DNA of 64,000 bases from Actinomadura chibensis NBRC 106107 (GTDB lineage: Bacteria > Actinomycetota > Actinomycetes > Streptosporangiales > Streptosporangiaceae), in contig NZ_BCQP01000040.1 of NCBI RefSeq assembly GCF_001552135.1, positions 1 to 64,000 of the forward strand, given 5' to 3'. Below the pieces are notes generated by a model. That model was not told where the DNA came from and ran no database searches. It saw only the letters and a list, made by a program, of their open reading frames with translations. Numbering within the stretch: the stretch's first letter is position 1; each line of letters opens with the position of its first letter. Shown piece by piece: positions 1 to 64,000 of the stretch. The translations under genes were made by a program, and so were the position numbers.

Positions 1-1253
1 CCGCGGCCCGCCTCGGCGAGGACGTCGAGCGCGGCCCGCCGCGTCGCGGGCGCGCTGCTGCGGACCATCGCCTCGCTGAGCGCGTTGATCAGCCGGTCGC
101 GGTCGTCGCGCTCCCCGGCGAGCCCGGCGACGCGGTCGGACTTCAGCCAGCCGCGGGCGAGCTCGGTCCAGCGCCCGGCGGTGTCGCGCATGAGCCACAG
201 GTCGTAGGCGGGGGTCGGGAGCCATTCGCCGTCGAGGTCGCCGGACCGGGTGAGCAGCCCGGCCGCGTACGCGACTTCGACGAGCAGCGCCGCCTTCCAC
301 TCTGGGACGTCCAGCAGGACGGCGGCGGCGCGCAGGTCGCGGACGGCGAGGCCGCCGCTGCGCAGCACCGGCGGCGGGTCGAGCCCCCAGCGCTCCAGCA
401 GCTCCTCGACGAGCCGGACCGCGTTGAACACCTCGCCCGCCGCGGCCCGCACGACGACGTCGGCGGGACGCGGGTCGCCGGGCGCGGCGGTGAGCGGCGG
501 CGGGTCGGCGGGGACGTCCCGGAACAGCCGCCCGCCGCGCAGGTGCAGCGCGACCTCGCGGGGGACGGTGACGGTCCGGTCGTCCTCGGCGGCGAGCAGG
601 CCGCGGGCGAGGAGCCGTTCGATGGGGGTGGCGGCGGTGCCGATCCGGACGGGACGGCGCGCGTCGGCGACCCGTCCGACCGGCGGGCCCCAGGTGAGGT
701 GGTCGAGCGCGGCGCGGGCCTCGGGACCGGCGTCCTCGATCAGCGCGGCGGGGTCGGCGAGCAGCTCGGCGAGGCGGCGCAGCAGCCGCGCCGCGTCCGC
801 GAAGCCGCGCGGCGCCTCGCCCGCCAGGTCGGTGACGAGGTCGGCGAGCCGCTCCTGCGAGTACCCGGCGAAGACCTCCTGGACGGGCGGTCCGAGCCCG
901 GCCGGGTGCGGCAGGCTCTGCCGGACGCCCGGCGCGGGGACGGGCGGGTCGTCGCCCCAGGCGAGCCCGTACCGGCGGAGGGTGCCGAGGGCGTCCTCGA
1001 CGCGCTCCGGCGGGGCGCCGAGCGCGGCGGGCAGGCCGTCCGGCGAGGGGAGGACGAGCAGCGCCTCCAGCACGGCGAGCGTGAACCGGTCGAGCCGGTC
1101 GAGCGCGCGGGACACCGCGGCGGGCGTCGCGGCGCGGGACGCGAGCGCGGCGAGGTCGGCGGGGACGGGCGCGAGCAGCTCGGGACGCGCGGACAGCAGC
1201 GCGCGAAGCTCGTCGTCGCCTCGCGCGCGCAACCAGTCCGCATACGTCTCCAT
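1..1253 (-). CDS. Helicase-associated (XPB/Ssl2-like N-terminal) protein, 3' end missing
   Basis: The frame is open from an ATG at 1253 to the window edge, giving 417 residues with no stop. The protein begins METYADWLRARGDDELRALL and continues as a leucine-, alanine- and arginine-rich helical protein with winged-helix-like segments (for example around FTLAVLEALLVLPSPDG). This matches the N-terminal half of the actinobacterial helicase-associated domain proteins, which are usually about twice this length and carry a Helicase_C_3-type domain in the part not seen here. A GAGGGA ribosome site lies 4-5 bases before the ATG. The family has no helicase motor in this half and its role is not established. 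In related genomes it sits near the cold-shock/DUF3027 cluster, as here. Family assignment is from sequence character rather than a search. Confidence 0.75.
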   Translation of the reverse strand, partial: METYADWLRARGDDELRALLSARPELLAPVPADLAALASRAATPAAVSRALDRLDRFTLAVLEALLVLPSPDGLPAALGAPPERVEDALGTLRRYGLAWGDDPPVPAPGVRQSLPHPAGLGPPVQEVFAGYSQERLADLVTDLAGEAPRGFADAARLLRRLAELLADPAALIEDAGPEARAALDHLTWGPPVGRVADARRPVRIGTAATPIERLLARGLLAAEDDRTVTVPREVALHLRGGRLFRDVPADPPPLTAAPGDPRPADVVVRAAAGEVFNAVRLVEELLERWGLDPPPVLRSGGLAVRDLRAAAVLLDVPEWKAALLVEVAYAAGLLTRSGDLDGEWLPTPAYDLWLMRDTAGRWTELARGWLKSDRVAGLAGERDDRDRLINALSEAMVRSSAPATRRAALDVLAEAGR

Positions 1254-1385
1254 GCCGTCCCTCAACTTTAGGTGGCGTGCGCGCCGCCCGTGCCGGGCCC
1301 CCTCAAGGGTAGGAGTCCCCGTGCCATGACCTGTGCGATGACCTGCTGGGGGAGGGGATGCGCGCTCCCGACGTGAAACGCCGGG

Positions 1386-2039
1386 TCAGGTGGCGGGCGC
1401 CCCCTCGACGGGCGTGCCCTCCACGGGTGCGCCGTCCGCCGGGGCGCGGACCAGGCCCATGCCGAGCCGGGCCCAGCTCTCCACGAACCGCTTCTCGTCG
1501 ATGTGGCTCGGCGGCTCGTACATCGACTCGTTCGCCAGCCAGTAGTTCACCACCGCGCCGCCGAGGATCGCGGCGACGGCCGGCCAGTCCTCGTCGGCGC
1601 CCGCGAACTCGGGCTGCGTCGACAGCCAGGTCGCGATGCCGTCGTAGAGGGGGTTGACGATGCCCTCGCGCATCTCGGCGACCAGGTTCGGGAACTGGTC
1701 GAGGTCGCGGAACAGCACGCGGATGAGGTCCTGCTCCTCGCGCATCTTCGCGAGCCCGGCCTGGCAGGTCATCCGCAGCCGGATCTCCAGCGGGCGGTCC
1801 TCGAAGACGGTCGCCTGGTCGAGGACGTCGCTGATCTGCTTGCCCGTCCGCTCGATGTGCTCGCGGATGGCGGAGGCGAGGACCTCCTCCTTGGACCGGA
1901 AGTGCCGGTAAAGGCCCCCCGCCCCCGGCGAGAGACCGGCGGCCGCCTCGATCTCGGCGACCGAGGTCGCCGCGTAGCCCCGGTCGGCGAAGAGCCGGAG
2001 CGACTCGACCACGATCCGCTCGCGCGTAGATGTCGTCAT
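1386..2039 (-). CDS. TetR/AcrR family transcriptional repressor
   Basis: This 217-residue protein has a typical TetR DNA-binding domain in its first 50 residues. The recognition-helix region reads TSVAEIEAAAGLSPGAGGLY and is followed by RHFRSKEEVL, the usual end of the domain. The rest is an alpha-helical ligand and dimer domain of normal length, with a short proline/glycine/alanine tail carrying a PVEG repeat. A GGAGG lies 11 bases before the start. It is divergent from the GNAT-like gene at 2207 across 167 bases, so it may control that gene, itself or both. The ligand cannot be predicted. The domain assignment is secure and the target is inference. Confidence 0.9.
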   Translation of the reverse strand: MTTSTRERIVVESLRLFADRGYAATSVAEIEAAAGLSPGAGGLYRHFRSKEEVLASAIREHIERTGKQISDVLDQATVFEDRPLEIRLRMTCQAGLAKMREEQDLIRVLFRDLDQFPNLVAEMREGIVNPLYDGIATWLSTQPEFAGADEDWPAVAAILGGAVVNYWLANESMYEPPSHIDEKRFVESWARLGMGLVRAPADGAPVEGTPVEGAPAT

Positions 2040-2206
2040 GGTGATGAATTCCTCCGCAAGAACAGTAAGGCATCTTCGACCTGGGGGGCTCCCCCCGTCC
2101 CGCGCGGCACGCCCGAATCCGTGATCTGTCTCGCTCCGGGGCCGGGGCGACTAGGCTTCGTCACGTCGCCCCGTCGCAGGGAGGGGCGTCACCGGAAGGG
2201 TCGACG

Positions 2207-2689
2207 ATGTTCATGTCTCCGCGGAAGGCGGCCGACGGGGCCTTCCTCCCCGAGGACTTCGTGGTGCCCACGCTGGTGGCCGGTCCCCGGTTCCAGATCC
2301 GTCCGATCACCGTGCACGACGTGGTGAAGGACTACGGCGCCGTGATCGGCAGCCTGGACCGCCTCGCCGGCCGGTTCGGCCCCGAGTGGGGCTGGCCGGA
2401 CAGCGAGTTCACGTTCGAGCAGGCGTTGATCGACGTCGCCTGGCTGCAGAAGCAGGGGCAGCTCCGCCGCTCGTTCAGCTACGTCGTGATCACGCCGGAC
2501 GGGGAGCGCCAGCTCGGCCGCATCCACGTCGCGCCGTGCGACGACCCCGACGTCGACGCGGTCGTCGTGTTCTGGGTCCGCGCCGACGAGGAGAACTCCG
2601 CCCTGGAGAAGGAGCTGGAGGAGTTCGTCCGCGAGTGGCTCACGACGGCGTGGCCGTTCGACAGCGTCCGCTTCCCCGGCCGCGGCTGA
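2207..2689 (+). CDS. GNAT-like N-acetyltransferase
   Basis: The product has 160 residues. After a short leader it has a beta-alpha start typical of acetyltransferases (FQIRPITVHDVVKDYGAVIG), a central strand-rich part (FSYVVITPDGERQLGRIHVA) and a final helix-strand pair ending in FDSVRFPGRG. The classical acetyl-CoA loop (R/Q-x-x-G-x-G/A) is not obvious, so the fold is inferred from overall shape and from similar actinobacterial proteins annotated as GNAT-like. GGAAGG precedes the ATG by about 8 bases; an in-frame ATG two codons later is possible. It is divergent from the TetR gene and converges on the small membrane protein at 2721. Substrate unknown. Confidence 0.6.
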   Translation: MFMSPRKAADGAFLPEDFVVPTLVAGPRFQIRPITVHDVVKDYGAVIGSLDRLAGRFGPEWGWPDSEFTFEQALIDVAWLQKQGQLRRSFSYVVITPDGERQLGRIHVAPCDDPDVDAVVVFWVRADEENSALEKELEEFVREWLTTAWPFDSVRFPGRG

Positions 2690-2720
2690 GCCCCGCGAGT
2701 CCCCCTGGGGCCGCGCGGCG

Positions 2721-3149
2721 TCAGGCCAGGCGGCGGACGAGGGCGACCACGATCCGGCCGCCCACCAGGTAGACGACGGCGGCGAGGCCGTAGTTGACGG
2801 CCACCTCCAGCTTGGGATCGGACGGCTGGAAGACGTCCTTGAACTGCCAGCACAGCTCGTGCGCCCGGTCCCCGAACCACTGGACGATGCCGTTCGCGGT
2901 GTTCGCCTCGAACGCGACGAAGACGATGTGCACGGCGAGGATCGCCACGACGAGCGTGGTGGCGGCGGAGACGGCGGTGGCGAGGACGCCGACGGTCCGG
3001 CGGCGGGCGGCGGCCGCCCTGGCGGTCAGCGACCGGCGCGCGGGCGGGCCGTCCTGTCCCCTGCCCGGATCGACGCGGGTCGTCGCGTGCTCGCCGGTGG
3101 CCGTCCCGAACGGGTCCTGGCCGGACGGGCGGTCGGGGGTGTCAGCCAT
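2721..3149 (-). CDS. Small two-helix membrane protein, unknown function
   Basis: I start this 142-residue protein at the ATG at 3149 because a perfect AAGGAGG sits 6 bases upstream; the longer upstream frame has no ribosome site. The first 45 residues are polar and disordered-looking. Two hydrophobic segments follow: TVGVLATAVSAATTLVVAIL near residues 52-75 and LAAVVYLVGGRIVVALV at the C-terminus. The loop between them contains CWQFKDVFQPSDPKLEVAVN. This is the layout of small actinobacterial membrane proteins with an outside loop between two helices. I recognise no named family. It is divergent from the HAD gene across a 311-base spacer. Confidence 0.7.
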   Translation of the reverse strand: MADTPDRPSGQDPFGTATGEHATTRVDPGRGQDGPPARRSLTARAAAARRRTVGVLATAVSAATTLVVAILAVHIVFVAFEANTANGIVQWFGDRAHELCWQFKDVFQPSDPKLEVAVNYGLAAVVYLVGGRIVVALVRRLA

Positions 3150-3371
3150 CTGCGGCCTCCTTCGCCGGGGGCGTTCGCGGGCGGACGGCCGGGCCGGACC
3201 GCGGGGCCCGCTCGTCCTTTTGCCGGGGGTGGTCTGTTCGAGTCCTGTGTTTTCCCTGGTCACCTGGTTTGTGGTCGGGGGCCCGGGTATATCCGCAGCA
3301 CGGGCGGCCGTTCCCGGTGGACCGGGCGACGCCGGTTCCGGCCACAACAGAACGGTTCCCGCGCGAAAGTT
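3150..3371. other. Non-coding divergent region upstream of the HAD gene
   Basis: This first part of the 311-base gap between 3149 and 3461 shows no frame with coding character on either strand. It holds the ribosome site of the leftward membrane-protein gene and a possible rightward -10 element, TATATC at 3288-3293, with only a poor -35 match (TGGTTT at 3265-3270, 17-base spacer). If that promoter is real, the HAD messenger has a leader of about 160 bases that includes the hairpin at 3372-3425. I see no tRNA or known riboswitch. Confidence 0.4.
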
Positions 3372-3425
3372 CCCGCGCTCTCCTACTCGGATCCCGTCGC
3401 ATCGCCACTACCAGGAGAGCGCGGG
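3372..3425 (+). terminator. Perfect 13-bp hairpin with T-run: attenuator or terminator in the HAD leader
   Basis: CCCGCGCTCTCCT (3372-3384) is the exact reverse complement of AGGAGAGCGCGGG (3413-3425), with a 28-base loop, and TTTTC follows directly on the plus strand. This is the form of an intrinsic terminator, yet it lies 35 bases upstream of the HAD start with no plus-strand gene before it. It may therefore attenuate the HAD transcript or end a short leader RNA. Structure is directly visible; function is inference. Confidence 0.6.
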
Positions 3426-3460
3426 TTTTCGCGTGTGTCCAGCCCCTTAACCTGGTGGGC

Positions 3461-4117
3461 GTGCTCGATCTCGACCCCCTGGAATCGTCCGGCGGCGCGT
3501 TCGCGCTCGGATTCGACCTCGATCTGACCCTGGCGGACACGCGCGCCGGGATCAGCGCCGTGTACGCGGCGATCGCCGCGCGGACCGGCGTCGCCATCGA
3601 CACCGACGCCGTGGTGCGGCGGCTCGGCCCCCCGCTGGAGGAGGAGCTCGCCTACTGGTTCCCGCCCGAGCGGGTGCCCGCGATGGTGGAGCTGTACCGG
3701 GAGATCTACCCGGGCCTCGCCATTCCCGCGACCCTGCCGATGCCCGGTGCGGCGGCGGCTGTGGACGCCGTGCGCGCCCGCGGCGGACGCGTCATCGTCG
3801 TCTCCGGCAAGAACCAGGCCGACACCGAGCGGACCGTCCGGTACCTGGGGCTGGAGGCCGACGCGGTGGTCGGCGGCCTGTTCGGCGCCGACAAGGGCGC
3901 GGCCCTCCGCGAGCACGGCGCCGCCGCCTACATCGGCGACCACACCGGGGACGTGGACGCGGCCCGCGCGGCGTCCGCCGTCGCGGTCGGGGTGGCGACA
4001 GGCGCGTTCGATTCGGCCGCGCTCACGGCGTATGGCGCGGACGTCGTCCTGCCCGACCTGCTGGCGTTTCCCGAATGGCTCGGCGGGTTCTCCGCGGCCC
4101 GCGCGCCGGCGCGCTAG
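3461..4117 (+). CDS. HAD-superfamily phosphatase (phosphoglycolate phosphatase-like)
   Basis: The 218-residue product contains the HAD motifs in order: motif I FDLDLTLADT near residue 15 (nucleophile aspartate and the DxDxT pattern), an all-helical cap, motif II VIVVSG, a lysine in GLFGADKG, and motif IV GDHTGDVDAARAA. Length and cap type fit the Gph/PGP group, but the natural phosphate ester cannot be read from the sequence. I chose the GTG at 3461; the frame extends upstream to 3269 but passes through the hairpin and has no ribosome site. An alternative GTG is at 3455. The gene stands alone, with the cold-shock gene 164 bases downstream on the same strand. Confidence 0.8.
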   Translation: MLDLDPLESSGGAFALGFDLDLTLADTRAGISAVYAAIAARTGVAIDTDAVVRRLGPPLEEELAYWFPPERVPAMVELYREIYPGLAIPATLPMPGAAAAVDAVRARGGRVIVVSGKNQADTERTVRYLGLEADAVVGGLFGADKGAALREHGAAAYIGDHTGDVDAARAASAVAVGVATGAFDSAALTAYGADVVLPDLLAFPEWLGGFSAARAPAR

Positions 4118-4206
4118 TCGTGAGCTGCGGCGCGATATTCGGATGCCGCCGGAGCACCGCCGGGATAGCGTCGGACGGGCGGCCCACGGGCCTCCGGTAA
4201 GGGAAC

Positions 4207-4222
4207 CCGGTGTGTACACCGG
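4207..4222. promoter_or_regulatory. 16-bp inverted repeat upstream of the cold-shock gene
   Basis: CCGGTGT (4207-4213) and ACACCGG (4216-4222) are exact reverse complements separated by GT. The repeat lies 60 bases before the cold-shock start and just upstream of a possible -10, TAATCT at 4238-4243, so it would cover the -35 position. It may be a repressor site; the regulator is unknown. Confidence 0.4.
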
Positions 4223-4281
4223 CCCTTGGCGAGGCACTAATCTTGAGGTCGATTCAGGACGATTACCGAACGAGGTCTCCG

Positions 4282-4680
4282 GTGCCGACTGGCAAGGTCA
4301 AGTGGTACGACTCCGACAAGGGGTTCGGCTTCCTCACCCGCGACGACGGAGGTGAGGTCTTCGTGCACTCCTCGGCGCTGCCGGGCGGGGTCACGACGCT
4401 CCGGCCGGGCCAGCGCATCGAGTTCGGCGTGGTCGAGGGGCGCAGAGGCCAGCAGGCGCTCCAGGTCCGGGTCCTGGAGACGCTCCCCTCGGTCGAGAAG
4501 ACCATCGCGAAGCAGCGGCGCAAGAAGCCGGACGAGATGGTCGTCATCACCGAGGACCTGATCAAGCTGCTGGACGGGATCTCCAACACCTACCGGCGCG
4601 GCAAGCACCCCGCCCCGGCGGAGGCCAAGAAGATCGCGACCGTGCTGCGCGCCGTCGCCGACGACCTGGCCGCGCCCTAG
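4282..4680 (+). CDS. Cold-shock domain protein with C-terminal extension
   Basis: The 132-residue product begins with a cold-shock domain: TGKVKWYDSDKGFGFLTRDD carries RNP1-like KGFGF and is followed by VFVHSSAL, the RNP2-like nucleic-acid binding patch. The first 65 residues are the OB-fold; the rest is a basic helical extension (IAKQRRKKPDEMVVI) ending in a helix-rich tail. Classical Csp proteins stop near 67 residues, so this is the extended actinobacterial type found beside DUF3027 genes. The start is a GTG with GAGG 7 bases upstream. Likely a cytoplasmic single-stranded RNA/DNA binder. It converges on the MFS gene ending at 4699. Confidence 0.92.
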   Translation: MPTGKVKWYDSDKGFGFLTRDDGGEVFVHSSALPGGVTTLRPGQRIEFGVVEGRRGQQALQVRVLETLPSVEKTIAKQRRKKPDEMVVITEDLIKLLDGISNTYRRGKHPAPAEAKKIATVLRAVADDLAAP

Positions 4681-4698
4681 CCGTTCGGCGAGGCGGTC

Positions 4699-6129
4699 TC
4701 AGGTGCGCATCTCCGGGTGCGCGTCCGTGATCGTGGGATGGGCCCGGCTCTCCCGGGTGTCCCGGCCGTCCCGGCTGCCGCGGCGGCGCGTCCCGGCCTG
4801 CCTGCTGAGCAGCCAGGCGAACGAGGCGGCGAGCGCGGCCGAGACGACCGCGAGGGCGAGCTGGCCGTCCGCCACGATCGACATGCCGAGGCCGAGCAGC
4901 CCGCCGACCACCCAGGCGAGCTGGTGCAGGGTCTCCGAGACCGCGAACGTGGAGGAGCGCATCTCCTCGCCGATCTCGCGCTGGACGACCGCGTCCATGG
5001 ACAGCTTGCCGAGCACCTGGCCGAGGCCCGCCGCCGTCGCCACCGCGAGCGCCGCCCACAGCCCGAAGAAGGCGGCGCTCGCCGCCGCGACCGCCGTGAC
5101 GGCCGCGAGCGTCGCCGACACGATGAACCGGGGCGCCCGCGCCTTCATCCACGCGCCGAGCGCCGTGCCGATCAGGCCGCCCGCCCCGGCGGACGCCGCG
5201 AGCAGGCCGAGCGCCACCTTGTGGGACACCGGGTCGAACCGCTCCTGGCGCAGCAGGAACGCCAGGTAGATGATCAGGAAGCCGGAGAAGGCGCGCAGCA
5301 CGGCGTTCGCCTGCATCGCCTCCGCGACGACGGGGCCGACGCGGGGGAACGTCCGCCAGTGCCTGGCGCCCCGCACGGCGGCGCCCTCGCCGTCGTCCGG
5401 GCGGCACTCCGCCTCCGGGACGTCGACGTGCTGCGGCAGCCGCATGGTGAACACGACGCCGAGCAGGAACACGATCGTGCCGATGCGCAGCACCCAGTCG
5501 GCGCCGATCAGCAGCGCGAGGCCCGCGCCGACCGGCGCGGTGACCGACGCGGCGATCAGCCCGGCGAACGAGGCCCGCGCGTTCGCCGTGACGAGCGTGA
5601 TCTGGTCGGGCAGGACGCGCGGCGTGACGGCCGCGCGCAGCACCCCGAACGCCTTGGACAGGACGAGCACCCCGAACGCGGCGGGCAGGAACGTGACCTG
5701 GTCGCCGTGCGGGAGCGCGCTCGCCATCGCCCAGCACAGCAGCGCGCGGATCACGAACGAGCTCGCGATCGCGTACCGGCGGACGTGCCGGGCCCGGTCG
5801 AGCGCCGGGCCGATCAGCGGCGCGACCAGCGCGAACGGCGCCATCGTCACGACGAGGTACAGCGCGATCTGGCCGCGCGCCTGGTTGACGTCCAGGCCGA
5901 AGAACAGCGTGCCCGCGAGCGCGACGGTGACGAGCGCGTCGCCCGCCGCGTTGAACGCCGACGCCTCGATGAGGCTGCCGAGGCCGCTGCGTCCGGCCCC
6001 GTTCGCGTGCGTGACCCGGCGGGTCAGCCGCCCGGTCCCGAGCATGGCGGAGCGGGCGCCGCGCAGCGGCAGCGCCGATCCCTCGGCGGCGGCGCGCACG
6101 GCCCGCCCGAGCCGCGTCCGGTCACCCAT
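4699..6129 (-). CDS. MFS transporter of the cold-shock/DUF3027 locus
   Basis: The 476-residue protein has about 12 hydrophobic segments in two groups of six, starting at FNAAGDALVTVALAGTLFF and ending at LALAVVSAALAASFAWLL. Between the second and third helices it has GPALDRARHVRRYAIASS, in the place of the MFS loop 2-3 signature. A charged central loop (DVPEAECRPDDGEG) separates the halves. The start is set at the ATG at 6129; the frame runs to 6213 without a ribosome site. The C-terminus is an arginine-rich cytoplasmic tail (AGTRRRGSRDGRDTRESRA). It is divergent from the DUF3027 gene and is usually found there in actinobacteria, but its substrate is unknown. Confidence 0.82.
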   Translation of the reverse strand: MGDRTRLGRAVRAAAEGSALPLRGARSAMLGTGRLTRRVTHANGAGRSGLGSLIEASAFNAAGDALVTVALAGTLFFGLDVNQARGQIALYLVVTMAPFALVAPLIGPALDRARHVRRYAIASSFVIRALLCWAMASALPHGDQVTFLPAAFGVLVLSKAFGVLRAAVTPRVLPDQITLVTANARASFAGLIAASVTAPVGAGLALLIGADWVLRIGTIVFLLGVVFTMRLPQHVDVPEAECRPDDGEGAAVRGARHWRTFPRVGPVVAEAMQANAVLRAFSGFLIIYLAFLLRQERFDPVSHKVALGLLAASAGAGGLIGTALGAWMKARAPRFIVSATLAAVTAVAAASAAFFGLWAALAVATAAGLGQVLGKLSMDAVVQREIGEEMRSSTFAVSETLHQLAWVVGGLLGLGMSIVADGQLALAVVSAALAASFAWLLSRQAGTRRRGSRDGRDTRESRAHPTITDAHPEMRT

Positions 6130-6329
6130 GCGCCCTGATCTCTCCCTGCGGTCGTTCGGGCCGTTCGCCGGGGTGCGCGCCCCCGAAGCGATTCGGCCGA
6201 TACGGCGACCCAACTGAGACTACGTTCCCCGCGGCGATGCGGCCTCACCTCCGTTCCGGCGGCGGGGGATTTCACGTTCGGGGTGGGCGGGGTGCCCGGA
6301 CACGTCGTTCCATGGGCGAGAATCGACAT

Positions 6330-7226
6330 GTGAGCCCATTGCGTCAGACCAGCCCCGCGCGGTCCGCGTCCGCGCGCACCACCTCAGGGCCCGCCCGGCG
6401 GACCCGCACGCCCGCCGTCGACGCCGCCTGCGCCGAGGCCGTCGACCTCGCCCGCGAGGCCGCGGCGGAGACGGCGCGGCCCGGCCAGGTCGGCGAGCAC
6501 CTCGGCCTGCGGGCCGAGGGCGACCGCGTGGTCACGCACTATTTCGAGTGCCTCGACCCGGCGTACGAGGGCTGGCGGTGGGCGGTCACGGTGACGCGGG
6601 CGTCGCGGGCCAAGGTCGTCACGGTCAGCGAGTGCGTCCTGCTGCCGGGCGACGACGCCCTGCTCGCCCCGCCGTGGGTGCCGTGGCTTGAGCGGCTGCG
6701 CCCCGGCGACCTCGGGCCCGGCGACCTGCTGCCGACCGCGCCTGACGACGTCCGGCTCGCGCCCGGCTACACGGCGGTCGACGACTCGGCCGACCGGCAG
6801 GCGGAGTGGGAGCTCGGGCTCGGCCGCGTCCGGGTGCTGTCCAGGGAGGGCCGGGACGAGGCGGCCGAACGCTGGTACGAAGGCGTCGGCGGGCCGCGCG
6901 CCCCGATCGCCGCCTCCGCCCCGGCGCAGTGCTCGACCTGCGGGTTCTTCGTCGCGCTGGCGGGCGAGCTGCGGCAGATGTTCGGGGTGTGCGCGAACGA
7001 GTACGCGCCCGACGACGGGCGGGTCGTGTCCGCCGACCACGGGTGCGGGGCGCATTCGGAGGCCGTGTCGCTCCCGGCGGTGTCCGAGCACAACCCGCCG
7101 GTGATCGACGAACTGGGGTACGAGGTCGTCCCCGCGAGCCCGGCCGCCGGTACTGCGGAGGGCATCGCGGAGGACCTCGCCGAGGACATCGCGCCCCTGG
7201 ACGACGAGGCCCTCGGCCACAGCTGA
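6330..7226 (+). CDS. DUF3027 family protein
   Basis: The 298-residue product matches the actinobacterial DUF3027 family. It has an N-terminal basic stretch, then AVDAACAEAVDLAREAA, GDRVVTHYFECLDPAYEGWR, WAVTVTRASRAKVVTVSECV, PPWVPWLERLRPGDLGPGDL and a cysteine-containing C-terminal part (CSTCGFFVALAGELRQMFGV, then CANE and a later CGAH). The last part resembles a small metal-binding region with CxxC, C and C. The start is uncertain: GTG 6330 is used, and ATG 6312 in the same frame is the alternative; neither has a strong ribosome site. Only 2 bases separate its stop from the sacsin-like gene, so the two are almost certainly translated together. Function unknown. Confidence 0.85.
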   Translation: MSPLRQTSPARSASARTTSGPARRTRTPAVDAACAEAVDLAREAAAETARPGQVGEHLGLRAEGDRVVTHYFECLDPAYEGWRWAVTVTRASRAKVVTVSECVLLPGDDALLAPPWVPWLERLRPGDLGPGDLLPTAPDDVRLAPGYTAVDDSADRQAEWELGLGRVRVLSREGRDEAAERWYEGVGGPRAPIAASAPAQCSTCGFFVALAGELRQMFGVCANEYAPDDGRVVSADHGCGAHSEAVSLPAVSEHNPPVIDELGYEVVPASPAAGTAEGIAEDLAEDIAPLDDEALGHS

Positions 7227-7228
7227 CC

Positions 7229-10177
7229 ATGGACGCGTTCGGGACTCGGGCGCTGCGCACCCGGGTGCTGCGCGCGTGGAGCGAGTCGCCCGCCCGGTTC
7301 CGCGAGGACGCCAACGCCGAGGAGGACCACGCCCTCGGCGGCTACCGCGACCGCGTGGTGGTCGAGCTGGCGCAGAACGCCGCCGACGCGGCGTCGCGCG
7401 CCGGTGTCCCCGGGCGGCTGCGGCTGGCCCTGCGGGGTTCCGTGCTGACGGCGGCGAACACGGGGTCGGCCCTAGACGCCGCCGGAGTGGAGGCGCTGTC
7501 GACCCTGCGCGCCTCCGCGAAACGCGACGACGCCGCCGCGGTCGGACGGTTCGGCGTGGGCTTCGCGGCTGTTGTGGCTGTTTCGGACGAGCCCGCCATC
7601 GCGTCCCGGACGGGCGGCGTGCTCTGGTCGCGCCGCCGCGCCCGGGAACTGGTGGACGCCGAACCCGCCCTCTCGGGGGAGTTGGAGCGGCGGGGCGGGC
7701 ACGTGCCGCTGCTCCGGCTGCCGTTCGCCATGGACGACCCGCCGCAGATCCCCGGCGGTTTCGACACGGTGGTGCGGCTCCCGCTGCGCGCGGACGCGGT
7801 CGAGGCCGTCCGGGCGCAGTTGGGGCAGATCGACGCGGCGCTGATGCTGGCCTTGCCCGCCCTGGAGACCGTCGAGATCGACGTCGACGGCGAGGCGCGC
7901 GAGCTGACCGCCGAGCATCGCCCGACGGGCGAGGTGGTCATCGACGGGGCCGTGTGGCGGACGGCCGAGGAACACGGCGAAACTCCGGCCGCGCTCCTGG
8001 CGGACCGTCCGGTGGAGGAACGGGCGCGGCCGTTCTGGCAGGTCCGGTGGGCGCTGCCCGAGGACGGCCTCCCCGAGGGCACGCCCGGCGTCGTCCACGC
8101 CCCCACGCCCAGCGACGAACGCCTCGACCTGCCCGCGCTGCTTCTCGCGTCGTTCCCGCTCGCGCCCGACCGGCGCCATGTCGCGCCCGGCCCGCTGACG
8201 GACTTCCTCATCGAGCGGGCGGCCGAGACCTATGTGCGGCTGTTGACCGGGCTTCCCGCCTCGCCGGGGGTGCTTCGCCTCGTGCCGGGGCCCGTCGGGG
8301 CGGGCGAACTGGACGCCCGCCTCCGGCGCGGCGTTCTCGAACGCCTCCCCGAGGCGCCGCTGCTGCCCGGCCGCGCGCGCGGCCGCGACGCGGTCGCCGT
8401 GGACGCGCCGCCCGCCTTCGTCGAGGTGCTGCGCGACGGCGTGGTCGGCGGGCTGCTGCCGCCGGAGTGGCCCGCGCGGAGCCCGGCGCTCGCCGCGCTC
8501 GGGGTGCGCCGCGTGGAACTGGCCGACGTCGTCGATGAGCTGGCCGCTGTGGACCGCGAACCGGCGTGGTGGCACCGGGTGTACGAGGCGCTCGCCGGAG
8601 CCGCGACAGACGCTCTGGGCGCTCTCCCGGTACCGCTGGCGGGCGCGCGGGAGTCCGGCGGGGGACGGACCGTCCGCGGCCCGCGCGGGCTGCTGATCGC
8701 CGACGGGGTCGATCCGGCGGGCCTGGACGCGCTTGGGCTGCGGTTCGTCCACCCCGAGGCGGTGCATCCGCTGCTGGCCCGGCTGGGCGCAGTGGAGGCG
8801 GGGCCGCGCGCCGTCCTCGCCGACGCCGCCGTCCGCGCGGCGGTCGAGGAGTCGTTCGAGGCGGACGATCCCGACGCCGTCGCCGAGGCCGTCCTGGGGC
8901 TGGTCGCGTCCGCACGGATCGAACCGGGGGAGGAGCCCTGGCTCGCGGAGCTGGCCCTACCGGGCGATGACGGGGACCTCTACCCCGCAGGGGAACTCCT
9001 CCTGCCGCACAGCCCGTTGCGCGACCTCATGGCGGAGGACGCGCCGTTCGGCGTCGTCGGGCCCGACCTCCTGGAGCGGTGGGGCGCGGAGACGCTCACG
9101 GCGGTCGGCGTCCTGGACGGGTTCGCCCTGGCCAAGGCCGAGGACGTGAACCTCACCGGGCTCGCCGACGAGGCCGAGACCCTGGACCTGGACGACGAGG
9201 ACCGCTGGGCCGACGAGACGCTGCGGCGCGTGGGCCCGCAGGACCTGCCGCCGCTCGTCCCGGAGTTCGCGGCCGTACGCGACCTGGAGCTCGTGGACGA
9301 CTGGTCCGCCGCGCTGCGCGTCCTCGCCGAGGCGCCGTGGCGGGCGGCGATCGTCGATCCGGTCCATGTGACCCTGCATGACGGGCGGCGCGCCTCCGTC
9401 CCGTCGTATACGGCGTGGTGGCTGAGCCGCCGTCCGGTACTGGACGGACGCAGGCCCGGCGAGTTCAGGCTCCCCGGGGACGACACCCTGTCCGGTCTCT
9501 ACGACATCGCCCCAGGCGGATTCGACGAACGGTTGCTCCTCGCCCTGGGCGTCCGCACGTCCCTGGCGGATCTGCTGGACGAACCCGCCGGAGCCCAAGA
9601 GCTGCTCGACCGCCTCGGTGACCCGGCGCGATCTGTGACCCGATCCCAACTGGCCGTCCTCTGGACGGCCCTGGCCGACGCCCCCCACCCGGACGTCGAA
9701 CCGCCCGTCCACGTACGCGCGGTCGTGGACGGCGAGGTCGAGGTAGTGGACGCCGATGACGCCCTCGTCCTCGACGGTCCGGACGTCCTGCCGCTGCTCC
9801 AGGGGCAACCGCTCGTCATCGCCGCCCAAGGCCGGGACGTCCGCCTAGCCGAACTCCTCGACCTGCCCCTCGCCGGTGACGAGATCCCTGGGGTCGTGCA
9901 GAGCGAGGGCGAGAAGCGTCCTGTGCCGGACGTGGTACGAGCCGTCCTGCCCGACGTCCCCGCCCACTACCTCGCCCACGAACGCCTGATCGTGGACGGT
10001 CAGAACGTCCCGTGGTGGACGAGAGACGGCGAAATCCGCGCGGCCGGAACGGCCGGGCTCGCCCGAGCCTTGGCGTGGTCCACCGGAAACTGGACCGAGC
10101 GGCATACCATCGAAGCCGTCCTGCGCGATCCGGCGAGGCTCCCTTTCCTGCTGGCCGAAGCGGAACTGGAGCCTTAG
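7229..10177 (+). CDS. Sacsin/HSP90-like N-terminal ATPase domain protein
   Basis: The 982-residue protein starts 2 bases after DUF3027. Residues 1-130 form a GHKL/HSP90-type nucleotide-binding domain of the sacsin type: N-box VVVELAQNAADAAS, a D-x-G-equivalent strand near VLTAANTGSALDAAGV, and the glycine lid VGRFGVGFAAVVAV. The rest is a long alpha/beta region with acidic stretches and no motif I recognise. Homologues are called sacsin N-terminal ATP-binding or Hsp90-like proteins. The tight coupling suggests that it works with the DUF3027 protein, possibly as a chaperone-like pair linked to the cold-shock protein, but this is inference. Cytoplasmic, no signal sequence. Confidence 0.85.
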   Translation: MDAFGTRALRTRVLRAWSESPARFREDANAEEDHALGGYRDRVVVELAQNAADAASRAGVPGRLRLALRGSVLTAANTGSALDAAGVEALSTLRASAKRDDAAAVGRFGVGFAAVVAVSDEPAIASRTGGVLWSRRRARELVDAEPALSGELERRGGHVPLLRLPFAMDDPPQIPGGFDTVVRLPLRADAVEAVRAQLGQIDAALMLALPALETVEIDVDGEARELTAEHRPTGEVVIDGAVWRTAEEHGETPAALLADRPVEERARPFWQVRWALPEDGLPEGTPGVVHAPTPSDERLDLPALLLASFPLAPDRRHVAPGPLTDFLIERAAETYVRLLTGLPASPGVLRLVPGPVGAGELDARLRRGVLERLPEAPLLPGRARGRDAVAVDAPPAFVEVLRDGVVGGLLPPEWPARSPALAALGVRRVELADVVDELAAVDREPAWWHRVYEALAGAATDALGALPVPLAGARESGGGRTVRGPRGLLIADGVDPAGLDALGLRFVHPEAVHPLLARLGAVEAGPRAVLADAAVRAAVEESFEADDPDAVAEAVLGLVASARIEPGEEPWLAELALPGDDGDLYPAGELLLPHSPLRDLMAEDAPFGVVGPDLLERWGAETLTAVGVLDGFALAKAEDVNLTGLADEAETLDLDDEDRWADETLRRVGPQDLPPLVPEFAAVRDLELVDDWSAALRVLAEAPWRAAIVDPVHVTLHDGRRASVPSYTAWWLSRRPVLDGRRPGEFRLPGDDTLSGLYDIAPGGFDERLLLALGVRTSLADLLDEPAGAQELLDRLGDPARSVTRSQLAVLWTALADAPHPDVEPPVHVRAVVDGEVEVVDADDALVLDGPDVLPLLQGQPLVIAAQGRDVRLAELLDLPLAGDEIPGVVQSEGEKRPVPDVVRAVLPDVPAHYLAHERLIVDGQNVPWWTRDGEIRAAGTAGLARALAWSTGNWTERHTIEAVLRDPARLPFLLAEAELEP

Positions 10178-10188
10178 CCGGGAAGCCT

Positions 10189-10208
10189 CCGGCCGGGACC
10201 CCGGCCGG
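10189..10208. terminator. Bidirectional GC hairpin between convergent genes
   Basis: CCGGCCGGG (10189-10197) and CCCGGCCGG (10200-10208) are exact reverse complements with a 2-base centre, so the real loop must open by another pair. It lies between the stop codons at 10177 and 10215 and probably serves both genes, although no T-run follows. Confidence 0.45.
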
Positions 10209-10214
10209 GGGGCC

Positions 10215-10472
10215 TCAGCCGGACTCCCGCCTCGCCGCTCGCGCCGCCTCCTGGCCCGCCCGGCGGGACTGGAGCCGCGGGACGTACCAGACCCCGAAGA
10301 CGCCGCTCGCGGCGCCCGTGACGCACACCCACAGCCACCAGCGATCCTCGGACGGCAGGCCGACGATGAGCAGCACGACGAGCGCCACCGTCCAGGCGGC
10401 GGCGCCCGCGGCCGCGATGCGGACGTCGTTGGTCCGCATCGGGGGCGGGTCGGGGCGGCGCGGTCGGGTCAT
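10215..10472 (-). CDS. DUF2530 small membrane protein
   Basis: The 85-residue protein has a proline-rich start (MTRPRRPDPPPM) and two hydrophobic helices, IAAAGAAAWTVALVVLLIVG and WWLWVCVTGAASGVFGVWYV, then a basic tail (PRLQSRRAGQEAARAARRES). This layout and the RPDPPP/RTNDVR start match the actinobacterial DUF2530 family, which is normally near the DUF3027 cluster. Function unknown; both ends are likely cytoplasmic. Codon use is typical of the chromosome. Confidence 0.8.
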   Translation of the reverse strand: MTRPRRPDPPPMRTNDVRIAAAGAAAWTVALVVLLIVGLPSEDRWWLWVCVTGAASGVFGVWYVPRLQSRRAGQEAARAARRESG

Positions 10473-10670
10473 GCGATCAGGCTACGCGGCCGGGGCCGGG
10501 CGGCGCACGGCACGCGCGACCTGCGAAAGCGGGCGACCCGCTGTCGCAACGCGGCCCGATTGCGGACATGCTTATAAGGGGAGGGCGATGCGACCTCTGC
10601 CCTCCCGCGACCGCCCTGGCGGGCGGGCGCCGGCGTCCTCCGGCGTCCACGACGGCGGCACAGGAGAGCG

Positions 10671-11147
10671 ATGACCATGACAACGCCACCGACCCGGGAC
10701 CGCGCGACCTCCCAGCCGGGACTGGCCGAGGAGCTGCGCATCTCGATCGCGCGGCTGTCCCGCCGGCTGCGCACGCTGCGCGGGCCGGCGAGCGCCGACC
10801 CCGCGCGCAGCCCGCTGTCGCTCACGCAGTTCGCCGCGCTCGCCGCGATCGAACGGCACGGGTCGATGACGCCGCGCGAGCTCGCCGACCACGAGAAGGT
10901 GCAGCCGCCGTCGATGACCCGGGTCATCGCGTTCCTGGAGGAGCGGGGGCTCGTCGCGCGCAGCCCGCACCCGACGGACGGCCGCCAGGTCGTGCTGAAC
11001 GCGACCGAGGCGGGCGCCGACCTGCTGGCGGACGAGCGGCGCCGCAAGGAGGCGTGGCTGGCCAGGCGGCTCACCGAGCTGACCGAGGAGGAGCGGCGGA
11101 TCCTGCGCCGCGCGGCGCCGATCATCGACAAGCTCAGCCGCTCCTGA
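10671..11147 (+). CDS. MarR family transcriptional regulator
   Basis: The 158-residue protein has the MarR winged-helix layout: an N-terminal dimer helix (LAEELRISIARLSRRLRTLR), then LTQFAALAAIERHGSMTPRE, the recognition helix region MTRVIAFLEERGLVARSPHP, a wing with TDGRQVVLNATEAG, and a C-terminal dimer helix. A GGAGAG precedes the ATG; a second ATG lies two codons later. It is followed 56 bases downstream on the same strand by an MFS transporter whose start codon sits inside a perfect inverted repeat at 11191-11218, so it probably controls that transporter. The ligand is unknown. Confidence 0.92.
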   Translation: MTMTTPPTRDRATSQPGLAEELRISIARLSRRLRTLRGPASADPARSPLSLTQFAALAAIERHGSMTPRELADHEKVQPPSMTRVIAFLEERGLVARSPHPTDGRQVVLNATEAGADLLADERRRKEAWLARRLTELTEEERRILRRAAPIIDKLSRS

Positions 11148-11190
11148 CGGATCGGGGCGCGCTTGCCGGAATGACCGCGCCCCGATTATT

Positions 11191-11218
11191 GTTAGCAGGG
11201 TTAATGACTTCTGCTAAC
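11191..11218. promoter_or_regulatory. Perfect 8-bp inverted repeat over the MFS start codon (probable MarR operator)
   Basis: GTTAGCAG (11191-11198) and CTGCTAAC (11211-11218) are exact reverse complements with a 12-base spacer. The MFS start ATG at 11204 is at the centre. A protein bound here would block transcription entry or translation start; in RNA the same arms could form a hairpin hiding the ATG. The MarR gene immediately upstream makes it the natural candidate binder. Confidence 0.6.
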
Positions 11219-12865
11219 GAAAGCCTCGACGAACCCGAGGGGGCCGCGCCGCGCGGGCCCCGCGGGCGGGTTCCGGCGCGCACCGGCCGGGCCGCGGCCC
11301 TCCCCCTCTCCCCGCCCCCGTCGTCCGCGCCCGGCCTGACGGCGCGGGTGCGGCACCGTCCGACCGCGCATCCGCCGGGACGGCACGCCGCGAAACCCTG
11401 CGGGCCGCCCTCGCACGCGGACGAACCCGTCCGCGCGAAGGCCTCCGTCGAGCGGCTTGGATCGCTCCAAGCGCCGGAGGCCCCGACACCGCGGGAAACA
11501 CCGGAACCGCCGGAGCCGGAGGAGGCCCTCGCATCTGAACCCGAGGCCGCCGCCGGCGCCGCGGGCGTCGAGGAGCCCAAGAGCGGCGGCATGTTCCGCT
11601 CGCTGCGCGTCCGCAACTACCGGCTGTACGCGGCCGGGCAGGTGGTCTCCAACACCGGGACGTGGATGCAGCGCGTCGCGCAGGACTGGCTCGTCCTCGA
11701 ACTCGCGCACGGCAGCGGCACCGCGCTCGGCATCACCACCGGCCTCCAGTTCCTGCCGATGCTGCTGTTCGGCCTGTGGGGCGGCGTCATCGCCGACCGG
11801 TACCCGAAGCGCCGCATCCTCGTGCTGACGCAGGTGTCGATGGGCGTCCTCGCGCTCATCCTCGGCCTGCTCGCGGTGACCGGCGCCGCGCAGGTGTGGC
11901 ACGTGTACGTGCTCGCGTTCGGGCTCGGCCTCGCGACCGTCGTCGACAACCCGGCCCGCCAGTCGTTCGTGGTCGAGATGGTCGGCAAGCGCGACCTGCC
12001 GAACGCGATCGCGCTGAACAGCGCCACCTTCAACGGCGCCAGGCTGCTCGGCCCCGCCGTCGCGGGCGTGCTGATCGCGATGATCGGGACGGGCCCGGTG
12101 TTCCTGGTGAACGCCGCGTCGTTCGGGGCCGTCCTGTTCGGCCTGTACGCGATGCGGCCGGAGGAGTTGCACTCCGCGCCCCCGGTCAAACGCGCCAAGG
12201 GGCAACTCCGCGAGGGGCTCAGCTACGTGCGCGGGCGGCGCGACCTGATGCTGGTGCTGATCCTCATCGGGTTCCTCGCCATGTTCGGCATGAACTTCGC
12301 CACGACCGTCGCGCTCGTCGCCAAGGAGACCTTCCACACCGACTCTGCGGCGTTCGGCGTCGCGTCCAGCATGCTGGCGCTCGGCGCGCTGAGCGGCGCG
12401 CTGCTCGCGGCCCGCCGGGTGTCCCGGCCGCGGCTGCGGCTGCTGGTCGCGATGGGCCTGCTGTTCGGGCTCCTGGAGGTCGCGACCGGCCTGATGCCGA
12501 CGTACTGGACGTTCGTCGCGCTGCTCGTCCCCACCGGGATCGCGATGATGTCGATCATGACGGCGGCGAACGCGACCATGCAGCTCGGCGTCGCGCCGGA
12601 GATGCGCGGCCGCGTCATGGCGCTCTACATGCTCGTGTTCCTCGGGTCGAACCCGGTCGGCGCGCCCGCGATCGGCTGGCTGGCCGAGGAGTTCGGCGCC
12701 CGGACCGGCATCGTCCTCGGCGGGCTCGTCTCCGCCCTCGCCTCGCTCGCGGTGGGCGCGATGGCCGCGCCGCGCGGCTCGCTCCGCCCGGCGCTCGCGC
12801 GGTTGCGGCGGCGGCCGGGCCCGCCGCCCGCCGGTTCCGCCTCGCGGGAGGCCGGTTCCGCGTGA
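11204..12865 (+). CDS. MFS transporter with proline-rich N-terminal extension
   Basis: The 553-residue product is an MFS carrier of the MFS_3/EntS-like group: FRSLRVRNYRLYAAGQVVSN leads into TM1, WGGVIADRYPKRRILVL is the loop 2-3 signature, and 12 hydrophobic segments follow. Before TM1 it has about 128 residues of low-complexity proline, arginine and glutamate (RETPEPPEPEEALASEPEAA), unusual for the family. Start codon ATG 11204 lies within the operator-like repeat; if translation began at the later ATG at 11591 the extension would be absent. It follows the MarR gene and may export the regulator's ligand. Confidence 0.85.
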   Translation: MTSANESLDEPEGAAPRGPRGRVPARTGRAAALPLSPPPSSAPGLTARVRHRPTAHPPGRHAAKPCGPPSHADEPVRAKASVERLGSLQAPEAPTPRETPEPPEPEEALASEPEAAAGAAGVEEPKSGGMFRSLRVRNYRLYAAGQVVSNTGTWMQRVAQDWLVLELAHGSGTALGITTGLQFLPMLLFGLWGGVIADRYPKRRILVLTQVSMGVLALILGLLAVTGAAQVWHVYVLAFGLGLATVVDNPARQSFVVEMVGKRDLPNAIALNSATFNGARLLGPAVAGVLIAMIGTGPVFLVNAASFGAVLFGLYAMRPEELHSAPPVKRAKGQLREGLSYVRGRRDLMLVLILIGFLAMFGMNFATTVALVAKETFHTDSAAFGVASSMLALGALSGALLAARRVSRPRLRLLVAMGLLFGLLEVATGLMPTYWTFVALLVPTGIAMMSIMTAANATMQLGVAPEMRGRVMALYMLVFLGSNPVGAPAIGWLAEEFGARTGIVLGGLVSALASLAVGAMAAPRGSLRPALARLRRRPGPPPAGSASREAGSA

Positions 12866-12917
12866 CAACGGGTGCCATCTGCTGAAATGCTGACCCGGTG
12901 GCCCTCCGGACGCTCCC

Positions 12918-13586
12918 ATGAGGCTTTTCGTGGCGCTCGTTCCGCCGCCGGACATCCTGGACGAGCTTGAGGAGGCCGTCCGCCCGCACCGCGCGTCGGT
13001 GCCGGAGCTGAAATGGGTCAGACGCGAGTTGATGCACGTCACGCTGACGTTCCTCGGCGAGGTCGACGACCGCACCCTCGACCGGCTGCTGCCGAGGCTG
13101 GAGCGGGCCGTCGGGCGGCACGAGCGGATGGCGCTGTCGCTCGCGGGCGCGGGCGCGTTCCCCGGCAGCGGCGCGCACGCCCGCGTCCTGTGGACGGGCC
13201 TGTTCGGCGACCGCCGCCGGGTCGCGCGGCTCGCGGCGTCCACGACGGCGGCCGGGCGCCGGGTCGGCACGCTGCCCGACAAGCACCGGGGCTTCCGCCC
13301 GCACCTCACGTTGGCGCGGTCCAGAAGGCCGGTGGACGTCCGCCCGCTCATCGAGGCGCTGTCGGCGTTCGCGGGCGCCCCGTGGACGGCCGAGTCGGTC
13401 CAGCTCATCCGCAGCCACCTGCCCGGCAAGGACTACGACCAGCTCGCCTACGAGCCGCTGAAGACGTGGTCGCTGCGGCAGAGCCCGGGCGGCCAGAGTT
13501 CGGGCGGTCAGAGTTCGGGCGGTCAGAGCTCGGGGGGCGGGGGCGCGGGGCGGTCGGCGTCCGGCGGCCCCCACGGCAGGCCGTAG
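12918..13586 (+). CDS. thpR: RNA 2',3'-cyclic phosphodiesterase (ThpR/LigT)
   Basis: The 222-residue protein is a two-histidine phosphoesterase: it opens MRLFVALVPPPDILDELEEA and carries both HxT motifs, MHVTLTFLGEV near residue 40 and PHLTLARSRR near residue 132. The family hydrolyses 2',3'-cyclic phosphate ends of RNA. The catalytic part ends near residue 185. The C-terminus (QSSGG repeated) is encoded by 15-bp tandem repeats and overlaps the end of the convergent gene by 64 bases, so it is probably not part of the fold. The ATG follows the MFS gene by 52 bases on the same strand. Confidence 0.9.
   Translation: MRLFVALVPPPDILDELEEAVRPHRASVPELKWVRRELMHVTLTFLGEVDDRTLDRLLPRLERAVGRHERMALSLAGAGAFPGSGAHARVLWTGLFGDRRRVARLAASTTAAGRRVGTLPDKHRGFRPHLTLARSRRPVDVRPLIEALSAFAGAPWTAESVQLIRSHLPGKDYDQLAYEPLKTWSLRQSPGGQSSGGQSSGGQSSGGGGAGRSASGGPHGRP
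13479..13538 (+). repeat. Four tandem 15-bp repeats in the thpR tail
   Basis: Four copies of a 15-bp unit, CAGAGTTCGGGCGGT, lie at 13479-13493, 13494-13508, 13509-13523 and 13524-13538. The middle two are identical; the outer two differ at a few bases. In the thpR frame they encode QSSGG repeats. The last copies overlap the 3' end of the opposite gene. Such a block can change copy number by slippage. Confidence 0.85.
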
Positions 13587-15664
13587 CGCTCGCACGCGCG
13601 GCGCAGCGCGTCCAGGTCGGGCGGGAACGCGACCTGCCGCAGCACCCGCCCGGACGGGCTCCACACGACGAGCCGGGGCATCCGCTCGGCCGCCTCGTCG
13701 ATGCCGACGCCGCCGACCCGGTCGCGGCCGAGGTTCCACTCGACCCGGCCGCGCCGCGTGACGACGGCGAGCCCCGCCGACGACACCCGCAGCTGCGGGC
13801 GGTTCCGGTCGTACAGCCAGTACCCGACGAGCCCGATGACCAGCCCGGCGGGCACCGACCACGTCGCCGTCCGGTTGAACCCGCCGAGTTCCGGGCCGAG
13901 CCACACCGCGCCCAGCAGCGCCACCGCCTCGCACAGCAGGACGCTCATCCCGTACGTCCCGACGCGGGAGCGGCGGGTCGCGTCGAGGAGCGCGCCCGGC
14001 GCGGTGACCGGGTCGGGCGGGGCGGACACCGTGAACGTCACGTCGTGCTCGCCCGGGGTCTCCGCGCGCGTCGCCGCGCCGGACCCGCCGTCCCGCCCGG
14101 CGCTCTGCGCGGGCAGCGCCGCGGCCGCGGGCTCGGCCGCCTCCTCCTCCGGGACGGCCAGCGTCGAGACGGCGGAGTGGAAGGCGGCGCTCAGGTAGGC
14201 GTCGTACTCGGCGTCGTTCACCGGCAGGCCCGCGCGCCGCGCCGCGTCGCGCAGGTCGGTGCGGGAGATCCGGAGCGCGGACAGCGGCGCGGCGAAGAAC
14301 TCGTCGCCGTCTGTGTCGTACAGCCGGACCCAGGCGTGCCCGCCGATCGTCAGCAGCTCGATGCCGCCGATGCGGTCCTCCGGCATCTTCAGCACGACGT
14401 CGCCCGCCGCGTCGGCCCAGCCGAGCCCGCCGTCGGCGACGACCAGCCGCCCGCCGGGGACCTGCGAGAACACCTCGGGCAGCCCCTCCAGGCCGTACTG
14501 CGGACGGCGCGGCGCCCGCGCCCCCGGCGTGATCACCCGGTAGCCGTGGTCGTCGAGGGCGTGCGCGAGCTGGAAGCCGTCCAGGCCGTGCGCGGGCAGC
14601 CGGGCGACGAGTTCGAGCCGGTGCCCGAACGCGAGCGCGGCGAGGTCGGCGCGGCGCGGCTCGCCGCTCACCGGGTCGAGCCGCAGCCCGGGGCCGACGA
14701 CCACGGCGGCGACGTCGCCCGCGCGAAGATCCTGCGCCTCGCGGCGGCGGCCGGGACGGGCCCGCACCAGCAGCCGCTCGGCGGTGATCGTCCAGCGGAC
14801 CTGGGCGGCGCGCAGCAGCCTGCGGCGCGCGGCGAGGACGCCAGCGATGGCGGCGAGCGCCCAGCAGCCGGCGGCGAGCCGGGCGCCGAACGCGCTCGTC
14901 CCGTCCACCGCGATCCGGATGATCATGACGGCGCCGAGCAGCGCGGTCAGCGCGCCGAGGACGACCACCCGGCGGCGGCTCGGCAGCGGTTCCGGCGTGT
15001 CGAGCTGCTGCCCGCCGCCCGTCCCGCGCGCGGACGGCCCGCCCGCCCGGATGGAGGGCTCGTGCGCCGCCGCCATGAGCGCCGCCTCCTGGTCGAGCAG
15101 CCGCCGCTCCGCCGCGTGGTCGCGGGGCAGGGTGCCGCCGCCGGGGACGTCGTCGTCCAGGCCGGGGACGGTGAGGGCCTCGTCCAGCGCGGGGTCGAGC
15201 AGGTCGCTGGCCTCGCCGTCCAAGACGTGCATGGGGATGCCGAGCCGCCGCGCCGTCACGAACACGGCCAGCGGCTCCAGGCCCATCGTGGTCAGCCCGC
15301 CGACGGCGGTGCGTCCGAAGCGGTGGAACACGGTCAGGACGCCGTCGCCGGTCGTGATGGCGAGGCCGTCGATCCGGGACCGCTCGTAGGAGACGACGCT
15401 CAGCCCGCCGGGCCCGATCTGCTCCAGACCGGACGCGGACAGCCGCCAGTACGGCCGGGGCCGCCGCCGCCGCGCCTCCGGGGCCGCGCCGAGCACCCAG
15501 GGGATCGCCGCGACCGTCCCGATCAGCGCCGCCCACAGCCACACCGGCCGGATCGGCAGCAGCGCGAGCGCCACCGCGAGGAGGGCGAACGGCCCGGCCG
15601 CGACCGGACGCCACCGGCCGCCAGGACCCGCGAGGCCCACCAGCTCATGCTCCACAGTCCGCAT
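13523..15664 (-). CDS. Large membrane protein with repeated PH-like segments, unknown
   Basis: The protein is about 713 residues long. It has hydrophobic pairs near the N-terminus (LLAVALALLPIRPVWLWAAL), middle (VVVLGALTALLGAVMIIRIA) and C-terminal third (LLCEAVALLGAVWLGPELGG; PAGLVIGLVGYWLYDRNRP). Each pair is followed by a strand-rich soluble domain such as YWRLSASGLEQIGPGGLSVV and PQLRVSSAGLAVVTRRGRVE. The two-helix-plus-beta-domain pattern repeats three times and resembles bacterial PH (bPH2/YdbT-like) modules, but this is inferred from pattern only. The start is uncertain: ATG 15664 is used and GTG 15703 is possible. It overlaps thpR tail-to-tail. Confidence 0.65.
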   Translation of the reverse strand: MRTVEHELVGLAGPGGRWRPVAAGPFALLAVALALLPIRPVWLWAALIGTVAAIPWVLGAAPEARRRRPRPYWRLSASGLEQIGPGGLSVVSYERSRIDGLAITTGDGVLTVFHRFGRTAVGGLTTMGLEPLAVFVTARRLGIPMHVLDGEASDLLDPALDEALTVPGLDDDVPGGGTLPRDHAAERRLLDQEAALMAAAHEPSIRAGGPSARGTGGGQQLDTPEPLPSRRRVVVLGALTALLGAVMIIRIAVDGTSAFGARLAAGCWALAAIAGVLAARRRLLRAAQVRWTITAERLLVRARPGRRREAQDLRAGDVAAVVVGPGLRLDPVSGEPRRADLAALAFGHRLELVARLPAHGLDGFQLAHALDDHGYRVITPGARAPRRPQYGLEGLPEVFSQVPGGRLVVADGGLGWADAAGDVVLKMPEDRIGGIELLTIGGHAWVRLYDTDGDEFFAAPLSALRISRTDLRDAARRAGLPVNDAEYDAYLSAAFHSAVSTLAVPEEEAAEPAAAALPAQSAGRDGGSGAATRAETPGEHDVTFTVSAPPDPVTAPGALLDATRRSRVGTYGMSVLLCEAVALLGAVWLGPELGGFNRTATWSVPAGLVIGLVGYWLYDRNRPQLRVSSAGLAVVTRRGRVEWNLGRDRVGGVGIDEAAERMPRLVVWSPSGRVLRQVAFPPDLDALRRACERYGLPWGPPDADRPAPPPPEL

Positions 15665-15780
15665 CCTCACACGGGCCCCCGAGGGCCCGTCGCCCCCTTC
15701 CACGATCCGATCGCCCTCCGGAACCGACTTCCATCGCGCCGGTCAGGTCGAGCCGTTCGCCTTCGTCACTCCCGTCCCGC

Positions 15781-16806
15781 CTACGCCCCCCGTCTCCGCA
15801 CCAACCCGTATCCCACGGCGCCCGCGATCGCGAGCGCCAGGAACAGCCCCACCCTCGTGTTCGTCGCGTCCTTGCGGCCGGATTCCGGGCCGCCCGCCTC
15901 GCCCGCGCTGTTCGGCCCCTTCGCGGACGGGGCCGACGACGGCCGCGCCTCCTTCGGCAGCGGGATCCGGTAGACCGGCTGGCCCCGCCCCTCCGAGCCC
16001 ACCAGGATGGAGCGGCCGTCCGGCGTGTAGGTCACCGACTCGCCCTGCTTCTGCATCGGGAGGTCGATCGTCTTGAGGGTCCTGCCGGGCCTGCCGTCCG
16101 GGCCGACCTCGTAGAAGCGGGCGCCGAAGTAGGTCCGGACGACGCAGGTGCGGCCGTCCGGGGAGAACGCGCCGTCGGTCGCGATGGGCGGCGCGTCGCC
16201 GATCTTGCGCATCGTGTTGAAGCCGCCGGTGCTGAGCCTGGCCGGGGCCTCGTAGAGCTTGCCGCCGAACAGCTTGCTGGCGATGTAGAGCCGGTTCGTG
16301 CGCGGGTTGACCATGACGGTCTCGGCGTTGCGCGGGCCGTCTGCGTACTTGACCCGGAACGCCGTCGCGCGCAGCGTCTGGCTCCGCATCCGCGCGGGTT
16401 CCGGGACGCGGTACACCGTCACGTACGGCCAGGCCCCGCCGAGGTTGTCGCCGATGTCCGCGACGAAGATCGCCGGACGTCCGGCCGCGTCCCTGCCGAG
16501 CGCCATGCCCTCCCAGTCGCGGGCGCCCGCGCCCGCGACCGTCAGCACCGCGCGGACCCGGCCGTCCATGCCGAGCGCGTAGATCCGCGGGACGCCACCC
16601 GAGTCGTTGTGCGTGTACACGATGCCGGGATGCCGCGTGCTGGCCGCGAGCCCGCTCGACTCGGTGATCCGCGGATCGTTGATCGTGAACGCGACCTCGT
16701 CGTCGTCGCCGCCCGCCGCCGCGGCGGCCGGGGCGAGCGCGCAGCCCGCCGTCCCGACGGCCGTCAGCGCGGCTCCGGCGCGCAGCGCCCACCCGTTGCC
16801 CGCCAT
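15781..16806 (-). CDS. Secreted beta-propeller-like protein with C-terminal membrane anchor
   Basis: The 341-residue product begins with a signal peptide (MAGNGWALRAGAALTAVGTA) with a likely cut after APAAAAA. The body reads as repeated strands with aspartates and Y/W residues, such as HPGIVYTHNDSGGVPRIYAL, GRDAAGRPAIFVADIGDN and GESVTYTPDGRSILVGSEG, in the manner of a beta-propeller. The C-terminus has a hydrophobic helix (VGLFLALAIAGAVGYGLV) followed by RRRGA, so it is probably anchored outside the cell. Function is not known. ATG 16806 was chosen because it gives a compact signal peptide. Confidence 0.7.
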   Translation of the reverse strand: MAGNGWALRAGAALTAVGTAGCALAPAAAAAGGDDDEVAFTINDPRITESSGLAASTRHPGIVYTHNDSGGVPRIYALGMDGRVRAVLTVAGAGARDWEGMALGRDAAGRPAIFVADIGDNLGGAWPYVTVYRVPEPARMRSQTLRATAFRVKYADGPRNAETVMVNPRTNRLYIASKLFGGKLYEAPARLSTGGFNTMRKIGDAPPIATDGAFSPDGRTCVVRTYFGARFYEVGPDGRPGRTLKTIDLPMQKQGESVTYTPDGRSILVGSEGRGQPVYRIPLPKEARPSSAPSAKGPNSAGEAGGPESGRKDATNTRVGLFLALAIAGAVGYGLVRRRGA

Positions 16807-16855
16807 GCCCCGATCATCCCCGTTCCGCGCCCCGCCGATCATGCCCGCGCCGTGG

Positions 16856-16987
16856 TCACTGGAGCAGCGCACCGACGACCACGGCCAGGACGAGCGCGGT
16901 CAGCACGGTGGGGAGCAGCCAGCGGGGCGCGCGGTTCACGGGTCCGAGCTTATTCGGCCGCCCGAGCGACGCGAACCGTCCACCCAT
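16856..16987 (-). CDS. 43-residue single-helix membrane protein
   Basis: This short frame reads MGGRFASLGRPNKLGPVNRA then a hydrophobic helix PRWLLPTVLTALVLAVVVGA and ends LLQ. Almost every codon ends in G or C, as in neighbouring real genes. It starts only 19 bases from the divergent amidotransferase start, so their promoters must overlap or lie inside each other's gene. An N-in orientation with a basic segment before the helix is predicted. No family recognised. A start 9 or more bases upstream in the same frame is possible. Confidence 0.5.
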   Translation of the reverse strand: MGGRFASLGRPNKLGPVNRAPRWLLPTVLTALVLAVVVGALLQ

Positions 16988-17006
16988 GATCTGCATCTCA
17001 TCCTGC

Positions 17007-17945
17007 ATGTGCGGATTGTTCGGGGTGGTTCGCTCTCCCTTCGCCGACGACCCGGGACGGGCGTCGGACGTCTTCGTCACGCTGGGCGCGCTCGCCGAGG
17101 AGCGCGGCACCGACTCGGCCGGGCTGGCCCTGCTCGGCGACTGGCCGGGGCTCGGCGGGCCGGACGCGGGCGGGGGTTGCCGCGTCGTGAAGGGCCGGGG
17201 CCGCTTCTCCGGGATCTGGCGGCCCGAGTTCCTGGCCGAGCTCGACCGCGCGCCGGTCGCGCTCGGCCACACCCGGTGGGCGACGCAGGGCTCGCCGGTC
17301 GAGGCCGACAACGCGAGCCCGATGGTCGTCCCGGGGACGGCCGCACTCGCGCGCCCCGGGCGGGCCTCCGCCGGGGTCGTGGGCACGCACAACGGCGACG
17401 TCGACGCCGCCGACCTGCGGTCCCGGTACGCGCTGCCGCCCGCCGCCGGGACGACCGACAGCGAGCCGATCCTCCAGGTCCTCGCGGGCTGCGCCGGGCC
17501 GTCCGACGCGGCGGACGCCCTCGCCGCGCTGGTCGGACGGGCCGCGCTCGCGTGGGTCGACCGCGACCGCCCGACCGTGGTGCACCTGGCCCGCGCGGCC
17601 CTCAGCCCGCTGACCGTCGCCGTCGACACCGACCACAACCTCTACTGGGCGTCCAACCCGCGCTGGTTCCGCGAGGTCGAGCGGTACACGCGGGTCGAGC
17701 TCGCCGCCGCCGTCATGCTGCGCGAGGGCACCTACATGAAGATCGGGACGGAGCGCCGCCCCGGCCGCCGCGACCGTCCCGGCGTCCTCGCGACCGCGAG
17801 CTTCGTCCCCACCGCCCGCGCCACCGACCTCGACGACCGCGTCTGGACGGGCTTCACCCCCGCCGACGAGCACCGCGACCGCACCACCCTCCGCCACCGC
17901 CTCGCAACCCCCGCGCCCCGCCCCGACCTGCTGACCGTCGCCTGA
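17007..17945 (+). CDS. Orphan class II glutamine amidotransferase domain protein
   Basis: The 312-residue protein begins MCGLFGVVRSPFADD, so Cys2 would be the N-terminal nucleophile after removal of Met, as in GlmS, PurF and GltB amidotransferase domains. LGHTRWATQGSP and VGTHNGDVDA match the substrate-binding arginine and the asparagine/glycine oxyanion region, and TTDSEPILQ follows. Only the glutaminase domain plus about 80 residues is present; no synthase domain is fused, so ammonia must go to a partner protein not seen here. The long upstream frame would bury Cys2, so the start is set at 17007. There is no ribosome site and it may be leaderless. Confidence 0.85.
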   Translation: MCGLFGVVRSPFADDPGRASDVFVTLGALAEERGTDSAGLALLGDWPGLGGPDAGGGCRVVKGRGRFSGIWRPEFLAELDRAPVALGHTRWATQGSPVEADNASPMVVPGTAALARPGRASAGVVGTHNGDVDAADLRSRYALPPAAGTTDSEPILQVLAGCAGPSDAADALAALVGRAALAWVDRDRPTVVHLARAALSPLTVAVDTDHNLYWASNPRWFREVERYTRVELAAAVMLREGTYMKIGTERRPGRRDRPGVLATASFVPTARATDLDDRVWTGFTPADEHRDRTTLRHRLATPAPRPDLLTVA

Positions 17946-17974
17946 GACGACCCTGGCCACCGGTTACGGGACAG

Positions 17975-18107
17975 GCACGCGGAGCGAGCTCTGCGAGCGC
18001 AGCGGGCATGCCCGGCGCGCCGCGTCCCCGCAGCGGAGGGAGCGCCAGCGACCAGAGCGAGGAGACCCGTGCGCGCAGCCGGGGGGTTCGGGGGGTCGCC
18101 CCCCCGA
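17975..18107. repeat. Structured intergenic block of purine-rich repeats
   Basis: Between the amidotransferase and serC lies a dense block with GCGAGCG and GGAGCG words, a perfect 12-bp palindrome CGGGCATGCCCG (18003-18014), a CTGCG-AG-CGCAG dyad and the serC terminator. It has no coding character. Blocks of this style are common between genes of high-GC actinomycetes and may be dispersed copies; the copy number cannot be judged from one window. Confidence 0.4.
18088..18107 (-). terminator. serC terminator hairpin
   Basis: TCGGGGGG (18088-18095) and CCCCCCGA (18100-18107) are exact reverse complements with a 4-base loop, four bases beyond the serC stop codon. There is no T-run, as often in GC-rich actinobacteria. 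Confidence 0.55.
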
Positions 18108-18111
18108 TGGA

Positions 18112-19248
<1,137 letters not shown>

Positions 19249-19258
19249 TCACAGAAGG

Positions 19259-19534
19259 CTACTTCACCCGGCGCGCGACCCACGCGACCAGGGTCCCCAG
19301 CGCGGCGGCGCAGATCCCGCCGATCACGGCGGGCGGGTAGATCCAGTCGTCGCCGCGCGCGTGCGCCTGGACGGCGGTCCGCGCGGAGTCGTAGGTCAGG
19401 AACGCCAGGAACAGCGCGACGAGGACGACCGCGACCCGTCCCGACAGGGCGTTGACCTCGCGGCGGCGCTCCTCGCGCTCGGCCTCCCAGCGCTCCGCCT
19501 CGTAGCGCTCCGACTCCGCTGGGTCTTCACTCAT
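19259..19534 (-). CDS. Small two-helix membrane protein upstream of serC
   Basis: The 91-residue product starts MSEDPAESERYEAERWEAER, a highly charged coil-like stretch, followed by two hydrophobic helices (VAVVLVALFLAFLTYDSA and AVIGGICAAALGTLVAWV) and a basic tail. The frame continues upstream to 19615, but the ATG at 19534 is the natural start because the upstream part covers the palindromic region. It ends 10 bases before serC on the same strand, so the two may share a transcript. Function unknown. Confidence 0.65.
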   Translation of the reverse strand: MSEDPAESERYEAERWEAEREERRREVNALSGRVAVVLVALFLAFLTYDSARTAVQAHARGDDWIYPPAVIGGICAAALGTLVAWVARRVK

Positions 19535-19570
19535 GCCGTCAATGATGACAAAGTGGCCGAGTTTCCGGTG

Positions 19571-19582
19571 CGGGACGTCCCG
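19571..19582. promoter_or_regulatory. 12-bp perfect palindrome CGGGACGTCCCG
   Basis: CGGGACGTCCCG at 19571-19582 is a perfect palindrome in the divergent region between the 19534 leftward start and the receptor gene at 19700. A GTCA-ATGA-TGAC dyad lies just before it. This is a possible operator for either gene; no regulator is implied. Confidence 0.35.
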
Positions 19583-19699
19583 TATTGGAAAGTTTCGATC
19601 CTTTTCGGGACGCACTGCGTCAAATGCGGATAGGGCGGGAGGGGTCTCGGGGAGGCGGCCGGAGGATCAGCGTCGGGTAGGGGAAGCGAGGCGTGCGAG

Positions 19700-22570
19700 A
19701 TGGCGGGCGACGGCGACCGGGTCCTGAGCGAGGATCGGTTACGCGGAGTGCTCGACCTGTTCGAGCGGTTGCGGGAGCGGCCGCCGTGGCGGTGGCGCGA
19801 ACGCCTGCGACCGCTGCTCCTGCTGCTCGGCCCGGCGCGGGCCACATCCCATCTCGCGGAGATGCTGAAGACGCGCTGCGAGGACGAGCGGGCGCCCGTC
19901 TCGCACATCGCGGCCGACACGCCCGCGACCGACGTGTCGGGGGTGCTGCGGGAGGCCAAGCGGGAGCTGTCGCAGCCGAGCAGTCACGGGCGCGGGGAGC
20001 CGCCGCTGCGGTTCCCGCTGCTGGAGATGGCGCTGTGGCTGCGCGACCTGCGGGAGATCCGGCTCGCCGGGGACCGTCCGCCGCCGCGTGGGGCGTCGGC
20101 GGCCGAGCGGGAGAACCATCTGCTTGTGCGGCGGCTGACGCACCCGCCGGTTGGCGACAACGAGAACACGCGGCGCCGGGAGCTGAACCGGGTGATCCGG
20201 CGGCGCGGCCGGGACGTGCTGCGCGACCTGGAGGAGCGGCGCGGTCGTCCGGCGACGTTCCTGGCGTTCCTGGAGCAGATCGCGCCGATCGGGATCGCGG
20301 TGGTCGCGCTGGTCAGCGCCGGGACGGCCGCCGCGCTCGACCTGGCGGCGGCGGTGCTGGCCGCCGTGATCGGGCTGGCGTTCGTGACCGTGCAGATCCT
20401 CGCGCGCACGCGCGGCTGGTACGGGGTGCACCAGTTCGCGTGGTTCCTGAAACAGCCGTATGTCGATCATGACTCGACGGGTTTCCTCGGTTTCGCGCTG
20501 GGCGTGTTCGATCCGCGCCCGGTCGAGCCGGACGACCACGGCGCGCAGATCGACCTGCTGCTGGTCGCCGCCTTCCTGGAGGATCTGCGGCGCAACTACC
20601 GGCGCGACTACCGGCGGGCGGCGTGGGCGCGGGTCCGCTACCCGGTGCTGATCTTCGAGCACCTGGCGGCCGGGCACCCGGGCGTGACGTTCGTGGAGCT
20701 GGTCGAGCGGGTCCGCGCCGACACCCAGGCGACGGAGGGCCTGCCCGGCTTCGACCCGCTGGTCGTCACGGCGGGGGTGGACCCGAACGCGCCCGCCGAC
20801 GACTCCGCCGCCGGGCCGCGGCTGGTCGACCGGCTCGCCGAGGCCGTCCGGGTGGACGTGTCGTCCGGCGAGCCGTGCGGCGTCGTCGCGGCGCGCGTCC
20901 TGTGGGACGGCTACACGCGCGAGCAGCGCCGGGTCGGCGCGCTCGGCTCGCGCCGGGAGCTGCGCGTCGACATCACCCGCGACCCGGGCGGCGACCTGCC
21001 GTCCGTCCGGCCGGTGCGGCGCCGCCCGCGGCTCGCGCACCCGGCGCTGCCGTGGATCGCGATGGTCGCGGTCGCGGCCGCGTCCGTCAGCGTCATCTCC
21101 GTCCAGGTGGTGCGGTACTGCTCGCCGTTCGGGATCCGGCGGATGGCGAACGGCGAATGCGTCGGGATCACCGACGGGTCGTTCCGCTTCGGCGAGAACT
21201 CCGGCGGCCGGAACAACGACAACCGGCTGAACAAGGTCCTGGACGAGATCGAGTCGCAGAACGACCGCGTCAAGGAATCCGGAAAGCCGTACTCGACCGT
21301 CGTCTACCTCGGGCCGGTGACGGCCGACCCGTCCATCGAGAACCGGCGGATCGACCTCCTCGCCGGGGTGCAGGGCGAGCTGATCGGGCTCGCCGTCGCG
21401 CAGAAGCGGTTCAACGACGCGGCCGAGGGCGACGACCTCCGGCTGCGCGTGCTGATCGCCAACGCGGGCGCGAAGTTCCGGTACGCCGTGCACGTCGCCC
21501 AGCAGATCCGCAAACGGGCGCTGAAGGACCGCACCATCGTCGCGGTGCTCGGTTTCGAGCAGAGCAGGCGGCAGACCCAGCAGGCGATCCAGTTGCTGGC
21601 GAAGTCGGCGCTGCCGCTGGTCGGGACGGCGAACAGCTACGACGGGACGGCCCTGCTCGACGGCGACGCGGGCTACTCGCCGTACTATTTCCGGCTCGCG
21701 TCCCCGAATTCGCGGACGGCGAAGCACGCCGCGTTCTGGGCGCGGAACGGCGACGTCGGCGGCGCGAAGGCGCGGGAGGCGGCGGTCGTCTACAACGGCG
21801 ACCCGGACGACCTCTACAGCGGCAACATGGCGTCCGACTTCCAGAAGGCGTTCCGCCCGGGAAAGGCGCGCATGCTGCCGTACCGGAACCCCGGCGAGCT
21901 GAACAAACTGGTCCGGGAGGCATGCCAGAAGCAGCCCGAGATGTTCTACTACGCGGGCCGCGCCGACGAGTTCCGCTCGTTCGTCAACGTCCTGGAACTG
22001 TCGTGCCCGAAACGGCCGCTCGTCCTCGCCGACGACGAGATCGCGAAATACGTCAGCGACAATTCCTACGAGCTCGGCCGCAAGAACACCTTCGACCTGT
22101 ACTTCACGCCGCTCGCCGCCCGCGAGGCGTGGACGGCGCGCTGGATCGGCGGCCAGTCGCCGCAGACGTTCTACTCCGACTACGACCCCGCCGTCCGGGC
22201 CATGACGGACGGGAACGCCGACCAGAGCAGGCAGCCCGCGATCACCCGCGCCGCCGTGTCCTACGACGCGGTGACGCTCGTCGCCAGCGTGGCGGGACGC
22301 GTCTACTGGCAGGAGAAGGCGCTCCCGTCCGCGACGTCGGTGTTCGCGGCGCTGAACGACCCGGACCACGACGTCCTGCGGAACGGGGCGAGCGGCGTCA
22401 TCCGGTTCAGCTCCCGCACGACCGGGCACCAGGTGCTCGACAAGCCGGTCATGCTCGCGACCCTCAGGCCGGACGGCACCACCGAGGTCAAGCAGGTCTG
22501 CGGCCGCCTCATCGCGGGACGCCAGGGCCCCGCCCACTGCCCGCCCGGAGACGGGACGTCCGACACCTGA
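19700..22570 (+). CDS. Membrane receptor: degenerate P-loop/KAP-like module fused to extracellular type 1 periplasmic-binding domain
   Basis: The 956-residue protein has a Walker-A-like position LLLLLGPARATSHL (residues 39-52) that has lost the GK[S/T]. Two helices follow (about 196-234), then a second cytoplasmic part with a Walker-B-like strand YPVLIFEH (315-322) and PLVVTAG (353-359). A third helix is at 451-471. Residues 480-956 form an outside domain with strands and a cleft like branched-chain amino-acid binding proteins (STVVYLGPVTADPSIENRRI; RYAVHVAQQIRKRALKD; TIVAVLGFEQSRRQTQQAIQ; SALPLVGTANSYDG). A helix hairpin between Walker A and B is the plan of KAP NTPases. No permease or ABC ATPase gene is nearby, so a sensing rather than an uptake role is likely. 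Start: ATG with AGGCG upstream. Confidence 0.75.
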   Translation: MAGDGDRVLSEDRLRGVLDLFERLRERPPWRWRERLRPLLLLLGPARATSHLAEMLKTRCEDERAPVSHIAADTPATDVSGVLREAKRELSQPSSHGRGEPPLRFPLLEMALWLRDLREIRLAGDRPPPRGASAAERENHLLVRRLTHPPVGDNENTRRRELNRVIRRRGRDVLRDLEERRGRPATFLAFLEQIAPIGIAVVALVSAGTAAALDLAAAVLAAVIGLAFVTVQILARTRGWYGVHQFAWFLKQPYVDHDSTGFLGFALGVFDPRPVEPDDHGAQIDLLLVAAFLEDLRRNYRRDYRRAAWARVRYPVLIFEHLAAGHPGVTFVELVERVRADTQATEGLPGFDPLVVTAGVDPNAPADDSAAGPRLVDRLAEAVRVDVSSGEPCGVVAARVLWDGYTREQRRVGALGSRRELRVDITRDPGGDLPSVRPVRRRPRLAHPALPWIAMVAVAAASVSVISVQVVRYCSPFGIRRMANGECVGITDGSFRFGENSGGRNNDNRLNKVLDEIESQNDRVKESGKPYSTVVYLGPVTADPSIENRRIDLLAGVQGELIGLAVAQKRFNDAAEGDDLRLRVLIANAGAKFRYAVHVAQQIRKRALKDRTIVAVLGFEQSRRQTQQAIQLLAKSALPLVGTANSYDGTALLDGDAGYSPYYFRLASPNSRTAKHAAFWARNGDVGGAKAREAAVVYNGDPDDLYSGNMASDFQKAFRPGKARMLPYRNPGELNKLVREACQKQPEMFYYAGRADEFRSFVNVLELSCPKRPLVLADDEIAKYVSDNSYELGRKNTFDLYFTPLAAREAWTARWIGGQSPQTFYSDYDPAVRAMTDGNADQSRQPAITRAAVSYDAVTLVASVAGRVYWQEKALPSATSVFAALNDPDHDVLRNGASGVIRFSSRTTGHQVLDKPVMLATLRPDGTTEVKQVCGRLIAGRQGPAHCPPGDGTSDT

Positions 22571-22599
22571 CCAGGGGACGAGCGACCCGGAAACGAGCA

Positions 22600-22625
22600 A
22601 GGCCCCCGGTCCGGACCGGGGGCCT
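22600..22625. terminator. 26-bp perfect palindrome, bidirectional terminator
   Basis: The stretch 22600-22625 is a perfect palindrome: AGGCCCCCGGTCC followed by its exact reverse complement. It lies between the convergent stop codons at 22570 and 22652 and most likely ends both transcripts. Confidence 0.75.
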
Positions 22626-22651
22626 CAGGCGTTCGGGGGGCGACGCCGGCG

Positions 22652-23764
22652 TCAGCCGGCGTGACGCTTGAGGACCTCCGCCGCGCCCTGGACGTCGTCG
22701 ATCGACCGCGTCCCGGGACCGGTGTACCTGGCGCTCGGCCGGACCAGCCGGCCCGTGCGCTTCTGCTCCAGGATGTGCGCCGCCCACCCGGCGGTGCGGC
22801 CGCAGGTGAACATGGCGGGCATCATCGCGGTGGGGACCTCGGCGAAGTCGAGGATGACCGCGGCCCAGAACTCCACGTTCGTCTCGATCGGGCGGTCCGG
22901 GCGCCGCTCGCGCAGCACCGCCAGCGCGGCGTCCTCCAGGGCCTTCGCGGCCTCGAAGCGCGGCGCGCCGAGGTCCTTCGCGGTGCGCCGCAGCACCCGG
23001 GCGCGCGGGTCCTCGGCCCGGTAGACGCGGTGGCCGAAGCCCATCAGCCGGTCGCCGGAGTCGAGGATGTCGGTGACGACCTTGCGGGCGTCGCCGATCT
23101 GCTCGACCTTGTCGATCATCGGGAGGACGCGGGCGGGCGCGCCGCCGTGCAGCGGCCCGGACATCGCGCCGATCGCGCCGGAGATGCTGGCCGCGACGTC
23201 CGCGCCGGTGGAGGCGATCACCCGGGCGGTGAAGGTGGAGGCGTTCATGCCGTGCTCGGCGGCGGAGACCCAGTAAGCGTCGATGGCCCGGACGTGCTTG
23301 GGGTCGGGCTCACCGCGCCAGCGGACCATGAACCGCTCGGTGATCGTGCTCGCCGCGTCGATGCGGTGCTGCGGGACCATCGGGACGCCGATGCCGCGCG
23401 CCGACTGCGCGACGAAGGAGAGCGCCGTCACCGACACGCGGGCGAGGTCGGCGCGGGCCTCCTCGTCGGTGATGTCGAGCAGGGGGCGCATGCCGTAGGC
23501 GGGGGCGAGGGTGGGGAGCGCGCTCTGCACGTCCACCCGGACGTCGCCGGAGGTGACCGGGAGGACGTGCGGGTCGGCGGGGGCGAGGCCGGGGTCGAAG
23601 CTGTCGTCCACGAGGAGGCCCCAGGCGTCGCCGAAGGAGACGCGGCCGACGAGCTCCTCGATGTCCACGCCCCGGTACCGGAGGGCGCCGCCCTCCTTAT
23701 CCGGTTCGGCGATCTCGGTCTCGAAGGCCACGACCCCCTCGAGACCAGGTTTGAAGTCGGACAT
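22652..23764 (-). CDS. citA: Citrate synthase 2 (actinobacterial CitA type)
   Basis: The 370-residue enzyme condenses acetyl-CoA with oxaloacetate. Catalytic histidines are in SGPLHGGAPARVLPMI and MGFGHRVYRAEDPRARVL. The usual catalytic aspartate position (NVDF in most citrate synthases) reads NVEFWAAVILDFAEVP, a glutamate that is also seen in other CitA-type proteins as I recall them. MMPAMFTCGRTAGWAAHILE and GRLVRPSARYTGPG close the fold. The start is ATG 23764, with AGGACG upstream; the frame extends 10 codons further without support. It is divergent from pdxH, a PLP-supply gene, across 181 bases. 2-methylcitrate activity is possible. Confidence 0.9.
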   Translation of the reverse strand: MSDFKPGLEGVVAFETEIAEPDKEGGALRYRGVDIEELVGRVSFGDAWGLLVDDSFDPGLAPADPHVLPVTSGDVRVDVQSALPTLAPAYGMRPLLDITDEEARADLARVSVTALSFVAQSARGIGVPMVPQHRIDAASTITERFMVRWRGEPDPKHVRAIDAYWVSAAEHGMNASTFTARVIASTGADVAASISGAIGAMSGPLHGGAPARVLPMIDKVEQIGDARKVVTDILDSGDRLMGFGHRVYRAEDPRARVLRRTAKDLGAPRFEAAKALEDAALAVLRERRPDRPIETNVEFWAAVILDFAEVPTAMMPAMFTCGRTAGWAAHILEQKRTGRLVRPSARYTGPGTRSIDDVQGAAEVLKRHAG

Positions 23765-23945
23765 GTCGTCCTGCCTTTCGTCTCCGGTGAGCATTCCCCG
23801 TCCGGCCCGTTCGCCGAGCGCGCGCGGCCGGTCCGCGCAGGTTGGGGGCGAGGAATGTTCGGTTGATAAGGCGGTGCCGTGCCATTGAACCCTGTCTGCT
23901 TTACCGTCCAGTACCCAGGGGTCCCGTCAGTTGCACAAGGGCCAG

Positions 23946-24698
23946 GTGAGAGGCTCGGACGCTGTGGACTCCGCAACGCCCGACCCCGCACGGCTCCGCA
24001 GATCCTACGAGGCGGGCGAAATGTCCGAGTCGGCGCTCCCCGCCGACCCGCTCGCGCTGTTCGCCGCCTGGTTCGCCGGGGTGCACGAGTCCGGCCTGGC
24101 CGAGCCGAACGCGATGGTGCTCGCGACCGCGTCCGGTGACGGCGTGCCGAACGCGCGGACCGTCCTGCTCAAGGGATACGGCCCGCAGGGATTCCGGTTC
24201 TTCACGAACCTGACGTCCCAGAAGGGCGTGGAGCTCGCCGAGAACCCGCGCGCGGCGGTCGTGTTCCCCTGGCACGCGCTGCACCGGCAGGTGCGGGCCG
24301 CGGGCCCGGTGTTCGAGCTGTCCAGGGACGAGTCGGCCGCCTACTTCCGGACGCGCCCGCACGGCTCGCGGCTCGGCGCCTGGGCGAGCGAGCACCAGTC
24401 CGGCGTCATCCCCGGGCGGGAGGTCCTGGAGCGCCGCTTCGCCGAGCTGGCCGAGCGCTGGCCCGACCCCGCCGAGGGACGTCCCCCCGGCGCGCCGGAC
24501 GCCGAGTCCGCCGACGCCGTCCCGCTGCCGGACTTCTGGGGCGGGTACCGGCTCGTGCCCGAGTGGATCGAGTTCTGGCAGGGCCGCCGCGACCGGCTGC
24601 ACGACCGCGTCCGGTACCGCCGCGAGGGAGGTCCGCTCGCGCTGGACGGAACCCTGGGGGAGACGGGGAGGTGGGTCATGGAGAGACTGTCCCCGTGA
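23946..24698 (+). CDS. pdxH: Pyridoxine/pyridoxamine 5'-phosphate oxidase
   Basis: The product of about 250 residues is an FMN flavoprotein that makes pyridoxal 5'-phosphate. The FMN-binding region reads RTVLLKGYGPQGFRFFTNL and GVELAENPRAAVVFPW, and the signature near the end reads EWIEFWQGRRDRLHDRVRYR. An alanine/proline-rich insert (PPGAPDAESADAVPL) lies before the last strands. The start is uncertain: GTG 23946 with AAGGG is used, GTG 23964 gives the length closest to relatives, and the TTG at 23931 has no site. Its stop overlaps the following MFS start by four bases (GTGA), so the two are coupled. It is divergent from the citrate synthase. Confidence 0.92.
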   Translation: MRGSDAVDSATPDPARLRRSYEAGEMSESALPADPLALFAAWFAGVHESGLAEPNAMVLATASGDGVPNARTVLLKGYGPQGFRFFTNLTSQKGVELAENPRAAVVFPWHALHRQVRAAGPVFELSRDESAAYFRTRPHGSRLGAWASEHQSGVIPGREVLERRFAELAERWPDPAEGRPPGAPDAESADAVPLPDFWGGYRLVPEWIEFWQGRRDRLHDRVRYRREGGPLALDGTLGETGRWVMERLSP

Positions 24699-26065
24699 AT
24701 CCGGAACAGCAGCCAACCCCCACCCACGCTCCTGACAACCTCTCCCCGCCCGACGGCGCCGAACCCGAGCCCGAACCCGAGCATCCGCTGAGACCGCCCA
24801 AGCCCGGGCGGCGCGGCATGCTGCGCGCCCTGGCGATCGACACCCGCCCGCTGTCCAGCGGCCCGTACCGGCGGCTCTGGCTGGGGCAGGGCGTGTCGTT
24901 CATCGGGTTCCAGGTCACCGCCGTGGCGGTGCCCGTCCAGGTGTACGACATGACCCGGTCGTCGTTCTGGGTCGGCGTGCTCGGGTTCGTGAACCTCGTC
25001 CCGCTGATCGTGTTCGGGCTGTGGGGCGGCGCCGTCGCCGACCACATGGACCGGCGCAGGCTCCTGCTCGTCTCGTCCTATGTGATGTGGGCGGGAACGT
25101 TCCTGCTGCTCGTCCAAGCTCTGCTGGGTTTGGACAGCCTCATCCTGATCATGGTCGCGGTGGCGGTCCAGGCGGTCGGGGTGTCGGTGTCCTCGCCGAC
25201 CCGCAGCGCGATGATCCCCCGGCTGGTCGACGCGCCCCTCGTCCCGGCGGCGAACACGCTGAACTTCACCGTCATGCAGGGCGGCGGCCTCGCCGGGCCG
25301 CTGTTCGCCGGTGTGATCATCTCCCACTGGAGCTACGCCGTCGCGTACGCCCTCGACGCCGTCCTGTTCACGTTCGTGCTGTACGCCGCGCTGCGGCTGC
25401 CCCCGATGCCGCCGCTCGGCGAGCTCACCGGCACGCCGGGGCTGCGGTCGGTGATCGACGGCCTGCGCTACCTGTCCGCGCAGCCGGTGCTGATGATGTC
25501 GTTCGTCGTGGACATCATCGCGATGGCGATCGCGATGCCCCGCGCCCTGTTCCCCGAGGTCGCCGACACGAAGTTCGGCGGCGAGGGGGCGGTCGGCTAC
25601 CTGTTCGCCGCGATCGCGATCGGCGCGCTCCTCGGCGGGATGTCGTCCGGCTGGATCGGACGCGTGCACAAGCAGGGCATCGCGCTGGTCGTGTCCATCG
25701 TCGTCTGGGGGCTCGCCGTGGCGGCGTCCGGACTGGCCGGGCAGCTCTGGCTCGCGGTGGCGTTGCTCGCCGTCGGCGGCGCGGCCGACCTGGTGTCCGC
25801 CGTCTTCCGCCAGTCGATGCTCCAGACCTACGCGCCGGACGAGATGCGCGGACGCCTCCAGGGCGTGTTCACCGTCGTCGTCGCGGGCGGGCCGCGGCTC
25901 GGGGACGTCCGCGCCGGGGCGACCGCGAGCGTCGCCGGGGCCACCGCGTCCTGGGTCGGGGGCGGGCTCGCCTGCGCGGCGCTGGTCGTCGTCGCCGGGT
26001 TCGCCGTCCCGGCGCTGCTGCGCTACGACACGCGCACCGCCGGAACGGTCCCGGTCGACGGGTGA
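24695..26065 (+). CDS. MFS transporter (EntS/MFS_3-like) coupled to pdxH
   Basis: The 456-residue carrier starts at a GTG overlapping the pdxH stop. A 45-residue proline- and glutamate-rich leader (GAEPEPEPEHPLRPPKPGRR) precedes PYRRLWLGQGVSFIGFQVTA, which starts TM1. GGAVADHMDRRRLLLVSSYV is the loop 2-3 motif, and about 12 helices follow, ending FAVPALLRYDT. The architecture is that of enterobactin-exporter-like MFS proteins and it resembles the carrier at 11204, also with a proline-rich leader. Coupling with pdxH is visible, but no substrate can be assigned; vitamin B6 is only a guess. It converges on udgX with 6 bases between stop codons. Confidence 0.82.
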   Translation: MNPEQQPTPTHAPDNLSPPDGAEPEPEPEHPLRPPKPGRRGMLRALAIDTRPLSSGPYRRLWLGQGVSFIGFQVTAVAVPVQVYDMTRSSFWVGVLGFVNLVPLIVFGLWGGAVADHMDRRRLLLVSSYVMWAGTFLLLVQALLGLDSLILIMVAVAVQAVGVSVSSPTRSAMIPRLVDAPLVPAANTLNFTVMQGGGLAGPLFAGVIISHWSYAVAYALDAVLFTFVLYAALRLPPMPPLGELTGTPGLRSVIDGLRYLSAQPVLMMSFVVDIIAMAIAMPRALFPEVADTKFGGEGAVGYLFAAIAIGALLGGMSSGWIGRVHKQGIALVVSIVVWGLAVAASGLAGQLWLAVALLAVGGAADLVSAVFRQSMLQTYAPDEMRGRLQGVFTVVVAGGPRLGDVRAGATASVAGATASWVGGGLACAALVVVAGFAVPALLRYDTRTAGTVPVDG

Positions 26066-26071
26066 CCCGCC

Positions 26072-26767
26072 TCAGCGCAGCGCGGACGCCACGACCTTGA
26101 GGTCGTCGAGGAACCCCGCGTACACGGCGTCGCGGTCCTCGGCGCGCAGCACGGCGGACGGATGGATCGTCGCGACGAGCCGCGCGCCCGGCCCCTCCTC
26201 CCCGGAGTCGCCGGACGCGGCCGGGGTGCCGATGTCCGCCAGGTCGGGGAGCGCCAGCAGGCGTCCGCGCTGCTTGGTCACCCGGAAGGACGACCCGAGC
26301 AGCGCCTTGCCCGCCGTCGCGCCGAGCGCGACCACGACGTCCGGGTCCAGGACCCGCAGCTCGGCGAGCAGCCACGGGCGGCAGGCGCGCAGCTCCCCGG
26401 CGTTCGGCGGCTCGTGGATGCGGCGCTTGCCGCCCTCCCGCCGCCGGAACTTGAAGTGCTTCACCGCGTTCGTGACGTAGACGTCGCCGCGCTCGATCCC
26501 GGCCTCCGCGAGCGCCCGGTCGAGGACGCGCCCGGCCGGTCCGACGAAGGGGCGGCCCTGGCGGTCCTCCTGGTCACCGGGCTGCTCCCCGACGAACATG
26601 ACGCGTCCGCCCGGGGAGCCCTCGCCGAAGACCGTCTGGGTGGCGTTCTCGTAGAGGCCGCAGCCCCGGCAGCCCTCCGCCGCGCGGCTCAGCGCGCCGA
26701 GATCGGACCTTTCCTCCGGGGTGTCGGGAAGGAAGGGAAAAGCGTCGTGGGAAGTTTTGGCGTTCAT
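26072..26767 (-). CDS. udgX: UdgX-type uracil-DNA glycosylase
   Basis: The 231-residue protein shows the UdgX features: CRGCGLY at residues 33-39, motif A VGEQPGDQEDRQGRPF, GPAGRVLDRALAEAGI, the defining loop KRRIH at 114-118, CRPWLLAELRVLDPDVVVA, and motif B with HPSAVLRAEDRD. In the studied mycobacterial UdgX the histidine of KRRIH forms a covalent bond with the deoxyribose C1' of a uracil-containing DNA site, so this protein is expected to trap uracil sites. CxxC plus Cys129 would bind an Fe-S cluster; I count only three cysteines. It is divergent from the iron regulator across 98 bases. Confidence 0.93.
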   Translation of the reverse strand: MNAKTSHDAFPFLPDTPEERSDLGALSRAAEGCRGCGLYENATQTVFGEGSPGGRVMFVGEQPGDQEDRQGRPFVGPAGRVLDRALAEAGIERGDVYVTNAVKHFKFRRREGGKRRIHEPPNAGELRACRPWLLAELRVLDPDVVVALGATAGKALLGSSFRVTKQRGRLLALPDLADIGTPAASGDSGEEGPGARLVATIHPSAVLRAEDRDAVYAGFLDDLKVVASALR

Positions 26768-26865
26768 CTCGCGTTCCCCCTACCCGGCTTCAGGGGGATA
26801 TTCGCCGGACCCGGCGTCGGGAGGTCCGAGCAAGTAGACTTCTGCCCATAAGACTGGAGGGAGCT

Positions 26866-27567
26866 GTGACCTCACACGGCCTGATCGATACCACGGAGAT
26901 GTACCTCCGGACGGTTTTCGAGCTCGAAGAGGAGGGGATCATCCCCCTTCGCGCGCGCATCGCCGAGCGGCTCTCCCAGAGCGGTCCGACGGTGAGCCAG
27001 ACGGTCGCGCGGATGGAGCGCGACGGGCTCCTGCGGGTCGAGGGCGATCGGCATCTCGAACTGACCGAGAGCGGCCGCGGGCTCGCCACCCGCGTGATGC
27101 GCAAGCACAGGCTCGCCGAATGCCTGCTGGTCAACGTGATCGGGCTGCCCTGGGAGGACGTCCACATCGAGGCGTGCCGGTGGGAGCACGTGATGTCGGA
27201 GGACGTCGAGCGCCGCCTCGTCGCGCTGCTGGACAACCCCACCACCTGCCCGCACGGCAACCCCATCCCCGGCCTGGCCGAACTCGGCGGGCACGGCGCC
27301 GACGGCGACCCCGCCCCGCTCTCGGTGATGACCGCCGTGGCCTCCTCCGCGGGCGCCGACGCGGTGATCCGCCGGATCAGCGAGCAGGTGCAGAGCGACA
27401 GCGACCTGATGCTTAGACTCAAGCAAATAGGGATACAACCGGGACGAGAGGTGACGCTTCGGGCGACCGATGACGGGGTGCAGGTGATCAGTGACGACGA
27501 GGCCGACAGTCCAGCGACGGAGCTGCCGCGCGACATCGCCGAACACGTCTTCGTCAGCAGGCGCTGA
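26866..27567 (+). CDS. ideR: Iron-dependent repressor, DtxR/IdeR/DmdR family
   Basis: The 233-residue protein matches IdeR closely: DTTEMYLRTVFELEEEGIIP, RARIAERLSQSGPTVSQTVA (the helix-turn-helix), and GLPWEDVHIEACRWEHVMSE. The two metal sites are complete with an offset of 2 from DtxR numbering: H81, E85 and H100 (site 1) with E173 and Q176, and M12, C104, E107 and H108 (site 2). The C-terminal SH3-like domain is present. It should repress iron-uptake and siderophore genes when Fe2+ is plentiful. The start is GTG 26866 with GGAGGG 5 bases upstream. No clear 19-bp iron box was found near its own start. Confidence 0.95.
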   Translation: MTSHGLIDTTEMYLRTVFELEEEGIIPLRARIAERLSQSGPTVSQTVARMERDGLLRVEGDRHLELTESGRGLATRVMRKHRLAECLLVNVIGLPWEDVHIEACRWEHVMSEDVERRLVALLDNPTTCPHGNPIPGLAELGGHGADGDPAPLSVMTAVASSAGADAVIRRISEQVQSDSDLMLRLKQIGIQPGREVTLRATDDGVQVISDDEADSPATELPRDIAEHVFVSRR

Positions 27568-27719
27568 CCCGGCCGGCGTGCGAACGGTGGGCGCACGGGT
27601 TCCGCGCGGCGTGCCGGCGGGCGGCGTGCGTTTCGCCGGGGGACGGGGCCCCATCTCGACGGTCTATACCGAAGATCTCCGTGGCTTCCCGCCTTTCGGG
27701 CGTATCCCGGCGGCCGGTT

Positions 27720-27736
27720 CGTCGTTCAATACGACG
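27720..27736. promoter_or_regulatory. 6-bp inverted repeat in the 291-base gap before the SpoIIE-type gene
   Basis: CGTCGT (27720-27725) and ACGACG (27731-27736) are exact reverse complements around TCAAT. It lies 123 bases before the phosphatase start in a gap with no coding character. The site may serve an unidentified regulator. Confidence 0.3.
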
Positions 27737-27858
27737 GAGGAGGTACGCGCGGCATCCGCGCCGCGACGCCCGGTGATCATGGCGGCGGGCGGCGCCGGGT
27801 GGCCGGGCGGCGGGCACACGGCCGCCGGCGGGCTTGGCACTGTTTTCGGGATGGGGAG

Positions 27859-30201
27859 ATGAAGCACTGGGGGGAAGCGCCTGACGAGGCGCGTCTGCCG
27901 CCCGAGACCGTCCTCAACCAGATGGAGATGGCGGTCATCGTCTGCGACCGCTTCAGCAACGTCATCTACGGCAACGCCTTCGCGCGCCAGCTCTTCGGCT
28001 TCGGCGGGGACGAGGTCATCGGGCACTCCGTGCTGTCCCTCGGCATCGCCGAGGAGGACCACGAGCAGGCGACCGAGCTGGCCAAGCACGTCCTCAAGGG
28101 CGGCGTGTGGGAGGGCACCTTCTGCAACCTGCGCGCCGACGGCAGCACCGTGTACACGCGGGCGCACGCCGTCCCGCTGCGGCACCCGTCCGGCGCGGTC
28201 GACGGCGTCGTGATCTTCGCCCGCGAGGCGCTCCGCTCGAACCAGCGCGAACAGGACCGCTACGGCCTGATGGAGCGGATCGGGGAGCGGCTCGCCGGGT
28301 CCCTCGAACTGGAGAGCACGCTCCGCCGCGTCGCCGACACCCTCGTCCCGCAGTTCGCCGACCACTGCTTCATCGACCTCTACAGCGGCGACCGGCTCTA
28401 CCGGCGGGTGTCGCGGCACGCGGGGAACTGGGAGCCGCCGCCCGGCACCTGGGCCGAGGTCGGCGAGCCCGTCAGCTACCCGCCCGGGCACTTCAGCGAG
28501 AAGGCGATGAGCCGCCGCGACGCCGTCCTCGTCGAGGACATGGTGCAGCACCGGTTCTCGGCGCCGTCCGAGCCGTCCCGGCGGCTCGGCGTCGAGATGG
28601 GCATCACCTCGGTGATCTCCGCGCCGCTGCTGGTGCGCGGCGAGCTGCTCGGCGTGATGAGCCTCGCGCTGTCCAACCTGTCGAAGCGGCCCGACCCGCA
28701 CTACGACGGCTTCGACCGCGACCTGCTCGGCGCGATCGCCAGCCGGGTCGCGCTCGCCGTCGACAACGCGCTGCTGTTCGAGGAGGAGCGCGACACCGCG
28801 CTCGCGTTCCAGAAGCACCTGCTGCCCGGCGACCGCCCGCCCCGGCTGGACGGCCTGCAGATCGCCTGGCGGTACGAGCCCGCCCGGCCCCTGGAGTCGC
28901 ACGGGCACGGCATCCAGACGCAGGTCGGCGGCGACTGGTACGACGTGATCCCGCTGTCGGCGGGCCGCGTCGGCCTCGTCATCGGCGACGTCGAGGGCCG
29001 CGGCGCCCGCGCCGCCGCCGTGATGGGCCAGCTCCGCGCCGCGCTGCGCGCCTTCGCCCAGGACGACAAGCCGCCCGCCGACATCCTCCGCAAGCTCGAC
29101 GAGTGGGTGCGGACGATGACCCGTCCGGAGCGGATGCGGTCCGGGTGGAACAGCGACGACCTCGTCCGTCCGCCGCTCGTGTCGTGTACGTACTTCGTCT
29201 ACGACGCGTGGTCGCGGGTGCTGGAGTTCGCGAACGCCGGGCACGACCCGCCGCTGCTGATCGTGGACGGCCACGTCGGCGAGCTGCCGTTCGAGAGCCA
29301 GGGCGGCATGCTCGGGCTGCGCGCCCCCGGCCTCGGCGGCGAGATCCTCTTCAACGAGGAGACGACCGAGCTGAAGCCGGGGTCGACGCTCGTCCTGTAC
29401 ACCGACGGGCTGATCGACCGGCGGCCCCGCGACGACGGCGACTACTACACCCGCGAGGAGTCGCGGGAGATGGTCCGCAACGCGGTCGCGGCCGTCGCGC
29501 GCGGCGGCGTCGAGGCGATCGCGAACGCCGCCTACGAGGCGGTGCCCGGCGACATCGACGACGACGTCGCGATCGTCGTGATCCGCACCGCCGGGGACGA
29601 GCTCGCCGTCGCCGAGCGCACCTTCGACGCCGAGCCGATCATGGTGTCGGAGGCCCGCCGGATGGCCGCCGACACGTTCGCGTCCTGGGGGATGCTCGAC
29701 GAGCAGTCCGAGCTGGCGTGCCTGCTGGTGTCGGAGGTCGTGACGAACGTCGTCCTGCACGCCACGGCGACGCCGACGCCGCGCCGCGAGCCGGTCGTGC
29801 CGGTGCCCGCCGGTCCCCCCGGGCGGGGCGGGGAGCCGCTGGGCGCGCCGCCGCCCGTCCAGTTCAACACCGACTTCGGCGCGACGGCCCTGGACGGCGA
29901 CCCGTTCGAGGGCCCCTTCGACGGCGGCGCGTTCGACGAGGACGACTGGAACCTCGGCGCCGACCTCGGCCGCCGCGAGCCGCCGACCAAGGAGTTCCGG
30001 CTCCGGCTGCGGCGCGGCGCGGACGCGGTCTGGGTCGAGGTGTTCGACTCCGACATGCGGCTGCCGCGCATCCGCAGCGCGGGCGAGACCGACGAGGGCG
30101 GGCGCGGCCTCTACCTGGTCGACCAGCTCGCCACCCGGTGGGGCGCGCGGCCGACGTCCGACGGCAAGGCCGTCTGGTTCGAGCTGCCGCTCGCCCCGTA
30201 G
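27859..30201 (+). CDS. PAS-GAF-SpoIIE phosphatase-HATPase regulator of an anti-sigma system
   Basis: The 780-residue protein has a PAS domain (about 15-110, [20 protein letters not shown]), a GAF domain (about 150-300), and a PP2C/SpoIIE domain with the motifs [52 protein letters not shown] and [11 protein letters not shown]-terminal GHKL kinase-type domain has [12 protein letters not shown] and [16 protein letters not shown]. Between the N-box and G-box is a disordered acidic/proline insert of about 80 residues ([16 protein letters not shown]). This arrangement joins an anti-anti-sigma phosphatase with an anti-sigma-like kinase in one chain. The start is ATG 27859 with GGGGAG. The next gene begins 2 bases after its stop. 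Confidence 0.93.
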
Positions 30202-30203
30202 CG

Positions 30204-31199
30204 ATGCGCTCCTGGACGGTGCGGACGCCGGGCCCGATCGAGTCGGGGCCGCTCCGCCGCGCCGACCGCGCGACGCCGTCGCCGGGTCCCGGGGAGCTGC
30301 TGGTGCGGGTGCTGGCCTGCGGCGTCTGCCGGACGGACCTGCACGTCGCGGAGGGCGACCTGCCCGTCCACCTGCCCGGCGTGACGCCCGGCCACGAGAT
30401 CGTCGGCGAGGTCGTCGAGGCGGGCCCCGGAGCCCTGCACGGCGCCGGCGACCGGATCGGCGTGGCGTGGCTGCGCGGGACGTGCGGCGCGTGCCGGTTC
30501 TGCCGCCGCAGCGCCGAGAACCTGTGCCCGTACTCGGTCTACACCGGCTGGGACGCGCACGGCGGCTACGCCGAGTTCGCCCTCGCCGTGGACGCCTACG
30601 CCTACGCGCTGCCGCCGGAGCTGGACGACGTCGGCGCCGCGCCGCTGCTGTGCGCGGGCATCATCGGCTACCGGGCGCTGCGCCGCGCCGCCGTCCCGCC
30701 GGGCGGGCGGCTCGGGATCTGGGGGTTCGGCGGGTCCGCGCACCTCGCCGCGCAGATCGCGCTCGCCGAAGGGGCCGAGGTGCACGTGTTCACGCGCAGC
30801 CCGGCGGCCCGGGAGCTGGCGCGCGAGCTGGGCGCGGCGTGGGCGGGCGACTCGTTCGACACCGGGCCCGCGCCGCTCGACTCGGCGATCGTGTTCGCCC
30901 CGGCGGGGGAGCTGGTCCCGGCGGCGCTGGAGCGGCTCGACCGGGGCGGGACGTGCGCCGTCGCGGGCATCCACCTGAGCGACGTGCCGTCCCTGGACTA
31001 CCAGCGGCACCTGTTCCAGGAGCGCACGCTCCGGTCGGTGACCGCGAACACCCGCGCGGACGGCGCGGAGTTCCTGACCCTGGCGGCCCGCCTCGGCGTC
31101 GCCGTCACCACCCGCGCATACGGCCTGGACGACGCCGACCGCGCCCTCGCCGACCTCGCCGCCGACCGGTTCACGGGAGCGGCCGTGCTCGTCCCTTGA
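30204..31199 (+). CDS. Zinc-dependent alcohol dehydrogenase (AdhP-like)
   Basis: The 331-residue enzyme starts 2 bases after the phosphatase stop. The catalytic zinc ligands are in [11 protein letters not shown] and [11 protein letters not shown], and the structural zinc site [15 protein letters not shown] has its four cysteines in the usual spacing. The Rossmann motif is [15 protein letters not shown]. The group is often annotated as zinc-binding alcohol dehydrogenase family (AdhP/YahK-like). Substrate unknown; NAD(P) use is likely. It sits in the same transcript as the SpoIIE-type gene, which is unusual, and converges on the methyltransferase with 9 bases between stops. Confidence 0.88.
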
Positions 31200-31208
31200 C
31201 GGGGCGGG

Positions 31209-32039
31209 TCAGGGGATGGGCTCGGCGGCGACGTGGGCCCAGGTCTGGGTGAACCACAGCTCGCCGCCGATGACGCGGGGCTTCGCGCCCGTCTTCGGCC
31301 CGCCGTCCACCTCGTCGACGAGCGCGGTGCGGATGCGCTCGGCGGTCGCGTCGTCGCAGGCCCCGGCGAGCCACGGCTCGATGGGACGCTCCACCGTGAA
31401 CACGTCCAGGCGGCGGATGCTGCCGCCCGCCGAGGTGATCATCTCGGTGAGCCGGGCGATGGACGGGGTGCCGGGGTGGTCCGGGTCGCGGAGCCGCTCG
31501 ATGCGGTCGCGGTCGGGCCCGGCGAGGTTGCCGCGGACGAGATCCGCGATGATCACGCGCCCGCCGGGGCGGCAGACCCGCAGCAGCTCGCGCAGCACAT
31601 GATCGGGATCGCCCAGGTTGTACAGCGAGAAGCGGGCGGTGACCAGCGAGAACGTGTTGTCCCTGTAGGGCAGGGCGGTGGCGTCGGCCTTGACCCGGAC
31701 GTGGTCGGGCCCGAGCGGATGCGGCACCCGGTCCTCGCGGGTGGTGGCGACGGGCGGCGAGTCCCCGTCGGCGATCCGGACTGGACCGGTCCCGAACTCG
31801 ACCGTGGCCATCCGCCGCGCCGAGCCCGCTCCGCGCTCCGCCGCCGGGGCGGGCACCGCCCGCGCCGCGGGCATCGCGTCGACCGCGGTGAGATGCCCCA
31901 CCTGCGGGCCGAGCGCGGCGGGCATCGGGCCGTCGCCGCGCGCCACGTCCAGGCACACGTCGTCACGGCCGGGTTCCACGAACTCCAGCAGTCGCCTCAG
32001 ATGCGGGGCGATCGCGCCGCTCTCCCGGATCGCGGTCAC
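31209..32039 (-). CDS. Class I SAM-dependent methyltransferase
   Basis: The 276-residue protein has a modified motif I (VCLDVARGDGPMPAALG in place of the usual DxGxGxG), then ALPYRDNTFSLVTARFSLYN and VLRELLRVCRPGGRVIIADL, which are motifs II and III of the UbiE/COQ5-like group. An insert of about 45 residues separates motif I from the next conserved block. The start is GTG 32039 with GGGAGAG 6 bases upstream; a longer open frame above it is not used. Substrate unknown. The altered motif I weakens the assignment of activity but not of fold. Confidence 0.8.
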   Translation of the reverse strand: MTAIRESGAIAPHLRRLLEFVEPGRDDVCLDVARGDGPMPAALGPQVGHLTAVDAMPAARAVPAPAAERGAGSARRMATVEFGTGPVRIADGDSPPVATTREDRVPHPLGPDHVRVKADATALPYRDNTFSLVTARFSLYNLGDPDHVLRELLRVCRPGGRVIIADLVRGNLAGPDRDRIERLRDPDHPGTPSIARLTEMITSAGGSIRRLDVFTVERPIEPWLAGACDDATAERIRTALVDEVDGGPKTGAKPRVIGGELWFTQTWAHVAAEPIP

Positions 32040-32191
32040 CGGATGCTCTCCCTTGCTCGGACCGGCTCCGCCGGACGGGGTAACAACTCGCGAGAAGCCG
32101 GTTTCGCCAGTTATGACTCTCCGTCGGGGCGGGAAGTTCGGAACGGCGGGCAATTCGTCCGGTCCGAGCCGGCGGCGGTGGCGGTCCGCCG

Positions 32192-32359
32192 CTACCGGAG
32201 GTGGTTGCCGAACATGGTCAGCGCCACGAGGACGAACACGATGAGCACCGCCGATCTGGTGGGCATGGGCAGCCGGAGCCGCACGGCGGCCCAGCGGACG
32301 CAGAACGCGGCGAGGAGCGCCACGACGACGAGGCCGATCATGCCTTCCGTGGTGACCAT
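32192..32359 (-). CDS. 55-residue two-helix membrane protein
   Basis: A short frame reads MVTTEGMIGLVVVALLAAFC, then VRWAAVRLRLPMPTR and a second helix AVLIVFVLVALTMFG, ending NHLR. GGAAGG lies 5 bases before the ATG, an ideal ribosome site, and codon use is like the neighbours. The arginine-rich loop between the helices is likely cytoplasmic. It lies between the divergent methyltransferase and the next plus-strand gene. I recognise no family, but the ribosome site makes it a real gene. Confidence 0.7.
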   Translation of the reverse strand: MVTTEGMIGLVVVALLAAFCVRWAAVRLRLPMPTRSAVLIVFVLVALTMFGNHLR

Positions 32360-32466
32360 GCTGACCTTCCGTCCGGGGGGAGAGCCGCCTCCAAGAACGA
32401 TAGACGGGTGGAGCGCGGATTCCCCCGCGTCCGGACGGACCGGCGGAACCCGGCTAACCTCGCTCT

Positions 32467-32886
32467 GTGGCAGATGCGAAGGAAATAGACGACCGGGACG
32501 AACTCGACGGCCGGGACCGGCTCGACGGCCTCATGACGAACCTGGCGCGGGGCCGGATCGCGGTCGGCCTCGCGGCGCTCGCCGTGCCCCGGCTGACCGG
32601 TCGGGCCATGGGCATGGGCGGCGGCGCCGACCCGGGCCGCGAGTACCTCGTCCGGGCGTTCGGCGCGCGGGAGGTCGCGCTCGGCGCGGGCTACCTGCTG
32701 AGCCGCGACGGCTCCGGGCGGGCGCTGTGGGCGCGGGTGGGCCTCGCCGTGGACGCCGCCGACACGATGAGCGCCGTCCGGACGCGGCCCGGCCTGCCGC
32801 TGTGGGCCACCGCCGGGGCGGTCGGCATCGCGGGCGCGGCGGCCGGGCTCGGCGCCGCCAAGGTCGCCCGCGACCTGCTCGGCTGA
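32467..32886 (+). CDS. Small membrane protein (DUF4267-like)
   Basis: The 139-residue product starts at a GTG and has a charged leader (DDRDELDGRDRLDGLM) followed by three or four hydrophobic segments, ending AAAGLGAAKVARDLLG. The pattern ARGRIAVGLAALAVPRLTG followed by FGAREVALGAGYLLSRDGSG resembles small DUF4267-type proteins in which a helix pair is joined by an arginine/aspartate turn. Function unknown. It precedes the DHA2 exporter by 73 bases on the same strand and could share its transcript. Confidence 0.6.
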   Translation: MADAKEIDDRDELDGRDRLDGLMTNLARGRIAVGLAALAVPRLTGRAMGMGGGADPGREYLVRAFGAREVALGAGYLLSRDGSGRALWARVGLAVDAADTMSAVRTRPGLPLWATAGAVGIAGAAAGLGAAKVARDLLG

Positions 32887-32959
32887 GGTCCGGCGGGCGC
32901 GGCTTCGGCTGATCCGTCCGGAGGGGCGCCGGGGGTGATCCCTTCCGGCTCATGGGTAG

Positions 32960-35026
32960 ATGTCCGGCATGGCGGCGGAGACGGCGACGACGCGGGACGA
33001 GCGGGACATGCCGGTGGGCCGGGACCTCTATGTCATCCTCGGCGCGCTCATGCTGGCGATGCTGCTCGCCGCGCTGGACCAGACGATCGTGTCCACGGCC
33101 CTGCCGACGATCGTCAGCGACCTCGGCGGGCTGAACCACCTGTCCTGGGTCGTGACGGCGTACCTGCTCGCCTCGACCGCGTCGACGCCGCTGTGGGGCA
33201 AGCTCGGCGACCAGTACGGGCGCAAGCGGCTGTTCCAGACGTCGATCGTGATCTTCCTGGTCGGGTCGGCGCTGTGCGGGCTCGCGCAGGACATGCTGGA
33301 GCTGATCGTCTTCCGCGCGCTGCAGGGCCTCGGCGGCGGCGGGCTGATGGTGCTGGTGGTCGCGATCGTCGGGGACGTCGTCCCGCCCCGCGAGCGCGGC
33401 CGGTACCAGGGGCTGTTCGGTGCGGTGTTCGGCGTGGCGAGCGTGTGCGGGCCGCTGCTCGGCGGCTGGTTCGTGGACAACCTGACCTGGCGCTGGGTGT
33501 TCTACATCAACGTGCCGATCGGGATCGTCGCGCTGCTGGTGATCGCGGCGGTGCTGCACGCGGGCGGCGAGCGGGAGCGGCACCGCATCGACTACCTCGG
33601 CACGCTGCTGATCGTCGGCTGGGCGGTCGGGCTCGTCCTGATGACGACCTGGGGCGGGACGCGCTACGACTGGCTGTCCGCCCCGATCATCGGGCTGGCC
33701 GCCGGGTCGGTCGCGCTGATCGCGCTGTGGCTGCTCGTGGAGCGCCGCGCCGCCGAGCCGATCATGCCGCCCCGGCTGCTGGCCAACTCGGTGTTCTCGC
33801 TCGGCGCGGCGATCAGTTTCGCGGTCGGCTTCGCGATGTTCGGCGCGCTGACGTTCCTGCCGATCTTCCTGCAGGTGGTGCACGGGGTGTCGCCGACGCT
33901 GTCCGGCGTCTACCTGCTGCCGATGATGCTCGGCATGCTGATCGCCTCGATCGGCTCCGGGCAGCTCATCACCCGGTCCGGCCGCTACAAGGTCTTCCCG
34001 ATGGTGGGCACGCCGATCATCGCGCTGGCGCTGTTCCTCTGCTCGGGCCTGGACGAGGACTCGACCGTCCTCGCGATGAGCCTGCGCTTCGCGCTGCTCG
34101 GCTTCGGGCTCGGGCTCGTGCTCCAGGTGCTCGTGATCGCCGTCCAGAACGCCGTGCCGTACGAGGACCTCGGGTCGGCGACGTCCGGGGTCACGTTCTT
34201 CCGGCAGATCGGCGGGTCGTTCGGCGTCGCGGTGTTCGGGTCGATCTTCAGCAACCAGCTCGCCCGGCGCATCACCGACCTCGGGCCGCGGCTGCCGCCC
34301 GGGTTCGACCCGGCGGCCGTCCAGGGGAACCCGAGCCTGCTCGACCGGTTCCCGGCCCCCGTGAAGGCGGGCGTGCTGCACGCGTACGCGCAGTCGATCG
34401 ACGCGGTGTTCTTCTGGGCCGTCCCCGTGGCGGCCGTCGCGTTCGTGCTGACGTGGTTCCTGCGGGAGGTGCCGCTGCGGGCCACCTCGGCGGCGCGCGA
34501 CTACGGCGAGGGGTTCGGGGCGGCGCCGACCGTCCGGTCGTCCAGGCACGAGATCGAGCGGGCGCTCAGCGAGCTGATGCGCAAGGACCCGAAGGCCCGC
34601 GAGCTCTACGACCGGCTCGCCGCCCGCTCCGGCCTCGACCTGCCGCCGGGCAGCGTGTGGGCGCTGTGCCGGATCGCCAAGGACCGGACGGTCCCCGGCG
34701 CCGACCTCGCCGAACGCGCCGGGGTCACCGTCGAGCAGGGCCGCCCGTACATCGACCGGCTGGTGGACGACGGCTACGTCCGCCGCGTCGACGGGACGCT
34801 CGCCATCACCCCGTCCGGGGAGGACGCCGCCCAGCGGCTGTTCCGCACGCGCTGCGAGGGCCTCTCCCGGCACCTGGACGGCTGGTCGCCGGAGGCCCAT
34901 CCGGAGCTGACCGACGTCCTGCGGCGGCTCGCCGAGGAGTCCCTCGGGGACGACGCGGACGGCGGCGTCCTCGGCCGGCGTCCCGCCGCCGGACCGGGCG
35001 GCCCCACCGGGGCCGGCCCGGCGTAG
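32960..35026 (+). CDS. DHA2-type drug:H+ antiporter with C-terminal winged-helix domain
   Basis: The 688-residue protein has 14 hydrophobic segments with the EmrB/QacA signatures: LDQTIVSTALPTIVSDLGGL in TM1 and GKLGDQYGRKRLF in loop 2-3. After TM14 comes a soluble region of about 160 residues that reads as a MarR-like winged helix: SGLDLPPGSVWALCRIAKD, VPGADLAERAGVTVEQGRPY, IDRLVDDGYVRRVDGTLAIT. The fusion suggests the tail senses a ligand or DNA on the inner side. This kind of tail is known on some actinobacterial DHA2 proteins, but its role is not established. Start ATG 32960; ATG 32969 is an alternative. Confidence 0.88.
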   Translation: MSGMAAETATTRDERDMPVGRDLYVILGALMLAMLLAALDQTIVSTALPTIVSDLGGLNHLSWVVTAYLLASTASTPLWGKLGDQYGRKRLFQTSIVIFLVGSALCGLAQDMLELIVFRALQGLGGGGLMVLVVAIVGDVVPPRERGRYQGLFGAVFGVASVCGPLLGGWFVDNLTWRWVFYINVPIGIVALLVIAAVLHAGGERERHRIDYLGTLLIVGWAVGLVLMTTWGGTRYDWLSAPIIGLAAGSVALIALWLLVERRAAEPIMPPRLLANSVFSLGAAISFAVGFAMFGALTFLPIFLQVVHGVSPTLSGVYLLPMMLGMLIASIGSGQLITRSGRYKVFPMVGTPIIALALFLCSGLDEDSTVLAMSLRFALLGFGLGLVLQVLVIAVQNAVPYEDLGSATSGVTFFRQIGGSFGVAVFGSIFSNQLARRITDLGPRLPPGFDPAAVQGNPSLLDRFPAPVKAGVLHAYAQSIDAVFFWAVPVAAVAFVLTWFLREVPLRATSAARDYGEGFGAAPTVRSSRHEIERALSELMRKDPKARELYDRLAARSGLDLPPGSVWALCRIAKDRTVPGADLAERAGVTVEQGRPYIDRLVDDGYVRRVDGTLAITPSGEDAAQRLFRTRCEGLSRHLDGWSPEAHPELTDVLRRLAEESLGDDADGGVLGRRPAAGPGGPTGAGPA

Positions 35027-35143
35027 CAGGCCCGAGACCGACTTCACAGCCCGTGCGGGGCGCGGGCGATGTAACCTCGTAACGACAGACCGAATCTCGC
35101 TCGGTTTCCCGGGACGGAACCCACCCCACCACTTGGAGGCGCA

Positions 35144-36277
35144 GTGGCCGAGGCGTACATCGTCGGCGCGGTCCGTACCCCCGTCGGCACCAAGAAGGGC
35201 GCTCTCAAGGACGTCCACCCGGCCGACCTCGGGGCCCACGTGCTCAAGGAGCTCGTCAACCGCACCGGGGTCGACCCGTCCGCGGTCGAAGACGTGATCA
35301 TGGGCTGTGTCATGCAGGTCGGCCCGCAGACCCTCGACGTCGCGCGCACCGCGTGGCTGTCGGCCGGGCTGCCGGAGAGCGTGCCCGGCGTGACCATCGA
35401 CCGGCAGTGCGGCTCGTCGCAGCAAGCGATCCACTTCGCCGCGCAGGGCGTGCTGTCCGGAACCCAGGACCTCGTCGTCGCGTCCGGCGTCGAGCAGATG
35501 GCCAAGGTGCCGATGGGGTCCACCATCGTCCAGGGGATGGACTTCCCGTTCGGCGAGGGCTGGGCCGAGCGCTACGGCATGCAGGAGATCTCCCAGTTCC
35601 GCGGCGCGGAGCTGATGGCCGAGAAGTGGGACCTCAGCCGCGAGGAGATGGAGCGGTTCGCGCTGGAGAGCCACCGGCGCGGCGCCGCCGCCATCGAGGC
35701 GGGCTACTTCGACCGGGAGATCGCGCCGATCGCGGGGCTGACCAAGGACGAGGGCGCCCGCCCCGACACGACGCTGGAGAAGATGGCGGGCCTCAAGCTG
35801 CTGCGCGAGGGCGGCCGGATGACCGCCGCGCTCGCCTCGCAGATCTCGATCGGCGCGTCCGCGCTGCTGATCGCGTCCGAGGCTGCGGTGAAGCGGCACA
35901 ACCTGACCCCGCGCGCCCGGATCCACACGCTCGCGGTGACCGGCTCCGACCCGGTCTACATGCTGACCGGCCCGATCCCCGCGACGGAGCGTGCGCTGGA
36001 GCGGTCCGGGCTGAAGATCGACGACATCGACGTGTTCGAGGTCAACGAGGCGTTCGCGCCTGTCCCGATGGCATGGGCGCGCGACACGGGCGCGTCGCTG
36101 GAGAAGACGAACCCGAACGGCGGCGCGATCGCGCTCGGGCACCCGCTCGGCGCGACCGGCGGCATCCTGATGACCAAGCTCCTGCACGAGCTGGAGCGCA
36201 CCGGCGGACGCTACGGCCTGCAGACCATGTGCGAGGGCGGCGGCCAGGCCAACGCCACGATCATCGAGCGGCTGTAG
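35144..36277 (+). CDS. Acetyl-CoA acetyltransferase/steroid 3-ketoacyl-CoA thiolase (FadA5-like)
   Basis: The 377-residue thiolase starts MAEAYIVGAVRTPVGTKKGA at a GTG with GGAGG 5 bases upstream. The nucleophilic cysteine is in DRQCGSSQQAIHFAAQGVLS near residue 90; the catalytic histidine and second cysteine are in NPNGGAIALGHPLGATGG and MCEGGGQANATII. Its wording is closest to the FadA5/FadA6 group of mycobacteria that act on cholesterol side chains or rings, but the substrate cannot be fixed here. The enoyl-CoA hydratase gene starts 68 bases downstream and is probably in the same transcript. Likely cytoplasmic beta-oxidation. Confidence 0.92.
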   Translation: MAEAYIVGAVRTPVGTKKGALKDVHPADLGAHVLKELVNRTGVDPSAVEDVIMGCVMQVGPQTLDVARTAWLSAGLPESVPGVTIDRQCGSSQQAIHFAAQGVLSGTQDLVVASGVEQMAKVPMGSTIVQGMDFPFGEGWAERYGMQEISQFRGAELMAEKWDLSREEMERFALESHRRGAAAIEAGYFDREIAPIAGLTKDEGARPDTTLEKMAGLKLLREGGRMTAALASQISIGASALLIASEAAVKRHNLTPRARIHTLAVTGSDPVYMLTGPIPATERALERSGLKIDDIDVFEVNEAFAPVPMAWARDTGASLEKTNPNGGAIALGHPLGATGGILMTKLLHELERTGGRYGLQTMCEGGGQANATIIERL

Positions 36278-36345
36278 CCCCCGCCGCGGCCCGCCCGCTG
36301 GGCTGGACGGGCGGGCCGCGCGCGGCGGCTGGGAACGGGCTGGAA

Positions 36346-37122
36346 ATGGATGAGACGGTCCTCTACTCGGTGGACGATCGGGTCGCGCGCATCACGCTGA
36401 ACCGGCCCGAGGCCCGCAACGCGCTGAACGACCGGATGATCGGGGAGCTGCTCGCCGCGTTCGAGCGGGCGGCGGCCGACGACGCCGTACGGGTGATCGT
36501 CCTGACCGGGGCGGGAGACCGGGCGTTCTGCGCCGGAGCCGACCTCGGCGGCCTCGGCCGCGCCGGCCTGGACGTGGCCGACATCCGGCGGAGTGCGCCC
36601 TTCCGCCTGTTCACCGCGTTCCCGAGGCTCGGCAAGCCGATCATCGCGCGGCTCGCCGGGCACGCCGTCGCGGGCGGCCTCGGCCTCGCCGCCGCCTGCG
36701 ACCTGGTGATCGCGGCGGATGACGTCAAGCTCGCGACCCCCGAGGTCAACGTCGGTCTCTGGCCCATGATGATCATGGCGATCATCGACCGGAACGTCGC
36801 GCCGAAGCACGCGTTCAAGCTGTACTACACCGGCTCCCGGATCACCGCCGCCGAGGGGCGCGAGATCGGCCTCGTCACCGAGGTCGTGCCGCGCGCGGAC
36901 CTGGACGCCCGCGTCGACGAGCTGGCCGCCGTGATCGCGTCCAAGAGCCCGGTCGGCCTGCGCCGCGGCCGCGACGCCTTCTTCGCGGTCGAGGGGCGCC
37001 CGCTGGAGGACCAGGTGGCCTACCTGCTCGGCGAGCTGGTCGGCCTCGCCGCCACCGAGGACGCCAAGGAGGGGATCACGGCCTTCCTGGAGAACCGCCC
37101 GCCCGACTTCAAAGGTCGCTAG
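36346..37122 (+). CDS. Enoyl-CoA hydratase/isomerase
   Basis: The 258-residue crotonase-family protein has ARITLNRPEARNALNDRM, the oxyanion-hole strands DRAFCAGADLGG and IIARLAGHAVAGGLGLAAAC, and PEVNVGLWPMMIMAIIDRN, where the hydratase glutamates are usually found. At the site of the first catalytic glutamate I read GLGLAAA rather than a clear E, so isomerase or other crotonase activity is possible. The end (GITAFLENRPPDFKGR) is standard. The start is ATG 36346. It follows the thiolase and overlaps the end of the AraC gene by 4 bases. Confidence 0.88.
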   Translation: MDETVLYSVDDRVARITLNRPEARNALNDRMIGELLAAFERAAADDAVRVIVLTGAGDRAFCAGADLGGLGRAGLDVADIRRSAPFRLFTAFPRLGKPIIARLAGHAVAGGLGLAAACDLVIAADDVKLATPEVNVGLWPMMIMAIIDRNVAPKHAFKLYYTGSRITAAEGREIGLVTEVVPRADLDARVDELAAVIASKSPVGLRRGRDAFFAVEGRPLEDQVAYLLGELVGLAATEDAKEGITAFLENRPPDFKGR

Positions 37123-38069
37123 CGGCCCGCGCGGGCCTCGGACGGGGTGCGCCCGAACCGGGCCCGGAAGTGCCGGGCGAACAGCGCCTGGCTGGAGAAG
37201 CCCCAGCGGTAGGCGACGTCCGCGATCGTCGTGTCCGCCGCGCCGGGGGCGGTCAGCTCGTCGTGGGCGCGCTGGAGGCGGCGCTCCAGGATGTACTTGG
37301 CGGGGGTCGTCCCGGCCGACTCGAAGATCCGGCCGAGGTGCCGCGCCGACACCGCCATCACCCCGGCGACCTGGCCCGGGGTGAGGGTGAGGTCGTGCAG
37401 GTGCCGCTCGATGTAGTCCTTGGCGACGATGAGCTGCGTCCGGTACGCGGCGGGCGCGTCGCCGCCGCCCGCGCGCTCGGTGGCGAGCATCCTGATCAGG
37501 TCGAGGACGGTGTCGCGGGCGCCCTCCGGGCCGTCCGCGCCGGGGTTCTCCAGGACGGTGCGGAGCGCGCCGAGCAGCTCGCCCTCGCGGGCCGTCCCGC
37601 GCCCGAACAGCATGGGCGCGGCGACGCCGCCCGACACGCACTCCTCGACGAACAGGTCGCGGGGAACGTCCACCAGGAACTGCCGCATCGACGACGAGAA
37701 CCCGAACAGGTACGGGCGGCGCGTGTCGTACACGACGAGGTCGCCCGCGGCGGCGGACAGGCAGCCGTGCTCGTGCAGGAACACCGCCTCGCCCTTGACC
37801 AGCAGCGTCGCGAAGACGGAGTCCTTCGGCGTGGACCGCGCGACCTGCGGGGTCCGCTCGACGGCGTGAGCGTTGCCGCTGATCTCCGCCAGCCGGACGT
37901 CGCCGAGGTCGAAGTTGGACTGCCGGGCGAGCAGCCCGTGCTCCGAGTACGCGGACACGGACAGCCCGACCAGCGCTCTGCGGTTGTACTCCTCCCAGAA
38001 CTCGATGCGCTCGCGCGGATCGACGTCCTCCGTGCTGGCCTGGGAGATCATCTGTGCGGGTCCCGGCAT
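37119..38069 (-). CDS. AraC family transcriptional regulator
   Basis: The 316-residue protein has an N-terminal AraC_binding_2-type sensor domain (EFWEEYNRRALVGLSVSAYS, residues 20-190) and a C-terminal pair of helix-turn-helices: LTPGQVAGVMAVSARHLGRI and TIADVAYRWGFSSQALFARH, then FRARFGRTPSEARAG. It lies 57 bases downstream of the SDR gene on the same strand, so it is probably the last gene of the cupin-MFS-dehydrogenase-SDR transcript and controls it. AraC proteins of this kind usually activate catabolic operons when a substrate binds. It overlaps the hydratase gene tail-to-tail. Confidence 0.92.
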   Translation of the reverse strand: MPGPAQMISQASTEDVDPRERIEFWEEYNRRALVGLSVSAYSEHGLLARQSNFDLGDVRLAEISGNAHAVERTPQVARSTPKDSVFATLLVKGEAVFLHEHGCLSAAAGDLVVYDTRRPYLFGFSSSMRQFLVDVPRDLFVEECVSGGVAAPMLFGRGTAREGELLGALRTVLENPGADGPEGARDTVLDLIRMLATERAGGGDAPAAYRTQLIVAKDYIERHLHDLTLTPGQVAGVMAVSARHLGRIFESAGTTPAKYILERRLQRAHDELTAPGAADTTIADVAYRWGFSSQALFARHFRARFGRTPSEARAGR

Positions 38070-38126
38070 TGGTCTCTTCCTCCCGGTGACGGGCGGCCTC
38101 AGTCGGAGCCTACGCCGCTTTACCCG

Positions 38127-38870
38127 TCAAACCGCCAGGTAGCCTCCGTCCACCGGAAGGATCGCGCCGCTCACGTAGGACGCGGCGGGCGAGCACAGGA
38201 ACGCCGCGACCGCCGCGACCTCGCCCGGCCGCCCGTACCGGCCCGCCGGGATCCGCGCCAGGACGGCCGCCGCGGCGGGCGGGTCGTCCAGCAGGCCCCG
38301 GGCCAGCGGGGTGACCACGAAGCCGGGCGCGACGGCGTTGACCCGGACGCCGTCCGCCGCGTACTCGGCCGCGAGCGACCTCGTGAGCTGCGAGATCCCG
38401 CCCTTGCTCGCGCTGTAGGCGGGACGGTCCCGGCTCCCCGAGAACGCGAACATCGACGACACGTTGACGATCGACCCGCCGCGCCGGGCGAGCGCCGGAC
38501 GGGCCGCCTGGCACGCCACCATCGTCGCGGTCAGGTTGATCTCCAGGACGCGGCGCCACCGGCCGAGGTCGTACTCGTCCCGGTCGTGGCTGACGCCCGC
38601 GCAGTTCACGAGGACGTCCAGCGGGTCGGTGTCGGCGATGATCCGGGTCAGGCCGCCGTCGTCCAGCACGTCGTGCTCGACGACCCGGACCCCGGCGTGG
38701 CGCGGCAGCTCGTCCGGATCGGACGGCAGCAGCCCGAGCGCGACGACCTCCGCCCCGAGCTCGGCGAACAGGACGGCGGTCGCCGACCCGATCCCGGACG
38801 TCCCGCCGGTGACGAACACCCGCCGCCCGGCGAACAGGCCGGGCGCGAACCCCTCCGTGGCGTCGGTCAT
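38127..38870 (-). CDS. Short-chain dehydrogenase/reductase
   Basis: The 247-residue SDR has the NAD(P) motif VTGGTSGIGSA near residue 20, NCAGVSHD, the catalytic serine in IVNVSSMFAFSG and the YSASKGG tyrosine-lysine pair. The C-terminus (VSGAILPVDGGYLAV) is of the classical type. Its start overlaps the dehydrogenase stop by 4 bases (ATGA), so the two are coupled. The co-factor preference cannot be read with confidence: the residue after the glycine motif strand is GL rather than D or R. A role in oxidising or reducing the same compound as its neighbours is likely. Confidence 0.92.
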   Translation of the reverse strand: MTDATEGFAPGLFAGRRVFVTGGTSGIGSATAVLFAELGAEVVALGLLPSDPDELPRHAGVRVVEHDVLDDGGLTRIIADTDPLDVLVNCAGVSHDRDEYDLGRWRRVLEINLTATMVACQAARPALARRGGSIVNVSSMFAFSGSRDRPAYSASKGGISQLTRSLAAEYAADGVRVNAVAPGFVVTPLARGLLDDPPAAAAVLARIPAGRYGRPGEVAAVAAFLCSPAASYVSGAILPVDGGYLAV

Positions 38871-39883
38871 GGCCGCACCAGCACCTTGATCTCCTCCATG
38901 GTGTTCAGCAGCGTCTCGAACCCGTCGCGGACGACCTCGTCCAGCGGGACGACCGAGGTCACGATGGACGCGAAGTCCATGCCCTCCTCGGACGCGAGCC
39001 GGATCAGCTCGGGGTGGCAGTCCCGGTACCCGACCGACGCGATGATCGACTGCTCGTTGTTGACCAGCGCGAACGCGTCGATCGCGAACGTCCCGCCGAG
39101 GCCGAGCAGGACGACCCGGCCGCCGCGCCGGGTGGCGGCGAGGCAGTCGGACAGCGTCCGCTCCGCGCCGACCGCCTCGAACGCGAGGTCGGCGGCGCCG
39201 GGCGGCAGCTCACCGGCGTCCACGACGTCCGCCGCGCCGAGCCGCCTGGCGAGCGCGCGGCGGGTCGGGGACGGGTCGCACCCGATCACCTTCCCGGCCC
39301 CGTACCGGACGGCGAGCTGCACGACCAGCAGCCCGATCGGGCCGAGCCCGACGACCGCGACGGTCTCGCCCTCCCGGAGCCCGGACCGGCGGACGCCGTG
39401 CAGCGCGACCGCGGCGGGCTCGAACACGGCCGCCTGCTCCAGCGAAACGTCGTCCGGCAGCCGGTGCAGCATGTAGGACGGCACGACCGCCCGCTCGGCG
39501 AGCCCGCCGTCGCCCATCAGCCCGGCGAACCCGAAGTGGCGGCACAGGTTGTACTCGCCCGCCTCGCACCGCGCGCACTCGCCGCACCGGTAGTGCGGCT
39601 CGACGGCGACGGGGTCGCCGGGCTCGAACCCGGTGACGCCGGGGCCGACGGCGGCGACCGTCCCGCAGAACTCGTGGCCGAGGGTGAGCGGCGCGGTCCG
39701 CCCCGACTCGGGGTGCGGCTCCTTGACCGGGATCGCGTGCGGCCCGTCGGCGTATTCGTGCAGGTCGCTCCCGCAGATCCCGCAGTACGCGACGGTGATC
39801 GCCACTTCGCCGGGACCGGGCAGCCGAGGCGCGACGTCCTCGACCCGCACGTCCCTGGGCCCATGCCAGACAGCAGCCTTCAT
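38867..39883 (-). CDS. Zinc-binding dehydrogenase (2,3-butanediol dehydrogenase-like)
   Basis: The 338-residue medium-chain dehydrogenase has the catalytic zinc ligands in YCGICGSDLHEYADGPHA and LTLGHEFCGTVAAVGPGV, and four structural-zinc cysteines in RCGECARCEAGEYNLCRH. The cofactor motif is VAVVGLGPIGLLVVQLAV. The N-terminal part is most like (R,R)-butanediol and sorbitol/xylitol dehydrogenases. The start overlaps the MFS stop by 4 bases and its end overlaps the SDR start by 4, so translation is coupled through the set. It probably oxidises a secondary alcohol or diol taken up by the MFS. Confidence 0.9.
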   Translation of the reverse strand: MKAAVWHGPRDVRVEDVAPRLPGPGEVAITVAYCGICGSDLHEYADGPHAIPVKEPHPESGRTAPLTLGHEFCGTVAAVGPGVTGFEPGDPVAVEPHYRCGECARCEAGEYNLCRHFGFAGLMGDGGLAERAVVPSYMLHRLPDDVSLEQAAVFEPAAVALHGVRRSGLREGETVAVVGLGPIGLLVVQLAVRYGAGKVIGCDPSPTRRALARRLGAADVVDAGELPPGAADLAFEAVGAERTLSDCLAATRRGGRVVLLGLGGTFAIDAFALVNNEQSIIASVGYRDCHPELIRLASEEGMDFASIVTSVVPLDEVVRDGFETLLNTMEEIKVLVRP

Positions 39884-41133
39884 CGAGTGACCGCCTCACG
39901 TCGGCGCAGCACGGCCGGGGCCGTCTCGCGGAGGCCGAACGACAGCAGCACCACGAGCGCCGCCCCTCCCGCGGCGATGAACATGGCCGCGTCCAGTCCC
40001 CAGATGTCGGACGCCCGCCCGGCGACCAGCGGGCCGAGGAACCCGCCCGCCAGCTCGCCCACGCCCATGATCACGCCGAGCGCGGTGGCGAGCGCGGCGC
40101 GCGGCACGGTCTCGGCCGGGATCGTCGCCATGAACAGCGTGAAGCAGCCGAGCCCCGTGTAGGTGAGGATCATCAGCGTGCCGAGCAGCAGCGGGCTGTC
40201 CACGTACACGACGGCGACCGGGCAGCAGACGGCGAGCAGCGTGAACCCGATCAGCGCCTTGCGGCGGCCGATCCGGTCGGAGATCCCCGGGGTCGCGAAG
40301 CCCCACAGCACCCAGGCGACGCCGAGGCAGGTCATGACGGCGCTCATCGTCCCGGAGCCCCAGTCCTTCTCGTCGGTCAGGTACTTGGGGGTGAAGGTGA
40401 TCAGCGTGACGAACCACGTCAGGTAGCAGGGCGCGATCAGCATGCAGATCACGACGTTGCGCAGCCGCAGGACGTCCTTGACGGGGGTCTTCTCGGCCCG
40501 CTCCCGGGGCGCGGCGGCCGCGCGGGGCGCCCGCTCCAGCACGAACTTCGCGATCAGCGCGGTGACGATCAGGCCGGGGACGATCGTGACGAAGAACGCC
40601 GTCCGCCAGCCGAACGCGTCCGCCATCCACACGACCACGACCGGCGCGACGATCCCGCCGAGCAGGCCCGCCGACGAGCCCTGCAGCAGCCCCATGTTCA
40701 GCCCGCGCCGCGACTCCCGCGACGCCTCGACCATGAGCGACTGCGCCATCGGCAGCACCGCGCCCTCCGCGGTGCCCATCAGCGCCCGCGCCGCGAGCAG
40801 CCCGAGGAAGCCGCTCATCAGCCCGGACGCCGACGAGAACAGCGAGAACAGCAGGACCGCCGCGATCAGGATCGGCTTGCGCCTGCCGAGGCGGTCCGAC
40901 AGGCTCCCGGCGAACATCCCCGCGAGTGCCCACGTCAGCGCGAGCACCCCGGACAGGACGCCCAACTGCGAGTTCGACAGGCCGAAGTCGTCGTCCATGT
41001 AGGGGGCGAGGAACGCGAGGGCCTGCCGGTCGAAGAACACGAAGCCGAACGCCAGGAACAGGACGGCCAGCAACCGGTTCTCGTACCGGTCCGGCGTCGT
41101 CGCGGGCGATGCGCGCTTCAGCAGGGTGACCAT
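39880..41133 (-). CDS. MFS permease (ACS/aromatic-acid:H+ symporter-like)
   Basis: The 417-residue permease has 12 hydrophobic helices starting LLAVLFLAFGFVFFDRQALA, with loop 2-3 GSLSDRLGRRKPILIAA and the matching loop 8-9 GISDRIGRRKALIGF. FDRQALAFLAPYMDDDFGLS is typical of anion:cation and aromatic-acid symporters. Between the halves is a charged loop (ERAEKTPVKDVLRLRNVV). It sits between the cupin gene (3-base gap) and the zinc dehydrogenase (4-base overlap), so it most likely imports the substrate of this set. Start: ATG 41133. Confidence 0.9.
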   Translation of the reverse strand: MVTLLKRASPATTPDRYENRLLAVLFLAFGFVFFDRQALAFLAPYMDDDFGLSNSQLGVLSGVLALTWALAGMFAGSLSDRLGRRKPILIAAVLLFSLFSSASGLMSGFLGLLAARALMGTAEGAVLPMAQSLMVEASRESRRGLNMGLLQGSSAGLLGGIVAPVVVVWMADAFGWRTAFFVTIVPGLIVTALIAKFVLERAPRAAAAPRERAEKTPVKDVLRLRNVVICMLIAPCYLTWFVTLITFTPKYLTDEKDWGSGTMSAVMTCLGVAWVLWGFATPGISDRIGRRKALIGFTLLAVCCPVAVVYVDSPLLLGTLMILTYTGLGCFTLFMATIPAETVPRAALATALGVIMGVGELAGGFLGPLVAGRASDIWGLDAAMFIAAGGAALVVLLSFGLRETAPAVLRRREAVTR

Positions 41134-41136
41134 GGG

Positions 41137-41670
41137 CTACCTGAACAGCGAGTCGATGTAGTCCGCGCCCAGTCCGACCTTGTCGTAGTGCTTGCGGCAC
41201 ATGTCGATGTAGTCGTGGACGTCGAAGTACCCGGCGGTGTCGCCGTTCTCGTCCAGCCAGATGAGCGGGCCCTTGACGATGAACAGCGTCTTCATGGGCT
41301 CTTCGTGCTCGTAGGCGACGAGCGTGTGGCCCTCGCCGGGGGATTCGTAGACGAAGTCGCCAGCCGTCGCCGTCCAGGGCCGCTCCAGGTAGCCCCACTT
41401 GCCGGAGATCGTGTAGGCGAACACCTCGTGCGGGTGGTAGTGCCGGTTGACGAGCCCGGCCTCCTTGGACCGCAGGATGTCGGACCAGGTGTTGTCCTTG
41501 ACGTTGATCCACAGGGGGCGGGAACCGACCGTCTCGGTGAACGGCACGTAGTACCGGTCGTCGTCGGTGGCCACATTCGGGATGTAGACCTCCGGCAGCG
41601 CGTCCGGCTTGAGGGAGTTCTCGATCGGCTTGAGGTTCTTCCAGAACTCCGAACTGGGGGTTTCAGGCAT
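41137..41670 (-). CDS. Cupin, 2,4'-dihydroxyacetophenone dioxygenase-like
   Basis: The 177-residue protein is a single-domain cupin. The metal motif reads GLVNRHYHPHEVFAYTISGK, which offers two histidines and a glutamate in order, followed by TLVAYEHEEPMKTLFIVKGP. Overall layout is that of 2,4'-dihydroxyacetophenone dioxygenase-family cupins, which cleave a carbon-carbon bond in hydroxy-aryl ketones. The start is ATG 41670, with AGAGGAG 8 bases upstream; the GTG at 41688 has no site. It leads the minus-strand set cupin-MFS-dehydrogenase-SDR-AraC. Substrate specificity is inference. Confidence 0.8.
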   Translation of the reverse strand: MPETPSSEFWKNLKPIENSLKPDALPEVYIPNVATDDDRYYVPFTETVGSRPLWINVKDNTWSDILRSKEAGLVNRHYHPHEVFAYTISGKWGYLERPWTATAGDFVYESPGEGHTLVAYEHEEPMKTLFIVKGPLIWLDENGDTAGYFDVHDYIDMCRKHYDKVGLGADYIDSLFR

Positions 41671-41703
41671 GTGAACGGCTCCTCTCACAGCACGTTGCCG
41701 TGA

Positions 41704-41720
41704 GTGAACCTCGCGTTCAC
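41704..41720. promoter_or_regulatory. GTGAAC-N5-GTTCAC operator-like repeat before the cupin operon
   Basis: GTGAAC (41704-41709) and GTTCAC (41715-41720) are exact reverse complements, 34 bases upstream of the cupin start. A further GTGAAC half-site is at 41671-41676. The AraC gene at the end of the set is the closest candidate regulator, although AraC sites are more often direct repeats. Confidence 0.5.
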
Positions 41721-41775
41721 CACCCCCGTCTTTCCTCTCCCGGACGTCGGCGTTTGCAGATCCAGGACATCCCGC

Positions 41776-42516
41776 TCACCGGCGCCGGTAGTGGTACCCG
41801 CACAGCTCCCCGAACCCCGCCCCCTCATACAGCCGGACGGCCGGACGGTTGCCGGTCAGCACCTGGAGGTACATGCGGGTCGCGCGCCGCGCACGGGCCC
41901 AGTCCGCGAGCGCGGCGAGCACGTCCCGCCCCGCGCCCCTCCCGCGTGCCTCGGCACGGGTCGCCATGCCGAATATCCCGGCCCAGCCGTCGTCGGCGAC
42001 GGCGCGTCCGACCGCGACGACGGAACCGCCGTCGATGAGGCTCGCGTATCCGGACGGCCCCGGCACGCGCCGGAGGAGGTCCCGTTCGGCGTCGACGTCG
42101 CCGCCGTTGACCGCCTGCCAGGTTTCGAGCCATTCGCGGGACGGGTGGTCGTCCACCCGGACCCGCTTCGACGGTGGCCGCGTCAAAAGGCGCCTGGTCG
42201 CCGCCACTCTCAGCGACACCGTGAGTTCGCGCTGGTAGCCGCGTTCGGCGAGGGCGGCGTCGAGCGTGTCCGGGCACACGCCCGGGGTTATCTGGAAGCG
42301 CGCGGCGGCGCCGCGGCGGGCGTAGAAGTCTTCGGCTTCGGCGATTCTGCGCGCCAGTTCGCCGGGCTCGGCGTCGCCATGGGGGAGGACGGTCCCGATC
42401 CACCAGGACGGGCCTCGGGTGTGGCGGAGGCGCCATCCGCCGACTTCTCTGGTGTCGTCCGCCGGGAGGGCCCTGGCCGCCTTCTCCTGGAGGCTCCTCG
42501 CCGTTTCGGCGGTCAT
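41776..42516 (-). CDS. GNAT family N-acetyltransferase
   Basis: The 246-residue protein has an N-terminal half with no clear motif and a C-terminal GNAT fold. Motif A with the acetyl-CoA loop is ATRAEARGRGAGRDVLAALA, followed by MYLQVLTGNRPAVRLYEGAG, the conserved end of the family. The N-terminal half (LRHTRGPSWWIGTVLPHGDA) may be a second, degenerate GNAT lobe. Its start overlaps the SRPBCC stop by 4 bases. The set ArsR-SRPBCC-GNAT reads as one transcript from 43381. Substrate unknown. Confidence 0.85.
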   Translation of the reverse strand: MTAETARSLQEKAARALPADDTREVGGWRLRHTRGPSWWIGTVLPHGDAEPGELARRIAEAEDFYARRGAAARFQITPGVCPDTLDAALAERGYQRELTVSLRVAATRRLLTRPPSKRVRVDDHPSREWLETWQAVNGGDVDAERDLLRRVPGPSGYASLIDGGSVVAVGRAVADDGWAGIFGMATRAEARGRGAGRDVLAALADWARARRATRMYLQVLTGNRPAVRLYEGAGFGELCGYHYRRR

Positions 42517-43010
42517 TCGGGTGAGAGGCCCTCGTAGTAGGCGACCTGCGCGGGGTAGTAGTCGTCGAATTCGGGCTTGGGGGCGTCCGTCATGGAGGCG
42601 GTGAGCATGTCGAGGTAGTACTCCCAGCCCGGACCGGTCGTGGTGACGTCCGTTCCCGGGTCGAGGTGGTGGAGGAAGGTCAGCGTCGTCTCGCCGTCCG
42701 CCTCGCTGAGCCGGGCCTCCAGGTGCCAGCGGCCGTACTCGTCGACCGTCTCCACCTCCAGGCGGCGGGGCGGCTCGCAGGCGATGATCGTCATGTCGCT
42801 CTCCGGCGCGCCCTCCTCGTGGACGAGCGTGAGCCGCACCGTCGCGCCCGGCCTGCCGTCGCCGGTCCAGCTCGCGAACCAGCGCGCCGTCCGCTCGGAC
42901 TCGGTGATGCTGGCCCAGACGTCCTCGATCGCGGCCTTGTAGTGGCGCGTCAGTTGCAGGTCGGAGCCGGTCGCGGTGGTGAGCAACCGGCCGGTGGGCG
43001 GTGGTGTCAT
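42513..43010 (-). CDS. SRPBCC (AHSA1-like) domain protein
   Basis: The 165-residue product has the START/AHSA1 fold pattern: LTRHYKAAIEDVWASITESE, then WFASWTGDGRPGATVRLTLV, MTIIACEPPRRLEVETVDEY and WHLEARLSEADGETTLTFLH. It is translated with the ArsR gene (4-base overlap), the common ArsR-SRPBCC pair, in which the SRPBCC protein binds a small hydrophobic ligand. A role in sensing or detoxifying that ligand is likely but unproven. The longer open frame to 43514 crosses the ArsR gene and is not used. Confidence 0.88.
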   Translation of the reverse strand: MTPPPTGRLLTTATGSDLQLTRHYKAAIEDVWASITESERTARWFASWTGDGRPGATVRLTLVHEEGAPESDMTIIACEPPRRLEVETVDEYGRWHLEARLSEADGETTLTFLHHLDPGTDVTTTGPGWEYYLDMLTASMTDAPKPEFDDYYPAQVAYYEGLSPE

Positions 43011-43381
43011 CCTGCGCTCCTCTTCGGGGTGTCGGTCGGTTCGGCGGCCGTTCGCCGGTCGCGCCGGGCGCGGTGGACCTCGGTGTCCAGGGCGTCGAGC
43101 CGCTGCTCCCACGCCTGCCCGCGGACGGCCGCCAGCCACCGGTCGATCTCCCGGAGCGGGCCGGGGTCGGCGCGGTAGTGCCGCTCGCGGCCCGCCGTCT
43201 CGGCCGCGACGAGGCCCGCCTCGCGCAGCACGCGCAGGTGGCGGCTCACCGCCGGACGGCTGATCTCCGGGAACGCGGCGGCCAGCGTGCCCGCCGTGCG
43301 CGGGCCGCCGGTGGCGAGCAGCAGCACGATGCGGCGGCGCACCGGATCGGCGACGGCGGCGAAGGCGTCCATGGAGGACAT
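43007..43381 (-). CDS. ArsR/SmtB-like transcriptional repressor
   Basis: The 124-residue protein has an ArsR winged helix: ADPVRRRIVLLLATGGPRTA, GTLAAAFPEISRPAVSRHLR, VLREAGLVAAETAGRERHYR. No cysteine- or histidine-rich metal site is visible, so this is the non-metal type paired with SRPBCC proteins. The last 20 residues are charged. The start is ATG 43381 (a second ATG is three codons on). A 16-bp inverted repeat lies directly before the start, and it is likely to regulate its own set. Confidence 0.9.
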   Translation of the reverse strand: MSSMDAFAAVADPVRRRIVLLLATGGPRTAGTLAAAFPEISRPAVSRHLRVLREAGLVAAETAGRERHYRADPGPLREIDRWLAAVRGQAWEQRLDALDTEVHRARRDRRTAAEPTDTPKRSAG

Positions 43382-43397
43382 GTAACCATCGTGTTAC
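43382..43397. promoter_or_regulatory. GTAAC-N6-GTTAC operator directly before the ArsR start
   Basis: GTAAC (43382-43386) and GTTAC (43393-43397) are exact reverse complements with a 6-base spacer, adjoining the ArsR start codon. This is the usual position of an autoregulatory ArsR operator. Confidence 0.55.
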
Positions 43398-43594
43398 GCG
43401 TCTTGTCGAGCGGGACGCCGGAGCCGGACGGCCGCCGGGCGCGGCTCGGGCGGGGCGCGGCTCCGGCGGTCGGAGAATCGTCCGTGTTTGGCCGAGTTCG
43501 TGATGGCCATCCAATTTCTCAAAGTATGCCTAATGCCGGGCCAGCTTCCGGTAAGGCGTCGTTTCGAGTGAATTGAGATGTTGATGACCTACGC

Positions 43595-44770
43595 ATGGGA
43601 ACTTCGGCATGCATTCGGAAGGCCCCGAAGGCGCGGCGGCCCACTCGCGGCAGGGGGGCGACGAGCGTCCTGCTGGTCGGCGCGCTCGGGTTCGCCGCGC
43701 TGTCGGGTTGCGACAGCGGTAAGGAGCGTCCGGCGGGGCAGCGGGGGGCGACCGAATCGGCCGCCCCCGGGACGGGCCGGTTCACCGTCGCGGGGACGGG
43801 CGACTTCCTTCTCCATGAGCCCATCACCAAACAGGCCGCCGCGGACGCCCGTGCCAGGGACAAGAAAGGCTTCGACTTCACTCCGATGCTCGCCCAGTTG
43901 AAGCCATATATCGGCAAGGCGGATCTGGGGGTCTGCCACGTCGAGACGCCCTTGGCCCCGCCCTCGGGTCCCTTTGAGGGATATCCGATGTTCAGTTCAC
44001 CGCCGCAGATCGCGGACGCGATCCGCGGGCTCGGCTACGACACGTGCTCCACGGCGTCCAACCACTCCCTTGACCAGGGCGAACCCGGTGTCCGCCGGAC
44101 GATCGACGACCTCAACAGGGTGGACGTCCGGCACGCGGGCACGGCCCTCAGCCCGGAACAGGCGAAGCAGATCAACCTCATGACCGTGAAGGGCGTCAAG
44201 GTCGCGCAACTCTCCTACACCTATGGCACCAACGGCATTTCGGCGCCCGGCGGGAAGACCTGGCTCGTGAACACGCCGATCAACCCCGACAGGGTTCTCT
44301 CGGACGCGGCCCGTGCCAAGCAGGCCGGTGCCGAAGTCGTGATACTCAGCCTCCATTGGGGAACGGAATACCAGCACGCCGCCACACCCGAGCAGCGGCG
44401 CCTGGCGAGGACATTGCTGGCGTCGAACAACGTTGACCTGATCATCGGGTGCCACGCCCATGTCGTGCAGCCTTTCGAGCAGATCAATGGAAAATGGGTC
44501 GTGTACGGAATGGGGAACCAGGTCGCCAACCCGACCGCGAACGAGCAGACCACGCACGAAGGGCTCATCGCCTGGCTGACCTTCACCCGGGACGCTCAGA
44601 AGCGGTGGAGGGCGCAGCCCGCCTTCGTCCCCACTCTGGTGACGGCGGGCCCGCCGATCAGGCTCCGGACGCTCGGCAAGAATTCCGGCAGCCAGGCCAC
44701 CGTGGACCGCACGACGAAGGTCGTGCGGAGCCTCGGATACAACGTCCCGATCGCGTCGCCGCCGAAGTAG
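43595..44770 (+). CDS. CapA-family lipoprotein (PGA synthesis-like metallophosphatase fold)
   Basis: The 391-residue protein has a lipoprotein signal (SVLLVGALGFAALSGC with lipid cysteine C39). The body is the CapA/PgsA calcineurin-like fold: VAGTGDFLLHEPITKQAAAD, GVCHVETPLAPPSGPFEGY, SNHSLDQGEPGVRRTIDDLN, VILSLHWGTEYQHAATPEQR and IIGCHAHVVQPFEQINGKW. Metal-binding aspartate, asparagine and histidines are in the usual places. CapA-like proteins act on the cell surface; a poly-gamma-glutamate role is not shown, because no capBC genes are near. Start: ATG 43595 with a weak site. It converges on the DUF6194 gene. Confidence 0.88.
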   Translation: MGTSACIRKAPKARRPTRGRGATSVLLVGALGFAALSGCDSGKERPAGQRGATESAAPGTGRFTVAGTGDFLLHEPITKQAAADARARDKKGFDFTPMLAQLKPYIGKADLGVCHVETPLAPPSGPFEGYPMFSSPPQIADAIRGLGYDTCSTASNHSLDQGEPGVRRTIDDLNRVDVRHAGTALSPEQAKQINLMTVKGVKVAQLSYTYGTNGISAPGGKTWLVNTPINPDRVLSDAARAKQAGAEVVILSLHWGTEYQHAATPEQRRLARTLLASNNVDLIIGCHAHVVQPFEQINGKWVVYGMGNQVANPTANEQTTHEGLIAWLTFTRDAQKRWRAQPAFVPTLVTAGPPIRLRTLGKNSGSQATVDRTTKVVRSLGYNVPIASPPK

Positions 44771-44775
44771 GACCG

Positions 44776-45222
44776 TCAGCGGCGGGCCGCCCGCGAGCGC
44801 GCCGCCTCATGCGCCTCGCGCATGAGGCGAACCGCCAGCGAAAAGGTCTCCGCGCCGGGACAGACGATCGAGACCCACCCCTGCGCGCGATACACGGGGT
44901 GGGGCAGGAGGGTGTCGGCCGCCGCGAAGTCGACCGGCTCGCCCGCCTCCTCCCCGATGAGCTCGGCGGACGCGCGCCTGCCGACGTGGATGTTCAGCCG
45001 CCACCGGTCGGGACGGTCCAGGTCGCTCAGGCTGTCGTCGGGGTAGTTCTTCGTCACTATGGTGGCGTAGGGCTGCGTGCGCTGCGGCACCTGCCTGTCG
45101 GGCGCGTAGTAGAAGAAGTGGTCGCCCCAGGCGATCTCCGGGAACTCGCTTCCCTCGGACGGCGCCAGCTCAAGCACCCCGTCGAACGCACGGACCGCCG
45201 CGAGGATCTGCTCCATACTCAT
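44776..45222 (-). CDS. DUF6194 family protein
   Basis: The 148-residue protein starts MSMEQILAAVRAFDGVLELA and contains EIAWGDHFFYYAPDRQVPQR, QPYATIVTKNYPDDSLSDLD and RWRLNIHVGRRASAELIGEE. This wording matches the actinobacterial DUF6194 family, whose function is unknown. It is divergent from the tandem MerR gene across a short spacer that holds an 18-bp dyad, so it may be the target of that regulator. Cytoplasmic; no cysteine pairs or membrane helices. Confidence 0.8.
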   Translation of the reverse strand: MSMEQILAAVRAFDGVLELAPSEGSEFPEIAWGDHFFYYAPDRQVPQRTQPYATIVTKNYPDDSLSDLDRPDRWRLNIHVGRRASAELIGEEAGEPVDFAAADTLLPHPVYRAQGWVSIVCPGAETFSLAVRLMREAHEAARSRAARR

Positions 45223-45224
45223 GG

Positions 45225-45242
45225 TTCAAGCGTGGCGTTGAA
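45225..45242. promoter_or_regulatory. TTCAA-N8-TTGAA dyad between DUF6194 and MerR genes
   Basis: TTCAA (45225-45229) and TTGAA (45238-45242) are exact reverse complements in the divergent spacer. Position fits a MerR-type operator serving both genes. The binding protein is inferred. Confidence 0.4.
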
Positions 45243-45263
45243 GTGCTTATGGAGGGTTGGCTC

Positions 45264-46004
45264 GTGGGCCACGACGATCCGGCGGTGGAGCCCCTGAGTA
45301 CCGCGGCCGTGGCGGCGGCGACCGGCTACTCGGTCCAGCAGATCCGCGACCTGGAGGCGCGGGGTGTCATTCCGGCCGCGTCCCGGGCGCCCAACGGATA
45401 CCGAAGCTTCTCTATGACGCACGTCCGCGACCTGCGCGCCTACCGGGATCTCGCCCATGCGGTGGGCCCGGTCGAGGCGCGTAGGGCAATGCGCGAAATC
45501 CGGTCGCTGCCGCCAGACCAAGCGGTGGCGCTGCTCTGCTCCTTCCACGCCCGTCTCAACCAGGAACGGGAACAGGCGCTCGCCGCCCGCGAGGCGCTCC
45601 GTGCCATTCGCGCGGAAGCGGCGACCGACGCCGAACCCGCGGAAGCCGACTCGATGACCATCACCGAACTGTCCCGAGCGCTGGGCCTGCGCGCGTCCAC
45701 GCTCCGCTTCTGGGAGCAAATGGGCCTGGTAACTCCAGAACGCATGAAGACCCGAGCCGGAACGGCCCGCCGCTACCACCTCGCCGCGATCCGCGAAGCC
45801 CGAATCACCGCAGCCCTACGCGCTGCCGGATACCGCATCCCGGACGTCCAGCGAGCCGTCACGGCGATCCGGGACCTTCACGACGTGAGCCATTCCCTGG
45901 AGGCGCTCGACACCCGCCTGAACGCCATCGCCCAATGCGCCCTGTCTCTACTTCGCGCAGGGACGACGCTCTCTGAAATCGTCCAGGCACCCTCAGGGCA
46001 GTGA
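45264..46004 (+). CDS. Tandem-HTH MerR family regulator
   Basis: The 246-residue protein has two MerR winged helices: the first (about 10-66) reads AAVAAATGYSVQQIRDLEAR then APNGYRSFSMTHVRDLRAYR; the second (about 131-193) reads MTITELSRALGLRASTLRFW then RMKTRAGTARRYHLAAIREA. A helical linker (LNQEREQALAAREALRAIRA) lies between. Ordinary MerR proteins have one such domain and dimerise, so this chain may act as a built-in dimer. The start is GTG 45264, because GGAGG lies 8 bases upstream; GTG 45243 and ATG 45249 lack a site. Likely target: the divergent DUF6194 gene. Confidence 0.85.
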   Translation: MGHDDPAVEPLSTAAVAAATGYSVQQIRDLEARGVIPAASRAPNGYRSFSMTHVRDLRAYRDLAHAVGPVEARRAMREIRSLPPDQAVALLCSFHARLNQEREQALAAREALRAIRAEAATDAEPAEADSMTITELSRALGLRASTLRFWEQMGLVTPERMKTRAGTARRYHLAAIREARITAALRAAGYRIPDVQRAVTAIRDLHDVSHSLEALDTRLNAIAQCALSLLRAGTTLSEIVQAPSGQ

Positions 46005-46032
46005 GTTAGCGTCTCGGAAAATGAAGGAATGA

Positions 46033-46374
46033 TCAATCGAGTCGTCGTCCCATTTTCGCCGACTGCCGATTGTATCCCTTCGTATCCCACCATTCTTCCA
46101 GATGAGTGTGGACGAGGTGGACGAGCTGCCGGAGTCTTTCGGGAGAGGGCGCGGGCGAGGTGAGAACGTCCACCCAGGACTTGTCGTGCCAGGGGAGCGT
46201 GACCACCCAGTGTTCGTCCGGGTGGCCTTGGCGGCGTACGGTCAGCCGGTACGTCAACGTCGGCCCTCGGTCCGGATCGTGCTCCACCGACAGGTCGGTG
46301 ATGTCGAAGCGGACCCCGTCCGCGGTGACGTACGAGCGACTCAGGGCCTGCTCGGCCTGCGTCTGTTCTTCCAC
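46033..46374 (-). CDS. Uncharacterised 113-residue protein
   Basis: The product is acidic to neutral and reads MEEQTQAEQALSRSYVTADG, then FDITDLSVEHDPDRGPTLTY, RLTVRRQGHPDEHWVVTLPW and LVHLVHTHLEEWWDTKGYNR. A strand-rich middle and helical end suggest a small alpha/beta protein. No signal peptide, membrane segment or known motif is visible. It lies between the convergent MerR gene and the secreted protein at 46414, upstream of which it ends. Codons are less GC-biased than in the core genes, as elsewhere in this stretch. Confidence 0.55.
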   Translation of the reverse strand: MEEQTQAEQALSRSYVTADGVRFDITDLSVEHDPDRGPTLTYRLTVRRQGHPDEHWVVTLPWHDKSWVDVLTSPAPSPERLRQLVHLVHTHLEEWWDTKGYNRQSAKMGRRLD

Positions 46375-46413
46375 AGGGCTACCATTTCACCTCGTCCCGC
46401 GCCCGACACGCGC

Positions 46414-46866
46414 CTAGCAGGCGGACCCGGTCGCCGCGAGCTGGTTGACCGGGTAGGCGGTCAGGAGGTCGTTGCTCCCCGCCGGAGTACCGATGATGGT
46501 GCGGAACTTCTCCCTTCGCGGGCACTGATTCGCGTATGTGGAATAGCCGCCGCGCCCGTTCGGGTCACCGGACCAGATCGCGGTGCCGATCTTCCGGTCC
46601 ATCGTTCTGTTCCAGCCGTGACGTGCCTTGATGTGCTTCCAGCCCCACGTTCGCGTGCCGCAGCGCAGGGTGAAGGCCTGAGGCCCCCGGTAGTACCTCT
46701 TGAGGATGTAATTGCGGCTGTGACTCCTGCACTTGGCGTCAAAGCTGGTGGCCGCGCTGACGGTCTTCCCGGAGGTAGGGGACGCCGAAGCGCCGGTCGG
46801 AATCAGCAGCGCCGACGCGACGACGGCAGTCGACAGCCCTACCTTGACGGAAGTGGTGAGAAGCAT
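46414..46866 (-). CDS. Secreted small protein, possible nuclease-like fold
   Basis: The 150-residue product has a clear signal peptide (KVGLSTAVVASALLIPTGAS, cut near ASAS). The mature protein has four cysteines, in FDAKCRSHSRN, FTLRCGTRTW, YANQCPRREKF and the last residue, and a basic core GWKHIKARHGWNRTMDRKIG. The HIxxRH pattern and the mix of basic and aromatic residues recall small secreted RNase-like toxins (BECR-type), but this is an impression only. No immunity-type gene is obvious nearby; the 113-residue protein downstream is the one candidate. Expect two disulfides outside the cell. Confidence 0.55.
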   Translation of the reverse strand: MLLTTSVKVGLSTAVVASALLIPTGASASPTSGKTVSAATSFDAKCRSHSRNYILKRYYRGPQAFTLRCGTRTWGWKHIKARHGWNRTMDRKIGTAIWSGDPNGRGGYSTYANQCPRREKFRTIIGTPAGSNDLLTAYPVNQLAATGSAC

Positions 46867-46955
46867 GCTTTCCCCTCTGTTTCCCCGTAGTCACCAGGTC
46901 ATGAAGAGCCTTCTTCGGTGACCTTGCACAGGGTTCCAGCGCCGCCCACTCGCCG

Positions 46956-46990
46956 TCAATTTTTTAAATTTCAATCCAAAAATGAAGTAT
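46956..46990. other. AT-rich patch upstream of the secreted-protein gene
   Basis: The stretch around TCAATTTTTTAAATTTCAAT is strikingly AT-rich in an otherwise GC-rich window. It lies between the minus-strand gene ending at 47041 and the secreted gene start at 46866. It may include the promoter of the secreted gene and a T-run ending the upstream transcript, and is a sign of foreign or relaxed DNA. Confidence 0.5.
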
Positions 46991-47040
46991 GTCGCGCGCC
47001 CTTTGTCGATGGAGGGGTATTTCTCGCCTTTGGACGGTGG

Positions 47041-47511
47041 TCAGCGGTGCAGGCGGCTGGGCGTTCCCGGCGGCCAGCGGAGTTGGTGACCGCGCATGCG
47101 GGTCAGCGTCGGCCACCGCACGGACACCCCGTCCTCCACGCCCAGGCGCATGTAGAAGGCGAAAGCGAAGACGACCCCGAGACCCGCGCCGCCGAACAGG
47201 AACGGCCGCAGCGCCTCTCCAGCGGGGATCATCAGCAGCGCGCAGAGCACCGCAGCCGCCAGAGAGCCAACCGTCAGCCCCCGGAACAACTGCTGCCGCC
47301 GCCTGGCCCTCGCCAGTGAGGAGACTCGCACGGTCAGCGTCCTGCCGCAGGCGGAGCACTGCACTCGCGTGTCCTGGTGGCCGTGCTCCGGCCGCTCGAC
47401 GGGAACGGGGTGGACGAGCCACTCGCGCTTGGCCACAAAGACACCAGAGGTGGTGGACACTAAATGGCCGTACCCGATCCCCGGATTAGGCCCCAAGGGC
47501 AGTCTGCTCAC
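47041..47511 (-). CDS. Membrane protein with an N-terminal zinc-ribbon-like CxxC
   Basis: The 156-residue protein begins VSRLPLGPNPGIGYGHLVST and holds VQCSACGRTLTVRVSSLAR, a CxxC that could be half of a zinc ribbon. Two hydrophobic helices follow (GLTVGSLAAAVLCALLMIPA and PFLFGGAGLGVVFAFAFYM), then a charged tail. The start is GTG 47511 because GGGAGGA lies 6 bases upstream; the open frame runs on to 47556. It shares its 5' end with the DUF397 remnant at 47508-47687. Function unknown. Confidence 0.55.
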   Translation of the reverse strand: MSRLPLGPNPGIGYGHLVSTTSGVFVAKREWLVHPVPVERPEHGHQDTRVQCSACGRTLTVRVSSLARARRRQQLFRGLTVGSLAAAVLCALLMIPAGEALRPFLFGGAGLGVVFAFAFYMRLGVEDGVSVRWPTLTRMRGHQLRWPPGTPSRLHR

Positions 47512-47687
47512 GTCCACTCCTCCCACCGGGCGCTCCAACACCAGCCGCGCCGCCACACGTCTCCATTCCAGTTTGTAGCCGAAACCGCCCAGAAAGGCGA
47601 CCCCATGGCCGGCACCCGACCCGAGCCGCCACCCCTGTAACTACTCTTGCGCCATCCGTCACCAGTTTGAGCTGGGCGAAGCCGCAT
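47508..47687 (-). pseudogene. DUF397 N-terminal remnant (copy B)
   Basis: A 59-codon frame contains GDGWRKSSYRGGGSGR, matching the DUF397 opening AAWRKSSYTGQEGG of the intact gene at 49449, but then departs into unrelated residues and stops at 47508 inside the start of the next gene. It has no ribosome site. It is most simply a broken 5' fragment of a BldB/WhiJ-associated DUF397 gene. Confidence 0.6.
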
Positions 47688-47711
47688 AAGCGAATGGCCG
47701 AAAATGGGAAA

Positions 47712-47731
47712 GCCCCCTCCGAAGAGGGGGC
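47712..47731 (-). terminator. Terminator of the lost DUF397 copy A
   Basis: GCCCCCTC (47712-47719) and GAGGGGGC (47724-47731) are exact reverse complements with a CGAA loop; on the minus strand TTCCCATTTTCGG follows. It duplicates the terminator at 49414-49433 behind the intact DUF397 gene, arms identical. Confidence 0.7.
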
Positions 47732-47745
47732 CTGTGGGGGACGGG

Positions 47746-47838
47746 TTACCGGTCGAGTTCACCGGTCTTGGTGCGATTGACGAGACCGGTGCCGACCGTC
47801 CGGCTGAACCGGGGATCGGGGCCCTGCGGGTCGGTTCC
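47746..47838 (-). pseudogene. DUF397 C-terminal remnant (copy A)
   Basis: The 30-residue frame GTDPQGPDPRFSRTVGTGLV...GELDR, ending in a stop at 47746, aligns with the end of the intact DUF397 protein (TDPHGPVLQFSRPAVAGLIG...AELDR). Upstream in frame is a TAA and no start, so only the 3' third survives. The downstream terminator is also kept, showing that a whole gene end was duplicated. Confidence 0.75.
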
Positions 47839-47970
47839 GCCCTGCCGGCACGCGGATTGCGGCCCGTGTGCTTACGAGTGCCGCAAGGCACCGAACGCGC
47901 TCTGCGGCGTGGGGAGTTCATGGCCGGTAGGCGGTCACCTCTTGGCTCGTGCCAGCTTACGTTACTATAT
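47839..47970. other. Non-coding stretch upstream of the glycine-rich protein gene
   Basis: Together with the remnants this makes a 459-base gap between 47511 and 47971. I see no intact gene. The right end holds an AT-rich stretch TTACTATATGTGAC, which may contain the promoter of the glycine-rich gene, and an ATG at 47920 with GGGGAG upstream that is an alternative start for it. Confidence 0.4.
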
Positions 47971-49353
47971 GTGACTAAACTTAACTCTAAGTGGTTGTCG
48001 CTCCTTGCGGGAGCGACGACGGCCGCGGCGCTGGCACTCGTGCCGGTCACCGCACACGCGCAGCAGGTCAGCCGGACGTTCGGCTACACCGGAGCGCCGC
48101 AGACGTTCACCGTCCCGGAAGGGGTCTGCGAGTTGACGGTGGACGCCTTCGGAGCCGCAGGCGGCGACGCCTTCTACGGGTCTCCCGGGGGACGGGGCGG
48201 TGAGGTCATCGCCACTGTCCCGGTCACTCCCGGGGACGCACTGACGATCGACGTCGGCGGCGCGGGCACCGGCGGAGACGCCAACGTTCGAACGCCCGCG
48301 CGAGGCGGCTACGGCGGGGGCGGCCAGCCCGGCGCGTTCAACGAAGAGCGCATTCCCGGCAACGGCACCGTCGGCGGCGGCGGTGGCGGGGCGACGAAGG
48401 TCAGCCTTGCCCTGGAGCCGCTCATCATCGCGGGTGGAGGAGGCGGGGGCGCGGGCAGCTTCACCGACGTCTCAGCGGGCCACGGCGGGGACGGCGGCCG
48501 TACCGGCACCAACGGCGGCACCCCTGACCAGCCCGGCGCGGGCGGAGGCGGTACCTCCGCGGGCAAGGGCGGCGCGGCGGGGCAACCGGTCGCGGAGTTC
48601 GACCAGCCCGGCCTCCCCGGCGGCGACGCGGTCGACGGCGTCGGCGGAGACGGCGCCGTGAACCTCCAGGATCCGCACATGGGAACGGGCGGCGGGGGCG
48701 GCGGAGGCGCGCAGGGCGGTGGCGCCGGCGGCTCCTCCTCGGTCGGCACCATGTATGGGGGCGGCGGTGCGGGAGGCTCAAGCCTCGGCCCCGCCGATGC
48801 CACCTACAACACCGGCGTCCGCCAGGGCGATGGCGAAGTGACACTCACCTACGACACCGAGTCGTGCGGCGTCCCACCTACGCCGACGCCAACGCCGACG
48901 GAGCCTACGCCGACGCCAACGGAACCCACGCCGACGCCGACGCCGACCAAGCCCTCTCCTACACCGTGTCCAAACGAGAAACTCAAGGTCGAGAAGACCA
49001 CCGACCGGGCCAGGGTGCCGGTCGGAGGGACGGTGCACTATCGCATCCGCGTTACCAACACCTGCGCCGGCGTCTTCCACAAGGCCACGTTCACCGATGA
49101 CCTGGCCGACGTCCTCGACAACGGCCGTCTCAAGGGGCCGATCCACGCCAGCGTCGGCGCCGCCCGCCTGACCGACCACACCCTGACCTGGACTGGTGAT
49201 CTGCAACCCGGTCAGACGGCCGAGATCACCTACACGGTGATCGCCTGCAACCCGGGGGTACTACGCAACATTCTCACCTGGCACTGCAAGTCATCCGACA
49301 AGCGATGGAACTGCGTCGTGAAAACCAACACCAAGGTTCATCGCAAGCACTGA
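47971..49353 (+). CDS. Secreted glycine-rich protein with Thr-Pro linker and DUF11 domain
   Basis: The 460-residue product starts VTKLNSKWLSLLAGATTAAA, a signal peptide cut near TAHA. Next is a beta-rich glycine domain (TFGYTGAPQTFTVPEGVCEL, then GGGGGG runs to about residue 295), typical of secreted glycine-rich domain proteins. A linker PTPTPTPTEPTPTPTEPTPT of about 30 residues follows, then a DUF11-type domain (LKVEKTTDRARVPVGGTVHY, DDLADVLDN, LQPGQTAEITYTVIACNPGV). It looks like a surface or matrix protein. The start is uncertain: GTG 47971 gives an ordinary signal length, and ATG 47920 has the better ribosome site. No sorting motif is visible at the end. Confidence 0.75.
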   Translation: MTKLNSKWLSLLAGATTAAALALVPVTAHAQQVSRTFGYTGAPQTFTVPEGVCELTVDAFGAAGGDAFYGSPGGRGGEVIATVPVTPGDALTIDVGGAGTGGDANVRTPARGGYGGGGQPGAFNEERIPGNGTVGGGGGGATKVSLALEPLIIAGGGGGGAGSFTDVSAGHGGDGGRTGTNGGTPDQPGAGGGGTSAGKGGAAGQPVAEFDQPGLPGGDAVDGVGGDGAVNLQDPHMGTGGGGGGGAQGGGAGGSSSVGTMYGGGGAGGSSLGPADATYNTGVRQGDGEVTLTYDTESCGVPPTPTPTPTEPTPTPTEPTPTPTPTKPSPTPCPNEKLKVEKTTDRARVPVGGTVHYRIRVTNTCAGVFHKATFTDDLADVLDNGRLKGPIHASVGAARLTDHTLTWTGDLQPGQTAEITYTVIACNPGVLRNILTWHCKSSDKRWNCVVKTNTKVHRKH

Positions 49354-49360
49354 CCCATGC

Positions 49361-49393
49361 GCAAGGGGCCCTGGGAATACCTGGGGCCCTTGC
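49361..49393 (+). terminator. Hairpin after the glycine-rich gene
   Basis: GCAAGGG (49361-49367) pairs with CCCTTGC (49387-49393), with further inner pairs CCC/GGG around a G-G mismatch. It begins 7 bases after the stop at 49353 and likely ends that transcript; there is no T-run. Confidence 0.55.
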
Positions 49394-49413
49394 CCATGGC
49401 CGAAAATGAGAAA

Positions 49414-49433
49414 GCCCCCTCCTAAGAGGGGGC
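49414..49433 (-). terminator. Intrinsic terminator of the Xre-DUF397 pair
   Basis: GCCCCCTC (49414-49421) and GAGGGGGC (49426-49433) are exact reverse complements around CTAA; TTTCTCATTTTCGG follows on the minus strand. It lies 15 bases beyond the DUF397 stop. Confidence 0.75.
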
Positions 49434-49448
49434 CTGTGGGGGGGACGG

Positions 49449-49649
49449 CTATCGGTCGAGTTCGGCGGCCTTGATGCGGCCGATGAGCCCGGCTACGGCC
49501 GGGCGGCTGAACTGGAGGACGGGGCCGTGGGGATCGGTGCTGTCGCGGACGCCCACGGTGGTGTCGAGGTCGGCCAGTTCGACGCAGGTACCGCCCTCCT
49601 GGCCGGTGTAGCTGCTCTTGCGCCAGGCGGCGTGTTTCAGGTCCTTCAC
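49449..49649 (-). CDS. DUF397 protein (BldB/WhiJ-associated type)
   Basis: The 66-residue product opens VKDLKHAAWRKSSYTGQEGG and contains TCVELADLDTTVGVRDST, DPHGPVLQFSRPAVAGLIGR and ends KAAELDR. This is the DUF397 family, to which BldB and the small partners of WhiJ-like Xre proteins belong. Its GTG start overlaps the Xre stop (GTGA) and GGAGG sits 5 bases upstream, so the two proteins are made together. By analogy to studied Xre-DUF397 pairs it probably modulates the Xre regulator. Confidence 0.9.
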   Translation of the reverse strand: MKDLKHAAWRKSSYTGQEGGTCVELADLDTTVGVRDSTDPHGPVLQFSRPAVAGLIGRIKAAELDR

Positions 49650-50455
49650 AAGCCCTCCATCACCTCTCGGATCAGAGCTTCGGAGGCCATTTCGGTCATG
49701 GCCACACTGCTGATGAGGTCCCACAGCTGTCGAAGCTGCTCCACATGGGAGCTTAGTTCGATCACGCGGCCGGTACCGCCCGCGCCTTCCACGAACCCAA
49801 TCTCCGGTTCCCCCTCGCAGCCGAACAGCGTGAATCCGCTGGAAGGAAAAACCTGAGCCTCGGCAGGGACGATCCGGATGCTGATGTTGGGCTCCTTGCC
49901 CAGATCCAAGAGCCGGGCGAGCTGGGCCTTGGTGATTTCGTTGTCTCCGACGATCTTCCGGATCGTCGCTTCCTGCATTAGCACCACTATCCAGGGCGGG
50001 TTCTCCTGCTGCAGGATCTCCTGCCTGGCCATTCGCGTGCTCACCGCGCGGTCGAGCACGTTGGTGCGTTGCCCAGGTCGCAGGATGGCGCGTGCGTAGT
50101 CCTCGGTCTCGAACAGCCCGGTGACGGCGATGGACTCGTAGACGCGGATGGCGTTGGCGGTGCTCTCCAGGCTGGCGTAGGGGCGGAAGAAGGAGGGGAT
50201 GCCCTCCTTGGCGGCGAGGGGCTGGAGCTCCTGGAACTGGTCGTCGGTGCCGAAGTGGGCGTCCAGGCGCTCGGCCAGTTGGAAGGACGGGGCCTGCGCG
50301 GCGGTCTCGACCTTGGAGATCGTGTCGTTGGAGTAGCCGATCGCGTCCGCCAGTTGCGACTGGGAAAGTCCGGCTTTGTCGCGAAGCTTCCGGAGCTTTG
50401 CCCCGAAAAGTGCCGCCGCCGACTCGGTCGGGTCGAGTTGCTTCCGATTCACCAC
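49646..50455 (-). CDS. Xre-family regulator with DUF5753 sensor domain (WhiJ-like)
   Basis: The 269-residue protein has an N-terminal helix-turn-helix (LRKLRDKAGLSQSQLADAIG, then YSNDTISKVETAAQAPSFQL) and a DUF5753 domain (EGIPSFFRPYASLESTANAI; FETEDYARAILRPGQRTNV; IRIVPAEAQVFPSSGFTLF; FVEGAGGTGRVIELSSHVEQ). This is the usual layout of WhiJ-like developmental regulators. It starts at GTG 50455 with GGAGG 7 bases upstream, overlaps the DUF397 start, and is divergent from the HATPase gene across a spacer with a 14-bp inverted repeat. Probable role: repressor of itself and of the divergent gene. Confidence 0.93.
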   Translation of the reverse strand: MVNRKQLDPTESAAALFGAKLRKLRDKAGLSQSQLADAIGYSNDTISKVETAAQAPSFQLAERLDAHFGTDDQFQELQPLAAKEGIPSFFRPYASLESTANAIRVYESIAVTGLFETEDYARAILRPGQRTNVLDRAVSTRMARQEILQQENPPWIVVLMQEATIRKIVGDNEITKAQLARLLDLGKEPNISIRIVPAEAQVFPSSGFTLFGCEGEPEIGFVEGAGGTGRVIELSSHVEQLRQLWDLISSVAMTEMASEALIREVMEGL

Positions 50456-50469
50456 GAGTTGCCCTCCGG

Positions 50470-50483
50470 AACTATCGAGTTCA
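50470..50483. promoter_or_regulatory. GAACT-N4-AGTTC operator between Xre and HATPase genes
   Basis: GAACT (50470-50474) and AGTTC (50479-50483) are exact reverse complements around ATCG, 15 bases upstream of the Xre start codon. This is a fitting autoregulatory site for the Xre protein. Confidence 0.5.
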
Positions 50484-50572
50484 ACAAAACCGACCCCACT
50501 TCCGACGATAACGGGAACCTCCCACGATGTGCAGCGGATTGCTCACAAGAAGCGAAGGGAGTGGTGGGGGAA

Positions 50573-51070
50573 ATGATCGTTTGGCGGAATGAGGTGGGGC
50601 GGGGGTTCGAGATGACGGGATGTTTGGTTCGAGTGGAAAGGACGGTGGCGGCGCCGCGTGCGTTTCGGCGGGGGCTTCTCGGGGTGCCGGAGGCCGTCAG
50701 GGAGGGGCGCCTCATCGTGGAGGCGCAGGCGTTGCAGTGGGGGCTCGCCCGCGAGACCGTCTGCGCGGCCGTGCAGGTCGCGTCGGAACTGCTCACGAAC
50801 GCCGTCCACGCCACCCCCTACCGCGCGATTTCCCTGCGGATGGGGCTCGCGGACGACGGCCTCTGCGTGGAGGTGTGGGACTCCTCTCCGGTGTGGCCGC
50901 GGCCGTCCACGCCCGACCTGTCGGTTCCGCGCGGGCCGGTGGCGGACGACGCTCCCGACCCCGGCGGGTGGGGGCTCGGCATCGTCGACTCGCTGTCGGA
51001 GAGGCGGGGGGTCCGGGACGAGGCCGAGGGAAAGTGCGTCTGGGCCGTCCTCAAGGCGAAGTTTCGGTAA
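50573..51070 (+). CDS. Anti-sigma-factor-like HATPase (RsbW/SpoIIAB type)
   Basis: The 165-residue protein has the GHKL fold in small form: N-box VQVASELLTNAVHATPYRAI, the D-x-S strand CVEVWDSSPVWPRPS, and G-box DPGGWGLGIVDSLSERRGV. There is no kinase dimerisation domain, as in RsbW-like anti-sigma kinases. It starts at ATG 50573 with GGGGG before it and is divergent from the Xre/DUF397 pair, the arrangement found with WhiJ-like loci in streptomycetes. It probably binds a sigma factor or anti-anti-sigma factor encoded elsewhere. Confidence 0.88.
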   Translation: MIVWRNEVGRGFEMTGCLVRVERTVAAPRAFRRGLLGVPEAVREGRLIVEAQALQWGLARETVCAAVQVASELLTNAVHATPYRAISLRMGLADDGLCVEVWDSSPVWPRPSTPDLSVPRGPVADDAPDPGGWGLGIVDSLSERRGVRDEAEGKCVWAVLKAKFR

Positions 51071-51116
51071 CCAACCGTTGGGTGTGGGCTGGGGCCGTCC
51101 GCGGAAGGTCTGCGAC

Positions 51117-51854
51117 GTGGGGGACTGGTTCACACGGGAGATCACGGACGCCGGACGGCTGCGGCTGTTCTGCTTCCTCGTGGCGTTCATCGCCGGTTTC
51201 CTCTTCATCCGGGTCAGCGTCCGGATGATCAGGGCGCAGGTGCGGTGGTGGCCGGGGAACGTCACGCCCGGTGGGCAGCACATCCACCATGTGGTGTTCG
51301 GGCTCGTGTTCATGTGCGTCGGCGGTGTGGGCGGGCTGGCCATCCAGGACGGATCGTCCGCCATAGCGGCGGTGGCCGCCGGAGTGTTCGGAGTGGGCGC
51401 GGCGCTGGTACTGGACGAGTTCGCCCTAGTCCTCCACCTGGAGGACGTCTACTGGAGCCAGCAGGGACGCCTGTCGGTCGAGGTCGTGTTCATCACCATC
51501 GCGCTGTGCGGGCTGATGCTGCTCGGCCTGCGTCCGCTGGGCGTGGACGACGCCGCCGGGGACGGCTTCTGGGCCATCGTGCTCGTCCTCGTCTTCGACC
51601 TGTGCGTCGCCATCATCGCCCTCGCCAAAGGCAAGGTCTGGACGGGCCTCATCGGCGTGTTCATCGGCATCGTCGCGATCGTCGGGGCCGTCCGGCTGGC
51701 CCGGCCCGGGTCGCCGTGGGCGCGCCGCCGGTACTCACCGGACTCCCGCAAGGCCCGCCGCGCCGAGGTGCGGGAACGCCGCTACCGCCAGCCCCTCCAG
51801 CGGCTCGGGGACCGGCTGAGCGACCTCGTCGCGGGCCGTCCGTCGGCGAAATAG
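51117..51854 (+). CDS. Polytopic membrane protein with HIHH/HLED motifs, unknown
   Basis: The 245-residue product has about six hydrophobic segments. Near the ends of TM helices are NVTPGGQHIHHVVFGLVFM (H55, H57, H58) and ALVLDEFALVLHLEDVYWSQ (D100, E101, H107, E109, D110), a cluster that could bind one or two metal ions in or beside the membrane. The tail is basic (RRAEVRERRYRQPLQRL). GTG 51117 has GGAAGG 8 bases upstream. It begins 46 bases after the HATPase gene and is followed by another membrane gene after 10 bases. The motif pattern occurs in a family of actinobacterial integral membrane proteins I cannot name. Confidence 0.7.
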   Translation: MGDWFTREITDAGRLRLFCFLVAFIAGFLFIRVSVRMIRAQVRWWPGNVTPGGQHIHHVVFGLVFMCVGGVGGLAIQDGSSAIAAVAAGVFGVGAALVLDEFALVLHLEDVYWSQQGRLSVEVVFITIALCGLMLLGLRPLGVDDAAGDGFWAIVLVLVFDLCVAIIALAKGKVWTGLIGVFIGIVAIVGAVRLARPGSPWARRRYSPDSRKARRAEVRERRYRQPLQRLGDRLSDLVAGRPSAK

Positions 51855-51864
51855 GGGACGGGCG

Positions 51865-52515
51865 GTGGCGTCGAAGGCGACCGGCGTGAACGCGGTGGGC
51901 CTCGGCGGCATCATCTTCCTGCTGCTGCGCCTGCTGGCCGTCGCGCACTACGACTGGCACGTCGCGTTCTCCCTCGCGAGCTCCGTCAATTTCGACGACG
52001 TGATCGGCGTGGTGGTCGGCACGTTCCTGGGCGCGGAGACGCTGACCGGCGTGCTGCTGGCGGTGGTCCTGCCGCTCGCGTTCGCCCGGCACGTCCAGCA
52101 CGTCCGGCGGGGCGAGTGGAAACCGCACCAGACGGTGTTCATGGCGGCCCTCGCCGGGGTCTTCGCGGCCGCCCTGATCACGCTGCGGGACTGGCCCACT
52201 CTGGTCGCGGTGCTCGTGGTGAGCACGACCCTCCTTGTGGTGACGCTGCGGCAAGGTCCGCTGAGGCCGTACCTGGCGAAGGTGTACGCGCACATGGGCG
52301 TCGTGGGGTGGCTGGCGTTCCTCGCTCTGGGCGGGCTCACCGACACGGTCTGGGTGCCCGAGCAGAGGCTCCTGCTCCGGGACGGCTCCACGGTCACGGG
52401 TTATGTGATGGAGGTCGAGAGCCCGTACACCGAAGTCCTCACGGGACGCGGGCGGGACATCCGGGTGCTGATGTCCGCCGACGTGGTGTCCCGCGCCGAG
52501 GTCGACGGCGGCTGA
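51865..52515 (+). CDS. Membrane protein with small outside domain, unknown
   Basis: The 216-residue protein has five hydrophobic segments (GLGGIIFLLLRLLAVAHY; VIGVVVGTFLGAETLTGVLL; TVFMAALAGVFAAALITL; LVAVLVVSTTLLVVTLR; MGVVGWLAFLALGGLTDT), then a strand-rich end RLLLRDGSTVTGYVMEVESP and LTGRGRDIRVLMSADVVS that looks like a small SH3-like domain. The start is GTG 51865 after GGGGACGGGC. It lies 10 bases behind the HIHH/HLED protein, so the two are probably co-translated and may form one complex. A strong terminator follows. Confidence 0.65.
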   Translation: MASKATGVNAVGLGGIIFLLLRLLAVAHYDWHVAFSLASSVNFDDVIGVVVGTFLGAETLTGVLLAVVLPLAFARHVQHVRRGEWKPHQTVFMAALAGVFAAALITLRDWPTLVAVLVVSTTLLVVTLRQGPLRPYLAKVYAHMGVVGWLAFLALGGLTDTVWVPEQRLLLRDGSTVTGYVMEVESPYTEVLTGRGRDIRVLMSADVVSRAEVDGG

Positions 52516-52578
52516 ACAAATGGCCGGAAATCGTATACGGGAAACGCGAACTTCGCCGCGGGCGCGGACGTCTGACTG

Positions 52579-52617
52579 TGTGGTGGCCGTGGACATCGGG
52601 GGACCACGGCCACCACA
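52579..52617 (+). terminator. 14-bp perfect hairpin after the membrane-protein pair
   Basis: TGTGGTGGCCGTGG (52579-52592) and CCACGGCCACCACA (52604-52617) are exact reverse complements with an 11-base loop. It starts 63 bases beyond the stop at 52515 and closes the HATPase-membrane protein unit. Confidence 0.75.
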
Positions 52618-52720
52618 AATCCTTCACGCCGGTGACCCGCCGTACACGGTCGCGCGCCATCCGTGTCCATGCTGCTACTCTCCGTGTTGATCATCAACCG
52701 CGAGTAAGCGAGGTAGCCGC

Positions 52721-52930
52721 ATGAGCGCTCTCACCCGCTGTGTCACCGTGGCCGCGCTGGCCACGGCCGCCGTCGCCGCACTGGCCCTGCCCGCCGGCGC
52801 CGAGCCCGCGCGGGCCGCCGCGCCCGACCCCGTCAGCATGATCAACTGCACGATCTCCGCGGCGTCGAACCCGGGAGGCGCGAACCTGGTGCCGCTGGTC
52901 GCGGGCCCCGTCAAGTGCCTGAACCTCTGA
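52721..52930 (+). CDS. Small secreted peptide
   Basis: The 69-residue product is a signal peptide (TRCVTVAALATAAVAALALP, cut near AGAEPARA) followed by about 35 residues, PDPVSMINCTISAASNPGGA then GPVKCLNL. Two cysteines in the mature part could form one disulfide. GAGGTAGCCGC precedes the ATG. It lies alone between a terminator and the LAL gene. It resembles small actinobacterial secreted proteins in size, but I do not recognise the family; it lacks chaplin motifs. Confidence 0.65.
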   Translation: MSALTRCVTVAALATAAVAALALPAGAEPARAAAPDPVSMINCTISAASNPGGANLVPLVAGPVKCLNL

Positions 52931-53068
52931 GCCCGCGGTCCCGGTAGGCGCCGGGCCCCGGCGCCGCCGCGATCCGGGCGCGCGTTCACGCGCCGTACGC
53001 CCCTTCGGCGGCATCTCACGGAGTGATATTCAGGTGGGATTGTCCGATCCGTTTGGCATGCTTGTGAC

Positions 53069-56035
53069 GTGAGCGCACACGCGATGAGCCCCGTCCTCGT
53101 CGGCAGATCGGTCGAGCTCGGGCGGTTGGACGACGCCCTCGCCGCCGCGCCCGGGGCCGTGCTCGTCGGCGGCGAGGCCGGGCTCGGCAAGACGCGCCTG
53201 ATCCGCGAGTTCACCGCCGCCGTGGACGGCCGCCGCGCCCGCGTCCTCAGCGGCGGCTGCCTGGAGCTCGGCTCCAACGGGCTGCCGTTCGCGCCGTTCA
53301 CGACCGTGCTGCGGGGCCTCGTCCGGGACGTCGGAATCGACGGGATCGCCGGGCTCGTCCCGCGCGGCGACACGAGCTGCCTCGCCCGGCTGCTGCCCGA
53401 GTTCGGCGAACCGGAGTCCGACACCGCCACCGACGAGGAGCGCGCCCGCCTCTTCGAGGTCATGCTCACGCTGCTGGAGCGGCTCGCCGAGAGCGGCCCG
53501 GTCGTGCTCGTCATCGAGGACGCCCACTGGGCCGACCGCTCCACCCGCGACCTGCTCGCCTTCCTGATCCGCAACGTCGCCGACGCGCCCGTGCTGATCG
53601 TCGTGACGTTCCGGTCGGACGAGCTGCACCGCACCCACCCGCTGCGCCCGCTGCTCGCCGGGCTGGAGCGGACCGAGCGCGTCCGCCGGATGGAGATCGG
53701 CCGGCTGTCCCGCTCCGACACCGCGGCCCTCGTCACCCAACTGCTCGGCGACACCCCGCCCGCCGGGCTCGTCGACCGCGTCGTCGCCCGCAGCGAGGGC
53801 AACCCGCTGTTCATCGAGGCCCTGCTCGACGACGACGGCACGATGCCGTGCCTGCTGCCCGAGTCGCTGCGCGACCTGCTGCTCGCGGGCGTCCAGCGGC
53901 TGCCCGAGGAGACGCAGGAGGTGCTGCGCGACGCCAGCGGCGGCGGCACCCGCATCGACCACGCCCTGCTCACCGCCGTCACCGGGCTGGACGACGCCGA
54001 GCTGACCCGCGCGCTGCGTCCGGCCGTGGCCGCGAACGTCCTGGTCGTCGACGGCGACGGCTACGCCTTCCGGCACGCCCTGATCCGCGAGGCCGTCAGC
54101 GACGACCTGCTGCCCGGCGAGTACACGCGGCTGCACAAGCGCTACGCCGAGGCCATGGAGAACGACCCGGGCCTCGTCCCGCCCGGACGGCTCTGGGTCG
54201 AGCTGAGCTTCCACTGGGAACGGGCCCACAACAGCACGTGGGCGCTGGTCGCGTCCTGGCGCGCCGCCGCCGAGGCGCGCAAGTCGTTGGCATACGCGGA
54301 GTGCCTGACCATGCTGTCCCGGGTCCTCAGCCTGTGGGACGAGGTGCCCGACGCCGCCGAGCGGATCGGCGCTAACCAGATCAAGGTCCTCCAGGACGCC
54401 GCGACCGCCGCCGACCAGGCGGGCGAGTTCGACCGCGGGATCAAGCTCGTCAACGCCGCGCTCCGCGAGCTGGAGGCCAGCGGCGACGTGCCCGAGCAGC
54501 GCGCCGCGCTGCTGGAGCTGCGCGGCCGGATGCGCAACCAGATGGCGCTTCCCGGCTTCGTCGAGGACCTGAGCGCCGCCGTGGAGGCGCTGCCCGTCGA
54601 CCCGCCGAGCGTCCTGCGCGCCCGCGCCCTGTCGACGCTCGGGAACTACGTCCGCATCACCACCGACATCGCCAAGGCGCGCCAGACGGCGGAGGAGGCG
54701 CTCTCCATCGCCCGCGCGCTCGGCGACCCGGTCACCATCGCCGAGGCGCTGATCACCCGGTTCTGCGCCGACATCGACTACGAGTCCGAGGCCGGGCTGC
54801 TGGAGGTCGAGGAGACCGCCGAGAGCGCGGGCAACCACCGCGTGCTGCTGCGCTACTACGTGATCAAGTCGCACTTCCTGGAGGGCGCGGGACGGCACGA
54901 GGAGGCCGCCGCCGTCGCGGCGCGCGGCAAGGAGCTGGCCCGCGAGTACGGCGTCGAGCGGACGCAGGGCACGTTCCTGTCCATCAACCAGGCCGAGCCG
55001 CTCGTGTCGCTCGGCCGGTGGGACGAGGCGCTCGCCGTCCTCGACCACGCCATCGAGCAGGACCCGGCCGTCACCACGCGGACGTCGCTGCTCGTCCTGT
55101 CCGGGTGGGTGGCGTTGGCGCGCGGCGACATCGAGACCGCGCGGGCCCGGCTCGTGCTGTCCCGCGAGATCATGAACCTCAAGATGAAGTGGATGAAGAC
55201 GCAGGACTACTTCACCACGCTCTGGCTCGAGGCGAGCATCCTGCTCGCTGAGGGCGACGCCCGCGCCGCCCTGGACGCGGTCCGGCCCGTCCTCGACCAC
55301 TCCGGCCTGCCGGACGACGCCCGCTACGCCTGGCCGACGCTGATCGCCGCCACGGCGGCGTGCGCCGACCTCGGCGACGCCGCCGCCGACGACCTGCGGC
55401 GGGTGGAGGAGCGCGCGGCCGGGCTCGCCGTCTGCGGCCCGCTGCAGCGGGCGCACCAGCTCACGTTCGCCGCCGAGCTGGCCCGCGTCCGCGGCGTCCT
55501 CGACCTCGCGGCGTGGGACGCGGCCGCCGCCGCCTGGGAGACCCTCGGCAACCCCTACTACCGGGCCCGCGCGCTGTTCCGCGCGGCGGAGGCCGCCGCC
55601 GCGGGCGGCGACCACGACGCGGCGACCGCCCGGCTGGAGACGGCGGCGGAGCTCGCGGACGCGCTCGGCGCCGCCCCGCTCGGCGAGCTGGTCGCCGACC
55701 TGCTGCGCCGCACCCGGACGTCGCGGCGCGGCGACCCGTCCGCGCCGCTCGGCCTGACGCCGCGCGAGTACGAGGTGCTCCGCCTCGTCGCGCAGGGGCG
55801 CAGCAACCGCGACATCGCCGGGGCGCTGTTCATCTCGGTGAAGACGGTGAGCGTCCACGTCTCCAACATCCTCGGCAAGCTGGACGTGACGAGCCGCGGC
55901 GAGGCCGCCGCCACCGCCCACCGCCTCGGCCTGTTCGGCCCCGGGAACGGCAACGGCAGCGCCAGCGGGAACGGGAACGGCAGCGGCAACGGGCTGGGCG
56001 CCGCGTCGGCGAACGGACGGCGGGTGCGGGCCTGA
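53069..56035 (+). CDS. LAL-type (LuxR/AAA ATPase) transcriptional regulator
   Basis: The 988-residue protein has an N-terminal STAND/AAA ATPase: Walker A VGGEAGLGKTRLIREFT near 34-50 and Walker B VVLVIEDAHWADRSTRD near 150. A long helical region of TPR-like repeats follows, ending in a LuxR helix-turn-helix, LTPREYEVLRLVAQGRSNRD, with VKTVSVHVSNILGKLDVTSR. The last 35 residues are Gly/Asn repeats (GNGNGSASGNGNGSGNGLGA). LAL proteins are large ATP-dependent activators of pathway genes. The start is GTG 53069; the target is not next to it. A hairpin terminator follows 7 bases after the stop. Confidence 0.93.
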   Translation: MSAHAMSPVLVGRSVELGRLDDALAAAPGAVLVGGEAGLGKTRLIREFTAAVDGRRARVLSGGCLELGSNGLPFAPFTTVLRGLVRDVGIDGIAGLVPRGDTSCLARLLPEFGEPESDTATDEERARLFEVMLTLLERLAESGPVVLVIEDAHWADRSTRDLLAFLIRNVADAPVLIVVTFRSDELHRTHPLRPLLAGLERTERVRRMEIGRLSRSDTAALVTQLLGDTPPAGLVDRVVARSEGNPLFIEALLDDDGTMPCLLPESLRDLLLAGVQRLPEETQEVLRDASGGGTRIDHALLTAVTGLDDAELTRALRPAVAANVLVVDGDGYAFRHALIREAVSDDLLPGEYTRLHKRYAEAMENDPGLVPPGRLWVELSFHWERAHNSTWALVASWRAAAEARKSLAYAECLTMLSRVLSLWDEVPDAAERIGANQIKVLQDAATAADQAGEFDRGIKLVNAALRELEASGDVPEQRAALLELRGRMRNQMALPGFVEDLSAAVEALPVDPPSVLRARALSTLGNYVRITTDIAKARQTAEEALSIARALGDPVTIAEALITRFCADIDYESEAGLLEVEETAESAGNHRVLLRYYVIKSHFLEGAGRHEEAAAVAARGKELAREYGVERTQGTFLSINQAEPLVSLGRWDEALAVLDHAIEQDPAVTTRTSLLVLSGWVALARGDIETARARLVLSREIMNLKMKWMKTQDYFTTLWLEASILLAEGDARAALDAVRPVLDHSGLPDDARYAWPTLIAATAACADLGDAAADDLRRVEERAAGLAVCGPLQRAHQLTFAAELARVRGVLDLAAWDAAAAAWETLGNPYYRARALFRAAEAAAAGGDHDAATARLETAAELADALGAAPLGELVADLLRRTRTSRRGDPSAPLGLTPREYEVLRLVAQGRSNRDIAGALFISVKTVSVHVSNILGKLDVTSRGEAAATAHRLGLFGPGNGNGSASGNGNGSGNGLGAASANGRRVRA
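55927..56010 (+). repeat. GNGNG-encoding low-complexity end of the LAL gene
   Basis: The last part of the LAL gene repeats AACGGGAACGGCAGC-like units that encode Gly-Asn-Ser runs. The reading frame continues through them to a normal stop. Copy number may vary between strains; the tail is likely disordered. Confidence 0.6.
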
Positions 56036-56041
56036 TCCGGA

Positions 56042-56072
56042 GGCGGGGATCTCCCCTCCCAGGATCCCCGCC
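56042..56072 (+). terminator. Terminator of the LAL gene
   Basis: GGCGGGGATC (56042-56051) and GATCCCCGCC (56063-56072) are exact reverse complements with an 11-base loop, starting 7 bases after the LAL stop. Confidence 0.7.
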
Positions 56073-56253
56073 GCCGAACCGTCGGACCACACGGGAACTA
56101 ACGTGGCCGGCCTTCACGGCCGCGGCCCGCGGAAGCAGGCGGTGCTTCTCCGCCCGGAGAGGCGGCCCGGGACCGTTCCGGCCACCCCCAGTGTCCAGGT
56201 CGGAGGCCCTCCGGTCATCGGTCGACATACCGATCGGGGCGGACGAAAAAAGA
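56073..56253. other. Non-coding remainder of the 304-base gap between LAL and the methyltransferase
   Basis: Between the two terminators at 56042-56072 and 56254-56292 I see nothing with coding character on either strand and no repeat or regulatory dyad worth listing. Both neighbouring genes end here, so no promoter is expected. Confidence 0.4.
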
Positions 56254-56292
56254 CGACGGGAACGGGCCGCTTTTCGTGACCCGTTCCCGTCG
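56254..56292 (-). terminator. Intrinsic terminator of the methyltransferase gene
   Basis: CGACGGGAACGGG (56254-56266) and CCCGTTCCCGTCG (56280-56292) are exact reverse complements with a 13-base loop. On the minus strand, CTTTTTTCGTC follows the stem, a proper T-run. It lies 47 bases beyond the stop at 56340. Confidence 0.8.
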
Positions 56293-56339
56293 CCGGAAGT
56301 TTCGGCTGGGAGACGGCTTTCGCGTGCTTCTGGGCGGGG

Positions 56340-57155
56340 TCAGCGCGGGACGCGCGCCACGCAGAACACGGTCTGGCCGAACGGCGGGCGGACGAACCGC
56401 TCGATGCCGCGCGTCAGCGGCACCACCGTCCGGTCGTAGATCTTGACGAGCCGCGGGTCGGGGTAGCCGGCGCCGCCGCGGCGGACCGCGAACCACCAGG
56501 CGATCCCGCCGAGGAAGTTGATCGGCTTCAGCACCTCCGGGACGAGCCCCGCCTCCCGGACGGACGCCTCAAGCGTCGCGGGCGTGTACCGGGTGACGTG
56601 CCCGACCTTGCGGTCGAAGTCGCCGTAGAGCTGCATGTAGCCGGGGACCCAGATGACGATCCGGCCGCCCGGCTCGGTGACGGCGGCGAGGTCGCGCAGC
56701 GCCTGGACGTCGTCCTTGATGTGCTCCAGGACGTTCATCATCACGACGGTGTCGACCTTGCGCCGGATCTTGATCTCGGCGGGCAGGGCGAGGTCGATGA
56801 CCTCGACGTCCTCGTTGCCGTCGTGGCGCTTGCGCAGCTCGCCGACGCAGTACGGGTCGTTGTCGCTGACGACGAGGTAGTCGAGCCGCCCGGCGAACTG
56901 CTCGGAGAAGTGCCCGAGCCCCGACCCGACCTCCAGCATCGACCGGCCGACGTGCGGCGCGACCGTGTCGTACTCGTACTTGCGGTAGTTGCGGGCCTCG
57001 TCCCCGCCGAGATGGTTCTCCAGTGCCCCCTCCCCGGCGGCGGGCTGGACGACGTCCCCGTCCCGGGCGGGCGCCGCCGCCGGACGTTTCTGGCGGCTGC
57101 CGACGAGGTTGAGGAGGGTGCCTGCGATGGACTTCTTCTGACCAGGTGACTGCAT
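56340..57155 (-). CDS. Class I SAM-dependent methyltransferase
   Basis: The 271-residue protein has a clean motif I (SMLEVGSGLGHFSEQFAG), SDNDPYCVGELRKRH (motif II), VVMMNVLEHIKDDVQALRDL and TEPGGRIVIWVPGYMQLYGD. It is of the UbiG/Methyltransf_11 type that acts on lipid- or sugar-linked substrates, and the phrase YGDFDRKVGHVTRYTPATL is typical of glycan-associated members. The first 60 residues are a polar leader with a KR-rich stretch (GSRQKRPAAAPARDGD). It stands alone with a strong terminator. Substrate unknown. Confidence 0.88.
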   Translation of the reverse strand: MQSPGQKKSIAGTLLNLVGSRQKRPAAAPARDGDVVQPAAGEGALENHLGGDEARNYRKYEYDTVAPHVGRSMLEVGSGLGHFSEQFAGRLDYLVVSDNDPYCVGELRKRHDGNEDVEVIDLALPAEIKIRRKVDTVVMMNVLEHIKDDVQALRDLAAVTEPGGRIVIWVPGYMQLYGDFDRKVGHVTRYTPATLEASVREAGLVPEVLKPINFLGGIAWWFAVRRGGAGYPDPRLVKIYDRTVVPLTRGIERFVRPPFGQTVFCVARVPR

Positions 57156-57314
57156 ACTTCCCGCTCGCTGGGTGCGTGGGCGTTCGGCTTCTTTTTCGCC
57201 GGATCGCTGACCTGGTCCGCTTGAACCGGTCCGATCTCAGGCGCGAAGGGCGCTCAGTCTACAGTCGGCTTGATCTCCGTCGTCCGCGTTGGACGGCGGC
57301 ACGCCTGATACGGG

Positions 57315-59255
57315 TCAGCCGATATTGCGGTGCACGTCGTCCTTCTCGCTGGGCCCCGGCTCGGACGGAGCGATCCACGGTCCGGGGATGGACGGGTCGA
57401 GCACGCCCTGCTCGATCCAGGTGAACTCACCGTCGAGGACGGCCCGCGCGAGCTTCACGTCCAGCGCGTCGGTGTTCCGCCACAGCCCCTCGAACAGCTC
57501 CTCCACGCGGACGCGCGACTGGCGGCAGAACGCGTCCGCGAGCTTCACGGCGGACGCTCCCGGCGCCGCGCCGTCCGTCCCGAGGCCCTCGCCGTTCGCG
57601 TCGGCGTGGGCGCGGACGCACACCGCGCTCATCGCGAACAGCTCGGCGCCGATGTCGACCATCCGGCCGAGGAAGCCCTGCTTGTATTCGAGGCGGCCCT
57701 GCCAGCGCCCGGCCGCGTAGAAGACCGATCGGGCGAGCTTGCGGGACGCGCGCTCCACGTACCGCAGGTGCCGCGCCAGCGGCCCGAACTCGGCGTAGGA
57801 GTTCGGCCGCTGCCCGGCCCCGGTGACGAGCGTCGGCAGCCAGCGGGCGTAGAACCCGCCCGCCTTCGCCGCCGCCCGCGCCTTCTGCCCGGCGGACGCG
57901 TCCGGGTCGATGACGCCGCCCGCCGCGGCGAGGTGCGCGTCCACCGCCTCCCGGGCGATCAGCAGGTGCATGATCTCGGTGGACCCCTCGAAGATCCGGT
58001 TGATCCGCAGGTCGCGCACCAGCTGCTCGACCGGGACGCCGCGCTCGCCGCGCGCCGCGAGCGACTCGGCCGTCTCGTAGCCGCGCCCGCCGCGGATCTG
58101 GACCAGCTCGTCCGCCGCGCGGTAGGCCATCTCCGACGACCACAGCTTGGCGAGCGCGGCCTCGATCCGGATGTCGCCGCGCCCGGCGTCCGCGAGCTGG
58201 GCGGACAGGTCGTGCATCGCCTCCATCGCGTACGCGGTCGCCGCGATGAACGCGATCTTGCGCGAGACGGCCTCGTGCTCGCCGACCGGGCGGCCCCACT
58301 GCACCCGCTCCCGCGACCACTCCCGCGCGATCCTGGTGGCCCACTTGCCGGCCGCCGCGCAGACGGCGGGCAGCGAGAGCCGTCCGGTGTTCAGCGTGGT
58401 GAGCGCGATCTTCAGGCCCGCGCCCTCCTTGCCGATCAGGTTCGCCTTCGGGACCCGGACGTCGTGGAACCGCGTCACGCCGTTCTCGATGCCGCGCAGC
58501 CCCATGAACGCGTTGCGGTTCTCGACGGTGATGCCGGGCGTCGCCATGTCCACGATGAAGGCCGAGATGCCGCCCCGGTGCCCGTCGGACTTCGGGACGC
58601 GCGCCATCACGACCACCAGGTCGGCGACGACGCCGTTGGTCGTCCAGAGCTTGACGCCGTTCAGGACGTAGTCGTCGCCGTCCGGGACGGCGGTGGCGCG
58701 CAGCCGGGCCGGGTCGGAGCCGACGTCCGGCTCGGTGAGCAGGAACGCGCTGACCTCGCGGGCGCAGCGCGGCAGCCACTCGTCCTGCTGCTCGGGCGTG
58801 CCGAACAGCTTCACCGGCTGCGGGACGCCGATCGACTGGTGCGCCGACAGCAGCGCGGCGAGCGCCGGGCTCACCGACCCGACGACCATCAGCGCGCGGC
58901 CGTAGTGGAGCTGGCCGAGGCCGAGCCCGCCGTGCCGCTCCGGGATCTTCATGCCGAGCGCGCCGAGATCGCGCAGGCCGGTGACGACCTCGTCCGGGAT
59001 GCGCGACTCCCGCTCGATCGCCACCGGGTCGATCTTGGACGCGCAGAACTCGGTGAGCCGCGCGAGGAACTCCTCGCCTCTGCGCCGCGCCTCGTCCGAG
59101 GGACGGGGATGCGGATGGACGAGATCGAGGCGGAAGTCGCCGAGGAAGAGCTGCTTGCCGAAGCTCGGGAGCCGCCATTCGGTCTCCCGCGCCTCCTCGG
59201 CGACCTTCCGGGCCGTCCGCTCGTCGACGTGGCCGCGCTCGGTGTCTGCGTGCAT
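57315..59255 (-). CDS. Acyl-CoA dehydrogenase (very-long-chain/ACAD9-like)
   Basis: The 646-residue enzyme has the acyl-CoA dehydrogenase core with an extra C-terminal domain of about 200 residues, as in VLCAD/ACAD9. VSAFLLTEPDVGSDPARLRA and LWTTNGVVADLVVVMARV bind FAD and substrate; RGGRGYETAESL and FEGSTEIMHLLIAREAVDAH belong to the last core helices. The N-terminus has a charged leader (TARKVAEEARETEWRLPSFG). It is divergent from an IclR regulator across a 126-base spacer with a 27-bp inverted repeat beginning 9 bases from its start. It is expected to begin beta-oxidation of long acyl chains. Start: ATG 59255. Confidence 0.92.
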   Translation of the reverse strand: MHADTERGHVDERTARKVAEEARETEWRLPSFGKQLFLGDFRLDLVHPHPRPSDEARRRGEEFLARLTEFCASKIDPVAIERESRIPDEVVTGLRDLGALGMKIPERHGGLGLGQLHYGRALMVVGSVSPALAALLSAHQSIGVPQPVKLFGTPEQQDEWLPRCAREVSAFLLTEPDVGSDPARLRATAVPDGDDYVLNGVKLWTTNGVVADLVVVMARVPKSDGHRGGISAFIVDMATPGITVENRNAFMGLRGIENGVTRFHDVRVPKANLIGKEGAGLKIALTTLNTGRLSLPAVCAAAGKWATRIAREWSRERVQWGRPVGEHEAVSRKIAFIAATAYAMEAMHDLSAQLADAGRGDIRIEAALAKLWSSEMAYRAADELVQIRGGRGYETAESLAARGERGVPVEQLVRDLRINRIFEGSTEIMHLLIAREAVDAHLAAAGGVIDPDASAGQKARAAAKAGGFYARWLPTLVTGAGQRPNSYAEFGPLARHLRYVERASRKLARSVFYAAGRWQGRLEYKQGFLGRMVDIGAELFAMSAVCVRAHADANGEGLGTDGAAPGASAVKLADAFCRQSRVRVEELFEGLWRNTDALDVKLARAVLDGEFTWIEQGVLDPSIPGPWIAPSEPGPSEKDDVHRNIG

Positions 59256-59263
59256 GGCAAGGC

Positions 59264-59290
59264 TGTTTCCCGTGGTCGGATCGGGAAACA
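59264..59290. promoter_or_regulatory. 27-bp inverted repeat upstream of the acyl-CoA dehydrogenase gene
   Basis: TGTTTCCCG (59264-59272) and CGGGAAACA (59282-59290) are exact reverse complements with a 9-base spacer, 9 bases before the dehydrogenase start codon. The divergent IclR gene is the most likely source of the binding protein. A weaker GACCT-AGGTC pair lies at 59342-59361 near the IclR start. Confidence 0.55.
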
Positions 59291-59381
59291 CTGCCCGTCC
59301 GGACAGCAGAAGTGATCCAATGGGCTGGACTGTCACCCAAAGACCTTGACCGGACCAGGTCAGAGGGGTTCGCATTGCGTG

Positions 59382-60134
59382 ATGGAAGAGCCACGCAAGC
59401 CCACTCTCATCGCCTCGGTGCAGCGTGCTCTGCGACTCATGGAGGCCGTCGCCGCGCATCCGAGCGGCGCCCCCGCCAAGCAGCTCGCGCGGGAGGCCCG
59501 GCTGCCCCTCGCCACCACCTACCACCTCCTGCGCACCCTCGCCCACGAGGGCTACGCGACCCGGCTGTCGGACGGCATCTGGGTGCTCGGCGACCGCGTC
59601 GACGCCCTGCACGGCAGCAGCCGGGCGCAGCAGCTCCTCGCCCGCATCCGCCCGACGCTCAGCACGCTGCGCGACGAGCTCGGCGCCGCCGCCTACTTCG
59701 GCATGCACGTGGACGACGAGATCCGCCTGATCGACGTCGTCGACGGCCCGCGCGCGCCGCGCGTCGACCAGTGGGTCGGCTTCGAGCACGCCGCGCACGC
59801 CACCGCCGTCGGCAAGTGCGTCCTCGGCCAGCTCGACGACGCCCGCCGCCGCGACTACGTGTCCCGGCACCCGCTCGTCGACCTCACCCCGAACACGATC
59901 ACCGAGCCCGACCGCCTGTTCCGCTCCCTCGACACCGCGAACGGCCTGGTCGTGGACCGCGAGGAGTACGCCCTCGGCACGGGCTGCGCCGCCGTCCCGG
60001 TCACCGACGCGACGGGCACCGCCCTGGGCGCCCTGGCGGTCTCCTGCCCCCCGCGCCGCCTCCCCAAGATCGAGAAATCGGTACACCTACTCCGCGCCAC
60101 CGCCAACCGAATCCAACGCGCCCTCTCCCTCTGA
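59382..60134 (+). CDS. IclR family transcriptional regulator
   Basis: The 250-residue protein has an IclR winged helix (SVQRALRLMEAVAAHPSGAP, then EARLPLATTYHLLRTLAHEG) and the effector-binding domain with YFGMHVDDEIRLIDVVDGPR, HATAVGKCVLGQL and EEYALGTGCAAVPVTD. ATG 59382 is used; GTG 59379 is directly before it and a TTG at 59346 is unlikely. It is divergent from the acyl-CoA dehydrogenase and most likely represses it until an acyl or aromatic acid effector binds. Confidence 0.92.
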   Translation: MEEPRKPTLIASVQRALRLMEAVAAHPSGAPAKQLAREARLPLATTYHLLRTLAHEGYATRLSDGIWVLGDRVDALHGSSRAQQLLARIRPTLSTLRDELGAAAYFGMHVDDEIRLIDVVDGPRAPRVDQWVGFEHAAHATAVGKCVLGQLDDARRRDYVSRHPLVDLTPNTITEPDRLFRSLDTANGLVVDREEYALGTGCAAVPVTDATGTALGALAVSCPPRRLPKIEKSVHLLRATANRIQRALSL

Positions 60135-60197
60135 CCGGGGTCAGTCGACCTGGACGCCGTGCGCGCGGGCGAGGCCGCCGAGCCCGTCCGCCCAGCC

Positions 60198-60713
60198 CTA
60201 GAACTCGGCCATCACCATGGCCCGCACCGCAGGGTCGGACGGCGGCCGGAACGTCCAGGCCGCGCCGGTCGCGCACTGGACGCTCAGCGTCGCGTACGCG
60301 AGCGACGCGCACGTCAGGCCCGTGTCGACGTCCATGTTGATCGACACGGCGGCCGGGTTGTCGGCGAACGCCGTGTTGACGGCCTCGCAGACGGTCTCCT
60401 CGTCGTTGCCGTTGAGCGCGTTCCACCAGTGGGCCGCCGCGTCGCGGAGCCGCCGGTGGACCTGCCGCCGGGCCCGTTCGAGCTGCGCCGGGGTCGGTCC
60501 GGGCGGGCGGCTCCGCGCCGGACGCTTCGCCGCCGCCCGCCGCCCGCCGCCGACCGACGTCGAGGCGAAGAACGGGCCCATGCCGCTGGAGACCCTCGTC
60601 CGTCCCGCGCCCCTGTGGACGCGGGCCACGCGCGGCCCCACCGACGTCCGCACGCCCCTGCTCGACACCCGCACGCTCATCCCCGGCACGCCCACGCGGA
60701 ACCCGAACCCCAT
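60198..60713 (-). CDS. DUF4236 domain protein with unknown C-terminal domain
   Basis: The 171-residue protein begins MGFGFRVGVPGMSVRVSSRG, VRTSVGPRVARVHRGAGRTR, the DUF4236 pattern (normally MGFRFRK...GVRLNLSKSGVSTSVG). After about residue 55 comes a basic linker (GGGRRAAAKRPARSRPPG) and a new domain (LRDAAAHWWNALNGNDEETV, CEAVNTAFADNPAAVSINMD, CASLAYATLSVQCATGAAW). The start ATG at 60713 has GGAGGTG 5 bases upstream. It converges on the IclR gene. DUF4236 is a short repeat-rich module of unknown role, often at the N-terminus of larger proteins. Confidence 0.75.
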   Translation of the reverse strand: MGFGFRVGVPGMSVRVSSRGVRTSVGPRVARVHRGAGRTRVSSGMGPFFASTSVGGGRRAAAKRPARSRPPGPTPAQLERARRQVHRRLRDAAAHWWNALNGNDEETVCEAVNTAFADNPAAVSINMDVDTGLTCASLAYATLSVQCATGAAWTFRPPSDPAVRAMVMAEF

Positions 60714-60828
60714 CGTCCACCTCCGTCGTCCCTGGTGGGACGCATCAAGGGCGGGCCCGGTGCACGCGGCGGCGGGTTATCGGGGTGACCGTTTTGTGTC
60801 GGGGGTGGGGTTCGGCGATGCTGGGGGA

Positions 60829-61758
60829 GTGTCAACGGAGACTCTGAACGGCGCCGCGGAGCTGCGCGCGTTTCTGCGCGGGCTGCCCGGGGTGGACCAG
60901 GTGGGGGCCGAGGAGCGGGCCGCGCGGCTCGCGACCCGGTCCATCAAGACGACGGCGAAGGCCGAGGCGATCGACCTCGCCATCTCGATGGTGGACCTCA
61001 CCACCCTTGAGGGCGCGGACACGGCGGGCAAGGTGCGGGCGCTGTGCGCCAAGGCCGCGCATCCCGACCCGGCGGACGCGACCGTCCCGCGGGTGGCGGC
61101 GGTGTGCGTGTACTCGGACATGGTGGACGTGGCCGTCCGCTCCCTCGCCGGGACGGGCATCAAGGTGGCGAGCGTCGCGACCGCGTTCCCGTCCGGGCGG
61201 GCGCCGCTGGAGGCCAAGCTCGCCGACACGCGGGCGGCGGTCGCGGCCGGGGCGGCGGAGATCGACATGGTCATCGACCGGGGCGCGTTCCTCGCGGGCG
61301 ACTACCCGAAGGTGTTCGACGAGATCACGGCGGTCAAGGAGGCGTGCGGCGGGGCGCACCTGAAGGTCATCCTGGAGACGGGCGAGCTGGCCACGCTGGA
61401 CAACGTCCGGCGGGCGTCGTGGCTCGCGATGCGCGCCGGGGCCGACTTCATCAAGACCTCGACCGGGAAGGTGTCGCCCGCCGCGACCCTGCCGGTGACG
61501 CTGGTGATGCTGGAGGCCGTCCGCGATTATCGGGCCGGTACCGGGCGGCAGGTGGGTGTCAAGCCCGCGGGCGGCATCCGGACGAGCAAGGACGCCATCC
61601 GGTACCTGGTGCTCGTGAACGAGACCGCCGGGCCGGACTGGCTGTCGCCCGACTGGTTCAGGCTCGGCGCGTCCAGCCTGCTGAACGACCTGCTGATGCA
61701 GCGCCGCAAGCTCGCGACGGGCGTCTATTCCGGTCCCGACTACGTCACGTTGGACTGA
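60829..61758 (+). CDS. deoC: Deoxyribose-phosphate aldolase
   Basis: The 309-residue enzyme splits 2-deoxyribose 5-phosphate into glyceraldehyde 3-phosphate and acetaldehyde. AIDLAISMVDLTTLEGADTA opens the barrel; the Schiff-base lysine is in GADFIKTSTGKVSPAATLPV, and the second active lysine in QVGVKPAGGIRTSKDAIRY. The length is that of the class with an N-terminal extension. The start is a GTG whose GGGGGA is almost adjacent, so the messenger may be leaderless or use a start further in. The first aldehyde dehydrogenase begins 2 bases after its stop. Confidence 0.93.
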   Translation: MSTETLNGAAELRAFLRGLPGVDQVGAEERAARLATRSIKTTAKAEAIDLAISMVDLTTLEGADTAGKVRALCAKAAHPDPADATVPRVAAVCVYSDMVDVAVRSLAGTGIKVASVATAFPSGRAPLEAKLADTRAAVAAGAAEIDMVIDRGAFLAGDYPKVFDEITAVKEACGGAHLKVILETGELATLDNVRRASWLAMRAGADFIKTSTGKVSPAATLPVTLVMLEAVRDYRAGTGRQVGVKPAGGIRTSKDAIRYLVLVNETAGPDWLSPDWFRLGASSLLNDLLMQRRKLATGVYSGPDYVTLD

Positions 61759-61760
61759 TC

Positions 61761-63191
61761 ATGGTTTTCGAGTACGCGCCCGCGCCCGAGTCGCGGGCGA
61801 TCGTCGACATCCGCGCCTCCTACGGGCTGTTCATCGACGGGGAGTTCGCGGACGGGCACGGCGAGCCGTTCAAGTCGGTGAACCCGGCCGACGAGAGCGT
61901 TCTGGCCGATATCGCGTGCGCCGATGAGTCCGACGTCGATCGGGCGGTCGCGGCGGCGCGGAAGGCGTACGAGAAGGTCTGGGGCCCCATGCCCGGACGG
62001 GAACGCGCCAAGTACCTGTACCGGATCGCGCGGCTCGTCCAGGAGCGGGCCAGGGAACTGGCGGTGCTGGAGTCGATCGACAACGGCAAGCCGATCCGCG
62101 AGTCCCGGGACGTGGACGTGCCGCTGGTCGCGGCCTGGTTCTTCTACTACGCGGGCTGGGCCGACAAGCTCCCCTACGCCGGGTTCGGGCCCGACCCGAA
62201 GCCGGTCGGGGTCGCGGGGCAGGTCATCCCGTGGAACTTCCCGCTGCTCATGCTCGCCTGGAAGATCGCGCCCGCGCTGGCCTGCGGCAACACCGTCGTG
62301 CTCAAGCCCGCGGAGACGACGCCGCTGACCGCGCTGCTGTTCGCCGACATCTGCCGCCAGGCCGAGCTGCCGCCGGGCGTCGTCAACATCGTCACCGGCG
62401 CGGGCGAGACGGGCCGCGCGCTCGTCGCCCACGACGGGATCGACAAGGTCGCCTTCACCGGCTCCACCGAGGTCGGACGGCAGATCGCCCGCGTCCTGGC
62501 GGGGACGGACAAGAAGCTCACCCTGGAGCTCGGCGGCAAGGCCGCCAACATCGTGTACGAGGACGCCGCGCTCGACCAGGCCGTCGAGGGCATCGTCAAC
62601 GGGATCTTCTTCAACCAGGGGCACGTGTGCTGCGCCGGGTCGCGGCTGCTGGTCCAGGAGTCGGTGGCCGAGGAGGTCCTGGAGCGGCTCAAGGCGCGCA
62701 TGGCGACGCTCCGCGTCGGCGACCCGCTGGACAAGAACACCGACGTCGGGGCGATCAACTCGGCGGCGCAGCTCGCCAAGATCCGCGAGCTGTCGGCGGC
62801 GGGCGAGGCGGAGGGCGCGACGGCGTGGTCGCCGCCGTGCGAGCTGCCCGCGCAGGGATTCTGGTTCGCGCCGACCGTGTTCACCGGGGTCGCGCAGTCG
62901 CACCGGATCGCGCGGGAGGAGATCTTCGGGCCCGTCCTGTCGGTGCTGACGTTCCGGACGCCGGACGAGGCCGTCGCCAAGGCCAACAACACCCCGTACG
63001 GGCTGTCCGCCGGGATCTGGACGGAGAAGGGCTCGCAGATCCTCTGGACGGCCGAGCGCCTCCGCGCCGGGGTCGTCTGGGCAAACACCTTCAACAAGTT
63101 CGACCCGGCCTCCCCGTTCGGCGGCTACAAGGAATCGGGGTTCGGCCGCGAGGGCGGACGCCACGGCCTGGAGGGGTACCTGAATGTCTGA
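61761..63191 (+). CDS. Aldehyde dehydrogenase, active subunit next to deoC
   Basis: The 476-residue enzyme carries all the catalytic residues: asparagine in QVIPWNFPLLMLAWK, lysine in VVLKPAETTP, glutamate in KLTLELGGKAANIVYED, and the nucleophilic cysteine in FFNQGHVCCAGSRLLVQ (second C). FTGSTEVGRQIARVLAG is the NAD-binding turn. The deoC product acetaldehyde is the obvious substrate, giving acetate. It overlaps the following gene by 8 bases. Codon use is chromosomal. It could pair with the next protein as described there. Confidence 0.93.
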   Translation: MVFEYAPAPESRAIVDIRASYGLFIDGEFADGHGEPFKSVNPADESVLADIACADESDVDRAVAAARKAYEKVWGPMPGRERAKYLYRIARLVQERARELAVLESIDNGKPIRESRDVDVPLVAAWFFYYAGWADKLPYAGFGPDPKPVGVAGQVIPWNFPLLMLAWKIAPALACGNTVVLKPAETTPLTALLFADICRQAELPPGVVNIVTGAGETGRALVAHDGIDKVAFTGSTEVGRQIARVLAGTDKKLTLELGGKAANIVYEDAALDQAVEGIVNGIFFNQGHVCCAGSRLLVQESVAEEVLERLKARMATLRVGDPLDKNTDVGAINSAAQLAKIRELSAAGEAEGATAWSPPCELPAQGFWFAPTVFTGVAQSHRIAREEIFGPVLSVLTFRTPDEAVAKANNTPYGLSAGIWTEKGSQILWTAERLRAGVVWANTFNKFDPASPFGGYKESGFGREGGRHGLEGYLNV

Positions 63192-64000
63192 CCGGCTGGC
63201 CGTCCGCAAGACCTACAAGCTGTTCATCGGCGGCGCGTTCCCCCGATCCGAGTCCGGCAGGTCCTATCCCGTGCACGACGCCAAGGGGCGGTTCGTCGCC
63301 AACGCCTCGCAGGCGTCCCGCAAGGACGCGCGCGACGCCGTGACCGCCGCCCGCAAGGCGTTCGGCGGCTGGTCCGGGCGCACCGCCTACAACCGGGGCC
63401 AGATCCTCTACCGCGTCGCCGAGATGCTGGAGGGGCGCCGCGACCAGTTCGCCGACGAGCTGCGCCGCGCCGGGGCGTCCAAGCAGGCCGCCGCCGCCGA
63501 GGTGGACGCCGCCGTCGACCGCTGGGTCTGGTACGCCGGATGGGCCGACAAGCTGTCCGCCGTGGCGGGCGCGTCGAACCCGGTGTCCGGGCCGTTCTTC
63601 AACTTCTCCACGCCCGAACCGGCCGGGGTCGTCGCCGTCGTCGCGCCCGACTCGCCGCTGCTCGGGCTCGTCTCCGTGGTCGCGCCGGTGATCGTGTCGG
63701 GGAACACGTGCGTGGTGATCGCGTCCGAGCCCGCGCCGCTCCCCGCGATCACGCTGGCGGAGGTGCTCGCGACGTCCGACCTGCCCGGCGGCGTCGTGAA
63801 CCTGCTCACCGGGCGGCGCGCCGAGATCGCGCCCTGGCTCGCGTCCCACATGGACGTGAACGGCATCGACCTGACCGGAGCCGCCGCCGACCACGTCCGG
63901 GGGCTGGAGGAGGCGGCCGCCGGGAACCTGAAGCGCGTCCTTCGTCCCGGAAAGGACGCCTGGACGGACGATCCCGGAACCGCGCGCATGACGGCGTTCC
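63184..64000 (+). CDS. Degenerate aldehyde dehydrogenase homologue, 3' end missing
   Basis: The 272 visible residues begin MSDRLAVRKTYKLFIGGAFP with the aldehyde dehydrogenase fold: AYNRGQILYRVAEMLEGRRD, VDRWVWYAGWADKLSAVAGA. Key residues are changed: the asparagine position reads VAPDSPLLGLVSVV instead of PWNFP, the lysine position reads VVIASEPAP, and the ELGGK motif reads LRPGK with the glutamate lost. It is translated with the first enzyme (8-base overlap). The likely reading is a catalytically dead partner subunit, as in the second domain of ALDH16 proteins. The right edge cuts the gene before the cysteine region. Confidence 0.85.
   Translation, partial: MSDRLAVRKTYKLFIGGAFPRSESGRSYPVHDAKGRFVANASQASRKDARDAVTAARKAFGGWSGRTAYNRGQILYRVAEMLEGRRDQFADELRRAGASKQAAAAEVDAAVDRWVWYAGWADKLSAVAGASNPVSGPFFNFSTPEPAGVVAVVAPDSPLLGLVSVVAPVIVSGNTCVVIASEPAPLPAITLAEVLATSDLPGGVVNLLTGRRAEIAPWLASHMDVNGIDLTGAAADHVRGLEEAAAGNLKRVLRPGKDAWTDDPGTARMTAF

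Follow-up and report, generated by a model that had tools for sequence, protein, structure and literature searches.

STAND ATPases are mainly known as intracellular sensors, and in STAND NTPases the C-terminal half is of the winged-helix or GG-x-P type. KAP NTPases have transmembrane (TM) helices placed between Walker A and Walker B. Among the described systems that combine related parts, the EACC1-associated proteins consist of a caspase, TM helices and an outside periplasmic-binding (PBP) domain and are encoded beside EACC1, as outlined in the consulted sections of Kaur et al. 2020 (PMC7159879). The same sections describe the iSTAND ternary systems, in which inactive STAND domains occur together with MoxR and vWA and which are almost absent from actinobacteria. 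Among the papers listed in searches of the open-access literature, no description of the build reported below was found, the nearest being PMC7159879.

In our study, a single gene lying in a window of 64,000 nucleotides from Actinomadura chibensis has been analysed. The open reading frame (19700-22570, + strand, 956 aa, ATG start) has a GC content of 0.96 at the third codon position, which fits a coding gene, and intact, collinear copies with a conserved start are found in A. syzygii (96% identity) and in Actinomadura sp. KC06 (82% identity). The encoded protein is probably a receptor that binds a ligand and signals by way of a pseudo-STAND domain, and it probably derives from a two-gene module. 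Its relatives are of two kinds, namely fused proteins of one chain and split pairs made of an NTPase gene and a binding-protein gene; one distant fused protein, L056, retains the GK[S/T] of Walker A. The features of the locus, several of them assigned by alignment with these relatives, are as follows.

19700..22570, + strand: whole gene, with a predicted relic STAND-like NTPase domain, three TM helices and a type-1 periplasmic-binding domain (ORF, third-position GC, homologues)
19811..19855, + strand: putative relic Walker A, residues 38-52, PLLLLLGPARATSHL (aligned with G-x4-GK[S/T] of the split NTPases and L056)
20009..20038, + strand: conserved RFPLLEMALW segment, residues 104-113, common to GK-bearing NTPases (alignments)
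20258..20398, + strand: predicted TM hairpin, residues 187-205 and 215-233, between the Walker positions (hydropathy scans)
20570..20590, + strand: AFLEDLR helix, residues 291-297, strongly conserved whether or not a member carries GK
20639..20662, + strand: putative relic Walker B YPVLIFEH, residues 314-321 (alignment; the split NTPases mostly have LLLDN)
20750..20776, + strand: strand 3' of Walker B, FDPLVVTAG, residues 351-359 (profile alignment), which we take to be the sensor-1 position
20795..21049, + strand: cytosolic linker, residues 366-450, the least constrained soluble part (dN/dS 0.32-0.54)
21056..21112, + strand: predicted TM helix 3 (TM3), residues 453-471, anchoring the outside domain (hydropathy)
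21125..22525, + strand: predicted type-1 periplasmic-binding (ANF/Leu-Ile-Val-type) domain, residues 476-942 (profile match to structures; pocket positions)
18112..19248, - strand: serC (phosphoserine transaminase), conserved upstream neighbour (NCBIfam)
22652..23794, - strand: citrate synthase, conserved downstream neighbour (NCBIfam)
23931..24698, + strand: pdxH (pyridoxamine 5'-phosphate oxidase), conserved neighbour (NCBIfam)

The hairpin and the third helix had been proposed in a preliminary description of this DNA and were recovered by the hydropathy scans; the outside domain begins at about residue 472 (range given as 472-956). That description had also pointed to a Walker A without GK[S/T], and this is what the segment LLLLLGPARATSHL (residues 39-52) displays, the strand and the glycine being retained and the GK[S/T] gone. 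The loop reads GPARATSH, and IFEH stands where the split NTPases have LLDN.

The split relatives have highlighted a steady association of the two parts. In the first set, the NTPase gene lies directly upstream of a gene for a TM-anchored binding protein in 8/8 loci, of which L072 and L073 were picked via the binding protein and are therefore no independent proof of pairing. The genus g56, probably Streptomyces since one of its stretches (L217) matches 13 plasmid records that all come from Streptomyces, was searched with the NTPase profile alone at E <=1e-15 and gave matches at 85 places in at least 69 of 121 genomes. Forty of these places, together with places in G218 and G244 and one in G264, make up 43 further loci, found by the NTPase alone and drawn mainly from the upper part of the g56 match list, and a binding-protein gene lies directly downstream in 41/43. 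The other two, L183 and L217, look like orphan NTPases. The two parts were also found near each other on one strand in Streptantibioticus cattleyicolor, in which the loop reads GSGGS, and in Embleya sp. NBC_00888, and Streptomyces fungicidicus carries a fused GK-less form. This comparison of gene orders shows the NTPase and the binding protein to be paired.

Distribution was explored at several depths. The whole-protein search matched 93/150 genomes of the order, many of the matches covering the outside half alone, and the N-terminal profile matched 35/296 genomes of the class; these presence counts are lower bounds, since few candidates were scored per genome (5 in the order search, 6 in the class search and 16 in the g56 search). 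The phylum-wide search with the split profile gave matches in 302/346 genomes; among the matches listed, five reached 90 bits or more (G179, G244, G218, G264 and G239), and the rest were weak and mostly limited to the Walker-A region, so that the search represents no count of the family.

The preliminary description had raised the question of whether any homologue keeps GK[S/T], and several do. Among the split NTPases it is present in 7/8 of the first set, the eighth reading GAS, and in 30/43 of the further loci. The 13 others comprise six GAS, three GKG and three GR[S/T] loops and one unaligned protein (L187). The loop has thus undergone more than one change in the split forms, and the P-loop lysine or the serine/threonine has been lost in several of them. 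The fused rows number 50, and the Walker-A stretch is readable in 45 (L065, L068, L069, L111 and L113 being unaligned there); GK[S/T] was found in one of these, L056, and the hydrophobic strand before the loop is recognisable in most of the others. Patterns of the form [A/G]-x4-GK[S/T] were found elsewhere in five further fused rows by a three-frame search reaching to 1.5 kb upstream, those of L034, L058, L110 and L117 being outside the aligned stretch and that of L065, whose stretch is unaligned, resembling an ABC ATPase. Five rows were kept out of the fused and split counts, L057, L059, L062 and L106 as no binding-domain gene was called and L122 as it lies at a contig edge, and GK[S/T] is present in 0/5 of them. 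The second binding-protein gene of L073 was counted in neither class, and a 411-aa piece beside L108 was left unclassified. The long N-terminal extensions of L057 and L059 gave no Pfam match and are probably open-frame artefacts of high GC content. The tree accounts for the split state with one change and for the GK state with two.

Residues 1-450 of the window protein are best described, from the profile comparisons, as a putative relic P-loop NTPase domain of STAND-like type. A profile of 20 fused GK-less domains, from which L056 and the split proteins were left out, was compared with the eight first-set split NTPases and gave P 98.9% and E 1.5e-17 with both Walker positions covered. The relic P-loop suggested earlier is thus upheld at its proposed place, its two Walker sites aligning with true Walker motifs. 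Column-shuffled and reversed alignments gave 0.0-0.1% with the fused profile and 0.0-0.5% with the split profile, and the agreement is therefore more than chance (98.9% against at most 0.5%). The fused profile scored P 0.4% against seven KAP domains and 0.3% against eight NACHT domains, and the split profile reached P 95.2% with NACHT and 84.0% with KAP, the latter in the Walker-A region alone. A plain HMM of the fused domains, searched against 1374 predicted proteins, also recovered all eight split NTPases of the first set, with E between 7.4e-5 and 4.9e-18, as well as 33/39 of those from g56 at E <1e-3. The same HMM matched L069|7 and L111|2, both directly adjoining family genes, as well as L198|4 (E 1.1e-4), and gave some weaker matches.

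Model libraries and structures agree with this placement to differing degrees. Six of seven split NTPases scanned match AAA_16, AAA_22, NPHP3_N or nSTAND, mostly below the cutoff, with two over the curated cutoff. The N-terminal half of the window protein itself gave no convincing family in Pfam, NCBIfam, PADLOC or PHROGs, and the PDB sequence search with the fused-domain profile gave nothing below E 0.29. With the split profile, the 60 PDB matches listed were AAA+ and other P-loop proteins aligned around Walker A. AlphaFold models of residues 1-470 and 473-956, for which the window protein, L003 and L004 served as input, had mean pLDDT of 35 and 40, probably because these three sequences are near-identical, and the claims on the fold therefore rest on the sequence profiles.

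The distant protein L056 links the two kinds of relative. It has GPSGSGKT and VALVDDID at the exact positions of GPARATSH and LIFEHLA in the window protein, it matches AAA_22 above the curated cutoff, and its long C-terminal half, in which GHP was read by eye, is followed by a TM helix and the binding domain, which makes it a complete STAND-like protein joined to a binding protein. The split NTPases likewise show a GG/GHP-like C-terminal motif, the proline being kept in 7/8. In the window chain this motif gave no match, and the distance from the core to TM3 is about 85 residues. ATP hydrolysis has presumably been lost in the window domain; a P-loop without GK may still bind nucleotide, and residual binding is possible.

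The binding-protein domain put forward in the preliminary description has been borne out, the outside half being of the type-1 periplasmic-binding kind. A profile built from 33 of 59 binding domains matches Leu/Ile/Val-binding and HAAT structures (best 4gnr, E 5.4e-12), and metabotropic glutamate receptors match it less strongly. Single sequences gave fainter signals in Pfam, as the outside half of the window protein alone matched ANF_receptor at E 0.024, below the cutoff, and at E 0.01 8/33 members matched ANF_receptor and 5/33 Peripla_BP_6. The positions S622 (S in 29/33), S646 (S or T in 33/33), Y706 (Y in 30/33, F in 3/33), R754 (R in 33/33) and D779 (D in 27/33) are presumably those of the pocket in amino-acid binders, and the ligand may be amino-acid-like. 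Among the cysteines, 487 and 769 show no variation, and 742 is retained in 32/33.

The genes tested on both sides of the ORF in the window are serC, an ORF of 118 aa, the citrate synthase gene, pdxH and a gene for an MFS-type transporter (NCBIfam). At least one of serC, citrate synthase and pdxH lies within three genes in 28/59 rows, and all three in 17. These 28 rows form one side of a branch in the tree of serC-site and split rows, with four marker-less rows inside. In nine of ten congeners, eight of which were picked for lack of a close match, serC adjoins citrate synthase and no blastp match to the gene lies between them; in the tenth (G420) the gene is present with 82.6% identity. Close full-length copies were found in six sampled congeners. 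The site is therefore old and the gene dispensable, and as serC, citrate synthase and pdxH stay together with or without it, they say little about its function.

The helices lying between the Walker positions had led the preliminary description to a KAP origin, that is, to a KAP-type NTPase with a decayed Walker A. This placement is that of the KAP plan and speaks for it, yet the origin fails on the profiles: GPARATSH occupies the place of the GK[S/T] expected in KAP, no PF07693 match was obtained in Pfam, the comparison with KAP domains stayed at the low value given above, the relatives are STAND/AAA-like and the split family is closer to NACHT. The hairpin is also confined to a part of the family. 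A hydrophobic helix between the Walker positions was found in 0/8 first-set split NTPases, and the hairpin segment is absent in 37/39 g56 split NTPases scanned, with 2/39 borderline. In L120, a first-set split NTPase, a hydrophobic segment occurs beyond the Walker positions. No such segment occurs either in ten fused proteins that belong to other branches (L063, L065, L066, L104, L105, L107, L108, L109, L113 and L117). The serC-site rows have at least one hydrophobic segment before TM3 in 28/28 and two in 22/28. The absence from the split ATPases makes the KAP-like placement look convergent, and it is best read as having arisen within the family. The GK-bearing L056 has one segment between the Walker positions (residues 415-433 of the open frame), and hence the hairpin may predate the loss of GK; the root of the tree being uncertain, losses of the hairpin in other branches are possible as well. 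Descent from a KAP NTPase is thus very improbable.

A decaying, functionless gene is equally hard to credit. In favour of decay, the catalytic motif has disappeared and several congeners lack the gene, but the frame is full-length in the window, L003, L004 and L034, with a dN/dS of 0.13-0.30 overall and of 0.08-0.10 for the Walker-A half, so that purifying selection acts on the GK-less half. In comparisons of the window gene with A. syzygii, L034 and L004, all of the same genus, the dN/dS values were 0.075-0.104 (Walker-A half), 0.08-0.25 (Walker-B part), 0.32-0.54 (linker), 0-0.71 (TM3, which is short) and 0.13-0.36 (binding domain), and they show constraint on the GK-less domain. The protein could instead be a transport accessory, its binding domain feeding a permease encoded elsewhere and its cytosolic domain serving only to anchor or regulate it. 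The nearest solved relatives of the outside domain are indeed binding proteins of ABC uptake, NCBI names the S. fungicidicus relative an ABC transporter substrate-binding protein, an ABC-ATPase-like cluster (by eye) occurs in 7 loci at distances of 5 to 9, with a second gene cluster beside it in four of the 7, and the paralogue L065 has an ABC-type P-loop (by eye) within 1.5 kb on its upstream side. However, the ABC-like genes are scattered in the family and absent among the immediate neighbours of the window gene, no permease or ABC ATPase gene was found among the flanking genes tested in the window, the constant partner is a STAND-like NTPase and the binding domain is tethered by a TM helix, so we consider this role quite unlikely. 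Somewhat less remote, and still unlikely, is a conflict or immunity receptor resembling the EACC1 two-gene system, in which an extracellular cue would trigger an effector. According to the consulted sections of PMC7159879, the conflict systems of actinobacteria include STAND proteins as well as TM-PBP fusions. Against it, no effector domain was recognised in the window chain by Pfam, no recurrent effector gene appears among the neighbour clusters named, in PADLOC the window protein reached no better than E 0.22, and the fixed chromosomal site of one clade argues for vertical descent.

The receptor signalling through a pseudo-STAND domain, which we favour, may have arisen and may work in the following way. 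The ancestral-looking module would be a STAND-like ATPase without predicted TM helices, its gene directly upstream of that for a membrane-anchored type-1 periplasmic-binding protein. In the lineage of the window, both parts would have been fused into a single-chain membrane receptor, which carries the predicted TM hairpin and whose ATPase part would have lost the GK[S/T] of Walker A, the aspartates of Walker B and the C-terminal half of STAND type; this direction of evolution is the one that we infer. With the predicted topology, an extracellular small molecule, perhaps amino-acid-like, would close the two-lobed binding domain, and this movement would reach the pseudo-NTPase domain in the cytosol by way of TM3 and the hairpin. 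This domain may then alter its binding to a cytosolic partner rather than hydrolyse ATP, and the AFLEDLR helix before Walker B is a candidate contact surface.

On a wider view, we tentatively suggest, as a possibility short of a probable one, that these proteins form an undescribed class of actinobacterial TM receptors, which combine a type-1 periplasmic-binding domain with a STAND-like switch, whether encoded by two genes or fused in a single chain, the switch having repeatedly turned from an ATPase into a pseudo-ATPase with the ligand pocket kept. If true, they would be a bacterial counterpart of receptors relaying through pseudokinases. A STAND-like switch tied by operon or fusion to an outside ligand-binding domain would permit sensing outside the cell. 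Split and fused forms exist both with and without GK, and they therefore offer a natural series for the question of when a signalling ATPase manages without ATP. As such proteins occur in many genomes of the window's order and probably in Streptomyces, the receptors could influence development or metabolism.

In comparison with the known systems, the EACC1 caspase-TM-PBP proteins, prevalent in actinobacteria, share the plan of a cytosolic signalling domain, a TM helix and an outside periplasmic-binding domain; they differ in having a caspase or cyclase instead of the STAND-like domain, plus an EACC1 partner gene (consulted sections of PMC7159879), and no caspase or cyclase domain was found by Pfam in the window chain. 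The iSTAND systems share a catalytically inactive STAND domain with the window protein, whereas their partners are MoxR and vWA and an outside binding domain is not described for them in the same sections. Neither MoxR nor vWA was found by NCBIfam among 10 window neighbours, 2 of them matchless. With the KAP NTPases (PF07693), the likeness is confined to TM helices between the Walker positions, as in the KAP plan, and the window family shows no sequence match to them and has the hairpin in a part of its members. As for the STAND/AAA-like NTPases (AAA_16, AAA_22, NACHT, NPHP3_N, nSTAND), the window domain is homologous to split partners matching such models, although it has no GK[S/T], Walker B aspartates or C-terminal half and adds a TM hairpin and an outside sensor domain. 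The type-1 periplasmic-binding proteins and the ANF/mGluR-type receptor domains have the same predicted binding fold and pocket positions; theirs is tethered to an ABC permease, a cyclase or a channel, whereas that of the window protein is tethered to a putative pseudo-NTPase.

Two loci carry two copies of a receptor or binding-protein gene, and a further fused paralogue lies in the genome of A. chibensis itself.

L035 (genome G113), 6773-13212: tandem pair of fused receptor genes
L073, 6582-12009: split NTPase gene with GK, followed by two binding-protein genes
L065 (contig C15, A. chibensis), 7272-10148: highly divergent fused paralogue
L182 and similar g56 loci (genus taken to be Streptomyces), 11198-14142 in L182: CcsB-cluster gene neighbourhood
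Window, 19259-19615 (-): 118-aa ORF in the serC-receptor gap

The tandem copies share 49% and 65% identity with the window protein, and the L073 arrangement looks as if a single switch served two receptors. GKS is present in the split NTPases of L183 and L217, where no binding-protein gene was found downstream; these NTPases are possibly orphans.

In the L182 neighbourhood, the member of the recurrent neighbour cluster is CcsB (c-type cytochrome biogenesis), and this cluster lies at most a few genes from the pair in 20 of the 43 loci, mostly g56 split NTPases. The CcsB neighbourhood is another fixed site, in g56 loci. Neighbour-gene clustering placed the cluster of the 118-aa ORF in five loci, the window included, and the NCBIfam scan of the ORF gave no match.

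For the paralogue, alignment of the Walker-A stretch was attempted and none was obtained; an ABC-type P-loop pattern was found around its start, in a searched region extending 1.5 kb upstream. Among fused proteins, the Walker-A regions of L117 (EPGSGQAG) and L071 (GGPAAGAI) read like a half-way stage of decay.
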